A stretch of DNA of 64,000 bases from assembly GCA_026004675.1 (NCBI GenBank), contig BPJP01000002.1, forward strand, positions 248,001 through 312,000, read 5' to 3'. The translations under genes and the position numbers were made by a program. The DNA is from Gemmatales bacterium (GTDB lineage: Bacteria; Planctomycetota; Planctomycetia; Gemmatales; Gemmataceae). Each line of letters starts with the position of its first letter. Within the stretch, counting starts at the first letter, position 1. The notes under the pieces are model-generated. The model was given only the letters and a program-made list of their open reading frames with translations. It did not search any database and was not told the origin of the DNA. This document shows positions 1-64,000 of the stretch, piece after piece.

Positions 1-1206
1 ATGGCGAATCACTTTGAAGATCGGTTCGCCATGGCCGGCGGCATTGCGAACCTGTTTGCCGTTGCTGGCGACTGTCCAGAAGCGCAGCTGGCGGTCTTCA
101 CCGGCGGAAACGCCGATTTTTCCGTCAGGTTTAATGGTAACGCCGTACACCGGCGCCTGGTGGCCAGAAAAAGTGAACAACGACTCTCTTTTTTCCAGGT
201 CCCAGACTTTGGCCGTCTTGTCTCGACTGGCCGAAAGCAGCTTCTTGCCGTCGGGCGAGAATTTCACAGCGAAGACCCAATCGGCATGGTTTTCGATGGT
301 TTGCTCGAGCTTGACCTTGCCGAACCCCGCACTGATGTCCCACACATGAACGAGACGATCGACCCCGGCAGCGGCGAGCTTTTTGCCGTCTTCGGATAGA
401 TCCAAGCACAACACCGAATCATCCGCTTCGAGCAACACTTCGACCAGGACCGATTTGTCATGAACGCCATCGAGGATCGCCACGCCGTTGGCGGTTTTGG
501 CTTTGCCGTTGAGGTCATAAATACGAACGTCCCCTTCCTGACCAGGGCGGCCGCCAGCAACAGCGATTTTTCCGTCATGCAGAAACCGAATGGCGTAGGC
601 GCGCTCGGCTCGAGTATGAAGCCGTTTCTCCAGCTTCGCGTCGGCGAGATTCCACACCGTCAATTCGTGTTGTCCGCCGACGACAAGTTTCCGGTTGTCG
701 GGCGTAAAGGCGATGGCTGTTACGGTGACCGGGAATTTGTAGGCGACTGGCGGAGGAGGTGGCTGCCATCGGCGACGGAGCTCTTTAAGCAGGTCCGCCT
801 TCGGACTGATGCCCTCGTCGAGTTTCGCCCCCTCTTTGATCCACTGCTTGATAATGGCAATCTTTTCAGGAGCCAGTTTGTCGCCATTTTTTTTCGGCGG
901 CATCCGGTCGGCCCGGTCGGATTCGATGAGAAAGACGAGATTGCTCTCTTCGGGTTTGCCTGGCACGATCGGGTCTTCGTTGTCGCCACCTTTTCGAAAG
1001 GACTCGTAGGTGGTCATGTCGAACTTGCCTTTGCGTTTTTTCGCATCATGACAGGCGAAGCAGGCTTCCTTGAAAATCGGCGCGACGTCGTTGATAAAAC
1101 TGACCGGTCCCTTTTTCGTTTCTTGAGCGTTCGCTCGTGCCGAACACAACGCCGACCCTGCCAATAACACCGCTACCCAAGGCCATCGAAGAGGCACTCG
1201 GACCAT
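1..1206 (-). CDS. Secreted cytochrome c (planctomycete type) / WD40 protein, 3' end outside window
   Basis: The frame is open from ATG at 1206 to the left edge (402 codons), so the C-terminus is missing. Residues 1-25 look like a signal peptide (hydrophobic WVAVLLAGSALCSA). A CxxCH haem site (CFACH, residues 49-53) follows, with a downstream RMPP Met as possible axial ligand and a KFDMTTYESFRKGG stretch typical of the planctomycete cytochrome C domain (PSCyt1). From about residue 160 there are WD40-like blades (FTPDNRKLVVGG, FSPDGKKLLSASRDKTAKVWD). Probably an exported or membrane-associated protein; electron transfer and binding partner are not known. It resembles the protein at 18913-20334 in domain order and in the haem region, so the two are probably paralogues. 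Confidence 0.85.
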   Translation of the reverse strand, partial: MVRVPLRWPWVAVLLAGSALCSARANAQETKKGPVSFINDVAPIFKEACFACHDAKKRKGKFDMTTYESFRKGGDNEDPIVPGKPEESNLVFLIESDRADRMPPKKNGDKLAPEKIAIIKQWIKEGAKLDEGISPKADLLKELRRRWQPPPPPVAYKFPVTVTAIAFTPDNRKLVVGGQHELTVWNLADAKLEKRLHTRAERAYAIRFLHDGKIAVAGGRPGQEGDVRIYDLNGKAKTANGVAILDGVHDKSVLVEVLLEADDSVLCLDLSEDGKKLAAAGVDRLVHVWDISAGFGKVKLEQTIENHADWVFAVKFSPDGKKLLSASRDKTAKVWDLEKRESLFTFSGHQAPVYGVTIKPDGKIGVSAGEDRQLRFWTVASNGKQVRNAAGHGEPIFKVIRH

Positions 1207-1479
1207 GCCAATCTCCTCGAGTTTCGTTCGTTCGCCACAGACGTTGGGGGACTTGATCCATGTTAACGGATCAAATCCTTTTTACAAGTTGACAAGTTGC
1301 CAACTCAGAGGCACATGTCTTCCTGCAACCCAGTCGCGAGTCAGTGGTTGCTGACATGTTCCGAGTGAGACCACTCTGGCGAGAACGGCAAAAGCGCCGA
1401 GGTGTGCACTCTGCCAACTTCTTCCTATATCGCCGAGACTGAGTTCGCCGGACAGAATATCGCCAAATTTCTTGCGAGT

Positions 1480-2667
1480 TCAGATCACCCCGAGCTGTTT
1501 GCCGACTTTCCGAAACGCTTCGATGGCACGGTCGAGTTGCTCATGCGTGTGAGCAGCCGACAGCTGGATGCGAATGCGGGCTTGACCTTTCGGTACGACT
1601 GGATAACTGAAGCCGATGACGTAGATGCCTTCTTCCAGCAGCAAGTCGGCCATGCGTGAGGCCAAAGCAGCGTCGCCCAGCATGACGGGCAGGATCGGAT
1701 GCCGCCCCGGCTTCAACATGAAACCTGCTTCTTCCAGCCCCTGGCGAAGTCGGCGTGCGTTGTCATGGAGACGCTGGCGGAGTTCGGCACCGCTGGCCAC
1801 CAGATCCAGCGCCTTGAGCGCCGCCATGGTTATCACCGGCGGCAGAGCGTTGGAAAACAAATAAGGCCGAGAACGCTGCCTCAGGTATTCCACCACAGTT
1901 CTTTTCGCACAGGTGAAGCCTCCGGCAGCGCCGCCAAGAGCCTTCCCAAGCGTGCTGGTGATGATGTCCACTCGATCGAGGACGCCCAACTCCTCCGGCG
2001 TGCCTCGGCCATTCGCTCCCAGCAACCCCGTCGCGTGACTATCGTCGACCATGACAATCGCCTGATAGCGGTCGGCGAGGTCACAAATTTCCGGAAGCTT
2101 CGCCAAATCGCCATCCATGGAGAAAACGCCATCGGTGGCGATCATTCGCAGTTTGCAGTTTTTCGCGTCTTTCAGGCATTTCTCGAGATCGTCGAGATCC
2201 GAATGCTTGAAACGAAACCGCTGGGCTTTGCACAGGCGAACGCCGTCGATGATGCTGGCGTGATTCAATTCATCGCTGATGATCGCGTCGTCTTGACCAA
2301 GAAGCGTTTCAAACAGGCCAGTGTTGGCATCGAAACAAGAAGTGTAAAGGATGGCGTCTTCCTTTTGCAAAAAGCGGGCCACGGCCGCTTCGAGCTGTTT
2401 GTGCGGTTCCTGAGTCCCGCATATGAAACGCACCGAGGCCATGCCGTAGCCGAATCGATCAAGCCCCTCGTGCGCCGCCTGGATGATGTCCGGATGGTTG
2501 GCAAGACCAAGATAATTATTCGCACAAAAGTTGATGACTTCCCGCTCGCCAACTTTGATGGCCGAACTTTGCGGGCTGCTCAAAACACGCTCCGTTTTAT
2601 AAAGCCCTTGGCTGCGGACATCATCGAGCTGCTGAGCAAGCACCTGGCAGAGTTGCTGATCGCTCAT
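1480..2667 (-). CDS. kbl: Glycine C-acetyltransferase (2-amino-3-ketobutyrate CoA ligase)
   Basis: A 395-residue PLP-dependent alpha-oxoamine synthase. It cleaves 2-amino-3-oxobutyrate with CoA to glycine and acetyl-CoA in threonine catabolism. Visible motifs are [14 protein letters not shown] near residue 50, VDDSHATG (about 207-214) and the PLP lysine in [10 protein letters not shown] (K242). Length and N-terminus fit Kbl better than 8-amino-7-oxononanoate synthase or serine palmitoyltransferase. The usual partner threonine dehydrogenase (tdh) is not adjacent. The start at 2667 is the only Met in the right place before the conserved N-terminus. It lies upstream of and co-directional with the cytochrome/WD40 gene, across a gap of about 270 bases. 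Confidence 0.9.
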
Positions 2668-3022
2668 GGAGACACCTCATTGCCCCGGCATCGAAAGGAT
2701 GACATGAGGATAGTGTAGGCAACAAGTCGATCAAGTCTGCAACTTTCGGCCGATACGAAAACAGCATCCGCCGATCGCTATGCCTCCAAAACACCAGTTC
2801 TGCACGCCGTGCTCGCATGGGACACGTCGCGCTGACGCTGCGCTACACGTCGCGCTGACGCTGCGACGCTCGCCAGTCGCGCTGATGCTTTGCCGCTCGC
2901 TCATTTTTGAATGCTGGCGGCGCGGCTCTGCCGGTTCTGCTCTTGTCCTTTTTGCCAGCGGCTTTCTAGAATAGACGCGTTGTCACGGCGTGCCTCGGTT
3001 TTCTATTCAGCAGGAATCAGCG
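2668..3022. other. Intergenic region between kbl and rpmE
   Basis: About 355 bases with no convincing gene. It is the divergent promoter region for kbl (leftward) and rpmE (rightward). The middle, about 2824-2902, holds three tandem imperfect copies of the dispersed GC-rich repeat described separately. Short reading frames crossing it have no family resemblance. Confidence 0.6.
2824..2902. repeat. Dispersed palindromic repeat, three tandem copies
   Basis: The 18-base core CGTCGCGCTGACGCTGCG occurs at 2825-2842 and 2848-2865, followed by a degenerate third copy at about 2875-2900. Where the unit continues as GCGACG it contains a 6-bp inverted repeat (CGTCGC/GCGACG). The same core recurs at 24940, and diverged copies lie at 30503 and 48990, all intergenic. 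Confidence 0.7.
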
Positions 3023-3253
3023 ATGAAAAAAGGCATTCACCCGGAATATGTTGAAGCGACGGTGACGTGTGGATGCGGCAACACGTTCGTCACCAGAAGC
3101 ACGCGAAAGAATATCGCGGTCGAAATCTGCTCGGCATGTCATCCGTTTTTCACGGGTAAAATGAAGTACGTCGATACCACTGGCCGAGTTGAGAAATTCC
3201 AGAAGAAGTACAACTGGGACAAGCGAAAGCAGCAGCAAGCCGAAAAGAAGTAG
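3023..3253 (+). CDS. rpmE: 50S ribosomal protein L31 (bL31)
   Basis: A 76-residue ribosomal protein of the large subunit. It begins MKKGIHPEY and contains CGCGNTF and [11 protein letters not shown], giving the cysteine pairs of the zinc-binding (C+) form of bL31. The C-terminal end is Lys-rich ([15 protein letters not shown]). An in-frame upstream start exists but MKKGIHPEY matches the family N-terminus. It is followed by a strong terminator and then prfA, the rpmE-prfA-prmC order seen in many bacteria. Confidence 0.95.
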
Positions 3254-3271
3254 CTGGACGTGCTCTACGAA

Positions 3272-3309
3272 GGAAAAAGGCCGGGATGATTCCGCCTTTT
3301 TCCTTTTTT
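3272..3309 (+). terminator. Rho-independent terminator after rpmE
   Basis: A 10-bp perfect stem, 3272-3281 with 3294-3303 (GGAAAAAGGC / GCCTTTTTCC), has a 12-base loop and is followed by six T at 3304-3309. It separates rpmE from prfA. Confidence 0.85.
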
Positions 3310-3349
3310 CTTTGGAAGGAGGGGGGCGAGCGAGCAAGGCTATTCTCCG

Positions 3350-4420
3350 ATGTGGGAAACGTTCGAAACAGCTCTGAAGCGCCATGACGAGTTGGAAAAA
3401 CAACTTGCCGATCCGGCAGTGATTGCCGACCGTACGCGGTACGCGCAACTGGCCAAAGAACATGGCGCGTTGGCCAAGCAGGCGCTCCCCTACCGCGAAT
3501 TCAAGAAGACCGAGGCCGACATCGAGGAGATCGAAGCACTGCTAGAGTCGGAGACCGATGCCGACATGCGGGCTTATTACCAGGACGAGCTGCAAAGCCT
3601 GAGACAAAAGCAGCAGAAATTGCAGAGCCGACTCGAAGATTTGATGCTGGTCGATCCGGAAGAGGATTTCGATCGTGTCATTGTGGAGATTCGGGCTGGC
3701 ACCGGCGGGGACGAAGCGGCGTTGTTCGCGGGCGATCTTTACAATATGTATACGCATTTCGCCCGTGATAAGGGTTGGAAGATCGAAGACATCTCCTTTC
3801 ATCCGGGTGAACAAGGCGGGTTCAAGGAAGTGGTTTTCGGCATCTCAGGGGAAGATGTCTATCGGCTGATGCGATATGAGAGCGGTGGCCATCGGGTCCA
3901 GCGAGTTCCGAAGACGGAGACGCAGGGTCGGATTCACACTTCCGCCGCCACCGTTGCCGTTCTGCCAGAGCCGGACGAGGCTCAGGTCGAGATTCGCGAC
4001 CAGGACATCGAATGGGAGAGGATGCGGGCTGGGGGTGCGGGTGGCCAGCACGTCAACAAGACGGAAAGTGCGGTGCGCATCTGGTACAAACGAGGCACGC
4101 CGGAGGAACTCGAAGTCAAATGCCAGGACGAGCGGAGCCAGCATAAGAATTTCGAAAGGGCCATGCGCATTCTGCGGAGCCGACTTTACGAGATCAAACA
4201 GCAGGCATTGCACAAAGAGCGAGCGGACAAGCGACGCAGCCTGATCGGCAGCGGGGACCGCAGCGATCGCATCCGCACCTATAATTTTCCGCAAAACCGC
4301 GTCACCGACCATCGCATCAATCTGAACCTCTACAAACTCGACTCGATCATTGCCGGCGACCTGCACGAGTTGTTCGACGCGTTGAAGGAATACGACAAGA
4401 AGCAGCGACTCGGTCGCTAA
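3350..4420 (+). CDS. prfA: Peptide chain release factor 1 (RF-1)
   Basis: A 356-residue class I release factor that recognises UAA/UAG and triggers peptidyl-tRNA hydrolysis. The catalytic GGQ lies at 231-233 in [15 protein letters not shown], the glutamine being the target of PrmC methylation. The codon-recognition loop reads [14 protein letters not shown] (PKT at 187-189), matching the RF1 PxT class and not the SPF of RF2. Length is typical. The next gene, prmC, encodes the enzyme that modifies this glutamine, about 34 bases downstream. Confidence 0.97.
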
Positions 4421-4454
4421 CCGATGCGAGGATAACAGCGCCGCCTTCTGGCGA

Positions 4455-5351
4455 ATGAATATGAGCACGGATTCGCAAAACCCGGCAACCCGCGCGTGGA
4501 CCATCGGTTCGCTTCTCGATTGGACAGCATCGTTTCTGGCGCAGCGAGGAGCGGAGTCGCCCCGGCTGGACGCGGAGGTTTTGCTTGCTTACGTTCTGCG
4601 TTGCCGGCGCATCGACTTGTACACTCGATTTACCGAACCAGCGCAGCAAGCCACATGTGAACAATACCGCGGTCTGATCCAGCGACGAATGGAAGGCTGC
4701 CCGGTTGCTTATCTGGTCGGCAAAAAAGAATTTTATGGTCTGGAACTCGAGGTCAACGCCTCGGTTCTGATTCCCCGGCCGGACAGCGAGTTTGTCGTCA
4801 TGGAATGCTTGCGGCTGGCAAAGGACATCGCCGAGCCGCACATTCTCGACCTTGGTACTGGTTCCGGGAACCTGGCCATTGCCATTGCCAAAAACCATCG
4901 GGGAGCACGCATCACTGCGGTGGATATCAGCCCCCAGGCTATCGAAGTCGCCCGTCGCAATGCCGAAAGACATCGGGTAAGCGAGCGCCTCGCTTTTTTG
5001 ACAGGCGACCTCTTCGAACCGCTGGACAGAGGAAGGCGATTCGATTTCATCGTCAGCAATCCACCCTATATCCCTCGGGGGGAGATCAAAAACCTCGAGC
5101 CGGGAGTTCGCGACTTCGAACCACATGCGGCATTGGACGGAGGCCCGACGGGGTTTGAAGTGTTGACCAGGATTGCAGCGCATGCCAGAAGTTTTTTGGT
5201 GGAAGGCGGATATGTGATCGTCGAAATCGGCGCGCCCCAGGAAAAAGGAGCCCGCGCCTGCTTCGCGCAACACCCGGAATACCGACTGGCCGAGACGATC
5301 TACGATTATTCCCGGCATCCTCGGGTTTTATGCGCTCGTTTCATAAAATGA
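4455..5351 (+). CDS. prmC: Release factor glutamine N5-methyltransferase
   Basis: A 298-residue SAM-dependent methyltransferase that modifies the GGQ glutamine of release factors. The N-terminal helical domain is followed by the SAM motif DLGTGSG (132-138), VDIS, and the substrate-glutamine motif NPPY (202-205). It lies directly after prfA in the classic pair. The chosen start gives MNMSTDSQ; a second Met two codons later is equally possible. Confidence 0.95.
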   Translation: MNMSTDSQNPATRAWTIGSLLDWTASFLAQRGAESPRLDAEVLLAYVLRCRRIDLYTRFTEPAQQATCEQYRGLIQRRMEGCPVAYLVGKKEFYGLELEVNASVLIPRPDSEFVVMECLRLAKDIAEPHILDLGTGSGNLAIAIAKNHRGARITAVDISPQAIEVARRNAERHRVSERLAFLTGDLFEPLDRGRRFDFIVSNPPYIPRGEIKNLEPGVRDFEPHAALDGGPTGFEVLTRIAAHARSFLVEGGYVIVEIGAPQEKGARACFAQHPEYRLAETIYDYSRHPRVLCARFIK

Positions 5352-5414
5352 CCACGTGGAAACCGTCACACGAGCGACCGAGCAACTCGCTTGCGCCATC
5401 GATCGAGGAGCATC

Positions 5415-6947
5415 ATGAATCACGACCAGTTTCACAAGAACCTGCTCGAGCTGATCCGCCGTACGTCGGCGTATTTGCCTCACGACGTGTCGGACGTGAT
5501 TGAAATGAATCAACCGTTGGAAACGCCTGGGTCGAAAGCTGATCTGGCGTTGCGGATCGTCATGCAGAATATCGGGCTGGCCAAACGCAAGAGTGCGCCG
5601 ATTTGCCAGGATACCGGAACGATCAATTTTTTCATCACCACGCCCGTGGGATTCGATCAGCTGGAATTGCAGGACATTTGTTGCGACGCGGTTGCCGAGG
5701 CGACTGCGAAGGGGTATCTGCGGCAGAATTCCGTCGACAGCGTTACCGGTCGGAACACAGGCAACAATCTTGGTCCTGGCAGTCCGGTCTTTCACTGGCA
5801 TCAGCACCGTCAAGACCATGTCGATGTCAGGCTGATCCTGAAAGGGGGAGGGTGCGAAAACATGAGTGCTCAATACTCGCTACCCACCACCATCGACGGC
5901 AAACGTGCTGATCGCGACTTGGACGGGGTCCGCGCGTGCGTTCTCGATGCCGTCTGGAAGGCTCAAGGCAAAGGCTGCGGACCTGGTTTTCTCGGCGTCT
6001 GCATCGGCGGTGACCGTGCGTTGGGCTATGAATTCGCCAAAGAACAACTTTTGCGCCCCCTCGACGACACCAACCCGGTTCCCGAATTGGCAGCGCTCGA
6101 AGCCCGTATTCTCGACGAAGCCAACAAGCTGGGGATCGGCCCGATGGGGTTTGGCGGCCGCTTCACCATAGGCAGTTGCAAGATCGGCGCCCGTAATCGG
6201 CTGCCGGCTTCCTACTTCGTGAGTATCGCGTACATGTGCTGGGCATATCGCCGACGAGGCGTCCTTCTCACTGCCGAGGGGGACGTTAAAGAGTGGCTCT
6301 ATCAGGCTCCCGGCGAGTTCGACCATGAAGAAGCCGACGCGAACGGGGAACTCATTCAACTCGGCGACACCCGAAAAAACGTGATCACCTTGCAGACCCC
6401 CGTCAGCGAAGAAGACATCCGCAAACTGAAGGCAGGCGACGTCGTTCTGATCAACGGCACGGTATTTACGGCACGGGACGAAGTGCACAAATATCTTTTC
6501 AAAGGCGGCGAACTGGACGTGATCAAAGGGGGCATCATCTATCACTGCGGACCGGTCGTGCTGGAGGAAAACGGGAAGTATCGAGTCGTTGCCGCCGGTC
6601 CGACAACCTCGATTCGTGAAGAACCGTATCAGGCCGACGTGATTGCGCGATTCGGCATCAAGGCGGTAATCGGGAAAGGGGGGATGGGTCCCAAGACGTT
6701 GCAAGCGTGCCAGGAGCACGGCTGCGTATATTTGCATGCGATCGGCGGCGCCGCGCAAATCTATGCCCAATGTGTTGAAGAAGTACCGGCCGTTTATCTC
6801 AAGGAAGAGTTCGGCAGCCCCGAAGCCGTCTGGGTCATGAAGGTCAAGGATTTTCCCGCCGTCGTCACGATGGACTCGCACGGCCGATCGTTTCATAGCG
6901 AAGTGGCCGAGTCATCGAAACAGCATTTGGCCGAGGTCCTGGTTTAG
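5415..6947 (+). CDS. Fumarate hydratase class I (iron-sulfur)
   Basis: A 510-residue class I fumarase, reversibly hydrating fumarate to malate in the TCA cycle using a [4Fe-4S] cluster. It has the two-part layout of the family: an N-terminal alpha domain with CQDTGTINFF, GGGCENMSAQYSLP and FGGRFTIGSCKIGARNRLPASYF, then a C-terminal beta domain with VYLHAIGGAAQIYAQ. Cysteines in CQDTG, GGGCEN and GPGFLGVCIGG are candidate cluster ligands. The start at 5415 (MNHDQFHKN) follows a GAGGAG Shine-Dalgarno at 5405-5410; an in-frame TTG upstream is less likely. Confidence 0.93.
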   Translation: MNHDQFHKNLLELIRRTSAYLPHDVSDVIEMNQPLETPGSKADLALRIVMQNIGLAKRKSAPICQDTGTINFFITTPVGFDQLELQDICCDAVAEATAKGYLRQNSVDSVTGRNTGNNLGPGSPVFHWHQHRQDHVDVRLILKGGGCENMSAQYSLPTTIDGKRADRDLDGVRACVLDAVWKAQGKGCGPGFLGVCIGGDRALGYEFAKEQLLRPLDDTNPVPELAALEARILDEANKLGIGPMGFGGRFTIGSCKIGARNRLPASYFVSIAYMCWAYRRRGVLLTAEGDVKEWLYQAPGEFDHEEADANGELIQLGDTRKNVITLQTPVSEEDIRKLKAGDVVLINGTVFTARDEVHKYLFKGGELDVIKGGIIYHCGPVVLEENGKYRVVAAGPTTSIREEPYQADVIARFGIKAVIGKGGMGPKTLQACQEHGCVYLHAIGGAAQIYAQCVEEVPAVYLKEEFGSPEAVWVMKVKDFPAVVTMDSHGRSFHSEVAESSKQHLAEVLV

Positions 6948-6992
6948 GCGGTGCTGCCGACCATTTCAAAACCTAAGAGGAGACACAAGCCG

Positions 6993-8177
6993 ATGGTCAC
7001 AGCATCTGCTTCGGGCAGGATCGCGCCGCGCTTGCGTTTGGGAATCGTCGGTGGCGGACAGGGCGCCTTCATCGGAGCCGTACACCTGACCGGCGCCAGA
7101 CTGGACGACCGCTACGAACTTGTTGCCGGCGCCCTGTCCTCCGACCCCCATAAGGCGAAAGCGTCGGCTCCCGCTTTTCGGATTCCCGATGAGCGTGCCT
7201 ACACGAGCTATGCAGAGATGGCCGACAAAGAGGCTGCCCGACCTGACGGCATCGAAGCCGTCATCGTCGCGACCCCTAACCACACCCATTACGCGATTTG
7301 CAAAACGTTTCTCGAAGCTGGCATCGACGTTATTTGTGACAAGCCCATGACCACCACGTTGGCCGATGCCCTCGACCTGGTGAGGCTAGTTCGGCGAACG
7401 GGACTCGTCTTCTGCCTGACGCACGAGTATACGGCGTTCGCCATGGTCAGGCAGGCACGAGAGATGGTGCGTCGTGGCGACCTCGGTGCCATTCGGATCA
7501 TTCAAATCGAATACCCTCAGGAATGGCTGACGACCAAACTCGAAGACACCGGGTTCAAGCAGGCGACGTGGAGAACGGACCCGGCCAAATCAGGGCCAGC
7601 GGGAGCGCTGGCGGATATTGGCACGCATGGCATCCACACGGCACGTTACATCACGGGGTTGGAACTCGCCGAGGTCTGTGCGGATTTGACCGCTTTTGTG
7701 CCAGGCAGAAAACTGGATGACAATGCCCATGTTTTGCTCCGCTACCAAGGCGGCGCTCGCGGCATGCTTTGGGCCAGCCAATGTGCTCCTGGCACGGAAA
7801 ACGATTTGAAGGTTCGAATTTTCGGCGAAAAAGGAAGCCTGACGTGGCGGCTTCGCTGGCCCAACGAGTTGTTCTTCAGCCCGCTCGATGGGCCTCACCA
7901 GCTTTTGAGCCGGGGCCGAGGCGAAATGCTCCCTTTGGCCCGACACGCCAGCCATTTGCCAGCCGGCCATCCCGAAGGACTGCACGATGCCTTCGCCGTC
8001 TTGTACCGCGACGCCGCCGACGCGATCATCGAGAGGCGTTACGGGATTCCCGCTCCGGAAACTTCCAAAACTTTCCCCGATGTCGAGTCGGGAGCGCGAA
8101 TGGTCGGCTTTATCGAGGCCTGCGTCGCCTCTCATAAAGGGGGCGGAACCTGGGTCAAGACAGAATTCGACGTGTAG
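6993..8177 (+). CDS. Gfo/Idh/MocA family NAD(P)-dependent oxidoreductase
   Basis: A 394-residue protein with an N-terminal Rossmann domain (GIVGGGQGAFIGAVH), the family motif near CDKPMTTTLADALDLV and a C-terminal substrate domain with GALADIGTHGIHTARYITG. Members oxidise or reduce sugars, inositols and related compounds, often with NAD(P). The substrate cannot be read from the sequence. The ATG at 6993 sits behind AAGAGGAG (6975-6982); an upstream GTG at 6951 lacks such a site. Planctomycetes carry many paralogues of this family. Confidence 0.85.
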   Translation: MVTASASGRIAPRLRLGIVGGGQGAFIGAVHLTGARLDDRYELVAGALSSDPHKAKASAPAFRIPDERAYTSYAEMADKEAARPDGIEAVIVATPNHTHYAICKTFLEAGIDVICDKPMTTTLADALDLVRLVRRTGLVFCLTHEYTAFAMVRQAREMVRRGDLGAIRIIQIEYPQEWLTTKLEDTGFKQATWRTDPAKSGPAGALADIGTHGIHTARYITGLELAEVCADLTAFVPGRKLDDNAHVLLRYQGGARGMLWASQCAPGTENDLKVRIFGEKGSLTWRLRWPNELFFSPLDGPHQLLSRGRGEMLPLARHASHLPAGHPEGLHDAFAVLYRDAADAIIERRYGIPAPETSKTFPDVESGARMVGFIEACVASHKGGGTWVKTEFDV

Positions 8178-8263
8178 ACCGTTTGGGGAAATTGCCGGCT
8201 TCGCACGGGCCATTCGAGGCGGGCTAGGCGCGGCATGATCGTTGAACTACAATGGCAGCGTAC

Positions 8264-8338
8264 CGGGGCGTGGCGCAGTTTGGCTAGCGCGCCTGAATGG
8301 GGTTCAGGAGGTCGCAGGTTCGAATCCTGTCGCCCCGA
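8264..8338 (+). tRNA. tRNA-Pro (GGG anticodon)
   Basis: A 75-base cloverleaf. Acceptor stem CGGGGCG/CGCCCCG, D-stem GCGC/GCGC, anticodon stem CCTGA/TCAGG with loop ATGGGGT (anticodon GGG), T-loop TTCGAAT. CCA is not encoded. Confidence 0.93.
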
Positions 8339-8343
8339 CTGAA

Positions 8344-8378
8344 GGCCCGCTGTAGCGACAGGTTACAGCGGGCCTTTG
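8344..8378 (+). terminator. Hairpin after tRNA-Pro
   Basis: An 11-bp perfect inverted repeat (8344-8354 GGCCCGCTGTA with 8364-8374) and a 9-base loop is followed by a short TTT run. It probably ends the tRNA-Pro transcript, although the T-tract is weak. Confidence 0.6.
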
Positions 8379-8511
8379 ACTGCCGATTGACCGAAACAAA
8401 ACTTGCATTCCGACGCAAGAAAGGTCTTGGCACCTTGGCTTCTGCGAGTAGAATGAGGATGCAGGTCCCCCCTGTCGAAGGTCGAGGTGCCTGCGTGAAT
8501 GGGATGCAAAA

Positions 8512-8585
<74 letters not shown>

Positions 8586-8595
8586 CTGTTCAGAG

Positions 8596-8631
8596 CCGCT
8601 GCCAGATCAGGAACCGCAGCGGTTTTCTTTT
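8596..8631 (+). terminator. Rho-independent terminator after tRNA-Asp
   Basis: A 7-bp stem (8596-8602 CCGCTGC with 8616-8622 GCAGCGG), 13-base loop, then TTTTCTTTTT from 8623. Confidence 0.75.
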
Positions 8632-8881
8632 TGAATGGCCCGGCACGAAAAGGCTTATAGCGTAATTGAACTTATCGGCGGCCTGTTCTTTTCGTGCCTG
8701 CGATTCGGTGCCAGTTCACGTCCCCATCAAGGTAGTGTTGTGGCCGTAGTGGATTAGCGGTTGGCCAGGGGCCGGCTCCGGCGAATCGAATCAAAATTTT
8801 GATTTTGCATGCGTTATCGACTGTGCTAATCTACGAAAAGCCATTTTTTGGCAAATGGCCGTTCAGAAGCGAGAGTGCGCG

Positions 8882-9481
8882 ATGCGCAAAGAGTCGTGGC
8901 TATCGTTGATCAGGCGAATCCCACCGCAATTACGTCACAAGCTGATGATCGTTAGCGGTAGCGGCAATGAGTTGAACATTACCGACATCTACCGATTGGA
9001 AGACGATTTCATGGTGGTTCGGGGTCGGCTGGCGGGCACAACGGACGAAGGGAGTACCTACTTTATTCCCTACGACCAGATCGACTACATGGGATTCCGC
9101 GAGTTGGTAAAAGAGCCGGTCATCACGGCGATGTTTGAAGGTGGCGAAGTGGAGATTCCGCAAGCGCCGGAAACGGGAGCAGCTCGCGAGCCTCAGGTAC
9201 CGGCGGCAGAGCCGACGCCCAGCGTGGCGCCGGCGACGACACAAGCGGTGCCGGCCAAAGCAGCCTTGTTGGAGAGGTTGCGGTTGAAACGCAAGGCGGA
9301 AGAAAGCGGACAGACTCCTCCTCCTGCCCAGCCGGCTCCTCCAGCCCAGCCACAGCCGGCACCGGCGGCGCCGCAACAGACGAACAGCACTCCGCCTCCC
9401 GATCAACCGACTCCCGGAAAAGCAGCATTGTTGGAACGATTACGCCGTTCACGTTCGGGTCCAAACCCCGGTTCGAAATAG
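8882..9481 (+). CDS. Uncharacterised protein with duplicated KAALLERLR motif
   Basis: A 199-residue protein I do not recognise. Residues 1-90 form a compact, beta-rich looking domain (LRHKLMIVSGSGNELNITDIYRLEDDFMVVRGRLAGT...YFIPYDQIDYMGF). The rest is a Pro/Ala-rich low-complexity linker interrupted by two copies of KAALLERLR, one mid-way and one near the C-terminus. No signal peptide or membrane segment is seen, so it is probably cytoplasmic. ATG at 8882 gives MRKESW; an ATG 27 bases upstream is also in frame. The end lies 3 bases before the next gene, which suggests co-transcription with the phosphatidylserine decarboxylase homologue. Confidence 0.75.
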   Translation: MRKESWLSLIRRIPPQLRHKLMIVSGSGNELNITDIYRLEDDFMVVRGRLAGTTDEGSTYFIPYDQIDYMGFRELVKEPVITAMFEGGEVEIPQAPETGAAREPQVPAAEPTPSVAPATTQAVPAKAALLERLRLKRKAEESGQTPPPAQPAPPAQPQPAPAAPQQTNSTPPPDQPTPGKAALLERLRRSRSGPNPGSK

Positions 9482-9484
9482 CCT

Positions 9485-10429
9485 ATGGCCCCAGAAGCAA
9501 AAACAAAAACTCGCCAATACATCAAACCTGCAAGCACACAGCCTGGCGGCGGGTTCTGCATGAAAATCGAATTAGCATGGAGTCGGCTGCGCCGAAAGTA
9601 CCTGCGCATCTTCCGCAGGGGCTACGTTCGGCGCATGGCGGAGAAACGCCAGGGAGATTGTCCCAACTGTCCGCACGACATCATCGATCCGCGCGACCTG
9701 AAGTATTGCCGAAACGTCTGCAACTACTGGTTTCACAAACGCGACGATCCGTTCACGTGGCGCGACGAGCTTGGCATCGCCCGCGCGGGGTTGATGGATG
9801 TCTTTATCTGGTGCTTTATCTTTCTGGTTTTGAGCATGGTCTTCGCCGCTCTGGCCATAGCGGTGTCTCCTTACTTTTGGATACCGTTTTCGATACCGGC
9901 GTTTTTGTACTTCTTCATGTTCTTCTTCTTCCGCGATCCCAAACGGGACATCCCCAAGGACGCCAATTTGTTGGTCAGTCCAGCGGATGGTAAAGTCACC
10001 TTCATAGGGGAGGTTCCCGCTCCGGAGTTTCCCGGCGGACGGGCTGTGCGCGTCAGCATCTTCCTGTCGATCTTCAACGTCCACGTCAATCGCGTGCCAG
10101 CGGCGGGAAGGGTTACCAATGTTCGCTATTTTCCAGGCAAATTCAAGAATGCCCTGCGGGCTTCAAGCGCCGAAACCAACGAACAAATGTGGATCGATTT
10201 TGATTGTGGCGGCAAAAAAATTCAGGTGCGCCAAATTGCCGGGGCCATCGCCCGCAAAATCGTATGCATGCTCAAGGTCGGCGACACCGTGGCGAAAGGC
10301 GAACGTTTCGGCATGATCAAGTTCGGCTCGCGGACCGACATTTACGTTCCTGCCCAACCCGCACCAGGTTTGCTCGTCAAGGTGGGCGACCGCGTCAAAG
10401 GGGGAAGCACCGCCTTGATGAAACTGTAA
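9485..10429 (+). CDS. psd: Phosphatidylserine decarboxylase family protein with N-terminal Cys4 motif and membrane segments
   Basis: A 314-residue protein. The C-terminal half matches short-form (type A) phosphatidylserine decarboxylase: VSPADGKV (165-171), the NVHVNRVP histidine region (198-205) and the self-cleavage site FGSR with Gly281-Ser282, where the pyruvoyl group would form. It should convert phosphatidylserine to phosphatidylethanolamine at the membrane. Two hydrophobic segments lie around 104-127 and 131-149. Unusually, residues 59-79 carry C-x2-C-x12-C-x3-C, a possible metal site absent from ordinary Psd. A later ATG at 9560 would still retain this motif. The gene follows the preceding one with a 3-base gap. 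Confidence 0.85.
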   Translation: MAPEAKTKTRQYIKPASTQPGGGFCMKIELAWSRLRRKYLRIFRRGYVRRMAEKRQGDCPNCPHDIIDPRDLKYCRNVCNYWFHKRDDPFTWRDELGIARAGLMDVFIWCFIFLVLSMVFAALAIAVSPYFWIPFSIPAFLYFFMFFFFRDPKRDIPKDANLLVSPADGKVTFIGEVPAPEFPGGRAVRVSIFLSIFNVHVNRVPAAGRVTNVRYFPGKFKNALRASSAETNEQMWIDFDCGGKKIQVRQIAGAIARKIVCMLKVGDTVAKGERFGMIKFGSRTDIYVPAQPAPGLLVKVGDRVKGGSTALMKL

Positions 10430-10470
10430 ACCGGTTGGCCTATGCCAGGGTCCGCTTCGAATCGCTTCAC

Positions 10471-10698
10471 TTATTTTTCGCCTTTGGCCGTTGCCGAAAC
10501 CTTGCCAATCCAAACCGTGGCAACGACCGCTACTACAGTGACCAGAATGGCATAGCCGATCATGGCCGCAAGGCCTCGCGCTTCGCCGAAAAACTGCTTG
10601 AAAGCTGCTTGAACCGCTTCATTCCAGGCGAGGGCAGCGACCATCCCGAAAGCAGAGGTGATCAAACCCGCCATCCGCTCGATTACTTCGTTCTTCAT
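10471..10698 (-). CDS. Small membrane protein, DUF5654 type
   Basis: 75 residues starting MKNEVIERM. The pattern ITSAFGMVAALAWNEAVQAAFKQFFGE followed by a hydrophobic helix (AAMIGYAILVTVVAVVATVWIG) matches the short two-helix DUF5654 family found in archaea and some bacteria. Function unknown. The frame is open upstream to 10818, but the family N-terminus fits the start at 10698. It converges on the preceding psd gene. Confidence 0.7.
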   Translation of the reverse strand: MKNEVIERMAGLITSAFGMVAALAWNEAVQAAFKQFFGEARGLAAMIGYAILVTVVAVVATVWIGKVSATAKGEK

Positions 10699-10897
10699 GA
10701 TCTGGCCCGACGTGGTGACGCCGTCTTGCCGCCGCCGAGAAACCAAGAACAGACAACGACGACAAAACGTTTTTTCTATTGTAGGACACGCAAGCTCGCG
10801 GACCAGAAATGCTCGCAAGCGTTTCGGCCAAACCGGGACGCGTTATTCGTGGAGACCCGATACAATAGAAACGATATCGAAATGCCAAGGGGGACGT

Positions 10898-11989
10898 ATG
10901 CCGGCACGGGTCATTTTAGCGATGAGCGGCGGGGTCGATAGCTCGGTAGCCGCTGTCTTGTTGAAGCAAAAAGGCTACGAAGTAATCGGGTTGTTCATGC
11001 GCACTGGCGTTCATGATGAGCAGGAGGAAATACCAGCCCACAAAAAGGGGTGTTGCAGCGCCATGGACGCCGGCGACGCCCGCCGGGTTGCCGATCAGCT
11101 CGATATCCCGTTCTATGCCCTGGACTTCGAGAATGATTTTGGCAAAATCATCGACTATTTCGCCGACGAATACCTTCGGGGTCGAACCCCCAACCCGTGC
11201 GTCGTGTGCAACAATTGGCTCAAGTTCGGCAAGCTGTGGTCGTATGGTCGGCAATTGCAAGCCGACTACGTAGCCACCGGACACTATGCTCAAGTGCTAT
11301 CTAGAGAAGGCCGACACGAGCTTCACCGTGGCGCCGATCCCGAAAAAGACCAGTCTTACGTTCTCTTTGGAATCGACCGCGAGCTGTTGCCCCGCTTGCT
11401 TTTTCCGGTTGGGGGCTACCAGAAATCCCAGATTCGCCGATTGGCACGGGAGTCCGGCTTGGGGCTTTGCGACAAGCCCGACAGTGTGGAGATTTGTTTT
11501 GTGCCTGGAGGCGATCATGTGCAGGTCATTCGCCAGCGTCGTCCGGACGCCGATACCGCTGGCGAAATTGTCGATACCAGCGGGAAGGTACTGGCCCGGC
11601 ATTCGGGAATCGAAAAGTTTACGGTGGGCCAGCGCAAGGGACTGGGTTTCGCCGCCGGTAGTCGGCGTTTCGTACTCGAGATCATTCCTCAAGAAAACCG
11701 AGTGGTTGTCGGCGACCGTGAAGACCTGCTCGCGAAAGAGTTGCTGGCTTCACGGACCAACTGGCTGATAGAACCGCCCACCAAGCCTGTGCTGTGTCAG
11801 GCGAAAATCCGCTATCGGCATCAGGCCGCCGAAGCCGTTGTCTTCCCTGAAACAGACGACTGGGTGAGAGTGGTCTTCTCCGAACCGCAACAGGCGATTA
11901 CTCCTGGCCAGGCGGTCGTGTTCTACGAGGGAACCCGAGTGCTGGGCGGAGGATGGATCGAGCAGGCCGAGCGAAAAACGACCGTTTGA
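10898..11989 (+). CDS. mnmA: tRNA-specific 2-thiouridylase MnmA
   Basis: 363 residues. The enzyme installs the 2-thio group on U34 of tRNA-Lys, -Glu and -Gln using ATP and a persulfide. Motifs: PP-loop SGGVDSS (10-16), catalytic C101 in NPCVVCNNWLKFG, second catalytic C200 in SVEICFVPGG, and the C-terminal beta-barrel (FTVGQRKGLGFA). ATG at 10898 follows AAGGGGG at about 10887; longer in-frame extensions upstream lack family similarity. Confidence 0.95.
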   Translation: MPARVILAMSGGVDSSVAAVLLKQKGYEVIGLFMRTGVHDEQEEIPAHKKGCCSAMDAGDARRVADQLDIPFYALDFENDFGKIIDYFADEYLRGRTPNPCVVCNNWLKFGKLWSYGRQLQADYVATGHYAQVLSREGRHELHRGADPEKDQSYVLFGIDRELLPRLLFPVGGYQKSQIRRLARESGLGLCDKPDSVEICFVPGGDHVQVIRQRRPDADTAGEIVDTSGKVLARHSGIEKFTVGQRKGLGFAAGSRRFVLEIIPQENRVVVGDREDLLAKELLASRTNWLIEPPTKPVLCQAKIRYRHQAAEAVVFPETDDWVRVVFSEPQQAITPGQAVVFYEGTRVLGGGWIEQAERKTTV

Positions 11990-12005
11990 CAAAAAAGCAA
12001 AGCCG

Positions 12006-12050
12006 CGAGGGAAACGAAGGCTCAACACAGCAATGCGACCCTTTCCCTCG
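12006..12050. terminator. Possible transcription-end hairpin between convergent genes
   Basis: A 9-bp perfect inverted repeat (12006-12014 CGAGGGAAA with 12042-12050) lies between mnmA and the convergent lipoprotein gene. There is no clear T-run, so the role is uncertain. Confidence 0.35.
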
Positions 12051-12085
12051 CCGGCTTCGCGGTCTTTCTCACTGAGTGCCTCGCC

Positions 12086-12568
12086 TCAATTCTTGGGCGC
12101 CGGCATCTTCTTGAGAATATCGTTGACGCTCTTTTCCAGCGATTTGAAACCCGTATCGACTTTGGTATCGAGAGCCTTGATAGCTTTAGCTGTATCGTCC
12201 GCCTTGGTGGCGAGATTGTCGAGTTTGGTCTGCGCCATGGCGGATTCAACCGCCAGTTTATCCAGCTTTTTGCCGTTATCATCGACCTTGGTGGTGATCG
12301 TGGCGCGTTCCAATTTGGCATCGTCGAGCTTCATACCGTTCTCGACAAGCTTCTTGTTGGCTTCTTCGATAAGGGTGGTGTTGTTAGCGATTTGTTTGGC
12401 TTGTTCCTGGAGTTTGGCGTCGGCGGCGTCGAGCTTTTCGTGAGCCTGCTGCAAGCTATATTGCACGCAATCCAACTGCCAGCTGAGACAATCCAAACGG
12501 TCCATTAGCTTGGGTCGGCAACCGACCATAGCCAACAGAACGAGGGGTACGATAGCCAAGCGTTTCAT
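12086..12568 (-). CDS. Coiled-coil lipoprotein
   Basis: 160 residues. A lipoprotein signal (MKRLAIVPLVLLAMVGC) places the lipidated Cys at 17. The remainder is strongly helical and charged (LDAADAKLQEQAKQIANNTTLIEEANKKL, repeated TKVD/TKAD segments), a probable long coiled coil reaching into the periplasm. No enzyme family is recognised. The start at 12568 has GGAGG directly upstream. It lies 198 bases downstream of, and co-directional with, the kinase-fold gene. Confidence 0.8.
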   Translation of the reverse strand: MKRLAIVPLVLLAMVGCRPKLMDRLDCLSWQLDCVQYSLQQAHEKLDAADAKLQEQAKQIANNTTLIEEANKKLVENGMKLDDAKLERATITTKVDDNGKKLDKLAVESAMAQTKLDNLATKADDTAKAIKALDTKVDTGFKSLEKSVNDILKKMPAPKN

Positions 12569-12766
12569 GGTGGGGTCCTCCTTGACCCGGATCGGGTAGT
12601 CTGCCAAAGTTGTCTTCCCGCCGTAGTCATCGTCGTTCTGGCCGCGGGAATTGAGGCAATGTTCGAGAATCGGGAAAGCTGGAAAGTCAAGGTAGTGCAG
12701 GCGGACGGAATGTTCGGAACGTAGGCGGCGGTCGATTTGTAGCGATCGAAGAGGCTTGCGACGTCC

Positions 12767-13861
12767 TCAGGCGCGCGAGACGCCCGCAGGCGTCGTGACA
12801 CAAAATGGCGTGAGATCATGGGCCAGCTCCGCCGGTGTTTGATAGCGGGCAGCCGGGTTCTTGGCCATCATCTTCAACACAACCGGAACCAGCTGCGGAG
12901 GTACGTCGGGACGCACTTTTTCCAAGGGTGCGGGGTTGTGGGTTTGATGATAACCGAGCTTCTCCTGAATCGTCTTGCCTGGAAAAGGAGGCCTGCCCGT
13001 CAAGGCGAAGTACAAGATGCATCCAAGGCGATAAATATCGCTGCGGATGTCGGCGGACCGGGAGTCCCTGATCATTTCCGGAGGCATATAGTCGGCTGGC
13101 GAAAGGATGGCGCCGGAACGAAGTTGAGGGCTGCCGCCGACGAAAAGAGGTGCTTCTTCGTTTAAATTGGCCAGACCGAGATTGAGAATTTTGACGACGC
13201 CGCGAGGCACTGCCGAGGACGACGACGAGTCGGACGAAGTCTGATTGGCCTGGTAACCAGCGATGAGAATGTTTTCGGGTTTGATATTGCAGAATCCCAA
13301 ACCTCGCTCGTAGGCGTGCTGCAAGCCGAGAGCCGTTTGTCGGAGGAAATTACATGCCAATTGCACCGGCAGCGGACCGACGTGCCTCACCAGAGCAGCG
13401 AGGTCCATGCCTTCGACGTACTCCATTACGAGGACATACATGCCGCCGACTTCGAAGGCGTCAAAAGCCGTCAAGATGTTGGTGTGCGACAGCTGAGCGA
13501 TGTTCTGCACTTCGCGTGTAAATTTCGTCCTCGACTTTGGATCGTTGGTCAAATGGGGAGCCATGAGCCGGATCACCACCAGCCTCCCCATGGTAGCGTG
13601 CACGGCTTTGAAGGTCTGACCAGTGGAGCCCTGTCCGAGCCGTTCGACGATGCGGTACTGTCCCAGAACGAGTTCCTTGCCTTTGCCCGTCAGAATATGG
13701 TTCGCCTGGTAAGCGGTCAGCAATCCCTGCTGTATGAGCAGGCGCGCAAGAGTCTTCCCGTCGTTGGCTTTTGACTCCAAATCGCGCACGCCGCGCTCTA
13801 GCCGACGGTCGAAGAGCAGTCCGCAATCACGAAGTTGGTCAACAAAAGTTTTGACGTCCAT
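12767..13861 (-). CDS. Serine/threonine kinase-fold protein, predicted pseudokinase
   Basis: 364 residues. An N-terminal region (about 1-65, ending LLTAYQANHILTGKGKELVLGQY) of the type seen in planctomycete kinases precedes a Hanks-type kinase fold. The Gly loop LGQGSTGQTFK (75-85) is intact. The ATP-anchoring Lys is Arg (VVIRLM, R98), the HRD Asp is Asn (GFCNIKPENI, N192) and the DFG Asp is Asn (KILNLGLANL, N227). Each was confirmed at the codon level (CGG, AAT, AAT). The activation segment and later lobes (PPEM, DIRSDIYRLGCILY) look normal. This should bind partners or possibly nucleotide without phosphotransfer. No membrane segment is present. Confidence 0.85.
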   Translation of the reverse strand: MDVKTFVDQLRDCGLLFDRRLERGVRDLESKANDGKTLARLLIQQGLLTAYQANHILTGKGKELVLGQYRIVERLGQGSTGQTFKAVHATMGRLVVIRLMAPHLTNDPKSRTKFTREVQNIAQLSHTNILTAFDAFEVGGMYVLVMEYVEGMDLAALVRHVGPLPVQLACNFLRQTALGLQHAYERGLGFCNIKPENILIAGYQANQTSSDSSSSSAVPRGVVKILNLGLANLNEEAPLFVGGSPQLRSGAILSPADYMPPEMIRDSRSADIRSDIYRLGCILYFALTGRPPFPGKTIQEKLGYHQTHNPAPLEKVRPDVPPQLVPVVLKMMAKNPAARYQTPAELAHDLTPFCVTTPAGVSRA

Positions 13862-14219
13862 TAGCGTCTTTTAGAAAGGCAACGTTTTATGCCCAGGCTC
13901 CCGTTCCCCATTGCCGGTACGAGTTCGGCGCCAAGTAACAAGTAACTGGGACTTTCTCGCAGTCCGATCCCCGTTTAAATGGCCGGAAAACCTATTTACA
14001 GAAAACCCGTTTGCCGGCACATTTCCCACAAACGAGCCGGCAAACGGGTACGTTATGCTACCGGCACACTTGATATCATTTTCCAACGTAACTACCTCAA
14101 CTGCAAGTAAAAAGCGTAATTTCAATCAAGCTATCGTTCGTCGTGCACAGGCACACGAGCTTGCTGTCACCATGCGACATCGTTGTGTGTCGTTGCCATT
14201 TGCGACAAAGGAGGATCCC
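13862..14219. other. Divergent intergenic region with long hairpin
   Basis: 358 bases between the divergent pseudokinase gene and dtd. No gene is seen. It holds a 14-bp perfect inverted repeat at 14005-14049 and presumably both promoters. Confidence 0.5.
14005..14049. repeat. 14-bp perfect inverted repeat
   Basis: Left arm 14005-14018 (ACCCGTTTGCCGGC), right arm 14036-14049, loop 17 bases. Read on the minus strand it is followed by TTTTC, so it could be a weak leftward terminator; it could also be an operator between the divergent genes. Confidence 0.6.
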
Positions 14220-14672
14220 ATGCGGGCGGTTTTGCAGCGAGTCAGTCGGGCTAAAGTCGCTGTGGAAGGAGAAGTGGTGGGTGAAATCGGCCATGGACTG
14301 CTCGTCTTGCTGGGCGTCACACACGCCGATACGCCAGAGCAAGCCCGCTGGCTGGCAGACAAGATCAGCCAGCTCCGCGTTTTCGAAGACGACCAGGGGA
14401 AAATGAACCGCAGCGTCATCGACGTCGGCGGCAGCATTCTCGTTGTCAGCCAATTCACGTTGTTCGGCGATTGCAGCAAAGGGCGCCGGCCAAGTTTTGT
14501 CACTGCCGCTCCTCCGGAACTGGCCATCCCCCTGTACGAATCGTTTATCGACGCCGTCAAAGCCCAGGGCATTCCGACCGCCACTGGCCGATTCGGCGCT
14601 ATGATGCAGGTTGAACTCGTCAATGAAGGTCCGGTGACACTGATTCTCGACACGGCAGCCCGCTCGCACTGA
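14220..14672 (+). CDS. dtd: D-aminoacyl-tRNA deacylase
   Basis: 150 residues. The enzyme hydrolyses D-aminoacyl- and glycyl-mischarged tRNAs. The N-terminus [13 protein letters not shown], the catalytic-loop motif [17 protein letters not shown] (77-93) and the Gly-cisPro motif NEGPVT (135-140) are diagnostic. ATG at 14220 has AAAGGAGG about 6 bases upstream, which fixes the start despite a long in-frame extension. Confidence 0.95.
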
Positions 14673-14691
14673 TCAGCAGGGCTTCCTTTCG

Positions 14692-16242
14692 CTACCGACT
14701 TTCATTCTTCCCAACATTGCGCACATGAAAGGCGATCGAGAGCAGCGTGATGCACCACAGGGTTCCCAACCCAAGCGGCGCCCAATCCAGCCACAGAGGC
14801 ATCAAGCCGGCGAGAACGAAGAAGGCCAACCCGAAGAGATAACAACGCCCCCAGTAACTGCTTCCCATCGCGAAAAAGGCCATCCCCGAAAGAACCGCCG
14901 AGAAGGGATATAATGTCAACTCATCCCAGCGGTCGCCCATCAGTTCGCGCACGACGACTACTGTCACCATGTACGCCAAAAAATAAGCGATCCAAATGGC
15001 CCACAGTTGGCGTTCCGCCCAGTTGGTAGGCAGGAAGGTTCGGCTGCGGTAGCACCAGAACACGACCAGGATGAGCGCAAATTGCACGCCGCGAACAAGC
15101 CAATGCACACCGCGTATGTATCCCGTTTGCGTCAGCAGGAACTTGGCCAGGTGAGCGCAAAACATGATGACCGCGATCCAGACCAACATCTGGGACCAGC
15201 TGCGAAAGGCTTTGGCATGATGACTGCGATCCAGTGCCCGCGTGAGATGATCGAAGACGCCAAGACTGCGCGCACTGATCGGCTCTCCGGCCAGAAAACG
15301 TTGCAGGTCGTCGGCCAATTCCGCCGCACTCGCATAACGCTGTTTGGGATCCTTATGGACGCATTTGAGACAGATGATCTCGATGTCGCGTTCCACCATC
15401 GGATTCAGTTGGCGTGGTGGAATGGGATCCTGCTCGATAACTTGTTGGATCGTGTCGAGGGGAGTGTGAGCGCGGAAGAGGGGTTTTCCGGTAATCAATT
15501 CATAAAGCACAGCGCCGAGACCGTACACGTCGGTGGTCGGTCCAAGCTCATTCGTCTTGCCGGCTGCCTGTTCCGGTGCCATGTAACTTGGCGTTCCCAA
15601 GACGGCACCCGTGCGTGTCTGCCCCGAATCTCCTCCCAGCTTTTTCGCCAAACCGAAGTCTGCGACATGCGGTTCGTCGTTGGCATCGAGAAGAATGTTG
15701 CTCGGTTTCAAGTCGCGGTGCAAGATTTGGCGACTGTGGGCATAATGGATCGCCCGAGCCGTCTGCATCACATAGCGTGCTGCTTTTTTCGTCGGCAAGG
15801 GACCATCGGCGAGCACCTTCGCCAGCGACGGCCCCTCGACGTATTCCATGCTGTAATAGTATTGGCCGTTGATTTCGCCAAACCCGAGCACCGTGACAAT
15901 ATTCGGATGTTGCAAGCGCGCAGCGGCTTCCGCTTCGATTCGAAACCGCGCCAGATCCTCGCTATTTGCGAGCGGGCCTTGAATGATCAATTTCAAAGCC
16001 ACGATGCGATCCAGTTTTTTTTCGCGGGCCTTGAAAACGACGCCCATGCCGCCCCGGCCGAGTTCTTCGAGTAAAACGAAATCCCCAAGTTCCCGCTCGG
16101 CGATGACGGGCATGCATTCCATGGTTCGGTTGCCGCGCGCTGTCATCGTCGGCGACAATTCCGCCGCCCCTTCTTGCGTCGAATCCTGGGCCGGTACATA
16201 CCTGGCAGTCGGTTCCTCATCTGGTGAAGCGGGAATCATCAT
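14692..16242 (-). CDS. Membrane serine/threonine protein kinase
   Basis: 516 residues. A disordered N-terminus (1-50) precedes a complete Hanks kinase domain (about 52-315): GRGGMGVVFKA loop, K84 in VALKLI, HRDLKPSN (175-182), DFG (195-197), GTPSYMAPE. All catalytic residues are present. A linker leads to a C-terminal block with about six to eight hydrophobic helices (from about 350 on). The cytoplasmic kinase plus polytopic C-terminus suggests sensing or anchoring through the membrane; targets are unknown. It converges on dtd. Confidence 0.9.
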   Translation of the reverse strand: MMIPASPDEEPTARYVPAQDSTQEGAAELSPTMTARGNRTMECMPVIAERELGDFVLLEELGRGGMGVVFKAREKKLDRIVALKLIIQGPLANSEDLARFRIEAEAAARLQHPNIVTVLGFGEINGQYYYSMEYVEGPSLAKVLADGPLPTKKAARYVMQTARAIHYAHSRQILHRDLKPSNILLDANDEPHVADFGLAKKLGGDSGQTRTGAVLGTPSYMAPEQAAGKTNELGPTTDVYGLGAVLYELITGKPLFRAHTPLDTIQQVIEQDPIPPRQLNPMVERDIEIICLKCVHKDPKQRYASAAELADDLQRFLAGEPISARSLGVFDHLTRALDRSHHAKAFRSWSQMLVWIAVIMFCAHLAKFLLTQTGYIRGVHWLVRGVQFALILVVFWCYRSRTFLPTNWAERQLWAIWIAYFLAYMVTVVVVRELMGDRWDELTLYPFSAVLSGMAFFAMGSSYWGRCYLFGLAFFVLAGLMPLWLDWAPLGLGTLWCITLLSIAFHVRNVGKNESR

Positions 16243-16324
16243 CGGCCTCCATGACTGCGATCGCTAATGCGTTCCATCTTAAAGGATTTCTCGCTGGTGG
16301 AAAATCGCCGTTTTGGCGAAGCGC

Positions 16325-16357
16325 AAGAAAAACGCCCTCGCGTTCATCGCCAGGGCG
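16325..16357 (-). terminator. Rho-independent terminator of the TIGR03000 gene
   Basis: On the minus strand a stem CGCCCT/AGGGCG (16352-16357 with 16333-16338, extended by an inner 3-bp stem) is followed by TTTTTCTT (16325-16332). Confidence 0.7.
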
Positions 16358-16387
16358 CTGCAGGAGGTCGATTCAATCGAGTCGGAT

Positions 16388-16987
16388 TTAACGAGACGTC
16401 GGTTCGACGAACATATCGACAGTCAGCTGTTCACCGGCACGAGCGCTGACTTCGCGCGTCCGAGTCACCTTGCCATTGGGACCGTTCCAGGTCGCTTTGA
16501 TCTTGAAGGTGTAGTCCTTGTTCGGATCAAGGGCCGGCGTTTCGAACGACCGATTCGTTCCGGTCGAGGTGGTCTGCTGACCGTTGATCTCCACTTTGGC
16601 ATCGGCAGGAACGATCAGGTTGAGCAAGGCCGGCGCGCTCTCCGTGGGCACGCGGTAGAACGAACGATAAACACCGGGCTGAGACATCGCCGTGCTGCTG
16701 CTGGGCTGGCTGACGTAGACCACCCGACGCCGACCCAAACGGCCTGTCGTGACCACGCAGCATTGCTGACCACAGCTGGTCGAGCAGCAGACCGGCACGC
16801 AACAGGTGGTCTGGCAGCAAGAGGTCGTGCAGCAAGTCGTTGCACAGCAGCCGCGGTAATAGCTCCGCCGAGTCGTTCGGCAGCGCCGATTGGACAACGG
16901 GCCGCCTTCTGCTGTTTCCGTGATGAGCAGCTCACCTGCTGTGACAAGAGCTGCCACGCCTAGAATTGGAATCCACCGCCGAAGCAT
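16388..16987 (-). CDS. TIGR03000-domain protein with cysteine-rich CCxxx repeats
   Basis: 199 residues. The N-terminal hydrophobic segment (about 5-20) is a probable signal peptide. Residues 47-77 consist of CC doublets every five residues (47, 52, 57, 62, 67, then C72 and CC76). The C-terminal part (about 118-195) fits the TIGR03000 domain common in planctomycetes: LIVPADAKVEINGQQT, RSFETPALDPNKDYTFKI, VSARAGEQLTVDMFV. Function unknown; an envelope location is inferred from the signal peptide. The Cys region suggests dense disulfides or metal binding. Confidence 0.85.
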   Translation of the reverse strand: MLRRWIPILGVAALVTAGELLITETAEGGPLSNRRCRTTRRSYYRGCCATTCCTTSCCQTTCCVPVCCSTSCGQQCCVVTTGRLGRRRVVYVSQPSSSTAMSQPGVYRSFYRVPTESAPALLNLIVPADAKVEINGQQTTSTGTNRSFETPALDPNKDYTFKIKATWNGPNGKVTRTREVSARAGEQLTVDMFVEPTSR

Positions 16988-17201
16988 CTTGATTCTCCTT
17001 TCGCTTCGTTCCCTGGCCCTATCGGGGCCTCATTCTTCCACTGAACACGGGTAACCGCACCCGTGATTCCCTCCATCTCTCGCTGACGTGACCTAGATAT
17101 GTCATCCGTTTGTCTCTTCGAGACTATGCTTTAACTACGAAAAAGACCGACCAGTGGACAGATGACGAACCGAGACTTTTAAAAATTTGGAAAAATTTCC
17201 G

Positions 17202-18204
17202 TCAATCACCTATTCGGAGCAGCACTTTCCCGTTTTTTCCGGGCCTTGCCGCGTGCTCAACCGCGTCCTTGATTCGGTCGAGCGGATAGGTGGCAGCTAT
17301 TTCCGAAGTCAGTACCCCCAATTGAAGCAGACGCATGATCTGGCGAAACAACGACAGCATGGTAATCACTCGCTGGTTTTGAGCCCAAATCGAAAGCCAG
17401 AACCCCTCGATGATCCGCTGCCCGGAAATCAATAATCGCGGATGCACGCTCAAGGGCTGGTCCGACAAGGTGCCATAAACCAGCATGCGGCCACCGACAG
17501 CGAGTCCGGCGGCTACTTGGGAACCAGTTTCTCCGCCAACGGCGTCCAGTGCGTAAGGCACGCCGGTTCCTCCCGTGATTGCCTGCAAGCGATCGGTTAC
17601 CGATTCCTTTGCCGTGCAGATGACTTCGTTGCCGCCAAGGTCCAACAGTTCCTGCGCCTGCTCTGGCCGCCGAATCACATTGATGGTTTTGAATCCGAAA
17701 TGCCGGCCCAAGCGAATGACCATCCGACCCAAAGCACTCCCTGCCGCCGTCTGAGCCAGCCAACTATTTTTTTGCACGCGCAACACATGGCGAATCATCG
17801 CCAAAGCACTGGCCGGGTTCACAAAGAACGCGGCTGCCTGTTCGTCAGACAAGTCGTCCGGGACAGGCACGGCTTGCCGGGCCGGAATGACAACGTATTC
17901 TTGCCAGTTGCCGCTCTTGCGGTTCAACACTGCGACCCGCCGGCCGGGCTTCAGCCGGCGAATTTTCGCCAGCCAACCAGGCCCGACGGCATCGACCACT
18001 CCCATCCCTTCGAATCCAGGCGTCGCCGGCAGCTGCGCCGCGCTCGCATACCGTCCCCCCAACAAGCAACAAATCCGATGGATTGATCGGGCTGGCAAGC
18101 ATCCGTACACGCACTTCATTTCTACCAGGTTCCGGGATCGGCACATCGCGAACCTGCAGAACTTCAGCTGGCGGACCGTATCTGTCGAATACTACTGCTT
18201 TCAT
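17202..18204 (-). pseudogene. MDR-family zinc-independent alcohol dehydrogenase / quinone oxidoreductase, frameshifted
   Basis: The gene starts MKAVVFDRYGPPAEVLQV at 18204 and reads to the VRVRMLASPINPSDLLLVGG segment. Frame is lost in a run of six C (18055-18060, G6 on the coding strand) and resumes as GRYASAAQLPATPGFEGMGVVDAVG. Removing one G restores a 333-residue medium-chain dehydrogenase with the GFEG motif, a nucleotide-binding region (SALGRMVIRLGRHFGFKTI) and a normal end. Such enzymes reduce quinones or enoyl substrates with NADPH. A homopolymer over-call is the simplest explanation; true inactivation is possible. Confidence 0.75.
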
Positions 18205-18515
18205 GGCTATTCCAACGTACTCATCTCCGAGGACCACGAGGCGGCTGCGACCCAGCGCCCTTGGCAATTTCGTTGCCTACCGATATGCGCTCATTCTATC
18301 GGCAGGCCGACGCGTTTTCGGATTACGACAGCATCGACACCAGGGACAAGGTGCACGCGGTGGTCTGCTGGACGCATGCGCCGCGGAAATTTGACGAAAC
18401 GCGTACCGGCTATACCTGATGTGCGCGTTCGGTTTTGGGTGTCAGCAGGTTGACCAGATCGAGAAAGAGATGGCCCGTGCATTCCGCTGAGCGGCTGAAG
18501 GATCTTGATCGATAG
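18205..18515. other. Intergenic region without recognisable features
   Basis: 311 bases between the start of the leftward MDR gene and the 3' end of the leftward tRNA-Pro. I see no gene, terminator or repeat here. Confidence 0.5.
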
Positions 18516-18590
18516 TCGGGGCGACTGGATTTGAACCAGCGACCTCACGGTCCCGAACCGTGCGCTCTAGCCAAGCTGAGCTACGCCCCG
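18516..18590 (-). tRNA. tRNA-Pro (CGG anticodon)
   Basis: A 75-base cloverleaf on the minus strand. Acceptor CGGGGCG/CGCCCCG, anticodon stem CACGG/CCGTG with loop TTCGGGA (anticodon CGG), T-loop TTCAAAT. CCA is not encoded. The acceptor stem is the same as in the GGG isoacceptor at 8264. Confidence 0.93.
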
Positions 18591-18912
18591 TTGCTCTTCA
18601 TCGTAGGCTTGCCCTTTGAATTGTCAACGCCAAGCACTGGGCCGTCAAGTCAGGCCGCACATTTTTTGTCAGGCTACTTGACCGGTCAGCTTCACGAAAT
18701 TAGGATGGAGACGATAGCCAAAAACCACCCGAACCGGATGGCGCGATGCCGTCCCTCCGCAATCTGACCTGCCCCGATAAGTGACGGCAGCGACCGTTGC
18801 TGGTCGCTCTGTCAGTGGAAATGTTCAAGACCCGAAGTCGTGCCACAGCCGATCCCCTGACGTCGCGAACGTTTGTCGGCTTGGCTATTTCATTGAAGGA
18901 AGGGTGAAAGCC
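18591..18912. other. Intergenic region upstream of cytochrome/WD40 gene
   Basis: 322 bases with no recognisable gene. It should contain the promoters for the leftward tRNA-Pro and the rightward cytochrome/WD40 gene. The last part (18781-18912) is open in frame with the next gene but lacks a family-like sequence. Confidence 0.5.
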
Positions 18913-20334
18913 ATGCGAACACTCTCATTTCTTGTCGTTGCCGGCGTTTTGGTCCTGACCGCCAACAAGGCGACAGCACAAGTCGAGCCGATCAAAGTGA
19001 TCGAGCTGAAGCGGACCGAGCCGGTTCTGTACGACAAAGATATCGAGCCGATTTTCGTCAAGAAATGCCTCTATTGCCACAGCGGCAACGTCAAGGAAGG
19101 CAAGTTCGACATGGGAACCTACGAATCGCTGATGAAGGGAGGCAAACGAGGCAAAGCCATTATTCCCGGCAACTCGAAGAAGAGCCTGCTGGTGCAATTG
19201 GCGGGCAAGACGAAATCGCCCCGCATGCCGCCGCGCAAAGAAAAGCCTCTTACTCCGGAAGAATTGGCTCTGATCAAGCTGTGGATCGACCAGGGAGCCA
19301 AAGCACCGACCGGCGTTCGTGTCCGTCCCAAACCGGTTCTGACGCTGCTGCCTTCGAATATCAATCCGGTGCGGTCGCTGGCGATCAGTCCTGATAACTC
19401 GGCCGTCGTCGCTGGGCGCGCCAACCAGATTCACGTCTATGACGCCGGTTCAGGAGCTTATATCCGCTCGCTTGTGAACCCAGAGTTGAAAACGCCTGAT
19501 AACAAACCGATCCAAGGCGCCCACATGGCGATCGTCGAGGCGCTTGCTTATAGTCCTGACAGCAAATACCTCGCCAGCGGCAGTTTCCAGGAAGTGATCA
19601 TCTGGGACGCGCAAACGGGGACGATCAAGCACAAGCTGACAGGATTTGCCGACCGAGTCGTGGCCCTGGCCTTTTCTCCGGATGGGAAACTGCTCGCCAC
19701 CGGCGGTGGCCCCCCCACTGAGAATGGCGAAGTCAAAGTCTTTGAAGTCGCCACGGGCAAACTGGTGACCGACATCAAAGACCCGACGAATGGCCACAGC
19801 GACCAGGTGTTTGGCGTCTGCTTCAGCCCGGACAGCAAGATGATCGCCAGCTGCGGAGCGGACAAGTTCGTCAAGATATTCGAAATCCCCTCCGGCAAGT
19901 TCATCAAAGCCCTCGAGGGCCATACCCACCATGTGCTCGACGTCGGCTGGCGTTTCGACGGCAAAGTGCTTGCCAGCTGCGGTGCCGATAACGTCATTAA
20001 AGTCTGGGACTTTGAAAAAGGGGAACAGACCCGGACCATCAACACCGGCTTCAGCAAGCAGATCACCCGCCTGATGTTCGTAGGCAAATCGTCCGATGTC
20101 CTGGCATGCAGCGGCGACGGCACGGCCAAGATGTTCAACGTCGATCGTGGCAATGCCGTGCGAACCTTCACTGGGGCCAAGGACTTTCTTTATGCCATCG
20201 GATCGGACGCAACCGGAAAAGTCATCGCCACTGGTGGCGAAGAGGGGCTGGTGCGAGTTTATAACGGCGCCAATGGCCAACTCTTGAAAACGCTGGCGCC
20301 TCCCGGCGCTGAGCCGGAAAAAGACAAGAAATAG
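18913..20334 (+). CDS. Secreted cytochrome c (planctomycete type) / WD40 protein
   Basis: 473 residues. A signal peptide (MRTLSFLVVAGVLVLTANKATAQ) is followed by a planctomycete-type cytochrome c domain with CxxCH at CLYCH (52-56), KFDMGTYESLMKGG and the PRMPPRKEKPLT distal segment. From about residue 140 to the end are WD40 blades (LAYSPDSKYLASGS, LAFSPDGKLLATGGG, CFSPDSKMIASCGADKFVKIFE and others), probably one propeller. ATG at 18913 follows GAAGGAAGGG; a GTG further upstream is in frame but would bury the signal peptide. It shares architecture with the gene at 1-1206. Confidence 0.9.
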   Translation: MRTLSFLVVAGVLVLTANKATAQVEPIKVIELKRTEPVLYDKDIEPIFVKKCLYCHSGNVKEGKFDMGTYESLMKGGKRGKAIIPGNSKKSLLVQLAGKTKSPRMPPRKEKPLTPEELALIKLWIDQGAKAPTGVRVRPKPVLTLLPSNINPVRSLAISPDNSAVVAGRANQIHVYDAGSGAYIRSLVNPELKTPDNKPIQGAHMAIVEALAYSPDSKYLASGSFQEVIIWDAQTGTIKHKLTGFADRVVALAFSPDGKLLATGGGPPTENGEVKVFEVATGKLVTDIKDPTNGHSDQVFGVCFSPDSKMIASCGADKFVKIFEIPSGKFIKALEGHTHHVLDVGWRFDGKVLASCGADNVIKVWDFEKGEQTRTINTGFSKQITRLMFVGKSSDVLACSGDGTAKMFNVDRGNAVRTFTGAKDFLYAIGSDATGKVIATGGEEGLVRVYNGANGQLLKTLAPPGAEPEKDKK

Positions 20335-20359
20335 CAATCACTCACCAGGACCTGAAAGG

Positions 20360-20392
20360 GGCCGGTTTGCTCATATGAGCGCCGGCCTTTTT
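20360..20392 (+). terminator. Terminator between convergent genes
   Basis: Stem GGCCGG (20360-20365) with CCGGCC (20382-20387), with an inner GCTCAT/ATGAGC stem, followed by TTTTT (20388-20392). It ends the rightward cytochrome/WD40 transcript. Confidence 0.8.
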
Positions 20393-20411
20393 CTTGACTA
20401 CGGAATTTCCA

Positions 20412-22697
20412 TCAGACGTATATCCGGCGGTTGTATAGGTACCATTCCAATCCGAGGATGACAAACGCGGCCAGGGCAAACCATTTCCAAATGTGCCGAG
20501 GCTGACCGCGCTCCCGGCCAGCAACGATCTGTTCTGCACCGATTTTTATCGCCGGCATCGGTTCAAGATCGCTCTCGTCCGAGTCCAGCAAGTTCACCGC
20601 AAACAGACGCTCCGTTCCGTCTTCCCAAATGACACGGTAGGGACCGATCCAGTGCGTTTCTGCGAAGGAAAAATCAAGCCGTTGTTCGTGGGGACCGTGT
20701 TTCAGTTCGATTCGCTTTCCTTTCGGATCGATAACGATGCCGGAGTCCACGGCCGACGCCGGATGGAGAATCTTGACGTTTCCGGGGACGACATTTGGTT
20801 CCGCCGTCGCGTCTTCGACATTGCCGAGAAAGTAAAGTACGTTCCGCAAGAACAAAGGGAAGCTGGGACGGAGCGGCCAGTTGGTGTTCCATTCCTCCTT
20901 CTCCGTCAGAAGCGGAAATGTCAGCACCAGGTCGGTAAACGGGCCACGCGTCAAAGCGACGAGCAACGCTACGTTGCGGTCCGATTCGAAAAGCCGGGGC
21001 GTACGGGGCGGCAATCCCTCCATTTGAAATGCTTCGCTGATGCCAACGTTGTACAACGCGCGCAGATGTTGCGTGACCGGATGTCCCTGTTGCCAACCTT
21101 TGATATGCGGATATTCGACCAAACGGGTCGTTTTCGTTTGATCGATCGGTTTTTCTCCCGGTGGTCGCCATGGTGGCGGCGGATAGCCGATGAACAGTGT
21201 ATTGGCCCGGGGCATCTGCGCTTCGGTTTTCGGAGCACAGCGATCGAAAATGACCAGATCAAACGCTCCATTCTGGGCCGGAGCCAGGTAATCGTCCGTG
21301 GCCAACTTATCACGACCCAAGTAGGTCACGTCCGCGACGGCCCTGGTGGCTTCTTCATCGAAAAACGCATGCAGAATCGAGTTGAATGGCCCCACGATCA
21401 GGACACGCGCTTTGCGAACGACGCCGACAACAAGCCACGACTCGTCATCGAGCGGAAAACAATCGTCGACGCCTGCCAGCCGGGCTCGAAACAAGGTGTT
21501 TCGGCTATCATCGAGATCATGGAGTTCGAAAGCCGCCGCCGCCTCACCAGGGGCGTCGCGCTGGCCCGGCTCATCCGCCGGACGACGTGGCGGGAGATCG
21601 ATCTCCCTGTCTTTGGCGGAGACCATTTCTCCACCGCGAAAAACATCGAGGTGCAGTTTGCAGTTCAAGGCTTTGCTGCGGAAGTTCAACACCCTCACCA
21701 GAACGCCAACGATGGATGGATCGTTTTCATCGCGACGAGCGTTGAAGGTGACGATGCCGACGTTATTGCTGCTTTCCGGCGCCGGTTTGAGAACTTTTTT
21801 GCCCTGTTCATCGGTTTCAACCATCATTTTCCCTGCCGCATGGTAGATGACGTTCAGATTTCCGAGAGAAAAATCGGGGCAGATTAGGAAACCGGCCATC
21901 AGAATAGAGGTGCACTTCCGTCGGCGTTCCCTCTGGCGGCACATAGGAACGCTCTTTTCCATCTTCCACGTTTTGCGGCCGGACGGCTGCCTCTTCCGTC
22001 GAACGGCGAGGATTCGCCAGGCTGTCCGCCAGGTTGAGCGCTTCCTCGATCCGCGTTGGCCGTTGCGTGGGTTGGATGTCCCTGGATGGCTCGGCGCAGC
22101 AGGTCTTTGTTGCTCGTAAACGACTGCCTCGTCGTGGCTCGTGAATTGAATTCGATGACCATGCCGACATCGCTTTTCGCCGGCTGCATCGATCTGCTTG
22201 AGGGCTTCGCGCTTCGCCCATTCCAGCCGATTGGGATCGGTGTCACTGGCCGACATGCTCGCGGAGTTGTCGACCATCAGAATATAGCGTTTGCCTGTCG
22301 CGGTTCCGCCGTGCAGCTGGAAGGCCATCACGCCATATATGATGAAAACGACCGCCAGCAACTGCAACAACAAGAGCAGGTTGTCACGCAGCCATTGAAA
22401 CAGGCTGTTGACGTGCAAGTCTTCGATGCTCTTCTTCCCACAAAAACGTGCTTGGTACGTGAAGCGGCCTCCTTTTGAGCTTCAAGAAATACAAGAGGAT
22501 GATCGCCAAAGGCGCCATCGCCAACAGGACGATGCGCCCACCAGGCAATGGGCAAATGGTAGGTCAGGTTGAACGTATCCTGCAACCAGGCGTTAACGCT
22601 CGTCTCATAGCCGGCGAGATTGAGCGCGAACAGGACGAAGCCGGGAATTGCGATCAGGAGAAGAAGGGCCAGACAAACCGGGAAACCAGTAGCGCAT
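20412..22697 (-). pseudogene. BatA/VWA-domain membrane protein, frameshifted by six single-base insertions
   Basis: Read from ATG at 22697 with one base removed at each of six homopolymers (about 22680-22685, 22537-22539, 22437-22439, 22174-22177, 22080-22082, 21876-21879), it gives a continuous 759-residue protein. The N-terminal region has two membrane segments and the BatA-type motif LLYFLKLKRRPLHVPSTFLWKKSIEDLHVNS (split here across positions about 22490-22400). A von Willebrand A domain follows (LMVDNSASMSASDTDPNRLE, MIDAS-like DNSAS). The region from 21870 to 20412 is intact and ends with a membrane helix near the C-terminus (WKWFALAAFVILGLEWYLY). BatA-like proteins are linked to MoxR ATPases and envelope functions, but no MoxR gene is nearby. 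Confidence 0.75.
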
Positions 22698-22818
22698 GGA
22701 TTTGCCCCGACGTTGGAGAACCAAACTGCATCATAAGACGTCGACGTCGCGAAAACAACGGTCGTCCCTAAGTCGGTGCGTCCCGGCTATCAGCGCGGGT
22801 GTAGGCAGCTAGAACGTG

Positions 22819-24794
22819 TCACTTGCCGCCAAATAGTTGCTGCTCGGCGATGGCCAGGTTGTAGCGTTTTTTCGCCGTTTCCAACAGTTTCTGCTGGAAC
22901 TGGGGATGTTCCTTGAGGACTTTCCGAAAGTCGGATTGTTCAAGGATGAAGACGTCGCAATCGGTTTTGGCGCGAATCGTGGCAGTGCGGGGTTGGGAAC
23001 ATCAACAAAGCCACTTCGCCGAACACGTCCCCTTCGCAAAGAGTGCTGATAACCTTGCCGTGATCATCGATGACCTCAACGACGCCGCGATTGAGGAGAT
23101 ACATCTCTTTGCCGGTTTCGCCTTTCTTGATGATGACGTCGCCGGCTGAATAGACGGTCGGTTTTGAGCATCATGAGAATGGAGTTGCGGAAGATCGCAT
23201 CGCAGCCTTCGAAGAGGGGAACTTTTTCGAGGATTTCCTGGCTGACGATCTCGGTCCAGCGTCGGCCATCCGCTTCGATGAAGTCGAAGGCGGCTTTGGG
23301 TCCCCACGACCCGAAAGGATAATTGGGAAAGTCTTTGGCCGGGTTGGCTTTCCAGGCATCGAGAATAGGCTGGACGACGCGCCAGGCGGTTTCGACCAGG
23401 TCGGTACGGGGAAAACAGAGTGGCATCGCCGATCATGCACTGATAGAGCAGGACCTCGTAGCCGGTGCCGCGAACAGCGCTGAAGGCTTCGCCATAATTG
23501 AACCGCATGTTGACTTTTTGCAACAGCATGGAAGGTCCAGGCGTCTTGGCCTGAAAACGCAGTTCGATCCCCTGGTCGGGTTGGATGTGGAAGATCAATT
23601 GATTGTTATCGAGAAAGGCAGCGGCTGGAGTGCCGCGAAAGATGACCTGCGGCGCCCGGCGAAAACAAACGACGATCTCCGTGCCGCGTTTCCACAGTGC
23701 TTTGCCGGAGCGCAGATAAATCGGCACACCGTCCCAGCGCCAGTTGTCGATATACAACTTCATGGCGGCGAAAGTCTCCGTTTGCGATTCCGGATTGACA
23801 TCCGGTTCCTGACGGTAGCCGACCGCTGGTTCGCCGTTCGGTTTTTTGCCCGGACCGTACTGTCCGCGCACAGTATGCGTCAGCACTTCTTCGGGGGAGT
23901 AGATGCGGATGGCCTCCAAAACCTTGGCCTTCTCATTGCGGATGGCGTCAGCCTTGAACGAACTCGGCGGTTCCATGCACAGGTAAGCCAGCATCTGGAA
24001 CATGTGGTTCTGGATCATGTCGCGCAGAACGCCGGAGCGATCGTAGTAATTGCCTCGCCCTTCCACGCCCACCGATTCCGAGACGGTGAACTGGATATGA
24101 TCCACATAGCGCTTGTTCCACAGAGGTTCGAAGATGCCGTTGGCAAAAACGAAAAGCTAACAGATTCTGCACCGTCTCTTTGCCAAGGTAGTGGTCGATC
24201 CGATAAATCTGGTCTTCGGTCCAATACTTCAAAAGGGTCCGGTTCAGCTCGATGGCGGAGGGGAGGTCCGTGCCGAACGGTTTCTCGACAATGATCCGTT
24301 TCCAGCCGGGCAGTTTCTTGAAGCCGGAGGCTTCGATACCGTCGGAGATCATGCCGAAGACGGCCGGCGGCGTCGCCATGTAAAAAAAGGACGTTCCCCT
24401 GCGTACCCAGTTCGCCGTCCAGTTTCGTCACCAGTTCCAGCAGTTTTTGAAAGGCAGCAGCGTCGTCGAATCGACCGGGCGTGTAATAGAGCTTCTTGAC
24501 GAATTCATTCCAAACGCCTTCATCGAATTGCTTGCGCGTGTTGAACTGTTTGATGTCGTTGGTCATGCGCTGCCGGAATGTTTCCGTCGTCATGTCGTCC
24601 AAAGCCATGCCGACAATGGCGAAACAATCTGGCAACAGTCTGTCGCAGGCCAGGTTGAACAACGCCGGCATCAGCAGCCGTTTCGTCAAATCTCCCGAGG
24701 CGCCGAAAATCACCATGATGCACGGGTCGCCTGGTTGCTCCTTGATAGGCTCTTCGGAAGTGATGACCCCGCAAACTCCAACCACGTCAGCCAT
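22819..24794 (-). pseudogene. zwf: Glucose-6-phosphate dehydrogenase fused to a cyclic-nucleotide-binding domain, frameshifted by five insertions
   Basis: Starting at 24794 and removing one base at five homopolymers (24382-24388, 24145-24149, about 23408-23415, 23162-23165, 22989-22992) gives a continuous 656-residue protein ending at TGA 22821-22819. The first ~510 residues are G6PDH: NAD(P)-binding [28 protein letters not shown], the catalytic [13 protein letters not shown], then PIYLRSGKAL. This is the entry enzyme of the oxidative pentose-phosphate pathway. The last ~130 residues are a cNMP-binding fold: LEKVPLFEG, YSAGDVIIKKGETGKEMYLL, a phosphate-binding cassette FGEVALL...RTATIRA with the conserved Glu and Arg. 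All changes are insertions in homopolymers, so the gene is probably intact in the organism. Confidence 0.8.
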
Positions 24795-25098
24795 AAGACG
24801 GCTCCCGTCGAAAAGAGTGACAGTGCGTGCTCCAATCGCTCAGGGTCGATTGTAGAGCATCCGCCACCGAATTCCCCACTAAATACGAATTTTCTTGTCG
24901 ATTCCTGCTCCGTGCACTGCCGTTGGTTGACGGTCCGCTCGTCGCGCTGACGCTGCGACGCTCACGAGAATCACCGCTTTACTCGTAAACCACGGGCTTG
25001 GTACGCTGCGAACGAGAAAATTATCTTGCCTGTCTTGTATCCTTGCTCTATCGTGGTGATTGGTATTTGGTGGTTTCCTTGACCGACATCCGTCCAAC
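24795..25098. other. Intergenic region upstream of zwf
   Basis: About 304 bases between the leftward zwf gene and a doubtful small rightward reading frame. It contains a copy of the dispersed repeat (24928-24965) and, by position, the zwf promoter. Nothing else is recognised. Confidence 0.5.
24928..24965. repeat. Dispersed palindromic repeat copy
   Basis: 24940-24957 is identical to the 18-base core at 2825 and 2848, and the identity to the second copy there continues through ACGCTC. Upstream TGACGGTCCGCT is shared with the copy at 30503. Confidence 0.7.
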
Positions 25099-25380
25099 AT
25101 GGTTTTCCGCACCGCGAGTCTGATCTGTGTCGTATTGATCGTCGCCCTTCTTGCGGCAAGCGCGGCAAGCGTGCAAGCAATCGACAAAGTTTTCGCTGGT
25201 GCCGACACCGAATGGGCCGAAGAATGCGCCGAAGGAGGTTGCGACCTGGCGGAATGGTTGCCTGTATCGCCGCCTGTCATGCCCTCGCCCATTGCCTTGG
25301 TTTCAGCCTTTTCTTTCCTTCCGCCTTTTCTGACCCGTTTCAGCGACTTGCGACACAAGTCCATCTGCCTGCAGATTTGA
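25099..25380 (+). CDS. Possible small exported or membrane protein upstream of efflux genes
   Basis: A 93-residue frame beginning MVFRTASLICVVLIVALLAASAASVQA, a plausible signal peptide or membrane helix, followed by an acidic stretch (DTEWAEECAEGGCD), a hydrophobic/proline stretch (VSPPVMPSPIALVSAFSF) and a basic tail. It is co-directional with the RND genes starting about 115 bases downstream. I recognise no family. An in-frame ATG at 25060 exists. The segment lies in the indel-rich zone, so the frame itself may be wrong. Confidence 0.35.
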   Translation: MVFRTASLICVVLIVALLAASAASVQAIDKVFAGADTEWAEECAEGGCDLAEWLPVSPPVMPSPIALVSAFSFLPPFLTRFSDLRHKSICLQI

Positions 25381-25494
25381 GTTGTGATTCGTTCGCTTGA
25401 TTGCGCTGCGTGAAGATTGCGCCGCGCACGCCGCCGCGCCGCCCTCGCCGCGGCGGCTTCCTTCGCCAACATTTTCCCAAGGAGCATTACGTCC

Positions 25495-26601
25495 ATGAAG
25501 CTGACCAACACCGGTTTATCGATACTGGCGCTCGTTTCCCTGTCGCTGCCCGCTTGCCACATGCAAGCCGAAGGGCAGCAGCACGAAAGAACACGGCACG
25601 ATCGTGGTGACAAGTCCCAAAGTCGAAGATGTAGTCACCACACAGCAGTTCGTTTGCCAGATACATTCCCGGCGGCACATCGAGATCCGCGCCCTGGAAC
25701 GGGGCTATTTGAAAGAAGTGAATTTCAAGGAGGGACAGGCGGTGAAGAAGGGGGATGTTCTCTTCAAGATCATGCCCATCCTCTACAAAGCCGAATACGA
25801 CGCCGCCCAGGCGGAAGCAAAGTTCGCTCAAGTCGAGCTGGACAATGCCGAGATGCTTTACAAGCAAAAAGTGGTTTCGATCCAGGAAGTCGCTTTGTTC
25901 CGCGCCAAACTCGCCAAAGCCAAAGCCAAGGCGAAACTGGCTGAAGCTCACTTGAATTTCAGCACCATCCGCGCTCCCTTCGACGGAATCGTTCATCGCC
26001 AATACCAGCAGCTTGGTGCCCTTGTCGAAGAACGGGACGTTCTCACCACCCTTTCGGACAACAGCGTCATGTGGGTTTATTTCAATGTGCCCGAAGCCTT
26101 CTACCTCGACTACATGACCAAAAAGAAAAACAACCATTCGGCAGACAACGAGACCATTGAACTCTTGCTCGCCAACGGCAGCAAGTTCCCCTACAAGGGA
26201 AAGATCGCCGCCATCGAAGGACAATTCAACAATGAAACCGGCAATATTCCGTTTCGCGCCGACTTCCCCAATCCGGACGGCTTGTTGCGGCACGGTCAAA
26301 ACCGGCACCGTCCTGATCCAACAAACCTTGCACAACGCCATCGTCATTCCGCAGCGGGCAACGTTCGAAATCCTAGACAAACAATATGTCTTCGTTGTCG
26401 ACGACGAAGACGTTGTTCACCAGCGCGAAATCGGCATCCAAACCGAATTGGGACGACATTTTCGTCATCAACCGAGGACTGGCCCCGAACGAGAAATTCG
26501 TTCTCGAAGGCATCCGCCAGGTCCATGACGGCGAAAAGATCGAGTACGAGTGGATCAAACCGGAAGAGGCGCTCAAACACTTGAAATTTCACGCCGAGTA
26601 G
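25495..26601 (+). pseudogene. RND efflux periplasmic adaptor (membrane fusion protein), frameshifted by three insertions
   Basis: ATG at 25495 (Shine-Dalgarno AAGGAG at about 25479) starts MKLTNTGLSILALVSLSLPACHM, a lipoprotein-type signal. Removing one base near 25573-25588, one A at 26298-26301 and one G at 26450-26452 gives a 367-residue HlyD/AcrA-type adaptor. Features include the lipoyl half-motifs (ALERGYLKEVNFKEGQAVKKGDVLFKI and LNFSTIRAPFDGIVHRQ), a helical hairpin between them and a beta-barrel (VPEAFYLDYM). It would link the inner-membrane pump immediately downstream to an outer-membrane channel. The insertions resemble sequencing errors. Confidence 0.8.
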
Positions 26602-26644
26602 AACTGGCTTTCCCACAGCACTTTAACGAAGCGATTTCGACGCC

Positions 26645-29600
26645 ATGTTTACGAGAATCCTCCATCGGCCAGCATTGGCAATTGTGATTTCGATCCTGCT
26701 CTTGTTCGTCGGCGGCCTGGGAATCGCCACGCTGCCGATCGAGCAATTCCCCTCCATCACGCCGCCGACCGTCCAAGTCGCCATCGCTTACCCCGGTGCC
26801 AGTGCCAACGTTCTCGTCAACTCGGTGCTCATCCCTCTGGAGCGGTCCATCAACGGCGTGCAGAACATGCGCTACATGGTGTCGGACGCGACCAGCGCCG
26901 GCGAGGCGACCATCACAATCTATTTCGAACCGGCTACCGATCCGAATATCAACGTCGTGAACGTGCAAAACCGGGTCAACGTCGTCAAGAATCAGCTGCC
27001 GCCGCTGGTCGTCCGCGAGGGCATCCTGGTCTATCAGGTCGTGCCGAGCATGTTGATGTATGTCAATGTCTACAGCACCGACCCCAACGCCGATCAGAAA
27101 TTCCTGTACAACTTTACCAACACCATCATCATGCCGCGCATCAAACGGATTCCCGGAATGGGAAGGCCTCGCAACCTCGGCAACCGCTCCTATGCCATGC
27201 GCATCTGGCTGAACCCCGATCGCATGCGCGCCTACAAGATTTCTACCGAAGATGTCATGGAAGCCATCGCGGAACAGAGCGTCATCGGGTCGCCCGGCCG
27301 GCTCGGCCAGGCTACCGGCTTCACTTCGCAATCCAAAGAATACGTCCTCACCTACATCGGACGATACAACCAACCCGAACAATACGCCGACATCATCCTC
27401 AAAGCCAACCCCGACGGGGAAGTGTTGCGTCTCAAGGATATCGGCAAGGTCGAACTCGGCTCGGAGTTCTTCGACATCTACTCCGACATCAACGGTCATC
27501 CTGCCGCTTCCATCGCTCTCAAGCAGGCTCCGGGATCGAACGCCACCGCCGTCATCGAGGCGGTCAAGAAGGAACTAGAACAGATCAAAGAAGAATCGTT
27601 TCCGCCGGGCATGGATTATGAGATAGCCTACGACGTTTCCCGGTTCGTCGAAGCGTCGATCGAAAAAGTCCTCCATACCCTTTTGGAAGCTTTTATTCTC
27701 GTCGCTCTGGTCGTCTACATGTTCCTGGGCGACTTGCGTTCGACGTTGATCCCGACCCTGGCGGTGCCCGTTTCGCTGATCGGAACCTTTTTCGTCCTGA
27801 AGTTGTTCGGGCTGTCGATCAACCTGATCACGCTGTTCGCAATGGTCTTGGCGATTGGCGTCGTCGTTGACGACGCCATCGTCCTTGTCGAAGCCGTCCA
27901 TGCCAAGATGCACGAGAAACACCTGTCGCCTTATCGGGCGAGCATGGAAGTGTTGCACGAGATCGCCGGTGCGATCATCGCCATCACTCTGGTCATGTCC
28001 GCCGTCTTCATCCCGGTGACGTTCATTCCGGGTCCGGTCGGCCAGTTCTATCGCAACTTTGGGATCACGATGGCGACTTCGATCGTTTTCTCTGGATTGG
28101 TGGCATTGACGCTTACGCCCGTGCTGTGCGCCATGATCCTGCGTCCGATCAACCATCACGCTGACGGCAACTCGAAGAACGGCAAGAAACGGATCACATT
28201 GACCGCGAAGACGATCGCTCTTTACCTTGTTGGCGGAGCGATCGTGCTGGCGCCGTTGACGTACCTTGCCCATTATTTGTGGGGTCCGATCGGGTTTTTG
28301 CTCATCCTGGTGCCATTTGTTCAGCGACCTTTCAGCAACCTGGTGGACAAAGTGACCAACGGCTATGCGGGCATACTGAAACGAGTCGTGACGCGCCGCG
28401 TGCTCAGTTTGGCGGTCGTCGGGAGTTTCGCCTTTGGTATCGTCACCGTCAACACGCAGCTGCCCAGCGGCTTTATCCCCAACGAGGACCAGGGGGTCCT
28501 GTATGCCGTTTTCCAGACGCCTCCGGGATCGACATTGGAGTACACCAACGCCAAGGCGCAGGAACTAGAGGAGATTGCCAAAGAGGTCGAAGAAGTGACG
28601 TCGGTAACAGCTCTGGCGGGATATGAAGTATTAACGGAAGGGCGCGGTTCGAATGCCGGGACCTGCATTATCAACTTGAAGGACTGGTCCGAGCGCAAGC
28701 GGACGGCTCGGGAGATCATGAAAGAGCTTGAAGAAAAATGCCGCCGCATGACCAACGTGAAGCTTGAATTTTTCGAGCCTCCCGCTGTTCCGGGCTTCGG
28801 TGCCGCCGGCGGTTTCTCCATGCGCATTCTCGACCAGACGAATTCGGCCACCCCCGATTACAAGCGGCTTGGTGAAGTGACCGACCGTTTTCTGGCCGCC
28901 TTGTCCAAACGCAAGGAAGTGACCAACCTATTCACCTTTTATACGGCCGATTACCCGCAGTATGAACTCATCATCGACAACCAGGCAGCCATGCAGAAGG
29001 GGGTCACCATCAAGAAAGCGCTCGATCAACTGAACATTCTCATCGGCAGCACCTATGAGCAAGGCTTCATTCTCTTCGGCATGTTCTACAAGGTCTACGT
29101 TCAGGCATTGCCGGAGTTTCGCCGCTACCCCAAAGACCTGGACAACATGTTCGTCAAGAACGAACACGGAGAAATGGTTCCCTATTCTTCGTTCATGAAA
29201 ATCAAGAAGAAGCAAGGACTGAACGAGATCACCCGTTATAACGTTTACCCGTCGGCGGCCATCCAAGGCGCTCCTGCCCCGGGCTACAGCAGCGGCCAGG
29301 CCCTGCAAGCGATCCGCGAAGTCGCTGCCCAGACCCTTCCCAAGGGCTACGGCATCGGCTGGGAGGGAATCTCCTGGGACGAATCGAAAAAGGGCAACGA
29401 AGACGTCTACATCTTCTTGATCGTGGTGGCATTCGTGTACCTCGTCCTGGTCGGACAATACGAAAGTTTTCTGTTGCCGCTGGCCGTCGTCTTGTCCCTG
29501 CCCGTCGGAGTCTTCGGTTCCTTTTTGTTGCTGAGGCTCATGGGACTGGCCAACGACGTCTGGGCACAAATTGGTCTCATCATGCTCGTCGGTCTGCTCG

Positions 29601-30415
29601 GCAAGAATGCCATCCTCATCGTGGAATTCGCGGTCCAACGGCGGCGCGAGGGCATTCCCATCAGTGAAGCCGCCGTCGAAGGCGGACGGTTGCGTTTTCG
29701 GCCGATTCAAATGACCTCGTTCGCTTTCGTTGCCGGTCTTTTGCCTCTGCTCGGCGCCACCGGGGCTGGGGCGATTGGCAGCCGAACCATCGGAACCACC
29801 GGCGTCGGAGGCATGCTGTTCGGCACCATTCTTGGCGTCCTGGTTATTCCCGGTCTTTACTACATTTTCGCCAGAATCGCCGACGGCAAACAACTCCTCC
29901 GCGACGAGACCAGCGAACCGCTCAGCGAAATGTTCGAACACGCTCCGAATATCGAACCACTGCCGCAGGCGTCGGTTGACGACATAATGGCCCTGTTGAA
30001 GTACCTCGAAGAACGGGGCGGTCAGGAGGACCTGTCGCAAATCGCGGTACAGATGCAGCGTGAGTTCGGCCAAGTGGTCAGCATGGCGCAGGCGGCAACT
30101 CTGCTGGAGTTCGTGTCGGTTGTCCAGCGACAAGTTCGGCTCAACCCAGAGGGGACGCGATTCCTTCAAGCCAGCGAGTCGGAGCGACAGCGAATCTGGC
30201 GGCAAGACATCTTGCAATTGAGGCTCTTCCGCGATGTACAAGAGATGATTCGGCGGGCAGGAGGTCCAATCCACTGCGACCTCGTACGGGAAACGCTGAT
30301 CCTTTATCTCCCCCAGGAAGATCACGAAAAACAACTGGCCACATTGTTGAATTGGGCGGAATATGGCGGGCTTTTTACGTATGACGTTGCCAAGGACGAG
30401 TTAGCTCTCCGCTAA
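26645..30415 (+). CDS. HAE1-type RND efflux pump with C-terminal AAA-associated domain
   Basis: 1256 residues, longer than the usual ~1050. Residues 1 to ~1085 are a hydrophobe/amphiphile RND transporter: MFTRILHRPALAIVISILLL, porter-domain GVQNMRYMVSDATSAGEATI, the proton-relay Asp pair in LAIGVVVDDAIVLVEAVH (TM4) and the relay Lys in LLGKNAILIVEFAVQRR (TM10). Between the halves (about 510-575) there are extra hydrophobic segments. From about 1108 to 1255 follows a soluble domain (VDDIMALLKYLEERGG... VRLNPEGTRFLQA ... LLNWAEYGGLFTYD) that reads like the AAA-associated C-terminal domain (PF09821 type) normally found on nitrate/sulfonate ABC ATPases. It forms a tripartite set with the adaptor upstream and the TolC-like protein downstream. 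The reading frame is intact throughout. Confidence 0.9.
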   Translation: MFTRILHRPALAIVISILLLFVGGLGIATLPIEQFPSITPPTVQVAIAYPGASANVLVNSVLIPLERSINGVQNMRYMVSDATSAGEATITIYFEPATDPNINVVNVQNRVNVVKNQLPPLVVREGILVYQVVPSMLMYVNVYSTDPNADQKFLYNFTNTIIMPRIKRIPGMGRPRNLGNRSYAMRIWLNPDRMRAYKISTEDVMEAIAEQSVIGSPGRLGQATGFTSQSKEYVLTYIGRYNQPEQYADIILKANPDGEVLRLKDIGKVELGSEFFDIYSDINGHPAASIALKQAPGSNATAVIEAVKKELEQIKEESFPPGMDYEIAYDVSRFVEASIEKVLHTLLEAFILVALVVYMFLGDLRSTLIPTLAVPVSLIGTFFVLKLFGLSINLITLFAMVLAIGVVVDDAIVLVEAVHAKMHEKHLSPYRASMEVLHEIAGAIIAITLVMSAVFIPVTFIPGPVGQFYRNFGITMATSIVFSGLVALTLTPVLCAMILRPINHHADGNSKNGKKRITLTAKTIALYLVGGAIVLAPLTYLAHYLWGPIGFLLILVPFVQRPFSNLVDKVTNGYAGILKRVVTRRVLSLAVVGSFAFGIVTVNTQLPSGFIPNEDQGVLYAVFQTPPGSTLEYTNAKAQELEEIAKEVEEVTSVTALAGYEVLTEGRGSNAGTCIINLKDWSERKRTAREIMKELEEKCRRMTNVKLEFFEPPAVPGFGAAGGFSMRILDQTNSATPDYKRLGEVTDRFLAALSKRKEVTNLFTFYTADYPQYELIIDNQAAMQKGVTIKKALDQLNILIGSTYEQGFILFGMFYKVYVQALPEFRRYPKDLDNMFVKNEHGEMVPYSSFMKIKKKQGLNEITRYNVYPSAAIQGAPAPGYSSGQALQAIREVAAQTLPKGYGIGWEGISWDESKKGNEDVYIFLIVVAFVYLVLVGQYESFLLPLAVVLSLPVGVFGSFLLLRLMGLANDVWAQIGLIMLVGLLGKNAILIVEFAVQRRREGIPISEAAVEGGRLRFRPIQMTSFAFVAGLLPLLGATGAGAIGSRTIGTTGVGGMLFGTILGVLVIPGLYYIFARIADGKQLLRDETSEPLSEMFEHAPNIEPLPQASVDDIMALLKYLEERGGQEDLSQIAVQMQREFGQVVSMAQAATLLEFVSVVQRQVRLNPEGTRFLQASESERQRIWRQDILQLRLFRDVQEMIRRAGGPIHCDLVRETLILYLPQEDHEKQLATLLNWAEYGGLFTYDVAKDELALR

Positions 30416-30752
30416 GGTTGCCATACCGTTGCCTGTGGCCTCCGCCATTGAGAGCGGGTCGTCCCGCCATGCTCCGTTTCGGTGGTGCTGACTCACCTTC
30501 GGTGACGGTCCGCTTGTCGGGCTGAGCTGCGACATTCGCCGGAATCAGAAACGCTCCTCTGCGTTCACTGCGCTTTACCCACTCGCCCACAGATTGACCG
30601 GTTTCCCTCCTTGTCGCCCTGATTCCGCAGTTTTCCCTGGCACAATCGTTAAAGCCGGAACGTTCCTCTCGTCGAAATGAATTGCAGGTACGCGATGATC
30701 AACCACGTCAATCAGGATTCGTCGGTCTGGCCTGCGCCAGGAGGCGTACGCG
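30416..30752. other. Intergenic region between RND pump and outer-membrane factor
   Basis: 337 bases with no recognised gene. It contains a diverged copy of the dispersed repeat at 30503-30540. The gap suggests that the outer-membrane factor may have its own promoter. Confidence 0.5.
30503..30540. repeat. Dispersed repeat, diverged copy
   Basis: TGACGGTCCGCTTGTCGGGC with following GAGCTGCGAC aligns to the copy at 24928-24965 with a few substitutions and one short gap. Confidence 0.55.
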
Positions 30753-32516
30753 GTGCGACCTGCCGACCGGGATGAACCTAAAGTGAACTCGAAGATAATT
30801 CATCAAAGGCGGGCTTTGTTGCGCGCTTTTGCTGGGGCGGCTTTGATACTTCTTCCGTCGTGCGGCATCCCGCGATTAAGGCAGCCGGAACCCGGACCCG
30901 CTCTTCCAGCAGAGTATCATTTGTTCCCCGGTGGAAAGCAATTCCCTCCAGGCACTGATCCGTATGGCTCCGAGTCGGAACCTATTCAGCAGGTAAGCTA
31001 CAGCCAGACTGGTTCCTCGCAGCCGATGGGTGATTCCGCTGACCCAGCCAGCATAGAAAACTCCGCCCAGCTGAGTTTTGAAGAGTTTTTCGACGATCCA
31101 GTCCTGAGCGACTTGATCTACCAGGGACTGGCACGGAATCAGGAATTGAGGATTCTCAACGAAGAGATCCAGATAGCCAGGAATGAGTATCTCGCTCGCA
31201 GGCGGACATATTGGCCATTTATTGATTTCGGCGCTCGATGGGGTTTGGACAAACCGAGCTTGTTCACCCCGCTCGGTGCTGCGGAGGACCAACTGGAAGC
31301 TGTGCCGGGCGTCTCGTTTCCCGATCCTTTGCCCGATTACCAACTCGGCTTCACGTTCTTGTGGCGATTGGACATTTGGCGCGAACTGCGGAACGCCCGG
31401 GATGCTGCCTGGCAGCGCTATCTGGCGGCCATCGAGAAACGAAACTTCTTTGTCACTCGCCTGGTCGCAGAAATTGCAGAAAGTTATTACAAGCTGTTAG
31501 CCCTCGACAACACGCTGTCCAACCTGGCCAGAACCGTACGGTTGCAGAGCCAGGCGTTGGAAGTCGCCAAAGCGCGGCTGAAAGCGGGGCGGGGCACTGC
31601 GTTAGCGGTCCAGCGTTTCGAAGCCGCCGTGCGCAAAAACCAGGCCGAAATGCAGATCGTTCGCCAGCAGATCATCGAAGTCGAAAACCGCGTAAACTTT
31701 CTGATTAACCGGCTACCGCAACCGGTCGAGCGTCGTCTCGCGGATTTCGCGGACTTTCTCAACCTGAACATCCACACGCTCGCTGCGGGCATCCCGCCGC
31801 AGCTCCTTCTGAATCGGCCTGACATCCGCCAGGCGGAGCGTGAACTCATCGCTGCCGGCCTGGACGTCCGTGTCGCTCGGGCGCATTTCTTCCCTCGACT
31901 CGATTTGACAGCGGGTGTGGGCTACCAGGCGTTCCAGCCAAAATTTCTCTTCACGCCCGAATCGCTGGTCTACAACGTAGCGGGCGATCTGGTCGTGCCG
32001 GTCATCAATCGGGCCGCGATCCGCGCCGAATACCGCAGCGCCAATGCTGCCCAGCTGCAGGCCGTCTACAACTACCAGCGTACTGTTCTCAACGCCTTCA
32101 CAGAGGTCGTCAACCGCCTTTCCAAGGTCCAGAATTTCACGCACAGTATCGAACGGAAAAAGCTGCAAATCAATTCACTCGAAGACGCTGTTGAATCGGC
32201 GAACAAATTGTTCAAGGCAGCGCGTGTCGAATATATCGAAGTCCTCCTCGCTCAACGCGATCTCCAGGAAGCTCGTGCGGAGCTTATTGAAATCAAGCAA
32301 GAACAACTGGCCGCCATTGTCAACACCTATCAAGCGCTTGGCGGCGCCTGGCGGCAATATGCGTTGGCGAGGCGCAACGAGCCGCATCCTTGTTATCCGT
32401 GTTCCTCGGCGGCTTCGATGGTCCAGGTGTCGGTGCCCGCAACAGAGGAGACACTGCCGGAACCTCGTCGGCTGCCGGTCCACGTTCAAGATGAGAAAGC
32501 CAATCCGGCAAAATAA
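30753..32516 (+). CDS. TolC/OprM-type outer-membrane efflux lipoprotein
   Basis: 587 residues. GTG start at 30753 sits behind AGGAGG (30739-30744). The lipoprotein signal ends ALILLPSCG, lipid Cys at 37. Two repeated outer-membrane-efflux (OEP) units follow, with long helical barrels (RNQELRILNEEIQIARNEYLARR; RAEYRSANAAQLQAVYNYQRTVLNAFTEVVNRLS) and the NRPDIRQAERELIAAGLDVRVARAHFFPRLDLTAGVGY signature split over about residues 350-390. It would form the trans-periplasmic channel for the adaptor and pump upstream. The C-terminal tail (after about 555) is Pro-rich and not part of the family. Confidence 0.9.
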   Translation: MRPADRDEPKVNSKIIHQRRALLRAFAGAALILLPSCGIPRLRQPEPGPALPAEYHLFPGGKQFPPGTDPYGSESEPIQQVSYSQTGSSQPMGDSADPASIENSAQLSFEEFFDDPVLSDLIYQGLARNQELRILNEEIQIARNEYLARRRTYWPFIDFGARWGLDKPSLFTPLGAAEDQLEAVPGVSFPDPLPDYQLGFTFLWRLDIWRELRNARDAAWQRYLAAIEKRNFFVTRLVAEIAESYYKLLALDNTLSNLARTVRLQSQALEVAKARLKAGRGTALAVQRFEAAVRKNQAEMQIVRQQIIEVENRVNFLINRLPQPVERRLADFADFLNLNIHTLAAGIPPQLLLNRPDIRQAERELIAAGLDVRVARAHFFPRLDLTAGVGYQAFQPKFLFTPESLVYNVAGDLVVPVINRAAIRAEYRSANAAQLQAVYNYQRTVLNAFTEVVNRLSKVQNFTHSIERKKLQINSLEDAVESANKLFKAARVEYIEVLLAQRDLQEARAELIEIKQEQLAAIVNTYQALGGAWRQYALARRNEPHPCYPCSSAASMVQVSVPATEETLPEPRRLPVHVQDEKANPAK

Positions 32517-32646
32517 GACGTAATCGGCTAAACGACGCGAAAGCGATTCTGGTTTATCTTGACGGCAAAACTTCTCCCCGTTATACCCCTCCGCCGATTC
32601 CCTGCTTGAAAAGAGTCTGTTCTGACCAGGGGCCGGTGGGGGCACA

Positions 32647-34032
32647 ATGGGGCGTCGTCTGCTTGCTTTGTTTCTGTTGTTGTCGGGGCTTCGCGCGTTT
32701 GCCCAGAACGATGATTTGCCGGCGTCTTCCCTGCCGGCTCAATTTGCCGGCGAGCAGAAGGACCGGCCTGCATCCCCCGACTCAGCTCCCATGCTGCTCG
32801 TCAATCCCGAAGATTTGCGGCGATTCATCGACGATTACCTGGAAAGCAAAAAAGGAGATGTCGCCAAAGAGCCGATCAGCGAGGAAAAGCGCTACCCGAC
32901 CTTTCGCCTGACCGGCTTCTTTCACCTCGACGACGTGTACATCATCCAAGAAACGCGCAACCGCTTGACGGTCGGCAATGCAGGCGACGGACTGATGTTT
33001 CGGCGGGCACGGTTGGCTACCACCGGCAACTTGACCGACAACATCACTTATATCATGGAGTTTGACTTCGCCGCCTTTCAACCTTTGTTTGTCGACGTCT
33101 GGGCTAATTTCGCCGATATTCCAATCCTGGGAAATATTCGCATTGGCCGCTGGCGGCAACCGTTCGGCATGTCGGAACTGACGTCGATCCGGGAACTTCC
33201 GTTCCTCGAACGATCGTTGACTTTCGCGCTGTCGCCATTTCGGCAAACCGGCATCGGCGCTTTCGATACCGCCCTCGGCGAACGCGCCACTTGGGCGATT
33301 TCAGCATACCGTTTCAACACCGACTTTTTCGGCAACGTCATTGGCCATTCGGGAGGCTACGGCGCGGCGGTCAGGCTCACTGCCCTGCCCCACTTCGCTG
33401 ACGAAAGCAACCTGGTACATCTGGGGTTCGACTATAGCTTCAATGATCCGGAGGATAATGCCATACGCCTATTCCATACGCCCGAAGTTTTTGCCGCCGA
33501 TAGCCCCGTCGGCAACACGGTCGTCGTTGAAGATAGCATTCCTTTCTTCGTCGATACCGGACTGGTGCCAACGGCGTTCACGAACCTATTCAATGTTGAA
33601 GCTGCTTGCGTGTCTGGTCCGTTTGCTTTGCAGTCGGAAATGCGCTGGCTGCGTGTCGACCAGGGACAGGGGAACATACGGGTCATACCGGCTGTGTACG
33701 CCTATGTCCGGTACATTCTCACGGGCGAAAACCAGACCTATGACAAGAAAGCCGCGGTGCTGACTCGCATCAAACCATTGCGCCCCGTGCGCTTAGGTGG
33801 TGGCGGTTGGGGTGCCTGGGAAGTAGCCGCGCGATGGTCCTATATCGATCTGAACGGCACACTCGGCGACGGTCCCGGTCGCGCCTTGAATGATTTGACG
33901 TTCGGCATCAACTGGTATCTCAATGAGCGCAGCAAGTTCCAATTCAACTATATTCACGCCTTTCTCAATGATCCGACGCTCGGCCCCTCCAATGCCGACA
34001 TTTTCGCCCTGCGTTTTCAGATGGATTTTTGA
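32647..34032 (+). CDS. Phosphate-selective porin O/P-like outer-membrane protein
   Basis: 461 residues. Signal peptide MGRRLLALFLLLSGLRAFAQ, then a short linker with a helical stretch, and a beta-barrel of the OprO/OprP type: FRLTGFFHLDDVYI, GLMFRRARLATTGNLTDNITYIMEFDF, a WRQPFGMSELTS segment. The C-terminus is Phe (FALRFQMDF), as expected for outer-membrane barrel assembly. Substrate specificity is not readable. It follows the efflux channel gene by 130 bases on the same strand. Confidence 0.85.
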   Translation: MGRRLLALFLLLSGLRAFAQNDDLPASSLPAQFAGEQKDRPASPDSAPMLLVNPEDLRRFIDDYLESKKGDVAKEPISEEKRYPTFRLTGFFHLDDVYIIQETRNRLTVGNAGDGLMFRRARLATTGNLTDNITYIMEFDFAAFQPLFVDVWANFADIPILGNIRIGRWRQPFGMSELTSIRELPFLERSLTFALSPFRQTGIGAFDTALGERATWAISAYRFNTDFFGNVIGHSGGYGAAVRLTALPHFADESNLVHLGFDYSFNDPEDNAIRLFHTPEVFAADSPVGNTVVVEDSIPFFVDTGLVPTAFTNLFNVEAACVSGPFALQSEMRWLRVDQGQGNIRVIPAVYAYVRYILTGENQTYDKKAAVLTRIKPLRPVRLGGGGWGAWEVAARWSYIDLNGTLGDGPGRALNDLTFGINWYLNERSKFQFNYIHAFLNDPTLGPSNADIFALRFQMDF

Positions 34033-34165
34033 GCTTTCTGATGCGGTTTCAGAGCGAGCAGGCACGAAAGGCCTGCCAGCGAAAAACACTACGCTTCAAC
34101 CCCGCACGCCGTTATACTCGTTGGCGCATCCAACGAACGCGACAACCGGCTTCAGGGGCAGCGTC

Positions 34166-35257
34166 ATGACGACACTTTGCTTGTTCGCCGCGACATTTTG
34201 CACGGCAGCCAACGACGAGCTGATACTTCGTATCCGGCCAGCAGAAGATTCAAGACGCATCGAAGTCGAAGCTGTTTTGAGCGAGAAACGGTCGAAGCAA
34301 CTGCCGGCAACGATTTCACAACAAGTCGGCGAACGCTGGCTCCGCCTGGCATTCGTGGATTCCAAAGGCGAAGCGGGGCCTCCCATATTCGGAAAATACG
34401 AACTGCGAAAGAACGCGCTTGTTTTTACTCCTCGATTCGCCCTGTCGCCTGGAGAAAAATATCGAGCCATCCTGACGGTCGGAAACGTAACCAAGATAGC
34501 CGAATATCGGGTTCCCAAAGGACCGCAACAGGCCGCTTCGCAAGTCGTCGCCATCTATCCCAGCGCTGATATTTTGCCTGCTAACCAACTGAAGTTTTAT
34601 ATCCATTTCTCCAAGCCGATGCGTGAAGGCCGAGATATCTTCGACCATTTCACCCTGCTCGATGAAAACGGCAAACCCGTCTATGACCCGTGGCGACGGA
34701 CGGAGTTGTGGAGCGCCGATCGCAAACGCCTGACGCTCTGGATTCACCCGGGGCGCGTCAAGAAAGGGATCAACTTGCGTGAGGAGTTCGGACCTGTCTT
34801 GAAGCCGAACAGGAACTATACCCTGGTTATTGGCGGCGATCTCGTTGATGCGGATGGCCAAAAACTAGGCAAAGCCTATCGCAAGAAGTTCACCACCAGC
34901 GGCGAAAAGCGGACACGGCCACTGCCTTCCACGTGGCGCGTCACCATTCCGAAAGTCGGCAGTAAAGAACCGGTGGTGTTGCGATTTCCCGATCCCTTGG
35001 ACCGGGCTTTGCTCGACCGTTTCATTACGGTTCACCAAAAAGGCCAACCTGTGCGGGGAACGATTCATGTGACCGATGCTGAAACACAATGGAGTTTTTT
35101 GCCGGAATTACCCTGGCAGCCGAGCGATTACACGATCTCTGTCGATGAGCGCTTGGAGGATCTGGCAGGTAATACCCCTATTCGCTTATTCGATGTCGAT
35201 TTGGAAGCACCGGCACCCCCCGCTCCCAATCTGAAGCTGCATTTTCGACCCAAATAA
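34166..35257 (+). CDS. Secreted protein with bacterial Ig-like (SbsA-type) repeats
   Basis: 363 residues. The short hydrophobic N-terminus (MTTLCLFAATFCTAANDE) is a probable signal peptide. The remainder holds Ig-like modules: RFALSPGEKYRAILT, then YPSADILPANQLKFYIHFSKPMREGRD (an SbsA/Big_5-like opening) and a final SDYTISVDERLEDLAGNTPIRLFDVDLE strand set. Such domains are common in envelope or extracellular proteins. I see no catalytic motif. A much longer in-frame extension overlaps the porin gene and is not credible. It converges on maf with a 4-base gap. Confidence 0.75.
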   Translation: MTTLCLFAATFCTAANDELILRIRPAEDSRRIEVEAVLSEKRSKQLPATISQQVGERWLRLAFVDSKGEAGPPIFGKYELRKNALVFTPRFALSPGEKYRAILTVGNVTKIAEYRVPKGPQQAASQVVAIYPSADILPANQLKFYIHFSKPMREGRDIFDHFTLLDENGKPVYDPWRRTELWSADRKRLTLWIHPGRVKKGINLREEFGPVLKPNRNYTLVIGGDLVDADGQKLGKAYRKKFTTSGEKRTRPLPSTWRVTIPKVGSKEPVVLRFPDPLDRALLDRFITVHQKGQPVRGTIHVTDAETQWSFLPELPWQPSDYTISVDERLEDLAGNTPIRLFDVDLEAPAPPAPNLKLHFRPK

Positions 35258-35261
35258 GGGA

Positions 35262-35897
35262 CTAGTGATATGACGGTACGCAGCTGAACAAAGAAACCGT
35301 GTTCTTTAGTTGCGCAAAGACTGCTTCGAGCGACTCCATTGGCAAACCGATCACGTTGCTGACAGTTCCTTCGACGACTTTCACTAAGGGATCATTCCCC
35401 GACTCTTCGATGGCATAGCCGCCGGAATGGCCACGCCACGCTTCGGACTTGATGTACGCGTCCAACTCCGAAGACGACATCGGAGTCATCTCTAAGAGAC
35501 TTTGTTCCTGCCAGCAGATTTGCCGATTGGCCGGCAACAACCAGAGGCAGACGCCTGTCCAAAGCTGATGGCGAGTGCCGGCGAGCATGCCGATAATGCG
35601 CAAGGCGTCGGCTTCATCTTCTGGCTTGCCGATGACCTGCCCTTGAAACCAGCCCACTGTGTCGGCAGCAAGGACGACCGTCGGTCCCAGTGCAGGGTTG
35701 TGCAGCTGGTCAGCGACCGCCTGCGCTTTAAGCCAGGCAAGTTGTTGAACAAAACGACGCACGTCGGTAACGCCATCCCCTTTCGGTTCTTCGACGTTTG
35801 GGGGAATCACGTCGAATGAGAAACCAGCTCGACCCAGCAAGCGACGCCTTGCAGGCGAAGTGCTGGCCAAAACAATTCGAAACGGCAGGGAATCCAT
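35262..35897 (-). CDS. Maf-family nucleoside triphosphate pyrophosphatase
   Basis: 211 residues. The family N-terminus IVLASTSPARRRLLGRAGFSF and the central VVLAADTVGWFQGQVIGKPEDEADALRIIGMLAGTRHQ region (split at about residues 74-110) are clear, as is the late GGYAIEESG. Maf proteins hydrolyse nucleotides (dTTP/UTP or m7GTP) to monophosphates. Family AADTVV reads AADTVG here. It lies 17 bases downstream of the FHA/HD-GYP gene on the same strand, so the two may be co-transcribed. Confidence 0.88.
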   Translation of the reverse strand: MDSLPFRIVLASTSPARRRLLGRAGFSFDVIPPNVEEPKGDGVTDVRRFVQQLAWLKAQAVADQLHNPALGPTVVLAADTVGWFQGQVIGKPEDEADALRIIGMLAGTRHQLWTGVCLWLLPANRQICWQEQSLLEMTPMSSSELDAYIKSEAWRGHSGGYAIEESGNDPLVKVVEGTVSNVIGLPMESLEAVFAQLKNTVSLFSCVPSYH

Positions 35898-35914
35898 AGA
35901 AAGGTTCGTTGGCG

Positions 35915-37507
35915 TTAAACGGCACGCAGAGCTTTAGTGAGGGACTTGACCGCCGGTGCATGAATGGAATCTGTTTCCATCGTTCTTAAAACGGCGTCGC
36001 GAATCTCGAGAAAGGCGCGGGCACACTCCGGATCGAACTGCCGACCGGCCTGTTTTTCGACTTCCTCGAAGGCGACCGATGCGGGCATCCCCTTGCGGTA
36101 CGGGCGATCGGAAGTCATGGCATCGAAGGCGTCGGCAACGGCGACGATTCGCGCCAGTCGAGGAATCTTCTCGCCTGCCAGGCCATCCGGATAACCTCGC
36201 CCATCCCAGCGTTCGTGATGATTGCGGGCGATCGGAATGATCGGTTCCAGATCGGGCACAGTCGCCAGGATCGCTGCTCCTTTTACCGTATGACTTTTCA
36301 TCAGTTCGAATTCTTCGTCGGTCAGCTTGCCTGGTTTTCGCAGAATGGCGTCGTCGATACCGATCTTGCCGATGTCATGCAGCGGCGTGCCGGTACGAAT
36401 AAGTCGTTGTTCTTCGGGCGAGATTTTCAGATGTTTGCCGAGTAATTCGGAATAGCGCGTCACACGCATCGTGTGGCCGCCGGTGTACGGGTCGCGCATT
36501 TCGACGGCTTGGGCCAGAATGGTGATGGTATTGAGGAAAAGTTCTCGTTGTTTTTCCAAAAGCTGGGCGCTCTCGATACCGGCGGAAACGCTCGCGGCGA
36601 GGGCGTCGGCGAGATGGAGATCATCTTCCGTAAAAGGTTTTTGCAGCATGCTGCGGTCCAAATGAAGAACGCCCAGCCGCTTGCGGGGCGTCCGCAGCAA
36701 GACGCACAAAACCGAGGACATGGCCCCTTCGTGGATGCTGTGGGCGGCGGCCAACTCCGGATCATCGCCGACACTGCAACAAAGAATCGATTCGCCGCGG
36801 GTGAAACAGCGGTTGGCGAGGCTTTGGCTGTAGGTGGTTCGGCTGGCGGGATCGCCTCTTCCGGTTGCCAGTGCTCGCAGTTTCAGTTCGCCATTTGGTT
36901 CCGCAAGGACGATCGCTCCGCGCTGGGCGTCGAGTGCGCTGACGGCATCGTGAAGAATGGTATGCAACAGCTCGTCGAGACTTTCCAGATGGACGAGATG
37001 ATGGCTGGCGCGAATGAGTGCCAGCAACTGTTCTCCTGGCCTGGGAGACCGGTTGGAATCGAATGCAATACCACGAAGTGCGTCTTCCCACGATGAGGTG
37101 GTCGTGGCTTCAACCATAATGGAGCTGCGGCTGGAATCCGCAGCAGCCCCGTCTTCGATTTCCTCGACAACGAGCGTGAGCTTGCCGCACTGGATGATGT
37201 CGCGTTCGCGAAGGCGCTTGCTTGAATCGGTCAAACGAACGCCATTGAGAAAGGTGCCGTTCGTGCTGCCCAGATCGCGAAGCAACCAGCCGTCTTCGGA
37301 GGCTCGGACTTCGGCATGCCGTCGGCTTACCGATGTGTCATCCAAGACGACTTCCAGCGAGTCGAGCCGACCGGCACGGAGTAAAGTATCCGACTCCCAG
37401 CACTTGCCTTCCAGCGGTCCGTTCACTGCACGAAGACGAATTCGGCGGGATTTCAAGTTGCATTCCCCCCTTACCAGGGCATGAGCAGATGCTGTCGCTT
37501 TCTTCAA
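35915..37507 (-). CDS. FHA-GAF-HD-GYP domain regulator
   Basis: 530 residues. An FHA domain (about 25-115; SRRH 61-64, STNGT 81-85) should bind phosphothreonine. A GAF domain (about 160-315) follows. The C-terminal HD-GYP domain (about 325-515) has HDIGKIGI (HD 376-377) and HHERWDGRGYPDG (429-441), the intact signature of cyclic-di-GMP phosphodiesterases. The protein could join Ser/Thr kinase signalling (several kinases are in this window) to c-di-GMP turnover. No membrane segments. It is divergent from guaB. Confidence 0.92.
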   Translation of the reverse strand: MKKATASAHALVRGECNLKSRRIRLRAVNGPLEGKCWESDTLLRAGRLDSLEVVLDDTSVSRRHAEVRASEDGWLLRDLGSTNGTFLNGVRLTDSSKRLRERDIIQCGKLTLVVEEIEDGAAADSSRSSIMVEATTTSSWEDALRGIAFDSNRSPRPGEQLLALIRASHHLVHLESLDELLHTILHDAVSALDAQRGAIVLAEPNGELKLRALATGRGDPASRTTYSQSLANRCFTRGESILCCSVGDDPELAAAHSIHEGAMSSVLCVLLRTPRKRLGVLHLDRSMLQKPFTEDDLHLADALAASVSAGIESAQLLEKQRELFLNTITILAQAVEMRDPYTGGHTMRVTRYSELLGKHLKISPEEQRLIRTGTPLHDIGKIGIDDAILRKPGKLTDEEFELMKSHTVKGAAILATVPDLEPIIPIARNHHERWDGRGYPDGLAGEKIPRLARIVAVADAFDAMTSDRPYRKGMPASVAFEEVEKQAGRQFDPECARAFLEIRDAVLRTMETDSIHAPAVKSLTKALRAV

Positions 37508-37719
37508 TTATATCTTCGAGCCGCAATTGCAAGAAAGAGCGAATACGAATTTCGCCAACAGCAGCACGAGCAGCATGCGACCGTGACACGTCGAACGAAA
37601 GGTGCGCTGTCTCGGATCGAATCCACTTGCCGGGCTGCCGAACTCGCTCACGCCATTTTTGGAAGAGGTCGGCAAACTTCATATAATGCTGCGAAAAGCA
37701 CCGCACAAGGAGCTGTCCC

Positions 37720-39189
37720 ATGCTCGAACGCATCTCGTGCCAAGGCTTTACTTTCGACGACGTTCTCTTGGAACCCGCATACAGTGAGGTCGTGCCTGCC
37801 GAAGCCGACGTTCGCACCGAGTTGACACGCAACATCAGGCTGAACATTCCGATTCTTTCGTCGCCCATGGACACGGTCACGGAAAGCGACCTCGCTATCG
37901 CCTTGGCCCAGGAAGGCGGTCTCGGTGTGATCCACAAGAACATCTCGATCCCCATCCAAACCCGGGAAGTCGACAAGGTGAAGCGAAGCGAGAACGGCAT
38001 CATCACCGATCCGGTCACCTTGCCACCCGATGAGACCGTCGGAACGGCGCGACGGATCATGGAACAATACAAGATCAGTGGCGTGCCGATCACCGTCAAC
38101 GGCAAGCTCAAAGGCATCCTGACTCGCCGGGACTTGCGCTTCCTGACCAATAACGAACAGAAATTGTCCGAGGTCATGACCAAGGACAACCTGGTCACGG
38201 CCCATGAAAATACAACGCTGGAAGAAGCCGAACGAATTTTAACGGAAAATAAGGTCGAGAAATTATTGCTGGTTGACGAAGAATATAGACTGAAGGGATT
38301 GATCACCATCAAGGACATTGACAAATTAGCTAGTTTTCCCAATGCCTGCAAAGACTCGCGTGGCCGACTGCGGGTAGGGGCAGCGGTGGGCGTTCACGAC
38401 TATGAGCGGGCGGAATCGCTGATCCGGGCGGGGGTCGATGTCCTCGTTGTCGACTCTGCGCACGGCCATTCCCGCAACGTCATTGAAACCGTACGCGAGC
38501 TGAAGAGGCAGTTCGATATCGATGTCATCGCTGGGAATGTGGCTACCGCCGAGGGCGCCAAAGCCCTGGTGGATGCCGGCGCCGACGCGATCAAAGTCGG
38601 TATTGGACCTGGGTCGATCTGCACGACACGGATTATCTCCGGGGTCGGGGTTCCCCAGATTAGCGCGATTTTCCAGGCTTCCAAGGGAGCTCCGGGAGTT
38701 CCACTTATCGCCGACGGAGGAATTCGTTATTCAGGAGACATTACGAAGGCGATGGCTGCCGGCGCCTACGCCGTGATGATCGGCGGCTTGTTCGCCGGCC
38801 TGGCAGAAAGCCCTGGCGAAACAGTCATCTACAAAGGACGACGCTTCAAGACCTACCGGGGTATGGGTTCGCTGGGAGCGATGATGGCTGGTTCGGGCGA
38901 CCGCTATCGCCAAAGCGGCGCCCAAAGCAAATTGGTACCGGAAGGAGTCGAGGGTCGGGTCCCCTACAAGGGGGAACTGGCTCCATTCGTTTATCAACTC
39001 GTTGGCGGCCTCCGCGCCGGCATGGGGTATTGCGGAGCGAGAAACATCGAAGAGTTACGCACCAAAACGCGATTCATCCAGGTCAGCGCTGCCGCTGTGC
39101 AGGAGAGTCATCCCCATGACATTCTCATTACGCAGGAAGCGCCTAATTACAGTTCTCGCGTCGAGCTTACGGGATCGGATGGCGTCTGA
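37720..39189 (+). CDS. guaB: Inosine-5'-monophosphate dehydrogenase
   Basis: 489 residues. Oxidises IMP to XMP with NAD, the committed step to GTP. The N-terminus [17 protein letters not shown], two CBS domains (about 95-205), catalytic C301 in [11 protein letters not shown], and the flap [10 protein letters not shown] are all present. Length and start ([14 protein letters not shown]) are typical. Spacing of about 210 bases to the divergent FHA/HD-GYP gene leaves room for two promoters. Confidence 0.97.
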
Positions 39190-39769
39190 GCCAGGGCGGA
39201 TGTTCGTCGTCTGCCTCGTTGCCCTGTTTTTCGCCTCCACTGGTTTTTCCCAAGCTCCGCTTCCGCAGGAGCCGCAGGCACAGCCAATCCAGTTGGAACC
39301 ACCTGGCCCGGATCGCCTCTTCCGCCTCGAATCGGAAGCCGCCTGGCGGGAGCGTATGCGCCAGGAATGGCGGCAAAGGCCCAAGCCGGAACGCATTACT
39401 TTTCCTGAAGAAGTGAAACTCACCGACAAGCCGTTCCAGCCGCGAATGTTCGCACCCATGGTCGAAGTCGTCGAGCCTTACTACGTTTGCTACGGCAGGC
39501 TGTACTATCGTCAAAAGAACCTCGAACGTTACGGTTGGGACTTGGGCTTCATTACCCCTGTCGTCTCCGTCGCCAAGTTTTACTGGGACGTGGCGACTTT
39601 TCCGTATCACTTCGGGACCGAGCCATGGCGACGGTACGAGTGCAGTGCCGGGGAATGCCTGCCGGGCGATCCCGTGCCGTTCATGGTTGAGCCGCCCAAG
39701 TTGAGCGTCACCGGAGCCTTGTTGGAAGCCGGCGCCTTCGTGGCTATTTTCGCCGTCTTTCCCGGCTGA
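39179..39769 (+). CDS. Uncharacterised exported protein
   Basis: 196 residues from ATG 39179, overlapping the end of guaB by 11 bases. A signal peptide is likely ([19 protein letters not shown]) followed by a Gln/Pro-rich stretch and a compact domain containing [26 protein letters not shown] and [27 protein letters not shown] Cys spacing. No family recognised. Alternative in-frame starts are 39116, which has a better Shine-Dalgarno (AGGAGAG, 39101) but overlaps guaB more, and 39200. The C-terminal segment is hydrophobic ([17 protein letters not shown]). Confidence 0.7.
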
Positions 39770-39795
39770 GAGGGGATATCCCGTCGACACAGACT

Positions 39796-41604
39796 TCATG
39801 TCGTGATCGGTTTCGACAAATCGCCGAGTTGATATTCGTCGATCAACTCCATCGGCACATAGCCCTGAGCATTCCACCGCCGGACCTGATAGTAGGCATC
39901 GATCATGGCTCGCAAACGATCCGGCGGCAAGGATGCTTTTCGGCCATCGCCGCAAGAAATGGCATCCGCAAGGAAACGTCTCGGCAAGGTGTCCTCCGAG
40001 GGCGTCCAACCTTCGCGGATGTTGTAAAGCTTCTTTGCGGTGATGATTCGCTGCGCGGTTTGTCGCAGCTCGTTCGCTGTAACATCCCAGCCGGTCACGT
40101 GAGCCAGCAACTCGGCGCTTTCGGCGAAAAGATCGCTGAAGACCCCTCGGAGAAATTTGCACAGAATCAGGGAATCGAGCAACGCCGAGCGCTCCTCTGT
40201 CTCTGCGACGAGTTTCGCCATCTCAGGTGAGCCGTGCAAACGATCGCCGATCTCGGAAAAGTCGATTTCGTACGCTCCGGACCGATTATGATCAGCACCG
40301 CGCGCGCCAACTGCCAGTCCCAATGCCATTGCCTGCATCGTCCGCGGTTCGTAGCCTGGCATCTCCAGCCCCTTCACCTGGGGCGCGAAATCGATCGCGT
40401 CGTTGCCGATCTCGGTGGCCGTTATTTTGACGCCGTCGGCAAGCACGTCCCCCAGACCGGTTTCGCGACGGGCTATCCGTTCAATCAAGGAAAAAACCAC
40501 GTCCGGCTTGCCGAAGCGGAGATCGGGTTCGTCAAGCAATCCGCGTTCGGCGCATTCCATGGCAAAGGCGATGGTGACACCGGTCGAAATCGTATCGAGG
40601 CCGAACTGGTCGCAGAGCCGAGCCGCACGCAAGACAGCATCCGGATCGTCGATCCCGCACAAGGAGCCGAGCGAAAAAAGAGACTCGTATTCGAGTCGGA
40701 TGTCATGACTTTCGGTCCGGTATCGATGCTCGCAGCCAATGGTACAGGCGGCACAGGAATGACGCACGTTATCGTGGGCATGTTGCAACTTTTCCCCGGC
40801 AAGTTTTTCCGCGCCGGCGAAATCTCCCTGCTGGAAATTGCGGGTAGGCAAGGCGTTCAGACGATTGAAGACTAACAGGTTGGCCACGGTCCCAAGTTCA
40901 CGATACTTGGCTGTGGCCGGTCCGAAGGAACGTACCGACAACTCTTTGGCAGCAGCGACGACCTCGTCAGGCCGGGCAACCGTGGTCCGCCTGGTTCCCG
41001 CCACCGCAATGGCTTTCAGCTTTTTGGCTCCCATGACGGCACCAAGCCCGCCTCGTCCTGCATGCCGGTTTTCGTGGCTGATCGTCGCATAGCGGACCTG
41101 CTTTTCTCCCGCAGGTCCAATCATCGCCATATGAAAGCCAGGACCTAATCGTTCTTCGAGTCTTTCCCGAGCTTCCTTCGCGGGCAGACCCCAGAGGTCC
41201 GTAGCCGGCTGCAAGTCGATGACACCGTCACGAATGACGAGGACGGAAGGACTTCGACAACCACCCCGAATGACCAAAGCATCGAAACCGCCTTTCTTCG
41301 CTGACAGGGCAAAATGCGAAGAGGACAGAGCGTCGTTGATCCGGTTGGTCAGCGGCGATTTGCCGACAATCGCGAACTTGGCTGAGGTCGTCAAAGGCGT
41401 ACCCACCAAGGGACTGAGGGAGAAGATCAAGGGAGATTTGCGCGACAGGGCATTGACTCCTGGAAACGAAGTTCGATGCAGAAGGTAGGTGCCCAATCCG
41501 ACTCCGCCGATGAACCGCCGCAGCACGGTTTCCGGCAACGGATGCATAGCCGCCTTGCCATGCGTCAAATCGACGTGCAGGAATTGGCCGTGATAACCGT
41601 GCAT
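39796..41604 (-). CDS. aor: Tungsten-containing aldehyde:ferredoxin oxidoreductase
   Basis: 602 residues. Oxidises aldehydes to acids with ferredoxin, using a tungsto-bispterin and a [4Fe-4S] cluster. Cluster ligands are C284, C287 and C291 in CAACTIGC, with the fourth in LDSLILCKF near residue 494. The family segment HAGRGGLGAVMGAKKLKAI (181-199) and the N-terminal FIGGVGLGTYLL are clear. Length matches AOR. No cofactor genes or ferredoxin are next to it; the sigma factor gene lies immediately upstream on the same strand (6-base gap), hinting at joint transcription. Confidence 0.93.
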   Translation of the reverse strand: MHGYHGQFLHVDLTHGKAAMHPLPETVLRRFIGGVGLGTYLLHRTSFPGVNALSRKSPLIFSLSPLVGTPLTTSAKFAIVGKSPLTNRINDALSSSHFALSAKKGGFDALVIRGGCRSPSVLVIRDGVIDLQPATDLWGLPAKEARERLEERLGPGFHMAMIGPAGEKQVRYATISHENRHAGRGGLGAVMGAKKLKAIAVAGTRRTTVARPDEVVAAAKELSVRSFGPATAKYRELGTVANLLVFNRLNALPTRNFQQGDFAGAEKLAGEKLQHAHDNVRHSCAACTIGCEHRYRTESHDIRLEYESLFSLGSLCGIDDPDAVLRAARLCDQFGLDTISTGVTIAFAMECAERGLLDEPDLRFGKPDVVFSLIERIARRETGLGDVLADGVKITATEIGNDAIDFAPQVKGLEMPGYEPRTMQAMALGLAVGARGADHNRSGAYEIDFSEIGDRLHGSPEMAKLVAETEERSALLDSLILCKFLRGVFSDLFAESAELLAHVTGWDVTANELRQTAQRIITAKKLYNIREGWTPSEDTLPRRFLADAISCGDGRKASLPPDRLRAMIDAYYQVRRWNAQGYVPMELIDEYQLGDLSKPITT

Positions 41605-41610
41605 ACTATG

Positions 41611-42228
41611 TCATTTCTGTTGTTGGCTTGTCGGCGGCGGTGACAAACCGTCGAGTTTGGCCAGCCCGCGGATACGCTCGAATACGCGCCTTACTGATCG
41701 TTCGGACAGGTTCATCCGCTGGGCGATTTCTTCATTGTTATAACCTTGTAAGCGCCATTCCAGAATCTGTCTGTCCTGTTGCCGCAACTGCGCAAGAAAA
41801 TGTTCCAGCTGATCCAGAAACGCTACCGCCGTATCAGGTGTCGGCTCCTGGTCGAGCAATGCCATCAGCATTTCGTGCGAGTGTTCCCCTTGTGCCGTCT
41901 CCAGACTGGGATCGCGTTTAGCCGCCTTGTGATGCGCTACTTGCCGAAGTGTTTTGTGCACCGTGATCCTCATCAACAGCTTGCACAAATCATCCTGTTC
42001 TTCGATGCGAAATTTGCCTTCTTTGAGCCGACCGAAAAACGTACGAAAAACGGACTGAACGATATCCTCCGGATCGACCCGACTGGCCAGACGCTGGCTC
42101 AAACGCCGGCGAGCCAGGCCAACCAAACGATCGACGTATTGGTCAAAGAGCTGGCGGGCAGCTTCTTCATCGCCCGCTTGCCAAAGGCCAAGCAGACTTT
42201 GCCTGTCTGTTTCTTTTGCCATCGCCAA
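41611..42228 (-). CDS. ECF-like RNA polymerase sigma factor
   Basis: 205 residues. Region 2 reads LFDQYVDRLVGLARRRLSQRL...DPEDIVQSVFRTFF, and region 4 LRQQDRQILEWRLQGYNNEEIAQRMNLSERSVRRVFERIRG, a helix-turn-helix. Regions 3 and 1 are absent, as in group 4 factors; this is a type expanded in planctomycetes, often near protein kinases. No anti-sigma gene is adjacent. It lies 6 bases upstream of the aldehyde oxidoreductase gene. A start two codons later is possible. Confidence 0.9.
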   Translation of the reverse strand: MAMAKETDRQSLLGLWQAGDEEAARQLFDQYVDRLVGLARRRLSQRLASRVDPEDIVQSVFRTFFGRLKEGKFRIEEQDDLCKLLMRITVHKTLRQVAHHKAAKRDPSLETAQGEHSHEMLMALLDQEPTPDTAVAFLDQLEHFLAQLRQQDRQILEWRLQGYNNEEIAQRMNLSERSVRRVFERIRGLAKLDGLSPPPTSQQQK

Positions 42229-42296
42229 CCCTCCTCATGAACCGCCCGGTTCTCGCGCGAGGGCAATCGCTGCCAACGGAGTATCCCCATTGTAAT

Positions 42297-43145
42297 ATGA
42301 TGAACTCGGGAGGTCGAACCTTGTTCATCCATAGCCAATTCGAAATCGTCGAAAATGTGCTGTTGGCGCGTGACACCTATCGTCTTCGCTTGCACGCGCC
42401 AGATGTGGCCCGTTCCATTCGGCCAGGCCAATTCGTCATGCTGCGCTTGCCGGGCACTTCGGACCCGCTCTTGGGACGACCGTTTGCTCTTTACGACGTG
42501 GCCTTTGACAACCGGCAGCAACCCGCCTTCCTCGACATCGTCTACCTGGTCGTCGGCAAATTGACCGGCGCGTTGGCTGCTCTCCGCCCAGGCGATTCGC
42601 TCATCGTCTGGGGACCGCTCGGCAACGGTTTTCCTGCGATCGCCTGCCCGCACCTGGCTCTCGTCGCTGGCGGCATTGGCCAGACTCCTTTTCTCGCTTG
42701 CATCAAAGCCGTTCTTGGCAAACAAAGCTATGGAGGATTGCAAAGCAAACAAACCGTCGACAAAGTGACGCTTTGTTATGGAGTCCGTCGAGCGGAGTTT
42801 CTCGCCGGTGTCGATGACTTCCGCGCTGCCGGTGCGGAGGTATTCGTCGCCACCGACGACGGTTCTGCCGGTTTTCATGGCTTCGTGACCGATCTGGTCG
42901 AGCAACTGCCCCGGCCCGATCGCCTCATCGGCTGCGGTCCAGAACCCATGATGCATCGCCTTGCTCTGTTGGCGAAAGAATGGGCGATTCCCTGTCATCT
43001 CTCGCTCGAATCGCCGATGGCTTGCGGCGCCGGCATCTGTTTTAGCTGCGTCACCAAAGTCCGCACCGAAAGCGGTTGGGATTTCCGCCGCGTTTGCGTT
43101 GATGGACCAGTTTTCGATGCCGCTGCGCTCGTCTTCGAGGATTGA
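42297..43145 (+). CDS. PyrK-like FAD/2Fe-2S electron-transfer flavoprotein
   Basis: 282 residues. N-terminal FAD-binding beta-barrel (RPGQFVMLRLP, LLGRPFALYDV), NAD-binding domain (LVAGGIGQTPFLACI) and a C-terminal 2Fe-2S site (MACGAGICFSC...RVCVDGPVF; four Cys). This matches the dihydroorotate dehydrogenase electron-transfer subunit, which moves electrons from DHODH to NAD; related NfnA or sulfide-dehydrogenase subunits look similar. No pyrD is adjacent. The start is uncertain: ATGATG at 42297/42300 is preferred over an upstream start overlapping the divergent sigma gene. Confidence 0.82.
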   Translation: MMNSGGRTLFIHSQFEIVENVLLARDTYRLRLHAPDVARSIRPGQFVMLRLPGTSDPLLGRPFALYDVAFDNRQQPAFLDIVYLVVGKLTGALAALRPGDSLIVWGPLGNGFPAIACPHLALVAGGIGQTPFLACIKAVLGKQSYGGLQSKQTVDKVTLCYGVRRAEFLAGVDDFRAAGAEVFVATDDGSAGFHGFVTDLVEQLPRPDRLIGCGPEPMMHRLALLAKEWAIPCHLSLESPMACGAGICFSCVTKVRTESGWDFRRVCVDGPVFDAAALVFED

Positions 43146-43166
43146 AGGGGAGACTCGTTCCGGTCC

Positions 43167-44690
43167 CTACGATGGAGCGGTGCTGATGGCCGCGGAATCG
43201 GCGGAGTCTTGAGTCACAAATCGCGTTGCCGGTAGTCGAATCGTGAACTGTGCGCCGCCTTCCGCAAGATTCTGGGCGGAGATCTGCCCGCCGTGTTCTT
43301 CCACAATCCGCTTGCAAATACTCAATCCCAGCCCGGTGCCGGTCGGTTTGGTGCTGGCGAAAGGGGTGAACACCCTGCCGGCCATCTCATCTGGAATGCC
43401 TTTACCCGTGTCGAGAACGTCAAGTTGGATATCGCCGTCGCTATTGGTCTGCAAGCGCACCGTCAGCATGCCGCCGTCGGGCATGGCATCGAGGGCGTTG
43501 ATGAAGAGGTTGACGAAGACGTTGCGTAACTGGCTGGCATCGACCTTGGAAAGGATTGGGGTCTCGGGCGGATCATACGAGATGCTGACGTATTGCTGCC
43601 GGGCTCGAGCACCGACCAGTTCCATGGCCTGGTCGAGAATCTGCCTCAAATCGCACTCGCTGCATTGCAACTGCGGAGGCCGGGCAAAATCGAGAAATCC
43701 CTGCACCGTCCGTTCCAGCCTCACGACTTCGTTGTGGACGATTTTGAGATTGTCCTGGGTAAATGGGCGAGGATTATGCGGCCGAAGCGCGGCCTCGACC
43801 AGCATCTTCACCGACGTCAACGGATTGCGAACTTCGTGGGCGACGCTGGCAGCCAACTGGCCCACCGCCGCCAACTGCTGGGCACGCAATATCTCCATCT
43901 GCTGTTTTTGCAAACGCTCCGCCACTTCCTGGACCCGACCAACGACCTGCTGCAAGTTCTTGTCCAGGTGATCGAGGTCGCCGTCGCTAACGACCTGCAC
44001 CGCTGCCACGTTCGAATCCAGTCGTTGGCTGATGTCCTTCACGTGCACGCTGAGCTGGTACAGCGATCGGCTCAGCCCGCGAGCGATCCCATACCCCATG
44101 ATCAAACCGCTCAGTGGCCCGCCAACGCCAAGCAGAATCAACACGAACGGCAGTTTCCGCGACAATCCCTCGGTGGCCCGCGAATGATCGACCATCATTT
44201 TTTCATTGACGGCGAAAAGCTGCTGGCACGGTTCGACGACATAGCGAACCGGATTGGCATTGGCCAGCTGGCGAAAATCGCGTAGCGGCCCTTTTTCTGA
44301 AATCACCTGCTTCTGCCGCCGGCGAAATTCCTTCCGGTAACGCTCGTAACCCGCTTCGATCGCTCGGATGTGTCGCCATTCCTCCGGCGTGTTCGATGCC
44401 TGCTTGGCCCGTTCGAGCCAATCTTTGAAGTTTTCTTCGTACTCGGCAATCCTGATCAAAAGAGCCGGGTCCGGCTCCAGCAAGTACAAGAGGCAGTAAA
44501 AGCGCATTTGCCCCAGGTTGATTTCGAGTTGCTTGGCGGCGTGCAGGCTCGTGACATTTTGCGAAAGAATGTCTGCCATGTTGGCCTGAAGCCGATTGAT
44601 ATACCAGGCACTGAGCCAGCAGGCGCCGAACAGCAAAAGCCCGATGACCACGGCCGGCGCCGTCGCCTGCAAGAGAATGCGCCGATTCAT
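43167..44690 (-). CDS. Membrane sensor histidine kinase
   Basis: 507 residues. TM1 about 10-30, a helical periplasmic region (about 31-175), TM2 about 180-203, HAMP-like linker, coiled coil, then HisKA with the phospho-His in SVAHEVRNPLTS and HATPase with NALDAM (N box), DTGKGIP (G1) and GTGLGLSICKRIVEEHGG (G2). Complete kinase core; the signal is unknown. The start at 44690 (MNRRILLQ) follows GGAGG with 8-base spacing. It is divergent from the PAS-kinase operon, suggesting related regulation. No response regulator shares its strand here. Confidence 0.92.
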   Translation of the reverse strand: MNRRILLQATAPAVVIGLLLFGACWLSAWYINRLQANMADILSQNVTSLHAAKQLEINLGQMRFYCLLYLLEPDPALLIRIAEYEENFKDWLERAKQASNTPEEWRHIRAIEAGYERYRKEFRRRQKQVISEKGPLRDFRQLANANPVRYVVEPCQQLFAVNEKMMVDHSRATEGLSRKLPFVLILLGVGGPLSGLIMGYGIARGLSRSLYQLSVHVKDISQRLDSNVAAVQVVSDGDLDHLDKNLQQVVGRVQEVAERLQKQQMEILRAQQLAAVGQLAASVAHEVRNPLTSVKMLVEAALRPHNPRPFTQDNLKIVHNEVVRLERTVQGFLDFARPPQLQCSECDLRQILDQAMELVGARARQQYVSISYDPPETPILSKVDASQLRNVFVNLFINALDAMPDGGMLTVRLQTNSDGDIQLDVLDTGKGIPDEMAGRVFTPFASTKPTGTGLGLSICKRIVEEHGGQISAQNLAEGGAQFTIRLPATRFVTQDSADSAAISTAPS

Positions 44691-44891
44691 AAGCTCGTCC
44701 TCCAAACGGATTAGAGAGCATTATACATCACCCTCTGCCGTGGTCCGAAGAGCGATTCGAGCGTAGTCGATACGCCAGGCTGTCGTTTGCCAGCTGTTTG
44801 AACATGAGCTAGATTGCGTGAGAGTCGTGACAAGGAACGAGTCGCGGCCAAACGATTGCTCGCCCCGCTCAGCTGGCCAGGGGAGCCGCCA

Positions 44892-46775
44892 ATGTATCAC
44901 CGACGATTTTGGACATCACGATTCGCCGCCATCCTGACATGTCTCATTCTTGCAGGGACGTTTGTCATCGATTTCATCATTCCCCTCGGGATGATTGAAT
45001 GGGCATTGTTCATTCCGGCCATTCTCGTTTCTGCCTCTTGGCACGGCAAAAAGTCCATTGTCGCGACTACCATCGCCGCCTGCGTCTTGATGTGGCTGAT
45101 CCCTGTCATCAATCCAGCCGGTGACGTCACGACCGGTCTGGTTAACAGGGGGTGGGGAACCCTGGTCTTAGTAGCCGTCGCGGCGGTGACCTGGCAATGG
45201 TTGATCGAAAAACACTATCGGCTTCTGCTCGATTCTACCGCCGAGGCCATCTACGCTTTGGATTTGCGTGGCCACTGTACCTTTGCCAACACCTCTTGTG
45301 TTCGGCTCCTGGGGTATTCGTCCGTGGAGGACCTTCTCGGGAAGCACATGCACAATTTGATTCACCACAGCAAAGTAGACGGCTCACCCCACCCTGTCCA
45401 CGAATGCCGAATTTATCAAGCATTTCTGGAGGGAAAAGGAACCCATATCGATGACGAAGTTCTTTGGCGTAGCGATGGAACTTGCTTCCCGGCGGAGTGT
45501 TGGTCGTATCCCATTTTCAGAAACGGGCAGATAGTGGGTTCGGTGGTCACTTTCCTCGATATCACCGAACGCCGTCAAGCCGAGGCTACGATTCGCCGGT
45601 ACTCGGATGTGGTCAAGCACTTTCCGATAGGGCTGGTAGTTTTTCGGATGTTCAATCCGGACGATCCGTATAGTTTTCGTCTCATAGAAGCGAACCCTGC
45701 CGCCTGCCGCCTTACTGGCCTGCCATTCACGGAGATGATTGGCCAAAAGATGCTGGAGGTCTTTCCCGAAACAGATCAATGGTTGGTTCAACGTTGTGCC
45801 GAGGTGGCCCGATCCGGCAAACCGGCAGTCGTACCCGAGTATTTCTACCAGGACAACCGTATGGCAGCAGCGTGTTGGTCACTTCATCTGTTTCCGCTAC
45901 CAGATCAGTGTCTGGGAGTTGCCTTCGATGATGTCACCGAGCGGAAGCAGAGAGAACAGGAAATTCGCAAGCTTAACGAGGAATTGGAACAGCGCGTCGC
46001 GGAGCGCACCGCGGCGCTTGGCGAAAGGAACAAAGAACTCGTCCGTCTCAACGAGGAACTCAAGCAGTTTGCCTATGTGGCTTCGCATGATCTGAAATCA
46101 CCACTACGGGCGATCGACAACCTGGCCCAATGGATCGAGGAAGACGCTGGAGAGGCCCTCAACGAGGGTGCTCGTCGTCACCTGCGAACGATGCGAGATC
46201 GGATTCAGCGAATGGATTCGTTGCTGGACGGACTGTTGGAATACTCGCGCGTTGGCCGAAATCAAGTGCCGCCCGAACAAGTCGATACGAGACAACTCGT
46301 ACTGGACATCGCTTCGCTGGTCGTTCCGGAAACCTTCACGCTACATGCAGCGCCGGACCTGCCCACGATCTGCACCCAGCGAATGCCGTTGCAGCAAGTG
46401 TTGCTAAACCTGATTGCCAATGCTGTGAAACATCATGACCGACCGGATGGGGAGGTGACAGTCTCAGCGACCTTGTCTGAAAAGATCGTTGAATTTTCTG
46501 TCACCGATAATGGCCCGGGTATTGCTCCGGAACATCACGAACGAATCTTTGTCATGTTCCAGACCCTCAAACCCAAGGGCAGTACAAGCGGAACAGGCAT
46601 TGGCCTGGCGCTAGTAAAAAAAATTGTTGACCAGCACGGCGGCCAAATCTGGGTCGAATCGGGAATCGGCAAAGGCAGTCGTTTCCGGTTTACCTGGCCG
46701 GTAGAGGTCCCGGAACGCACAAGCAGGTTGGCGAACGATTCGTTTGCTGAGCCGCTCAGCGAGTTGATCTCGTAG
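44892..46775 (+). CDS. Membrane PAS-domain sensor histidine kinase
   Basis: 627 residues. Three or four N-terminal membrane helices (about 12-110), then a PAS domain (LDSTAEAIYALDLRGHCTFAN, with PAC DITERRQAEA) and a second PAS (SDVVKHFPIGLVVFRMF... DVTERKQREQ), a coiled coil, and HisKA with phospho-His in YVASHDLKSPLRAI, then HATPase (NLIANAVKHH; NGPGIAPEH; GTGIGLALVKKIVDQHGG). This is the phytochrome-like SHDLKxPLR class that often pairs with Rcp1-like receivers, and one follows. ATG 44892 has GGGGAG upstream; an upstream TTG is less likely. Confidence 0.92.
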   Translation: MYHRRFWTSRFAAILTCLILAGTFVIDFIIPLGMIEWALFIPAILVSASWHGKKSIVATTIAACVLMWLIPVINPAGDVTTGLVNRGWGTLVLVAVAAVTWQWLIEKHYRLLLDSTAEAIYALDLRGHCTFANTSCVRLLGYSSVEDLLGKHMHNLIHHSKVDGSPHPVHECRIYQAFLEGKGTHIDDEVLWRSDGTCFPAECWSYPIFRNGQIVGSVVTFLDITERRQAEATIRRYSDVVKHFPIGLVVFRMFNPDDPYSFRLIEANPAACRLTGLPFTEMIGQKMLEVFPETDQWLVQRCAEVARSGKPAVVPEYFYQDNRMAAACWSLHLFPLPDQCLGVAFDDVTERKQREQEIRKLNEELEQRVAERTAALGERNKELVRLNEELKQFAYVASHDLKSPLRAIDNLAQWIEEDAGEALNEGARRHLRTMRDRIQRMDSLLDGLLEYSRVGRNQVPPEQVDTRQLVLDIASLVVPETFTLHAAPDLPTICTQRMPLQQVLLNLIANAVKHHDRPDGEVTVSATLSEKIVEFSVTDNGPGIAPEHHERIFVMFQTLKPKGSTSGTGIGLALVKKIVDQHGGQIWVESGIGKGSRFRFTWPVEVPERTSRLANDSFAEPLSELIS

Positions 46776-46918
46776 ACCAGACACCGAATCGTCGCCGCAG
46801 GCGACGCTTCGCTTTGTTTGTTTGACAGGACGATTTCGCGTGTTATCCTGCAGATACGAGATTATAAATGCCAGGTATGTGGCTGCGTCCTTTCAAACCA
46901 ACAGCAACCGAAAGCGGC

Positions 46919-47353
46919 ATGCAAATGGCCTCACACAAAACGGTCCATGTTCTCCTTGTCGAGGACGATGAAGTCGATGTGGAAGCAGTGAAGCGATCCT
47001 TCCAGAAGGCGAGAATCGCTAATCCACTGCATGTCGCGTCGGATGGGGATGATGCGTTGAACATATTGCGCGGCCAAGGAGGCAAACCGCCTCTGCCCCG
47101 ACCTTATGTCGTGCTTCTCGACCTGAACATGCCGAAAAGGAGCGGTCTTGAATTCTTGCGCGAAGTCCGCCGCGATCCTGCTTTGCACGATTCCGTCGTT
47201 TTTGTTCTTACAACGTCGAACAACGAAAACGACCGCACGGCAGCCTACGACCTGAACGTAGCCGGGTATATCCCCAAACCGAAAGTTGGCGAAGAGTTTC
47301 TCGAAATGGTGCGGATGTTGGACTATTACTGGCGCGTTGTCGAACTGCCCTGA
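46919..47353 (+). CDS. Rcp1-like single-domain response regulator
   Basis: 144 residues, receiver domain only. Acidic pair in VLLVEDDEVDVEAVKRSF, phospho-Asp in VVLLDLNMPKRSGLEFL, switch Thr in VFVLTTSNNENDR, conserved Lys in YIPKPKVGEEF. The sequence style matches Rcp1-type regulators that partner with cytoplasmic or PAS/GAF kinases, which fits its place between the two kinases. Starts at 46868, 46919 and 46925 are all in frame; none has a convincing ribosome site. Confidence 0.88.
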   Translation: MQMASHKTVHVLLVEDDEVDVEAVKRSFQKARIANPLHVASDGDDALNILRGQGGKPPLPRPYVVLLDLNMPKRSGLEFLREVRRDPALHDSVVFVLTTSNNENDRTAAYDLNVAGYIPKPKVGEEFLEMVRMLDYYWRVVELP

Positions 47354-47374
47354 TACGCGAATTTTCCGCGGGGA

Positions 47375-48982
47375 ATGATGATGAAATTGGACTTTTCCCT
47401 GGAAACACGAATACGCGTCTTACTCGTCGAAGATAATGTGGACGATATTTATCTGTCCAAGGAACTCGTCGCACGAAGCGGATCGTTAGCAGTCGAATGG
47501 ACGAATGCGTCCAGTGTGGCCGATGCGATCAGATCGCTGGCAGACGAGGAGTTTGACGCCGTGCTTTTGGATCTGGCTCTACCCGACAGCCGGGGCCTCG
47601 AAACCGTCTCTTCGCTCGTCGCCGTAACCGAAACGGTGCCGATCGTCGTTTTGACCGGCGAAGCGGAAGAATCGCTCGGTCAGAAGGCCATCGGAATAGG
47701 AGCCCAGGATTATCTTGTCAAATGGCCTAAGGACGGGCAAACGATCGTCCGTGCCCTGCGATACGCCATCGAACGCAAACGAGCGATCGAAAAACTACGT
47801 GCCAGCGAAGCACGTTATCGCTCGCTGATTCAAACGGCGGGAAGCGTCATCCTTTCGTTATCGTCTGATGGCAGAATTCTGGAGTGCAACCAGGCAGCAG
47901 AACAAGTATTCTGCTGGAACCGCGATGAGATGCTCGGCCAGAACTTCTTTTCGACTTGTTTGGCGGAAGAAGTTGCAGCCAGGGTTCGAGGCGAATTCCG
48001 CAAGGTACAGCGGGAGGGATCGAATCGAGGTCTTGAATTCGCGGTTCGAACGCGAGGTGGTGAAGAACGAGTCCTCTTGTGGAATGTGACGTGGCTTCCG
48101 GGCGAGAAAACCAGCGAAGGAAGCTTGATCGCCGTTGGCCAGGACATCACGGAACAGAAAAAAATCGAAAGCCAGTTGCGTCAAGCCCAAAAAATGGAAG
48201 CCATCGGTCGGCTTGCCGGCGGTGTTGCACATGACTTCAACAATCTCCTGACCGTCATAACAGGGTATACGCAGATCGCTATGGACCGGCTGCCGACTGA
48301 CGACCCGGTGGTGGAGTGTCTCCGTGAAGTCGACATAGCTGCCGAACGCGCTGCGTCGCTGACGCAACAACTGCTGATCTTTAGCCGAAAACAGATTCGC
48401 CAGCCGACGATTTTGGATTTGAACACCTTGATCAGAGATTCGGTCAAAATGCTTGGTCGGCTGATCGGCGAAGACATCGAGCTGATTACCCGTCTGGACC
48501 CGGTGCCGGCGCCAGTCAAAGCGGATCCGAACGAACTGCAGCAACTCATCATGAATTTGGCTGTGAATTCACGGGATGCCATGCCAACAGGAGGGCAATT
48601 CGTTCTGGAAACCAAGAACGTGCACTGCGATAAAGCGGATGTTCTCAGCCATCCTGAAATGCCCCCGGGTACGTACGTCTTGCTCACAGTCGCCGACACT
48701 GGCTACGGCATGGACGAGGCGACGCTATCCAGAATATTTGACCCCTTCTTTACAACGAAAGATGTCGGTAAAGGAACAGGCCTTGGCTTGGCGATTGTAT
48801 ATGGCATCGTCAAGGAGTCGGATGGTTTCATCTACGTTTCGAGCCGGCGAGGTGCTGGAACCACGTTTCGCATTTATCTTCCCCGCCATGGTGGACTGGC
48901 GAAGGCAACTTGTTCTGCAGACTCCGTTCTTGCAATTCCCGAAAGCTCATCTGTTGGATCGTCAGAAAATGCAAACCATTGA
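47375..48982 (+). CDS. Hybrid receiver-PAS-histidine kinase
   Basis: 535 residues. Receiver (about 12-130; VEDNVDDIYL, phospho-Asp in VLLDLALPDSRGLE, Thr in VVLTGEAEES, Lys in YLVKWPK), PAS (about 145-265; DITEQKKIES end), HisKA with phospho-His in GGVAHDFNNLLTVITGY and HATPase (NLAVNSRDAM; DTGYGMDE; GTGLGLAIVYGIVKES). Soluble; the receiver is at the N-terminus, so it can act as an input from an upstream kinase. Starts 22 bases after the receiver gene, co-directional, so it is probably one operon with the two preceding genes. Confidence 0.92.
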   Translation: MMMKLDFSLETRIRVLLVEDNVDDIYLSKELVARSGSLAVEWTNASSVADAIRSLADEEFDAVLLDLALPDSRGLETVSSLVAVTETVPIVVLTGEAEESLGQKAIGIGAQDYLVKWPKDGQTIVRALRYAIERKRAIEKLRASEARYRSLIQTAGSVILSLSSDGRILECNQAAEQVFCWNRDEMLGQNFFSTCLAEEVAARVRGEFRKVQREGSNRGLEFAVRTRGGEERVLLWNVTWLPGEKTSEGSLIAVGQDITEQKKIESQLRQAQKMEAIGRLAGGVAHDFNNLLTVITGYTQIAMDRLPTDDPVVECLREVDIAAERAASLTQQLLIFSRKQIRQPTILDLNTLIRDSVKMLGRLIGEDIELITRLDPVPAPVKADPNELQQLIMNLAVNSRDAMPTGGQFVLETKNVHCDKADVLSHPEMPPGTYVLLTVADTGYGMDEATLSRIFDPFFTTKDVGKGTGLGLAIVYGIVKESDGFIYVSSRRGAGTTFRIYLPRHGGLAKATCSADSVLAIPESSSVGSSENANH

Positions 48983-48989
48983 TGTTCAC

Positions 48990-49021
48990 TCGCCGCGCTG
49001 ACGCCACGACGCACGCCAGTC
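48990..49021. repeat. Dispersed repeat, diverged copy
   Basis: CGCCGCGCTGACGCCACGAC, then GCACGCCAGTC, aligns without gaps to the second copy at 2848-2878 (differences at four positions). It lies in the 236-base gap before the sulfatase gene. Confidence 0.6.
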
Positions 49022-49218
49022 TCTCTCGTCTCTCTTCGCCAGGCTCTGCCGTTTTTGTCGTTGGCAACATTCGAGAAAAACCTCGAAGCCAGCACTCGAG
49101 CCAGCATCGCGCCCTCAGTGGGACGAGCCGATAACTTTCGGTTGCGTTTCCGCCGGCTAGACTATAGCTTGTTCTGCATTCGCAGGGTCCGACAGACAAG
49201 AAGCGAGGCTTCCATATT

Positions 49219-50652
49219 ATGTTGAAGCGTTGTATGACGGCGGTGGTATTGGGGATGTGGATGGCGGCTGGCGGCATGGTCGCCGACGCCTATGCTGCCA
49301 AACCCAACATCTTGCTGATTTCGATCGATGATTTGAACGATTGGGTTGGTGTGCTGGGAGGCCACCCTCAGGCCAAGACGCCGAACATCGATCGCCTTGC
49401 TCGCGAAGGCGTCTTGTTCGCAAACGCTCATTGCCAGGCGCCCGTGTGTACCCCTTCGCGGGCCAGCCTGGTGTTGAGCAAGTATCCGACCAGCACGCGA
49501 CTTTATTTCCTGACGCCTCATATTCATCAAGTCGAAGACGTTCGCGGCAAAACGACACTTGTGCAGCGCTTTGCCAAAGAAGGTTACAAAACAGTGGGGG
49601 TAGGAAAAGTTTATGGTGGGGCGGAAGCACGCTATTTTCAAATTTATGGCGGCAACTTTGGAGGTTTCGGCCCGCGACCTGCGAAAAAGCTCAGCTACCC
49701 GATGGGCCATCCGCTTTGGGATTGGGGCGCCTTTCCGGAAAACGACAGCCTCATGCCCGACGTGAAGATTGCCGACTGGGCTGTCAAGCAACTCCAAGAA
49801 AAGCATGACCAGCCGTTTTTTCTTGCTGTCGGCTTCTATCGGCCGCACGTACCGATGTACGCTCCCCGAAAATGGTTTGACATGCATCCACTGGAAAAAA
49901 TCGAATTGCCCAAAACGCTCGATACGGATCGGGATGATCTGTCGCAATATGCGAAGGATTTGACGTTCGGCTATCCCGCGCCTCGGCACGAATGGTTCGT
50001 GCAGAACAATCAATGGAAGCATGCGGTACAGGCCTATTTGGCGTCGAGCACGTTTGTTGACCACTGTGTCGGTATGGTGGTCGATGCTTTACGGACAAGC
50101 CGCTATCGGGACAATACGATTGTCGTTTTGTTTTCCGATCATGGCTGGCATTTGGGGGAGAAGCAGCGTTGGGCCAAGCGGTCGCTTTGGGAAGATGCGA
50201 CGCGCGTGCCGATGATTGTGGCGGCGCCGGGCTGCAAGAAGGGCGGAGTCAGTCCTCGGCCTGTCGGTTTGATCGACATTTTTCCGACGTTGTTGGAGTT
50301 ATGCGGCCTCAAGCCCGACGGCGAACTGGAAGGGCAAAGTCTGGTTCCGCTGTTGCGAAAACCAGATGCCGACTGGCAAAAACCGGCATTGACGACATTC
50401 GGTCCCAACAATCATGCCGTGCGTTCGACACGCTGGCGTTACATCCGCTACAGCGACGGATCGGAGGAGTTGTACGATCACGAGAAGGACCCGCACGAGT
50501 GGCATAATCTGGCGGGGAAGAAGGAATACGCCCGGGTCATCGAAGAACACCGCAAGTGGCTGCCAAAAACGAATCCGCCCGTGCTCGAGCGATTCGACTC
50601 GTATGGTTTGGATGCGTATCGGAAGGCCGAAAAAGGGCGGAAAGCGAAATAG
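49219..50652 (+). CDS. Sulfatase, iduronate-2-sulfatase-like
   Basis: 477 residues. Signal peptide 1-27 (MLKRCMTAVVLGMWMAAGGMVADAYA), metal-binding NILLISIDDLNDW, the formylglycine motif C77-TPSR, metal-binding FSDHGWHLGEKQ, and a C-terminal DGSEELYDHEKDPHEWHNLA. It hydrolyses sulfate esters, probably of polysaccharides, outside the cytoplasm. The C-x-P-x-R type sulfatase requires formylglycine-generating enzyme elsewhere in the genome. Planctomycetes carry many paralogues, and the exact substrate cannot be read. Confidence 0.93.
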   Translation: MLKRCMTAVVLGMWMAAGGMVADAYAAKPNILLISIDDLNDWVGVLGGHPQAKTPNIDRLAREGVLFANAHCQAPVCTPSRASLVLSKYPTSTRLYFLTPHIHQVEDVRGKTTLVQRFAKEGYKTVGVGKVYGGAEARYFQIYGGNFGGFGPRPAKKLSYPMGHPLWDWGAFPENDSLMPDVKIADWAVKQLQEKHDQPFFLAVGFYRPHVPMYAPRKWFDMHPLEKIELPKTLDTDRDDLSQYAKDLTFGYPAPRHEWFVQNNQWKHAVQAYLASSTFVDHCVGMVVDALRTSRYRDNTIVVLFSDHGWHLGEKQRWAKRSLWEDATRVPMIVAAPGCKKGGVSPRPVGLIDIFPTLLELCGLKPDGELEGQSLVPLLRKPDADWQKPALTTFGPNNHAVRSTRWRYIRYSDGSEELYDHEKDPHEWHNLAGKKEYARVIEEHRKWLPKTNPPVLERFDSYGLDAYRKAEKGRKAK

Positions 50653-50833
50653 CGATGACCCTTTCCGGGGGGCGAAAGAAGCGAAAAACAGACCGGGAAA
50701 AAGCGTTGACGGTGCCGAAAAGGTAAGGCATGATGACGCTAGCAATGGGCGGCACGGTTTGGAAGCGCACAGTCGAGTTTTGGAATGAGCAGCCGCCTGC
50801 GAGACGAACGGCGCCGCGCTTTCAACAACAATG

Positions 50834-50850
50834 AAGGAGGGTCAGCAATC
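50834..50850 (+). promoter_or_regulatory. Shine-Dalgarno and AUC start of infC
   Basis: AAGGAGGG at 50834-50841 with a 6-base spacer to ATC at 50848-50850, in frame with IF-3. Rare AUU/AUC/AUA starts are the known device by which IF-3 represses its own mRNA. Confidence 0.75.
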
Positions 50851-51378
50851 GATCGGCATTCGCACCATGATCGGGATCGGAAACAGCAACGAGTCAACGA
50901 GCAAATACGAATCAGTCCGGTCCGATTGATTGGCGCAAACGGAGAGCAATTGGGCATCGTCCCGACGGCGCAGGCACTGGAGATGGCCCGCGAAGCGCAG
51001 CTCGATTTGGTGGAGGTAGCGCCGCTGGAACGCCCACCCGTCTGCAAGATCATGGACTATGGCAAATTTCGCTACGAACAGTCGCGCAAAAGCGCGAAGA
51101 ACAAAGCGCACCACCAGAAGTTGAAAGAGATTCGGGTTCGACCCAAGACCGGAGAACACGACATCGAGACCAAGGTGAACCAGGCGCGCCGTTTTCTGGA
51201 ACATAAAGACAAGGTGATTGTCAACGTTTTGTTCCGTGGGCGCGAGTTGCAGCATATCGACGAAGGTCGGCGAATCATCGAGAACATACTCGAAAAACTG
51301 AGCGATCTTGCCAAAATCGAAAAACCTCCTGCGATGGAGGGGAAGCGCATGACGGCGATGCTGGCACCAAAATCTTGA
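50848..51378 (+). CDS. infC: Translation initiation factor IF-3
   Basis: 176 residues from the ATC start. IF-3 binds the 30S subunit and checks start codon/initiator pairing. N-domain VNEQIRISPVRLIGANGEQLGIVPTAQALEMA, linker, C-domain VRPKTGEHDIETKVNQARRFLEHKDKVIV. An ATG at 50785 in frame exists but has no ribosome site and would add a non-family N-terminus, while ATC at 50848 has an ideal one. It heads infC-rpmI-rplT-pheS. Confidence 0.93.
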   Translation: MDRHSHHDRDRKQQRVNEQIRISPVRLIGANGEQLGIVPTAQALEMAREAQLDLVEVAPLERPPVCKIMDYGKFRYEQSRKSAKNKAHHQKLKEIRVRPKTGEHDIETKVNQARRFLEHKDKVIVNVLFRGRELQHIDEGRRIIENILEKLSDLAKIEKPPAMEGKRMTAMLAPKS

Positions 51379-51443
51379 GCGAATTCCCCTGCCCAAGGGG
51401 GGAAAGGTTTTGTAGAATCCCTTTTTCGGGGTCCGCACAAAGA

Positions 51444-51474
51444 CCCTTGGCCATTGCCAGGGGCTTTTCTTTTT
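51444..51474 (+). terminator. Hairpin with T-tract between infC and rpmI
   Basis: 8-bp stem 51444-51451/51456-51463 with loop CATT, followed by CTTTTCTTTTT. It has terminator form but sits inside a conserved operon, so it may be an attenuator or a partial terminator setting the ratio of IF-3 to L35/L20. Confidence 0.7.
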
Positions 51475-51489
51475 CCATGGTGGATGACC

Positions 51490-51687
51490 ATGCCGAAAGT
51501 GAAGATTCATAAAGGGGCGAAGAAGCGTTTTCGCGTGACGGCCAACAAACGCGTCAAGCGGGCACAAGCCGGCAAATCCCATTTGAACAGTTCGAAGACC
51601 GGCAAACGCAAACGGCAATTGCGCCGTCCCGTTATCGTCGAAGGCAAGCTGGCCAAAACCTATTTGAAGCTGATTGGAGATGCTTAA
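51490..51687 (+). CDS. rpmI: 50S ribosomal protein L35 (bL35)
   Basis: 65 residues, MPKVKIHKGAKKRFRVTANKRVKRAQAGKSH..., very basic, with the C-terminal LAKTYLKLIGDA. Typical bL35. It lies between infC and rplT in the usual order. ATG at 51490 matches the family N-terminus; an upstream in-frame start within the hairpin is not used. Confidence 0.96.
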   Translation: MPKVKIHKGAKKRFRVTANKRVKRAQAGKSHLNSSKTGKRKRQLRRPVIVEGKLAKTYLKLIGDA

Positions 51688-51765
51688 AGCCCGTCGCAGG
51701 GCGTCCTCCCGCTGAACAGGACGCGGGGACGCACCAGGCGACCATTGTCTGCGAGGAAATCAGCC

Positions 51766-52116
51766 ATGAGAGTACGAGGCGGTGTTGCGACGTCCCGTCG
51801 CAGAAAGCGTTTACGGAAACTGGTGAAAGGATTTCGACTGAGGCGGCGCACGAACGTGCGGCAGGCGATGTCGACGTTGTTGCGTGCACGAGCCTTTGCC
51901 TATCGCGATCGCCGAACCAAAAAGCGTAATTTCCGCCGCTTGTGGATCACACGTATCAATGCCGCTTGCCGGATGCACGGCATCCGCTACAGCCAGTTCA
52001 TCCACGGGCTGCAACTCGCTCTGGTGGAACTCGATCGGCGTTCGCTCTCCGAAATCGCCATCCGCGATCCGGAAACCTTCAGCAAGATCGTCGACCTGGC
52101 GAAAGCACAGCTGTAA
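51766..52116 (+). CDS. rplT: 50S ribosomal protein L20 (bL20)
   Basis: 116 residues starting MRVRGGVATSRRRKRLRKLVKGF, with LWITRINAACRMHGIRYSQFIHGL. bL20 binds 23S rRNA early in assembly and in several bacteria represses its own operon by binding the mRNA leader. ATG 51766 follows GAGGAAA. Third gene of the IF-3 operon. Confidence 0.97.
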   Translation: MRVRGGVATSRRRKRLRKLVKGFRLRRRTNVRQAMSTLLRARAFAYRDRRTKKRNFRRLWITRINAACRMHGIRYSQFIHGLQLALVELDRRSLSEIAIRDPETFSKIVDLAKAQL

Positions 52117-52145
52117 TCTCATCTGTTTTGTTGTCGCGATGACCT

Positions 52146-53171
52146 ATGATGTCGCAGTGGACGGAGCTGGAAAAGCGGGCCCTCGCGGAATTGGAGAATT
52201 GCCGTGACGAGTCTTCGGTCCGGGCCTGGAACGCCAAATACCTTGGCAAGCAAGGCGAGATCACCACTGCCCTGAAAGACATCGGCAAGTTACCCAAAGA
52301 AGAACGTCCTGTATTCGGCCAGGAAGCGAACCGCGTCAAACAAGCGTTGAGCGATGCCTTCGATGCCAGGTTGAAGGACATTCGCGAAAAGGAAATCGAA
52401 GCCAACCTGAACACGGACGCGATCGATGTCACTTTGCCCGGTCGACCGGCGCGGCGCGGTCGTCTTCACCCTTCGACCCAGACGTTGCGGGCCATTTGCC
52501 GAATCTTTAACGAAATGGGTTTTCAAATCTATCGCAGCCGGGAAGTCGAAGACGACCTGACCAACTTCGAACTGCTCAACATGCCGCCGCACCATCCGGC
52601 GCGCGATATGTGGGACACCTTTCACACGTCGACGCCGGGGGTGTTGCTCCGCACGCATACATCGCCGGGGCAAATCCACGTCATGCGTGAAAATTGCCCC
52701 AAGCCGATTCGGGTCATTCTGCCGGGAATGTGCTATCGCTACGAAGCAATCACCACCCGCAGCGAGATCATGTTCCATCAGGTGGAAGGATTATGCATCG
52801 GCACACGCGTCACCATGACCGATCTCAAAGGCACGATCATTGCCTTTGCCCGGCGCTTTTTCGGCGCGAACCGCCAAGTGCGTATTCGCTCCAGCTACTT
52901 TCCTTTCACCGAACCAAGCATCGAAGTGGATATGGATTGCATCGTCTGCAGCGGCAAGGGATGCAGTTTATGCAAAGGGACCGGTTGGCTGGAGATCATG
53001 GGAGCCGGCATGGTTCATCCCGTTGTTCTGAAGAACGGCGGCTATGATCCGGATCGCTTCACGGGGTTTGCTTTCGGCATGGGACCGGAGCGGATTACCA
53101 TGCTTTTGCATGCGATCGATGACATTCGCCAGTTTTGGGCCAATGATCTGCGCTTTCTGCAACAATTTTAG
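52146..53171 (+). CDS. pheS: Phenylalanyl-tRNA synthetase alpha subunit
   Basis: 341 residues. Coiled-coil N-terminus, then class II motifs: motif 2 region CYRYEAITTRSEIMFHQVEGL, and motif 3 FAFGMGPERITML. A Cys4 hairpin at C265, C268, C273 and C276 (CIVCSGKGCSLC) lies before GWLEIMGAGMVHP, suggesting a zinc knuckle in place of the short loop of the E. coli enzyme. The partner gene pheT does not follow; a WD40 gene does. Start could be either of two adjacent ATGs. Confidence 0.95.
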   Translation: MMSQWTELEKRALAELENCRDESSVRAWNAKYLGKQGEITTALKDIGKLPKEERPVFGQEANRVKQALSDAFDARLKDIREKEIEANLNTDAIDVTLPGRPARRGRLHPSTQTLRAICRIFNEMGFQIYRSREVEDDLTNFELLNMPPHHPARDMWDTFHTSTPGVLLRTHTSPGQIHVMRENCPKPIRVILPGMCYRYEAITTRSEIMFHQVEGLCIGTRVTMTDLKGTIIAFARRFFGANRQVRIRSSYFPFTEPSIEVDMDCIVCSGKGCSLCKGTGWLEIMGAGMVHPVVLKNGGYDPDRFTGFAFGMGPERITMLLHAIDDIRQFWANDLRFLQQF

Positions 53172-53368
53172 CACTGGCTTGCTCGTCCACGCGTCGACCA
53201 ATCGGGCGGAAGCCGCGAACGGGCGGGCGTACCGACATGTTTTGAAACACCGGTTCCAATCTGCTACACTGAGAGCGCCGTTGCCGGGATGCCAACGACC
53301 TGCGACCCTAGAAGAAGCTTTCCGATCGCCAACGGCCAATCGACAACGTGACAAATCTGGAGAAGGAT

Positions 53369-54691
53369 ATGCCCGTAGACCGCTTCGGCGATCCTTTGCC
53401 GGAAGGCGCGGTTTCCCGCTTGGGTAGCGCCCGTTTCCCGCAAATAGCTCCTTTTACTGCCGTGGTGTTTTCGCCGGACGGCAAAAGGTGTGCTGCCGCC
53501 AATTGTGACGGATTGCTTCGCATCTGGGAGACCATTTCGGGAACCGAACTCAGCCAATTCGGCATTCTCGACGGGGTGATTTCAGCACTCGCCTGGTCGC
53601 CGGACGGCAAAGTCATTGTCACCGGTGGGATGGATGGCAAGATCGGCTTCTTCGATCCCGACAGCGGACAGCTGATCCACCAACTCGAAGGTCACAGCGG
53701 CGGGGTGATTGCCCTTGCCTTCAGTGTCGATGGGGAAACCCTGATATCGGGAGGAAACGACAAAGTCATTCGCTTGTGGGATCGCAATTCGTATGAAGCT
53801 TTAGGGCAATTCGACGACGATTACGGCGAATTCGAGGTTCTGGCTTTTTCCAGCGATTGCAGCACGTTGGCTTTGGGAAGTTGGGACAGCACCATCCGCC
53901 TTTTCGATTTGGCCGAAGGCAAAGAACTTTGGCGTTTCATCGGGCCGCGAGTGGGCGTCAAAGCGCTGGCCTTCTCGCCCGACGGTCGGACCCTGGCAAC
54001 CGCCAGTATCGACGGTTCTGTCGGTATCTGGGAATTGACGACAGGGAAGCTGCGCCGGTCCTTTCCGAAACATCTGGAGGGGGCGTTCAGCGTGACCTTT
54101 TCACGCAATGGCCGAATGCTGGCGAGTTCCGGAAAAGACACGACGATCTTGATTTGGAGCGTTTATACTCGAGATGCCCGGCAGACGATCGTGCCGTTGG
54201 ACCGGAACACATTCGCTTCATTGTGGAAGGAACTGGCTCATCCCGATGCCGAGAAAGCCTTCACTGCGATGTGCCAGTTGGCGACATCCCCGATTCAGGC
54301 CACGCCGCTCGTTAAAGAGCACGTGCTCCGTTTGACGCCGCCGGTCGAAGATATTCATCGCTGGATCGGGGAGTTGCAGCATCCCCAATTGGCGATCCGC
54401 GAGCAAGCAACGCGAGAGCTGGAGCAGTTGGGTTTTCTGGTGGAGCCATATCTCATCCAAGCTCAGGAAAAGATGACTTCGCTGGAGGGCAAAAGGAGAA
54501 TGGATCAATTGCTGGCGAAGTTGCACGAGCGCGTTCCCGCGCCGGTCGCGTTGCATGCCCTTCGGGGAATCGAGGTGCTGGAGATCGCTGGCATCCCCGA
54601 GGCCAGGCAAGCCTTGGCCGCTGTGGCCAGGAGCAAACCGGAATCGCGTTTGACAGCGGAAGCCAACGCCGCCGTGCAGCGCATGCAGTAA
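53369..54691 (+). CDS. WD40 repeat protein with HEAT-like C-terminus
   Basis: 440 residues, no signal peptide. A short N-terminal segment (MPVDRFGDPLPEGAVSRLGSARF) common in planctomycete WD40 proteins is followed by about six blades (VVFSPDGKRCAAANCDGLLRIWE; ALAWSPDGKVIVTGG; LAFSPDGRTLATASIDGSVGIWE). Residues after about 285 are helical (LWKELAHPDAEKAFTAMCQLA; IGELQHPQLAIREQATRELEQLG), HEAT-like. Probably a scaffold. ATG 53369 follows GGAGAAGG; a GTG 21 bases upstream is also in frame. Confidence 0.85.
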   Translation: MPVDRFGDPLPEGAVSRLGSARFPQIAPFTAVVFSPDGKRCAAANCDGLLRIWETISGTELSQFGILDGVISALAWSPDGKVIVTGGMDGKIGFFDPDSGQLIHQLEGHSGGVIALAFSVDGETLISGGNDKVIRLWDRNSYEALGQFDDDYGEFEVLAFSSDCSTLALGSWDSTIRLFDLAEGKELWRFIGPRVGVKALAFSPDGRTLATASIDGSVGIWELTTGKLRRSFPKHLEGAFSVTFSRNGRMLASSGKDTTILIWSVYTRDARQTIVPLDRNTFASLWKELAHPDAEKAFTAMCQLATSPIQATPLVKEHVLRLTPPVEDIHRWIGELQHPQLAIREQATRELEQLGFLVEPYLIQAQEKMTSLEGKRRMDQLLAKLHERVPAPVALHALRGIEVLEIAGIPEARQALAAVARSKPESRLTAEANAAVQRMQ

Positions 54692-55972
54692 TCACACATC
54701 GATCAACTCTTTGATCGGCGTGCCGATGCTATGTCGAACGGTTCGCCCGATCGGTGTTTGCCGCAATTGGCCATAGTCGATGCCAAGCGCGTGCAGGATG
54801 GTGGCATGGACGTCGTGGGCGGGACGAGGGTCTTCGGGTTGGGGTCCGCCTTGGGGATCGGTGGCGCCGACGACGACGCCGCCGCGAATGCCGCCGCCAG
54901 CCAAAGCGACACTGAAGCCTGTAGGCCAATGGTCTCGGCCGGATGCCGGGTTGATCTTCGGCGTGCGACCGAACTCCCCGGCGCACAGCACGATGGTTTT
55001 ATCAAGCAGGTTTCTTTCCCTTAAATCGCGAAGCAGACCGGCGAAGGCAGGATCGAGAATCTCGTTGAGGTTTTTGTGAATTTCGAAATTGTTGGCATGG
55101 CTGTCCCAGCCGCTGAGCGTGACCTCGACGCAGCGGACGCCGACCTCGATCAAGCGGCGGGCGGCCAGGCAGCCTCGGCCAAAGGGGGTGTCACCATACA
55201 AAAGCCTTTGCTTCTCCGGCTCGAGCGAAACATCGAAGGCTTTGATTTGTTCTGACGACATCATCGTTCGCGCTGCCCGCCGTTGGTCGTCGATGAGAAA
55301 AGAACGAACCTGGCTGGCTCGTCCGCGAGAAAACGCCCGGTCCACGACCGCAAGCGATTCCATGCGTCGCTCATCGCGATGTGGCGGGACTCTCGGCCTG
55401 AGGTCGGGAACCGGCCCGAGTGGATCATAGGTTTTGAAGGCGTCGTACTGTCCGCCGAGGTAGCCGCCGCGGGCCGGCCAGGCGCCGGGAAAAATCGAGA
55501 TGTGCCGGGGAATCTCCGTCTTGCCGACGGGCAACTCATGGCAAATGATCGCTCCAATGGACGGGTGCACGACGGTCGGATCCGGTCGGTGCCCCGTCTT
55601 CATGAAATAGGTTCCTCGTTCGTGGTCGCCTTCCTTGCTCATCAAAGAACGCACCAGGGCGATGGAGTGCATTTCCTCTGCCAGCCGAGGAAGACCTTCC
55701 GCGATTTGCACGCCTTTGACCGACGTCTTGATGGCCTTGGTTTCGCCGCCGATCAGCGTGCCTGGGTGGGGATCGAACGTTTCCAGCTGGCTCGGACCGC
55801 CGGCCAGCCAAAGGACGATCAGCGATTGGGCTGGTTGCCTCTTTCGTTCGGCTTGTCGCGCTAGCATTTCTCCAAGGGGCGTCAGCCAACTCATGCCGGC
55901 GAGACTCGCTGCCTGAAGAAACTGGCGACGGCCCAAAAGATGCTCGCGGTCGTGATGGTCGAATGGGTGCAT
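54692..55972 (-). CDS. DUF1501 family secreted protein
   Basis: 426 residues. A twin-Arg-like signal (LLGRRQFLQAASLAGMSW) suggests Tat export. Core features of DUF1501: LIVLWLAGGPSQLETFDPHPG, then MKTGHRPDPTVVHPSIG, GWDSHANN and VLCAGEFGRTPKIN. The family is sulfatase-like in fold but the function is unknown. It lies 42 bases downstream of the DUF1549/1553 gene on the same strand, the standard planctomycete pair. Its stop codon abuts the stop of the convergent WD40 gene with no gap. Confidence 0.92.
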   Translation of the reverse strand: MHPFDHHDREHLLGRRQFLQAASLAGMSWLTPLGEMLARQAERKRQPAQSLIVLWLAGGPSQLETFDPHPGTLIGGETKAIKTSVKGVQIAEGLPRLAEEMHSIALVRSLMSKEGDHERGTYFMKTGHRPDPTVVHPSIGAIICHELPVGKTEIPRHISIFPGAWPARGGYLGGQYDAFKTYDPLGPVPDLRPRVPPHRDERRMESLAVVDRAFSRGRASQVRSFLIDDQRRAARTMMSSEQIKAFDVSLEPEKQRLLYGDTPFGRGCLAARRLIEVGVRCVEVTLSGWDSHANNFEIHKNLNEILDPAFAGLLRDLRERNLLDKTIVLCAGEFGRTPKINPASGRDHWPTGFSVALAGGGIRGGVVVGATDPQGGPQPEDPRPAHDVHATILHALGIDYGQLRQTPIGRTVRHSIGTPIKELIDV

Positions 55973-56014
55973 CGTAGCTATCCTGGCAGTTGTTTCGAAA
56001 TGTTACCCGTCAAC

Positions 56015-57727
56015 TCAATGGTTCAACGAGAACTCCATCGAATTGATCAGAACCCAGTAGATGTCTTCAAGCGTGCGGGCACGTTGTTTGCCTTTCGTGC
56101 CGGCCAGCCATTTTTCAAAAAGGGCGCTTTCTTCAGCGGTTGGCAAACGCGACAGAACCGCCAGGTAGGCGGTTTCGACGGCTTTTTTGTCGTCAGGTGC
56201 CAGCATGGCGATCCGGCTGGAAGCGTTGAATATCCCTTGTTCGGTTTTTTCTTTGACCAGCTTGCCATTCATCAGCAATAGACGCTGGGGGAGAGTACCT
56301 GTTTGCGGTTCCAGCTCGTTCTTGCCAGCATCTCCGTAACGCTTGATAAATTCGTTTTGCCCTGCCGCGGTGGCGATCCGCACAAGAATATGCGATTCGG
56401 AGTCGATTGTTTGCAGGGAAGCCGACTGCAGCAAGCCTCCCACCATTTGTTCGGGGCGCAACGGCGTCAACGGGAAGACCGCCCAGGTTTGCACGTGAGC
56501 AGGAGTGAGTTCTCCAGCCGTCAGATACATGGCGCCCCAAGGCAGAGAGGAAATCCCCGGCGCAACGGGAGACAGTGCCAGGACGGATGCATATTCGCCA
56601 TCCACGAATCCGTTACTAGCGCAACTGCTGCGCTGAAACGCCTCGGTCGCTGCAATGACCTGGATCAGGCGATGCAGATCGAAATGATGTGCGGCGAAAT
56701 CTTCCGCAAGAATGTCCAATTGTTCCAGCAGCGGATACGATGATGCGTCGGCGACGATGTTGTCAACTGGTTCGATCAACGGTTTGCCCGTCATGAGCGC
56801 CCACATTCGATTTGCCATCGCCCGAGCGAAATACCGGTTTTCGCGGTGGGTGACCCAATGAGCCAGCTGTTCGCGCAGTGTTCCATGGCTGGGTCGAAGT
56901 TCTGGCAGGAAAGGGACGTTCGGCTCGACGACGATTTTTTTCTTGGTTCGGCGATCTTCCATGTGGTAGACGCCGTTGCTGTCATAAATGCCGGTGAATC
57001 CCTGGCGGACGCCGCCGAAAAACGCCGCCAATGCTTGAAACTGCTCTTGCTTCCATTCTTCAAACGGGTGGTCATGGCATTGGGCACAATCGAGCCGTAA
57101 TGCCAGAAAGGCTCGGGAAACCTGCCCGGCCAGTCTTTCAGGGTTTGGTTTCTTGTTATTCTCGATGGTTACCGTGATAAAGTTCGTGGCGGGCTTGTCC
57201 GTCCAAAGTCCCTGGTCGGCAATCAGATGGCGAACGATCTCATCGTACGGGCGGTTCTCCATGAGTTGATCGCTTAACCAGGAGACGAACCGACGCCGGC
57301 GATAAAGGATGAATGGCCCGTCTTCGGTTCCGACATAGGCCCGTGCCAGTCGCTCGGCGAGATAGTCCGCATAGCGACGATCTTTCAAGATGCCTGCCAA
57401 CCACCATTGGATCGGCTCCGGACCGCCATAAGCCTGGAACTGGCGAATCTCCTGCAAGGAAGGAATGGTGCCTGTCAACCCCAACGACAATCGGCGGATG
57501 ATCGTCAAAGCGGATGCCCGCGGAGCTGGATGCAGGTTTCTTTCCGCCCACTGCCGTCGAAATGCGGAGTTGAACTTCTCGACGACGGACTGAAAGTCGG
57601 CATCCTGAAAACGACTGGGTTGGAAATCTTCGACACGGGGCGGGGCTGCTTTGGGAAACAGGTTCGCCGCCAAGGCGACTAAACCAGTCGCAACCAGCAG
57701 GACAAAGACGATGTTACGCAGCCACAT
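56015..57727 (-). CDS. DUF1549/DUF1553 family protein
   Basis: 570 residues from ATG 57727 (MWLRNIVFVLLVATGL, an N-terminal membrane or signal helix); an ATG 24 bases upstream is also possible. DUF1549 region: IIRRLSLGLTGTIPSLQEI and the haem-like RLDCAQCHDHPFEEWKQ. DUF1553 region: RYFARAMANRMWALMTGKPLIEPVDN and LLLMNGKLV. Members are usually envelope proteins of planctomycetes, some with N-terminal cytochrome c domains, absent here. Operon with DUF1501 downstream. Biochemical role unknown. Confidence 0.92.
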   Translation of the reverse strand: MWLRNIVFVLLVATGLVALAANLFPKAAPPRVEDFQPSRFQDADFQSVVEKFNSAFRRQWAERNLHPAPRASALTIIRRLSLGLTGTIPSLQEIRQFQAYGGPEPIQWWLAGILKDRRYADYLAERLARAYVGTEDGPFILYRRRRFVSWLSDQLMENRPYDEIVRHLIADQGLWTDKPATNFITVTIENNKKPNPERLAGQVSRAFLALRLDCAQCHDHPFEEWKQEQFQALAAFFGGVRQGFTGIYDSNGVYHMEDRRTKKKIVVEPNVPFLPELRPSHGTLREQLAHWVTHRENRYFARAMANRMWALMTGKPLIEPVDNIVADASSYPLLEQLDILAEDFAAHHFDLHRLIQVIAATEAFQRSSCASNGFVDGEYASVLALSPVAPGISSLPWGAMYLTAGELTPAHVQTWAVFPLTPLRPEQMVGGLLQSASLQTIDSESHILVRIATAAGQNEFIKRYGDAGKNELEPQTGTLPQRLLLMNGKLVKEKTEQGIFNASSRIAMLAPDDKKAVETAYLAVLSRLPTAEESALFEKWLAGTKGKQRARTLEDIYWVLINSMEFSLNH

Positions 57728-57876
57728 GATGACACCACTCCCTTCTTCCATCTTAAGTTACCGGGTGGAGGAATGAAAGTTTCAAAAGGGAAAGGGCGAC
57801 AGCCATTCCACCGACCATCCCGAGGTGAACACAATGCGGAGACGGCGAACCAACGGCTGGGCTGCTGCCCCGAGTA

Positions 57877-59376
57877 TCAGAGTCCCTGCTCGATCATTTG
57901 TTCGATGAGATCCATGTCGAGTGCGGCTTCCACTGCGTCGGCGAGACAGTCCAGTCTCTGGTCCAGATGCAGGCCTTCAGGGTTGCCCGATTCGGTCCAG
58001 CCCAGGGTTCGGAGCCAGGTTCGGCGCAACAAGTCATTGGCGAACACAGCATGAAGGTAGCATCCCCAGATGCGGCCATCCGGGGTGCTGGTGCCGTCCG
58101 TTTCGTCGACGGCGATGCCGTTGCGTTGTTTGATGTGCAAAAGAGGTGGGGTCACGGCGGTTTTGCCCATGTGGATTTCGTAACCCGTTACTGGCTGGCC
58201 AGCGAGAGGAACGAGCCAGGATCGGCCAGGCGGAGGGGCGATTTCGGCCTGTACCTGGCAGGTCTGTTTGGCCACATAAAAAGTCGTAGTGAAAGGCAAT
58301 AATCCAAGCCCATCGCTTTCTTTGACCGACGATTCAACGCGATCCGGGTCGTACAGCTTCTTGCCCAGCATTTGAAAACCGCCACAGATGCCGACGATGG
58401 GACAATCGGCGTTGACGACAGCATGGGCGAGACCGGTCTGCCTGAGCCAATGCAAATCAGCCATGGTGCTTTTGCTGCCGGGCAAAACAATGGCGTGAGG
58501 TCGCCCAAGACTGGCCGATGACTCCACATAGCGGACCCGGATACCAGGCTCGGCTCGCAGCGGATCGAAATCGTCGAAATTGGAAATCCGTGGGAAACGA
58601 AGCACAGCGATGTCGATCTCTCCTGGGTTCGCTTTGGCCAAGAGATTGGTGTCATCAAGAGCGACCGCGTCTTCTTCCGGAATCGCCAGGTTCTTGAGAA
58701 ACGGGATGACGCCGACAACCGGAAGTCGGCTTCGTTGTTCCAGGATGCCAACGCCTCGGGCGAATAGCGCGGGATCGCCACGAAACTTGTTGACGATCAG
58801 GCCACGAACGAAAGGACGGTCGGCATCGAGGAGGTCGAGAGTGCCGAGAAGCTGAGCAAAGATGCCGCCACGGTCGATATCGCCGACGAGGAGAACGGGA
58901 GCCTTGGCGTAGCGCGCCATCGCCATGTTCGCGATGTCATTGTCGCGGAGGTTCAATTCCGCCGGGCTGCCGGCTCCCTCGATGATGATGAGATCGTATT
59001 GGCTGCGAAGTCGATCGAAGGCAACGGTAACGACGGGCCACAGTTCATCCCGGCGGCGAAAGTAGCCTTTGGCTTCGAGTGTGGTCCAACGCCGACCCAA
59101 AACGACCACCTGGCTTTGGGCGTCGGCTTGTGGTTTCAGCAAGATGGGATTCATTTCCGCGGCAGGTTCGACGCCGGCGGCAACCGCTTGCACTGCCTGA
59201 GCACGGCCGATTTCGGCTCCGTCTCTGCAGACCGCCGAATTATTCGACATATTCTGTGCTTTGAACGGTACGACCCGCTGACCACGTCGCCGGTAAATCC
59301 GGCACAATGCAGCCACCAACAGGCTTTTTCCCGCCGACGAACTCGAGCCTTGGATCATCAAAGCACGGGCTGTCAC
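57877..59376 (-). CDS. cobQ: Cobyric acid synthase
   Basis: 499 residues from GTG 59376 (MTARALMIQGSSSSAGKS, the standard CobQ N-terminus with a P-loop-like region); a TTG and an ATG nearby are alternatives. It amidates the corrin side chains b, d, e and g. The N-terminal DTBS-like domain has IEGAGSPAELNLRDNDIANM, and the C-terminal class I glutamine amidotransferase domain has the nucleophile Cys in VGICGGFQMLGK, with His in GCYLHAVF. No other cobalamin gene is adjacent. Confidence 0.93.
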   Translation of the reverse strand: MTARALMIQGSSSSAGKSLLVAALCRIYRRRGQRVVPFKAQNMSNNSAVCRDGAEIGRAQAVQAVAAGVEPAAEMNPILLKPQADAQSQVVVLGRRWTTLEAKGYFRRRDELWPVVTVAFDRLRSQYDLIIIEGAGSPAELNLRDNDIANMAMARYAKAPVLLVGDIDRGGIFAQLLGTLDLLDADRPFVRGLIVNKFRGDPALFARGVGILEQRSRLPVVGVIPFLKNLAIPEEDAVALDDTNLLAKANPGEIDIAVLRFPRISNFDDFDPLRAEPGIRVRYVESSASLGRPHAIVLPGSKSTMADLHWLRQTGLAHAVVNADCPIVGICGGFQMLGKKLYDPDRVESSVKESDGLGLLPFTTTFYVAKQTCQVQAEIAPPPGRSWLVPLAGQPVTGYEIHMGKTAVTPPLLHIKQRNGIAVDETDGTSTPDGRIWGCYLHAVFANDLLRRTWLRTLGWTESGNPEGLHLDQRLDCLADAVEAALDMDLIEQMIEQGL

Positions 59377-59470
59377 GGCACCGATCCTTTGACACAATCA
59401 GAGGCGCGGGCTGCTTCGAAAACCAGGTGCTCGACGAACGCAGCCTGGTCGTTCACCAATTTCGATCGGA

Positions 59471-59848
59471 CTAGACAGACGACGAGGCGGCTTCTTTGTT
59501 TTCCGCCGGCTCGGATTCTGGTTTTGGCGGCTCTTGGCCAGGTAAAAGGATGTGCTGAATACGAACAGAAGTGAACGGCTGGCGATGTCCTTTGAGTCGA
59601 CGGTAGTTCTTTCTTCGGCGAAAGTGCTGGATGTAGAACTTCTTTGACGGATGAGCGATAACCTCCGCCAGGACCCTCGCCCCTTCGACGATGGGCTGCC
59701 CAATGTGCGTTGTTTCTCCGTCCTTGCACAGCAGCACCCGCTTGAACTCCAGTCGCGTGCCGACTTCGGCCTCGCGAAAATCGAGACGCACGATGTCGCC
59801 TTCGCAAACATGATATTGCCGGGAACCGTCCTCGAAAATGGCGTACAT
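59471..59848 (-). CDS. rplU: 50S ribosomal protein L21 (bL21)
   Basis: 125 residues. MYAIFEDGSRQYHVCEGDIVRLDFREAEVG opening and FRRRKNYRRLKGHRQPFTSVRI near residues 80-102 identify bL21. An additional acidic tail (EPPKPESEPAENKEAASSSV) makes it about 20 residues longer than the usual protein. rpmA (bL27), its normal neighbour, does not follow; cobQ does. The frame is open far upstream, but the start at 59848 matches the family. Confidence 0.93.
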   Translation of the reverse strand: MYAIFEDGSRQYHVCEGDIVRLDFREAEVGTRLEFKRVLLCKDGETTHIGQPIVEGARVLAEVIAHPSKKFYIQHFRRRKNYRRLKGHRQPFTSVRIQHILLPGQEPPKPESEPAENKEAASSSV

Positions 59849-60054
59849 GATATTCTGCTCAGCGATGGAGGATATCGACCGATTCATCTCGAAAGAACTA
59901 ATGTAGCGAACCAGCGTCGTTTTGGCTAGAGCAGTGGGGCAAGCCCAACTCCAGATTTGACTTTTCCTGGACCATTCATACCTTGAAATCCAGATTGGGG
60001 AGGTCGTCCCAAACGCACCCCTCGGGACAAGGCAATTCGAAATTGGAGGATAAA

Positions 60055-60567
60055 ATGGCACGTACGGTGACATTCAAAGGGCAGAGTCTCAACCTCGTTG
60101 GTCCGGAATTGAAAGTCGGCGATCAGGCTCCCAATTTCGCCTGCGTTACCAGTGATCTCCAAGTGATCGGTATCGACAAGACGCCTGCGAAAACCCGCTT
60201 GTTCAGCGTGGTTCCCTCGCTTGATACGCCTGTTTGCAGCGAACAGACGAAAAAGTTCGAGCAGGAACTGGCGGCCCTGAAAGACAGCGTGGCGGCTTAT
60301 ACTGTCAGCCTGGACTTGCCTTTCGCTCAAAAGCGTTTTTGTGCCGCAGAAGGGATCAACACGATGCAGACTCTGTCCGACGCCCACGATCATTCGTTCG
60401 GCAAGGCGTACGGTGTGCTCATCGAAGGTCTGCCGATCCCGTTGCTCGCAAGGGCCATTTTCGTCGTCGACAAGAACGGGAAAATCGCTTATGTGGAATA
60501 TGTGCCGGAAGTAACATCGCACCCGAATTACGAAAAGGCGCTGGAGGCTCTTAAAGCCGCATCGTGA
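60055..60567 (+). CDS. tpx: Thiol peroxidase (Tpx, 2-Cys peroxiredoxin)
   Basis: 170 residues. Reduces H2O2 and alkyl peroxides with thioredoxin. Peroxidatic Cys61 in VVPSLDTPVCSEQT and resolving Cys96 in KRFCAAEG. The N-terminus VTFKGQSLNLVGPELKVGDQAPNF is typical. ATG 60055 has GGAGGATAAA directly upstream. The stop overlaps the GTG start of the next gene (GTGA), so translation is probably coupled. Confidence 0.96.
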   Translation: MARTVTFKGQSLNLVGPELKVGDQAPNFACVTSDLQVIGIDKTPAKTRLFSVVPSLDTPVCSEQTKKFEQELAALKDSVAAYTVSLDLPFAQKRFCAAEGINTMQTLSDAHDHSFGKAYGVLIEGLPIPLLARAIFVVDKNGKIAYVEYVPEVTSHPNYEKALEALKAAS

Positions 60568-61568
60568 CTGTCATGAAAGCTGCATACTTCGAAACCACGG
60601 GCGGTCCGGACGTGATACGATGGGGCGAGTTGCCAACTCCGACGCCCGGACCGGGTGAAGTGCTGGTTCGCGTTGGCGCGGTATCGCTGAATCCGGTCGA
60701 TACGTACATTCGTGCCGGCCTGGTGGCGATGCCGCTGCCCAAGCCATTCATTCCTGGCTGCGACGTAGCGGGCAAGGTCGAAAAAGTCGGTCCAGACGTC
60801 AAGCGTTTCAAGGTCGGCGATCGCGTTTGGGGCAGCAATCAGGGACTGCTTGGCCGACAGGGTACTTTCGCAGAGTATGTCTGCGCCCACGAAGATTACC
60901 TCTATCCGACGCCAGAAGGCGTCTCCGATGAAGAAGCAGCAGCGGCGGCACTAGTCGGCATCACGGCCCATCTCGGGCTTTTCAATCGAGCCAAATTGAA
61001 GGCCGATGAAACCGTTTTCGTCAATGGCGGTACGGGCGGCGTCGGTTCGATGGTCGTGCAGATGGCCAAGGCTGTCGGCGCTCGAGTCGCCGCCACGGTC
61101 GGCTCCTCCGAAAAAGCCCAACTCTGCCAGTCGCTCGGCGCCGATCTTGTCATCAATTACAAAACCGACGATGTCGACGCACTGCTCAAAGATTTCACCG
61201 GCGGTGCCGGATTAAACGTCTGGTATGAGACGTTGCGCGAACCGAATTTTGTCCGCACGGTCTCACTGATGGCGAAACGCGGACGAATCATCGTCATGGC
61301 GGGCAGGCAGGCTCAGCCCGTTTTTCCTGTCGGACCTTTTTATGTCAATGACTTGTCGTTGTTCGGTTTCGCCATGTTCAACGCCACGCCGGACGAACAG
61401 CGACAATGTGCCGAGGATATCAACCGCTGGTTCCAAGAAAAGAAACTGCGCGCGGTCATCGGCAAGACCTTCAAACTGTCCCAGGCCGCCGACGCCCACC
61501 GACTACAAGAAGACAATACCCTCAACAAAGCCGGCACACTGGTTGGCAAAATCGTATTGAAACCATAA
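60564..61568 (+). CDS. MDR-family NADPH:quinone oxidoreductase-like protein
   Basis: 334 residues. Medium-chain dehydrogenase without the catalytic-zinc lobe cysteines: MKAAYFETTGGPDVIRWGELP, SLNPVDTYIRAG, PGCDVAGKVEKVG, nucleotide-binding VNGGTGGVGSMVVQMAKAVGA. Resembles quinone reductase/crotonyl-type enzymes that reduce quinones with NADPH. It overlaps tpx by 4 bases; pairing with a peroxidase suggests an oxidative-stress role, which is inference. Start is GTG 60564 or ATG 60573. Confidence 0.88.
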   Translation: MTVMKAAYFETTGGPDVIRWGELPTPTPGPGEVLVRVGAVSLNPVDTYIRAGLVAMPLPKPFIPGCDVAGKVEKVGPDVKRFKVGDRVWGSNQGLLGRQGTFAEYVCAHEDYLYPTPEGVSDEEAAAAALVGITAHLGLFNRAKLKADETVFVNGGTGGVGSMVVQMAKAVGARVAATVGSSEKAQLCQSLGADLVINYKTDDVDALLKDFTGGAGLNVWYETLREPNFVRTVSLMAKRGRIIVMAGRQAQPVFPVGPFYVNDLSLFGFAMFNATPDEQRQCAEDINRWFQEKKLRAVIGKTFKLSQAADAHRLQEDNTLNKAGTLVGKIVLKP

Positions 61569-61584
61569 TCGACGACCCGCAATT

Positions 61585-64000
61585 TTACGGGATCTTGCGA
61601 AGGGTGAAATAAGCCTCCGCGGGAAAGAATTCAGTGTCCGCGTTTGTCAGATTCTTCAAGCGAAATTCGTAGACGAAGCCGATACGCAACTCCTTCAAAC
61701 GCAGCTTGACCTGTTCACCATGACGGTGCACCTGCACGGCGAAGCGTTCGCTCCGGCGATCGATATCTTTGCCTCCGTAGGCGGAGGTCACCAGTCGGCG
61801 AGCCGAAAAGATGGAATAATTCGCCGGGTCACCGGCCGCTGCCACATCGACGGGTTTGGTGAAGCGGATCAAAAAGCCGTCCCGTTCGGCTTGTACTTCC
61901 GCAATGCCTGGGACGATCGACTTGGGAGTCAGGCGAACGACGGCACCGATATTGTTGCCTCCGCCCCAGCCGCTGTCGCGCATTTCGCCGATATAGATGC
62001 TGCCATCAGGAGCGACGCCGCAGGCAACGGGGCCGAGGAAGCCGGTCTTCCCTTTCGGCGTATTGTAGCTGAAGGGATAGACCGCTCCCTGATAGGTATT
62101 GCCGACTTTTTGCAAACTCATGCGGACCAATCGGCGGGTGTCATATTCACAACCGACAATGTGATTTTCGAACGGGCCGAACAAAGGACCGCCTCGTTTC
62201 CTGGCAACAGCGGTCGGTGTTTCCAGAAAACAGATGCCGTTGACGCTTCTCGTCCAGGGATGCGGAATCGCGATCGCTGGCGGCGTATCGTCCGGTTGGA
62301 ACCCTCGTTTGCGTTCGATCGCGTTGATGAAGCCGTAGCGGGCACCTGGGATAACATGATTAAGCTCGTTGTAAGGATTCCAATTGCCCTGGTTGTCGGT
62401 GGCGAAAAGTGCACCGCTCTTGTTCCGCGCCAGCCCCATCGGGAACCGATGGCCTCCCGAAACCAGTTCGATGTGAAAGAGACGTGGATCGTCGGCGGTG
62501 GGCTGGCGTGGATCGAGCTTGATGACTTTGCCTCGAAGATGCGCTGCTGCTGGCGAGCGGTTGTCTTGCTGACAAGCCAACGCGATGTAGTAGGAGCCTT
62601 TGTCGTCGCGGGGCAAACCAATGGCCCAATCGTGGTAATCATCGGTGTGCCCCCAGCCGGATGCGAGCGTGATCACTCGATCCGCTCTCCCATCCCCGTC
62701 GTCGTCAAAGAGCCTCAAAAGGGCATATTTATTCACGACGTCCACATAATGATCGTAGGCGGCAGCGCCATAGGGGGCGGCCAATTCGTCGCTGTAAAGC
62801 TGCAACTGGTCTTCCAGCCCGTCGCCGTCGGTATCGCGAGCCAGCCAGACACGCCCTTTGAGGGAAGTGATGACCAGCGTGCCGTCCGGCTTCCAGGCGA
62901 ATCCGGTAGGCATCAAATGGTTTGGCAAAGGCAGGCGGGTTGCTTCGTAGCCGGGAACAACGTCCAACGCCACGGGCATTGGCGGCATCTCATCCGCCGC
63001 CTTTTCGACAATGCGGTCGACAGGTAAATCCGTTTCGTATGCCAACTCGAAGGAAGCCGATCCGTCTCGGGTGAAAACCACCATTCTTCCCTTGTCGATA
63101 TCGGCGAGACGCCCCGTTAGTATTCTGCCATGAAGCTCGACATGTTTGCCGAGAGGTGAGGCGAATGTCTTCTCCGAGGTCTCGGCGCGGCTGGTGGGGA
63201 CGCCGATTCTCCAGGCGAATGGCAATTTGTCGGACATGCCGGTGACAGTGATGCGCCGAACGAAGCCGGACTGGTTTTTCTTCGACGGTTTCGTAGTCAA
63301 CGTTTCTTTGACATGGACGACGATTTTGCCGGGAAACACGAGTCGGCGTTCAAATTCAAGGCCGCCGCGGACATGCCGGTAGCGGTCGATTTCGGTGGGA
63401 AATTGTCCGACGAGTTCAGGCAGGATGAGGTTGTTTTTGCCGACGAGGGCCAATTCGGAAATCGCGGCGCCAGCCGGCAACAGGTTCACGCCAGCCGCTT
63501 CCCAGAACCAGGTTTTTCCCTCGGTGTGTTGTCGCGCTGTGTCGCCGATCCACCATGCCGCCAGACGATTGGTTTCCAGATCGATCAAGATGTTGTGACG
63601 GTTCGGCAGTCCGATCAGCCAGGGCTTGATGAAGACGTTGCCGCCGTAGCGAAGAACGTCGGTCAAGACAAAAGCACGTTCATCCGGGGCGTTTCCTGAA
63701 TGGCGAACGATGCGGACGGGATTGGGTCTGGGAGGGATGAAGTCGGGCCGGTTCAGGACGGACCACACGGCGGCGAGCTGCCGATCGATGTCCCCATCGA
63801 GTACGCCTTGCACGGGCAATTGCACGGAAGGCATCTCCATGTTGGGGACGATACGTGCTGGGTTGCGAACGAAACGGTCGAACCAAGAGCGACGAATCCG
63901 CTGGCCGAGTTGCAATAATTGGGGGCCGCGAGTTCCTAACGGTCCTTTGGCCGGTGCGACCTTGCCGATCGGATGGCAGCTTAAACAGCCGAATCCATCG
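61585..64000 (-). CDS. Cytochrome c / beta-propeller dehydrogenase-like protein, 5' end outside window
   Basis: At least 805 codons; the frame stays open to the right edge, so the N-terminus (and any signal peptide) is missing. The first visible residues contain a haem motif CLSCH (63985-63973 on the minus strand) followed by GKVAPAKGPLGTRGPQL. The middle (from about 63000) has a propeller of the PVC-type dehydrogenase (sorbosone dehydrogenase-like) kind: LMPTGFAWKPDGTLVITSLKGRVWLARDTDGDG, LFDDDGDGRADRVITLASGWGH, MGLARNKSGALFATDNQGNWNPYNEL. A short Ig-like domain ends it (GFLIRFTKPVDVAAAGDPANYSI). Electron acceptor and substrate unknown. It converges on the MDR gene at 60564. Confidence 0.85.
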   Translation of the reverse strand, partial: DGFGCLSCHPIGKVAPAKGPLGTRGPQLLQLGQRIRRSWFDRFVRNPARIVPNMEMPSVQLPVQGVLDGDIDRQLAAVWSVLNRPDFIPPRPNPVRIVRHSGNAPDERAFVLTDVLRYGGNVFIKPWLIGLPNRHNILIDLETNRLAAWWIGDTARQHTEGKTWFWEAAGVNLLPAGAAISELALVGKNNLILPELVGQFPTEIDRYRHVRGGLEFERRLVFPGKIVVHVKETLTTKPSKKNQSGFVRRITVTGMSDKLPFAWRIGVPTSRAETSEKTFASPLGKHVELHGRILTGRLADIDKGRMVVFTRDGSASFELAYETDLPVDRIVEKAADEMPPMPVALDVVPGYEATRLPLPNHLMPTGFAWKPDGTLVITSLKGRVWLARDTDGDGLEDQLQLYSDELAAPYGAAAYDHYVDVVNKYALLRLFDDDGDGRADRVITLASGWGHTDDYHDWAIGLPRDDKGSYYIALACQQDNRSPAAAHLRGKVIKLDPRQPTADDPRLFHIELVSGGHRFPMGLARNKSGALFATDNQGNWNPYNELNHVIPGARYGFINAIERKRGFQPDDTPPAIAIPHPWTRSVNGICFLETPTAVARKRGGPLFGPFENHIVGCEYDTRRLVRMSLQKVGNTYQGAVYPFSYNTPKGKTGFLGPVACGVAPDGSIYIGEMRDSGWGGGNNIGAVVRLTPKSIVPGIAEVQAERDGFLIRFTKPVDVAAAGDPANYSIFSARRLVTSAYGGKDIDRRSERFAVQVHRHGEQVKLRLKELRIGFVYEFRLKNLTNADTEFFPAEAYFTLRKIP

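Follow-up and report, generated by a model that had tools for sequence, protein, structure and literature searches.

An RND efflux pump gene of a Gemmatales bacterium encodes a C-terminal PF09821 domain that recurs on other RND pumps and on ABC ATPases

The window, that is, the whole stretch of 64,000 nucleotides analysed here, contains an RND efflux pump gene of HAE1 type whose product ends in an AAA_assoc_C (PF09821) domain, and 116 other distinct RND proteins, 8 of HAE1 type and 108 of CusA/CzcA type, were found to carry the same domain. The domain is predicted to adopt a tandem winged-helix fold. The reading that we favor, with a probability of about 45%, is that it lies in the cytosol and controls the pump post-translationally by binding a ligand or a protein partner. 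The features of the locus are as follows.

25553..26598, + strand: membrane fusion protein (HlyD-type adaptor) gene of the same pump operon, recognized by similarity over three frames
26645..30415, + strand: RND pump gene with C-terminal PF09821 domain (ORF and Pfam)
26657..29869, + strand: RND core, ACR_tran, residues 5-1075, HAE1 type (Pfam, TIGR00915, motifs)
29870..29953, + strand: C-terminal tail or linker, residues 1076-1103, shared in kind by orthologues with and without the fusion
29954..30412, + strand: AAA_assoc_C (PF09821) domain with EPLP lead-in, residues 1104-1256 (profile match 1132-1247)
29972..30172, + strand: predicted winged helix 1, residues 1110-1176
30098..30100, + strand: codon 1152, T in the window and E in 138/140 aligned domains
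30173..30412, + strand: predicted winged helix 2, residues 1177-1256
30359..30361, + strand: codon 1239, E in the window and R in 134/140 aligned domains
30753..32516, + strand: outer membrane efflux protein gene with two OEP stretches, the third pump part (profile scan)

Translation of the ORF at 26645-30415 (+) is open over 1256 aa (P0001). ACR_tran was matched at residues 5-1075 with 952.4 bits (hmmscan, Pfam), and the NCBIfam model TIGR00915 (1018.2 bits, cut-off 940.35) places the protein in the HAE1 subfamily. The motifs VVDDA, GLLGKNAIL and RFRPIQMTS are all found in the core, according to a motif check and an alignment with CmeB that ends within TM11, and the conserved residues in TM4, TM10 and TM11 presumably have the proton-relay roles. 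Partner genes typical of HAE1 pumps lie on both sides, an HlyD-type gene upstream (frame-broken) and an OEP gene downstream. P0001 is therefore like AcrB, MexB and CmeB in its core, its proton-relay motifs and its adaptor and outer-membrane genes, but has an additional C-terminal domain of about 150 residues. No ABC_tran match was obtained for P0001 with Pfam, and the pump is without any ATPase domain. A Porin_O_P gene (32647-34032, +) directly follows the outer-membrane gene of the operon. Elsewhere in the window, a gene that looks like one for glucose-6-phosphate dehydrogenase is spread across several overlapping frames (23002-24794, -).

The preliminary description of this DNA had noted a resemblance to a PF09821-type domain on the pump, and the profile match bears this out: hmmscan aligned residues 1132-1247 with positions 2-119 of the 119-position profile at 71.6 bits (cut-off 27.6), and the extension alone scored 76.2 bits (E 4.2e-21). 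The extent given earlier, 29965-30415, was right within a few codons, the homologous stretch starting with an EPLP motif at residue 1104 (29954). DUF7226 (PF23871) also aligned here but stayed under its cut-off (17.4 vs 27). The match in P0001 is the only one to PF09821 in the window's genome (6.03 Mb, 37 contigs, 91% complete).

Looking for the same architecture in other planctomycete RND pumps had been proposed in the preliminary description, and some of the 116 other proteins are indeed from named planctomycetes. The fused set comprises 118 ids, or 117 distinct proteins (P0002, the pump of genome G093, was also returned as P0003); 100 of the 118 ids exceed 1100 aa in length, and the remainder are shorter pieces. 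They were sorted by the better match to one of two reference cores into 9 HAE1 pumps, the window's included, and 108 CusA/CzcA-type (HME) pumps. The other 8 HAE1 pumps are 76-82% identical to P0001 and have the same linker; one HAE1-type fused pump, P0105, reads VVDNA where the other 8 read VVDDA. Fused proteins come mostly from metagenome sources, the named ones being from Gemmata, Gemmataceae and Thermoguttaceae, plus one labelled bacterium. Within the window's own family (Gemmataceae), PF09821 occurs in 5 of 95 genomes, the window's among them. In G093, the domain is found on a second RND pump (1192 aa, residues 1064-1181, 78.1 bits), which is of CusA/CzcA type (TIGR00914, 853.7 bits, cut-off 701.45) and adjoins co-oriented genes for an outer-membrane protein and an adaptor; this locus (L029/L105) and the window are the two fused loci with DNA context. 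At the TM4 motif position, the G093 pump (L029 4643-8218, P0002/P0003) has N where 79 of 81 matching HME ids have D; 28 of the 109 HME ids did not match the motif pattern, and N was seen only in the P0002/P0003 protein (two ids). The CusA/CzcA-type pumps with PF09821 (P0002-P0016 and others) share architecture and domain with P0001 but belong to another RND subfamily, with a core about 23% identical to the window's (P0002) and a separate domain clade.

Searches confirm the breadth of the fusion. All 14 matches to the extension of the G093 pump contained both PF00873 and PF09821, as did all 112 matches to a query of seven natural domains, which rules out a fusion unique to one sequence. The latter count is a lower bound and uninformative on ABC ATPases, as scoring was limited to the 7993 candidates with the most shared words and to proteins of ~620-1980 aa. 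Used as a direct query, the window's extension found only its own protein, probably because this copy has diverged and matching depends on words shared exactly. No relatives were confirmed by a first scan of genome contigs or by a viral scan with the second fused pump.

P0001 has 181 residues after the core, compared with 27-102 in 28 unfused HAE1 orthologues from its own family (30 loci, less that of the window and one whose C-terminal end was not readable). Because 27 of these 28 have a DGR(K/S)LL tail resembling the one in the fused pumps, we conclude that the domain was added at the C-terminus, behind an existing tail. The nearest unfused pumps are about 80% identical to P0001. In a tree of 37 pumps, the 9 fused ones group with the unfused pump of locus L049 (SH-aLRT 88, not starred) inside the unfused pumps, and two changes of domain presence are required, which we read as one gain and one loss, although they may be two gains. 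Downstream of the unfused pump in L049, at about 5010-5141, lies a decayed second copy of the pump C-terminal tail, which may be what remains of a lost domain. Domain trees of 140 rows and of 56 rows (the latter with 24 of the 108 HME rows) place the HAE1-fused domains in one clade (97/93) and the CusA-fused domains in another (100/99), with ABC domains around both; the window's own copy, L029, L025, L022 and L031 (ABC file), being duplicates or fragments, had been removed or replaced before these trees were built. Since the two pump cores are only ~23% identical, the domain must have been joined to pumps at least twice. A single clade of all RND domains was not rejected (p-AU 0.418), and we therefore make no claim that ABC ATPases donated the domain on two separate occasions; the joinings could have occurred either twice from ABC ATPases or once between pumps.

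Most carriers of PF09821 are ABC ATPases, in which it usually sits at the C-terminus. Among 28 planctomycete PF09821 rows, 22 have Walker A in frame, two are RND pumps (the window's and that of G093) and four are unclear (contig ends or short frames). A second scan of genome contigs yielded 74 loci, partly on the same contigs as these rows, with 68 Walker A frames, one RND pump (L105, on the G093 contig) and five unclear cases. PF09821 was present in 11/397 genomes of a class-wide sample and 20/392 of a phylum-wide sample, and the only pumps among their frames were those of the window and G093. All four long frames of the phylum sample (858-1010 aa) contain Walker A; four new class matches were typed by frame length alone (440-470 aa). 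A plasmid search returned 11 records, and among the ten listed, eight were annotated as ABC ATPases and two were unannotated, one of which was checked and has Walker A. A long hydrophobic frame lies beside each of the 18 ABC loci examined (two pairs being on the same contig), and two BPD_transp_1 stretches occur in 4/4 permeases scanned (three planctomycete, one Methylocapsa). An unusual three-part architecture, an ABC ATPase with PF09821 followed by PTS_EIIA_2 in one protein, was seen at L035 (4508-6298).

The combination of an ABC ATPase carrying PF09821 with a duplicated permease was called a possibly novel system in 2012. In the accessible part of the paper on a Nrt/Ssu/Tau-like ABC system (CLIBASIA_02415/02420), the ATPase carries the same domain family, predicted there as a winged helix by HHsearch and left without a function (PMC3688454). 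As in P0001, the domain stands at the end of the transporter's cytosolic part, and the two tandem TMDs of that system are paralleled by the two BPD_transp_1 stretches of the carrier-adjacent permeases scanned here; the domain is on the ATPase there, whereas in the window it is on a pump that lacks one (PMC3688454, accessible part). The partner permease appears in a table of the essential-gene section, in the accessible part of a paper on Liberibacter crescens (PMC4837290).

AlphaFold2 modeled the domain of P0001 as two tandem winged helices (pLDDT 91.6). The closest fold matches in structure comparison were MarR-type regulators, including the efflux-operon repressors MepR and MexR, with the proviso that a family missing among the matches is not evidence of its absence. 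No PDB chain was matched by the predicted domain in Foldseek at E <= 0.001, and a PDB sequence search with the extension gave only chance-level ferritin matches (E 0.13 and above). The FeoC entry 4awx was among the Foldseek matches of the second half (TM 0.50, E 0.49). We infer from RND topology that the domain is located in the cytosol, and likewise infer the regulatory part of the "regulatory add-on" named in the preliminary description. The retention of the domain on two pump types and on an ABC ATPase suggests a task shared by transporters, either detecting a signal in the cytosol or keeping a partner in place. In this model a pump trimer would have three copies beneath it and an ABC dimer two; a signal or partner would bind to them, perhaps in the space between the two winged helices, and binding would slow, release or stabilize the transporter. 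Several points weigh against control of the pump: docking or stability fits the same data, the pump of L049 is without the domain inside the fused group, the window's species has the least typical HAE1 copy, no PDB chain passed the Foldseek threshold, some of the presumed recognition helices carry a slight positive charge on average, and most winged helices bind DNA.

A platform for docking or stability, which would hold a cytosolic protein or the pump's own trimer, or shield the pump from proteolysis, with no gating, is somewhat unlikely. FeoC offers a precedent, since in the accessible part of PMC5519574 it is a winged-helix protein that binds the membrane transporter FeoB and prevents its proteolysis; unlike the P0001 domain, it is described there as a small separate protein with a 4Fe-4S cluster, and the parallel is one of fold and of action on a transporter. 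The conservation of charged residues across both carrier kinds and the acidic character of the domain are also consistent with docking, and nothing in the present data separates docking from gating. In an extended form of the control reading, which we hold to be unlikely, the tandem winged-helix domain is a transferable module that became attached to proton-driven RND pumps at least twice and to an ATP-driven ABC system as well; it would respond to one and the same cytosolic signal in all three and throttle transporters that differ in energy source.

The window's copy is the least typical HAE1 domain. It is 46.5-52.2% identical to the other 8 HAE1 copies, whose pumps are 77-82% identical to P0001, and other domain pairs are 59-87% identical. 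Among 26 columns conserved in >=90% of the other rows, a choice that excludes the window's row and so tilts against it, four are changed in the window (E1152T, R1239E, T1159V and F1231L), compared with 0-2 in the other HAE1 copies, 4 in P0002 and up to 11 (mean 4.3) in ABC rows. With near-universal charged residues lost, the domain's role may have changed in the window's species. A covarying pair E1119/R1239 was considered but not supported, as K-E occurs in the window's row alone and R1239 is nearly always retained where residue 1119 differs. It is quite improbable that the copy has lost its function and drifts along as a passenger. Such drift would agree with the four substitutions, the gap in identity between domain and pump (77-82% for the latter), the broken frame of the upstream adaptor and the missing domain of L049, but the frame is open through the domain, 22 of the 26 near-universal columns are kept and the fold is predicted with high confidence.

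A membrane-tethered DNA-binding regulator, with the pump doubling as a transcription factor, would accord with the MarR-type best fold matches, MepR and MexR among them, and with a mildly positive second presumed recognition helix in HME and ABC carriers (+1.7 and +1.3, within group means of -1.0 to +1.7). MarR/MepR-type proteins have the winged-helix fold in common with the P0001 domain, yet are separate DNA-binding regulators, whereas this domain is acidic and fused to a pump. Mean net charges of -8.6 (HAE1), -8.7 (HME) and -7.8 (ABC carriers), with extremes of -13 and +2, make DNA binding unlikely, and the presence of the same domain on ABC ATPases also argues against such a regulator, a reading that we hold to be very unlikely.

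That an assembly indel merged two adjacent genes is practically ruled out by the 8 other HAE1 pumps and 108 CusA-type pumps of the same architecture, the HAE1 ones also having the same linker. The preliminary description drew the same conclusion from the intact reading frame, which is not sufficient as an argument, because in the adaptor gene next door the similarity to intact orthologues passes through three successive frames (25553-26302, 26298-26462 and 26449-26598), with frame changes near 26300 and 26455 that reflect either indels in the assembly or damage to the gene. By codon-position GC, the second position is lowest in core, linker and domain alike, a coding pattern throughout.

The earlier statement that no RND transporter was known with this domain holds for the literature searched, with most subscription papers outside its scope, in which we found no RND pump described as carrying PF09821; it does not hold for databases, as precomputed Pfam annotation already lists both families on the fused proteins. 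Textbook descriptions of tripartite RND pumps include no soluble domain in the cytosol, and the control of pump activity is generally regarded as mainly transcriptional. We know of no soluble sensor domain common to RND efflux pumps and ABC transporters, so that the one proposed here, if true, would be the first. Altogether, a domain that recurs on RND pumps of the drug type as well as the metal type, and that is probably cytosolic, would make post-translational control of RND efflux directly testable, and nature supplies the control in the form of orthologues with and without the fusion that are about 80% identical. Because the window's copy is atypical, a typical copy would be better suited to functional study, and these pumps may provide a new handle on the function of PF09821.
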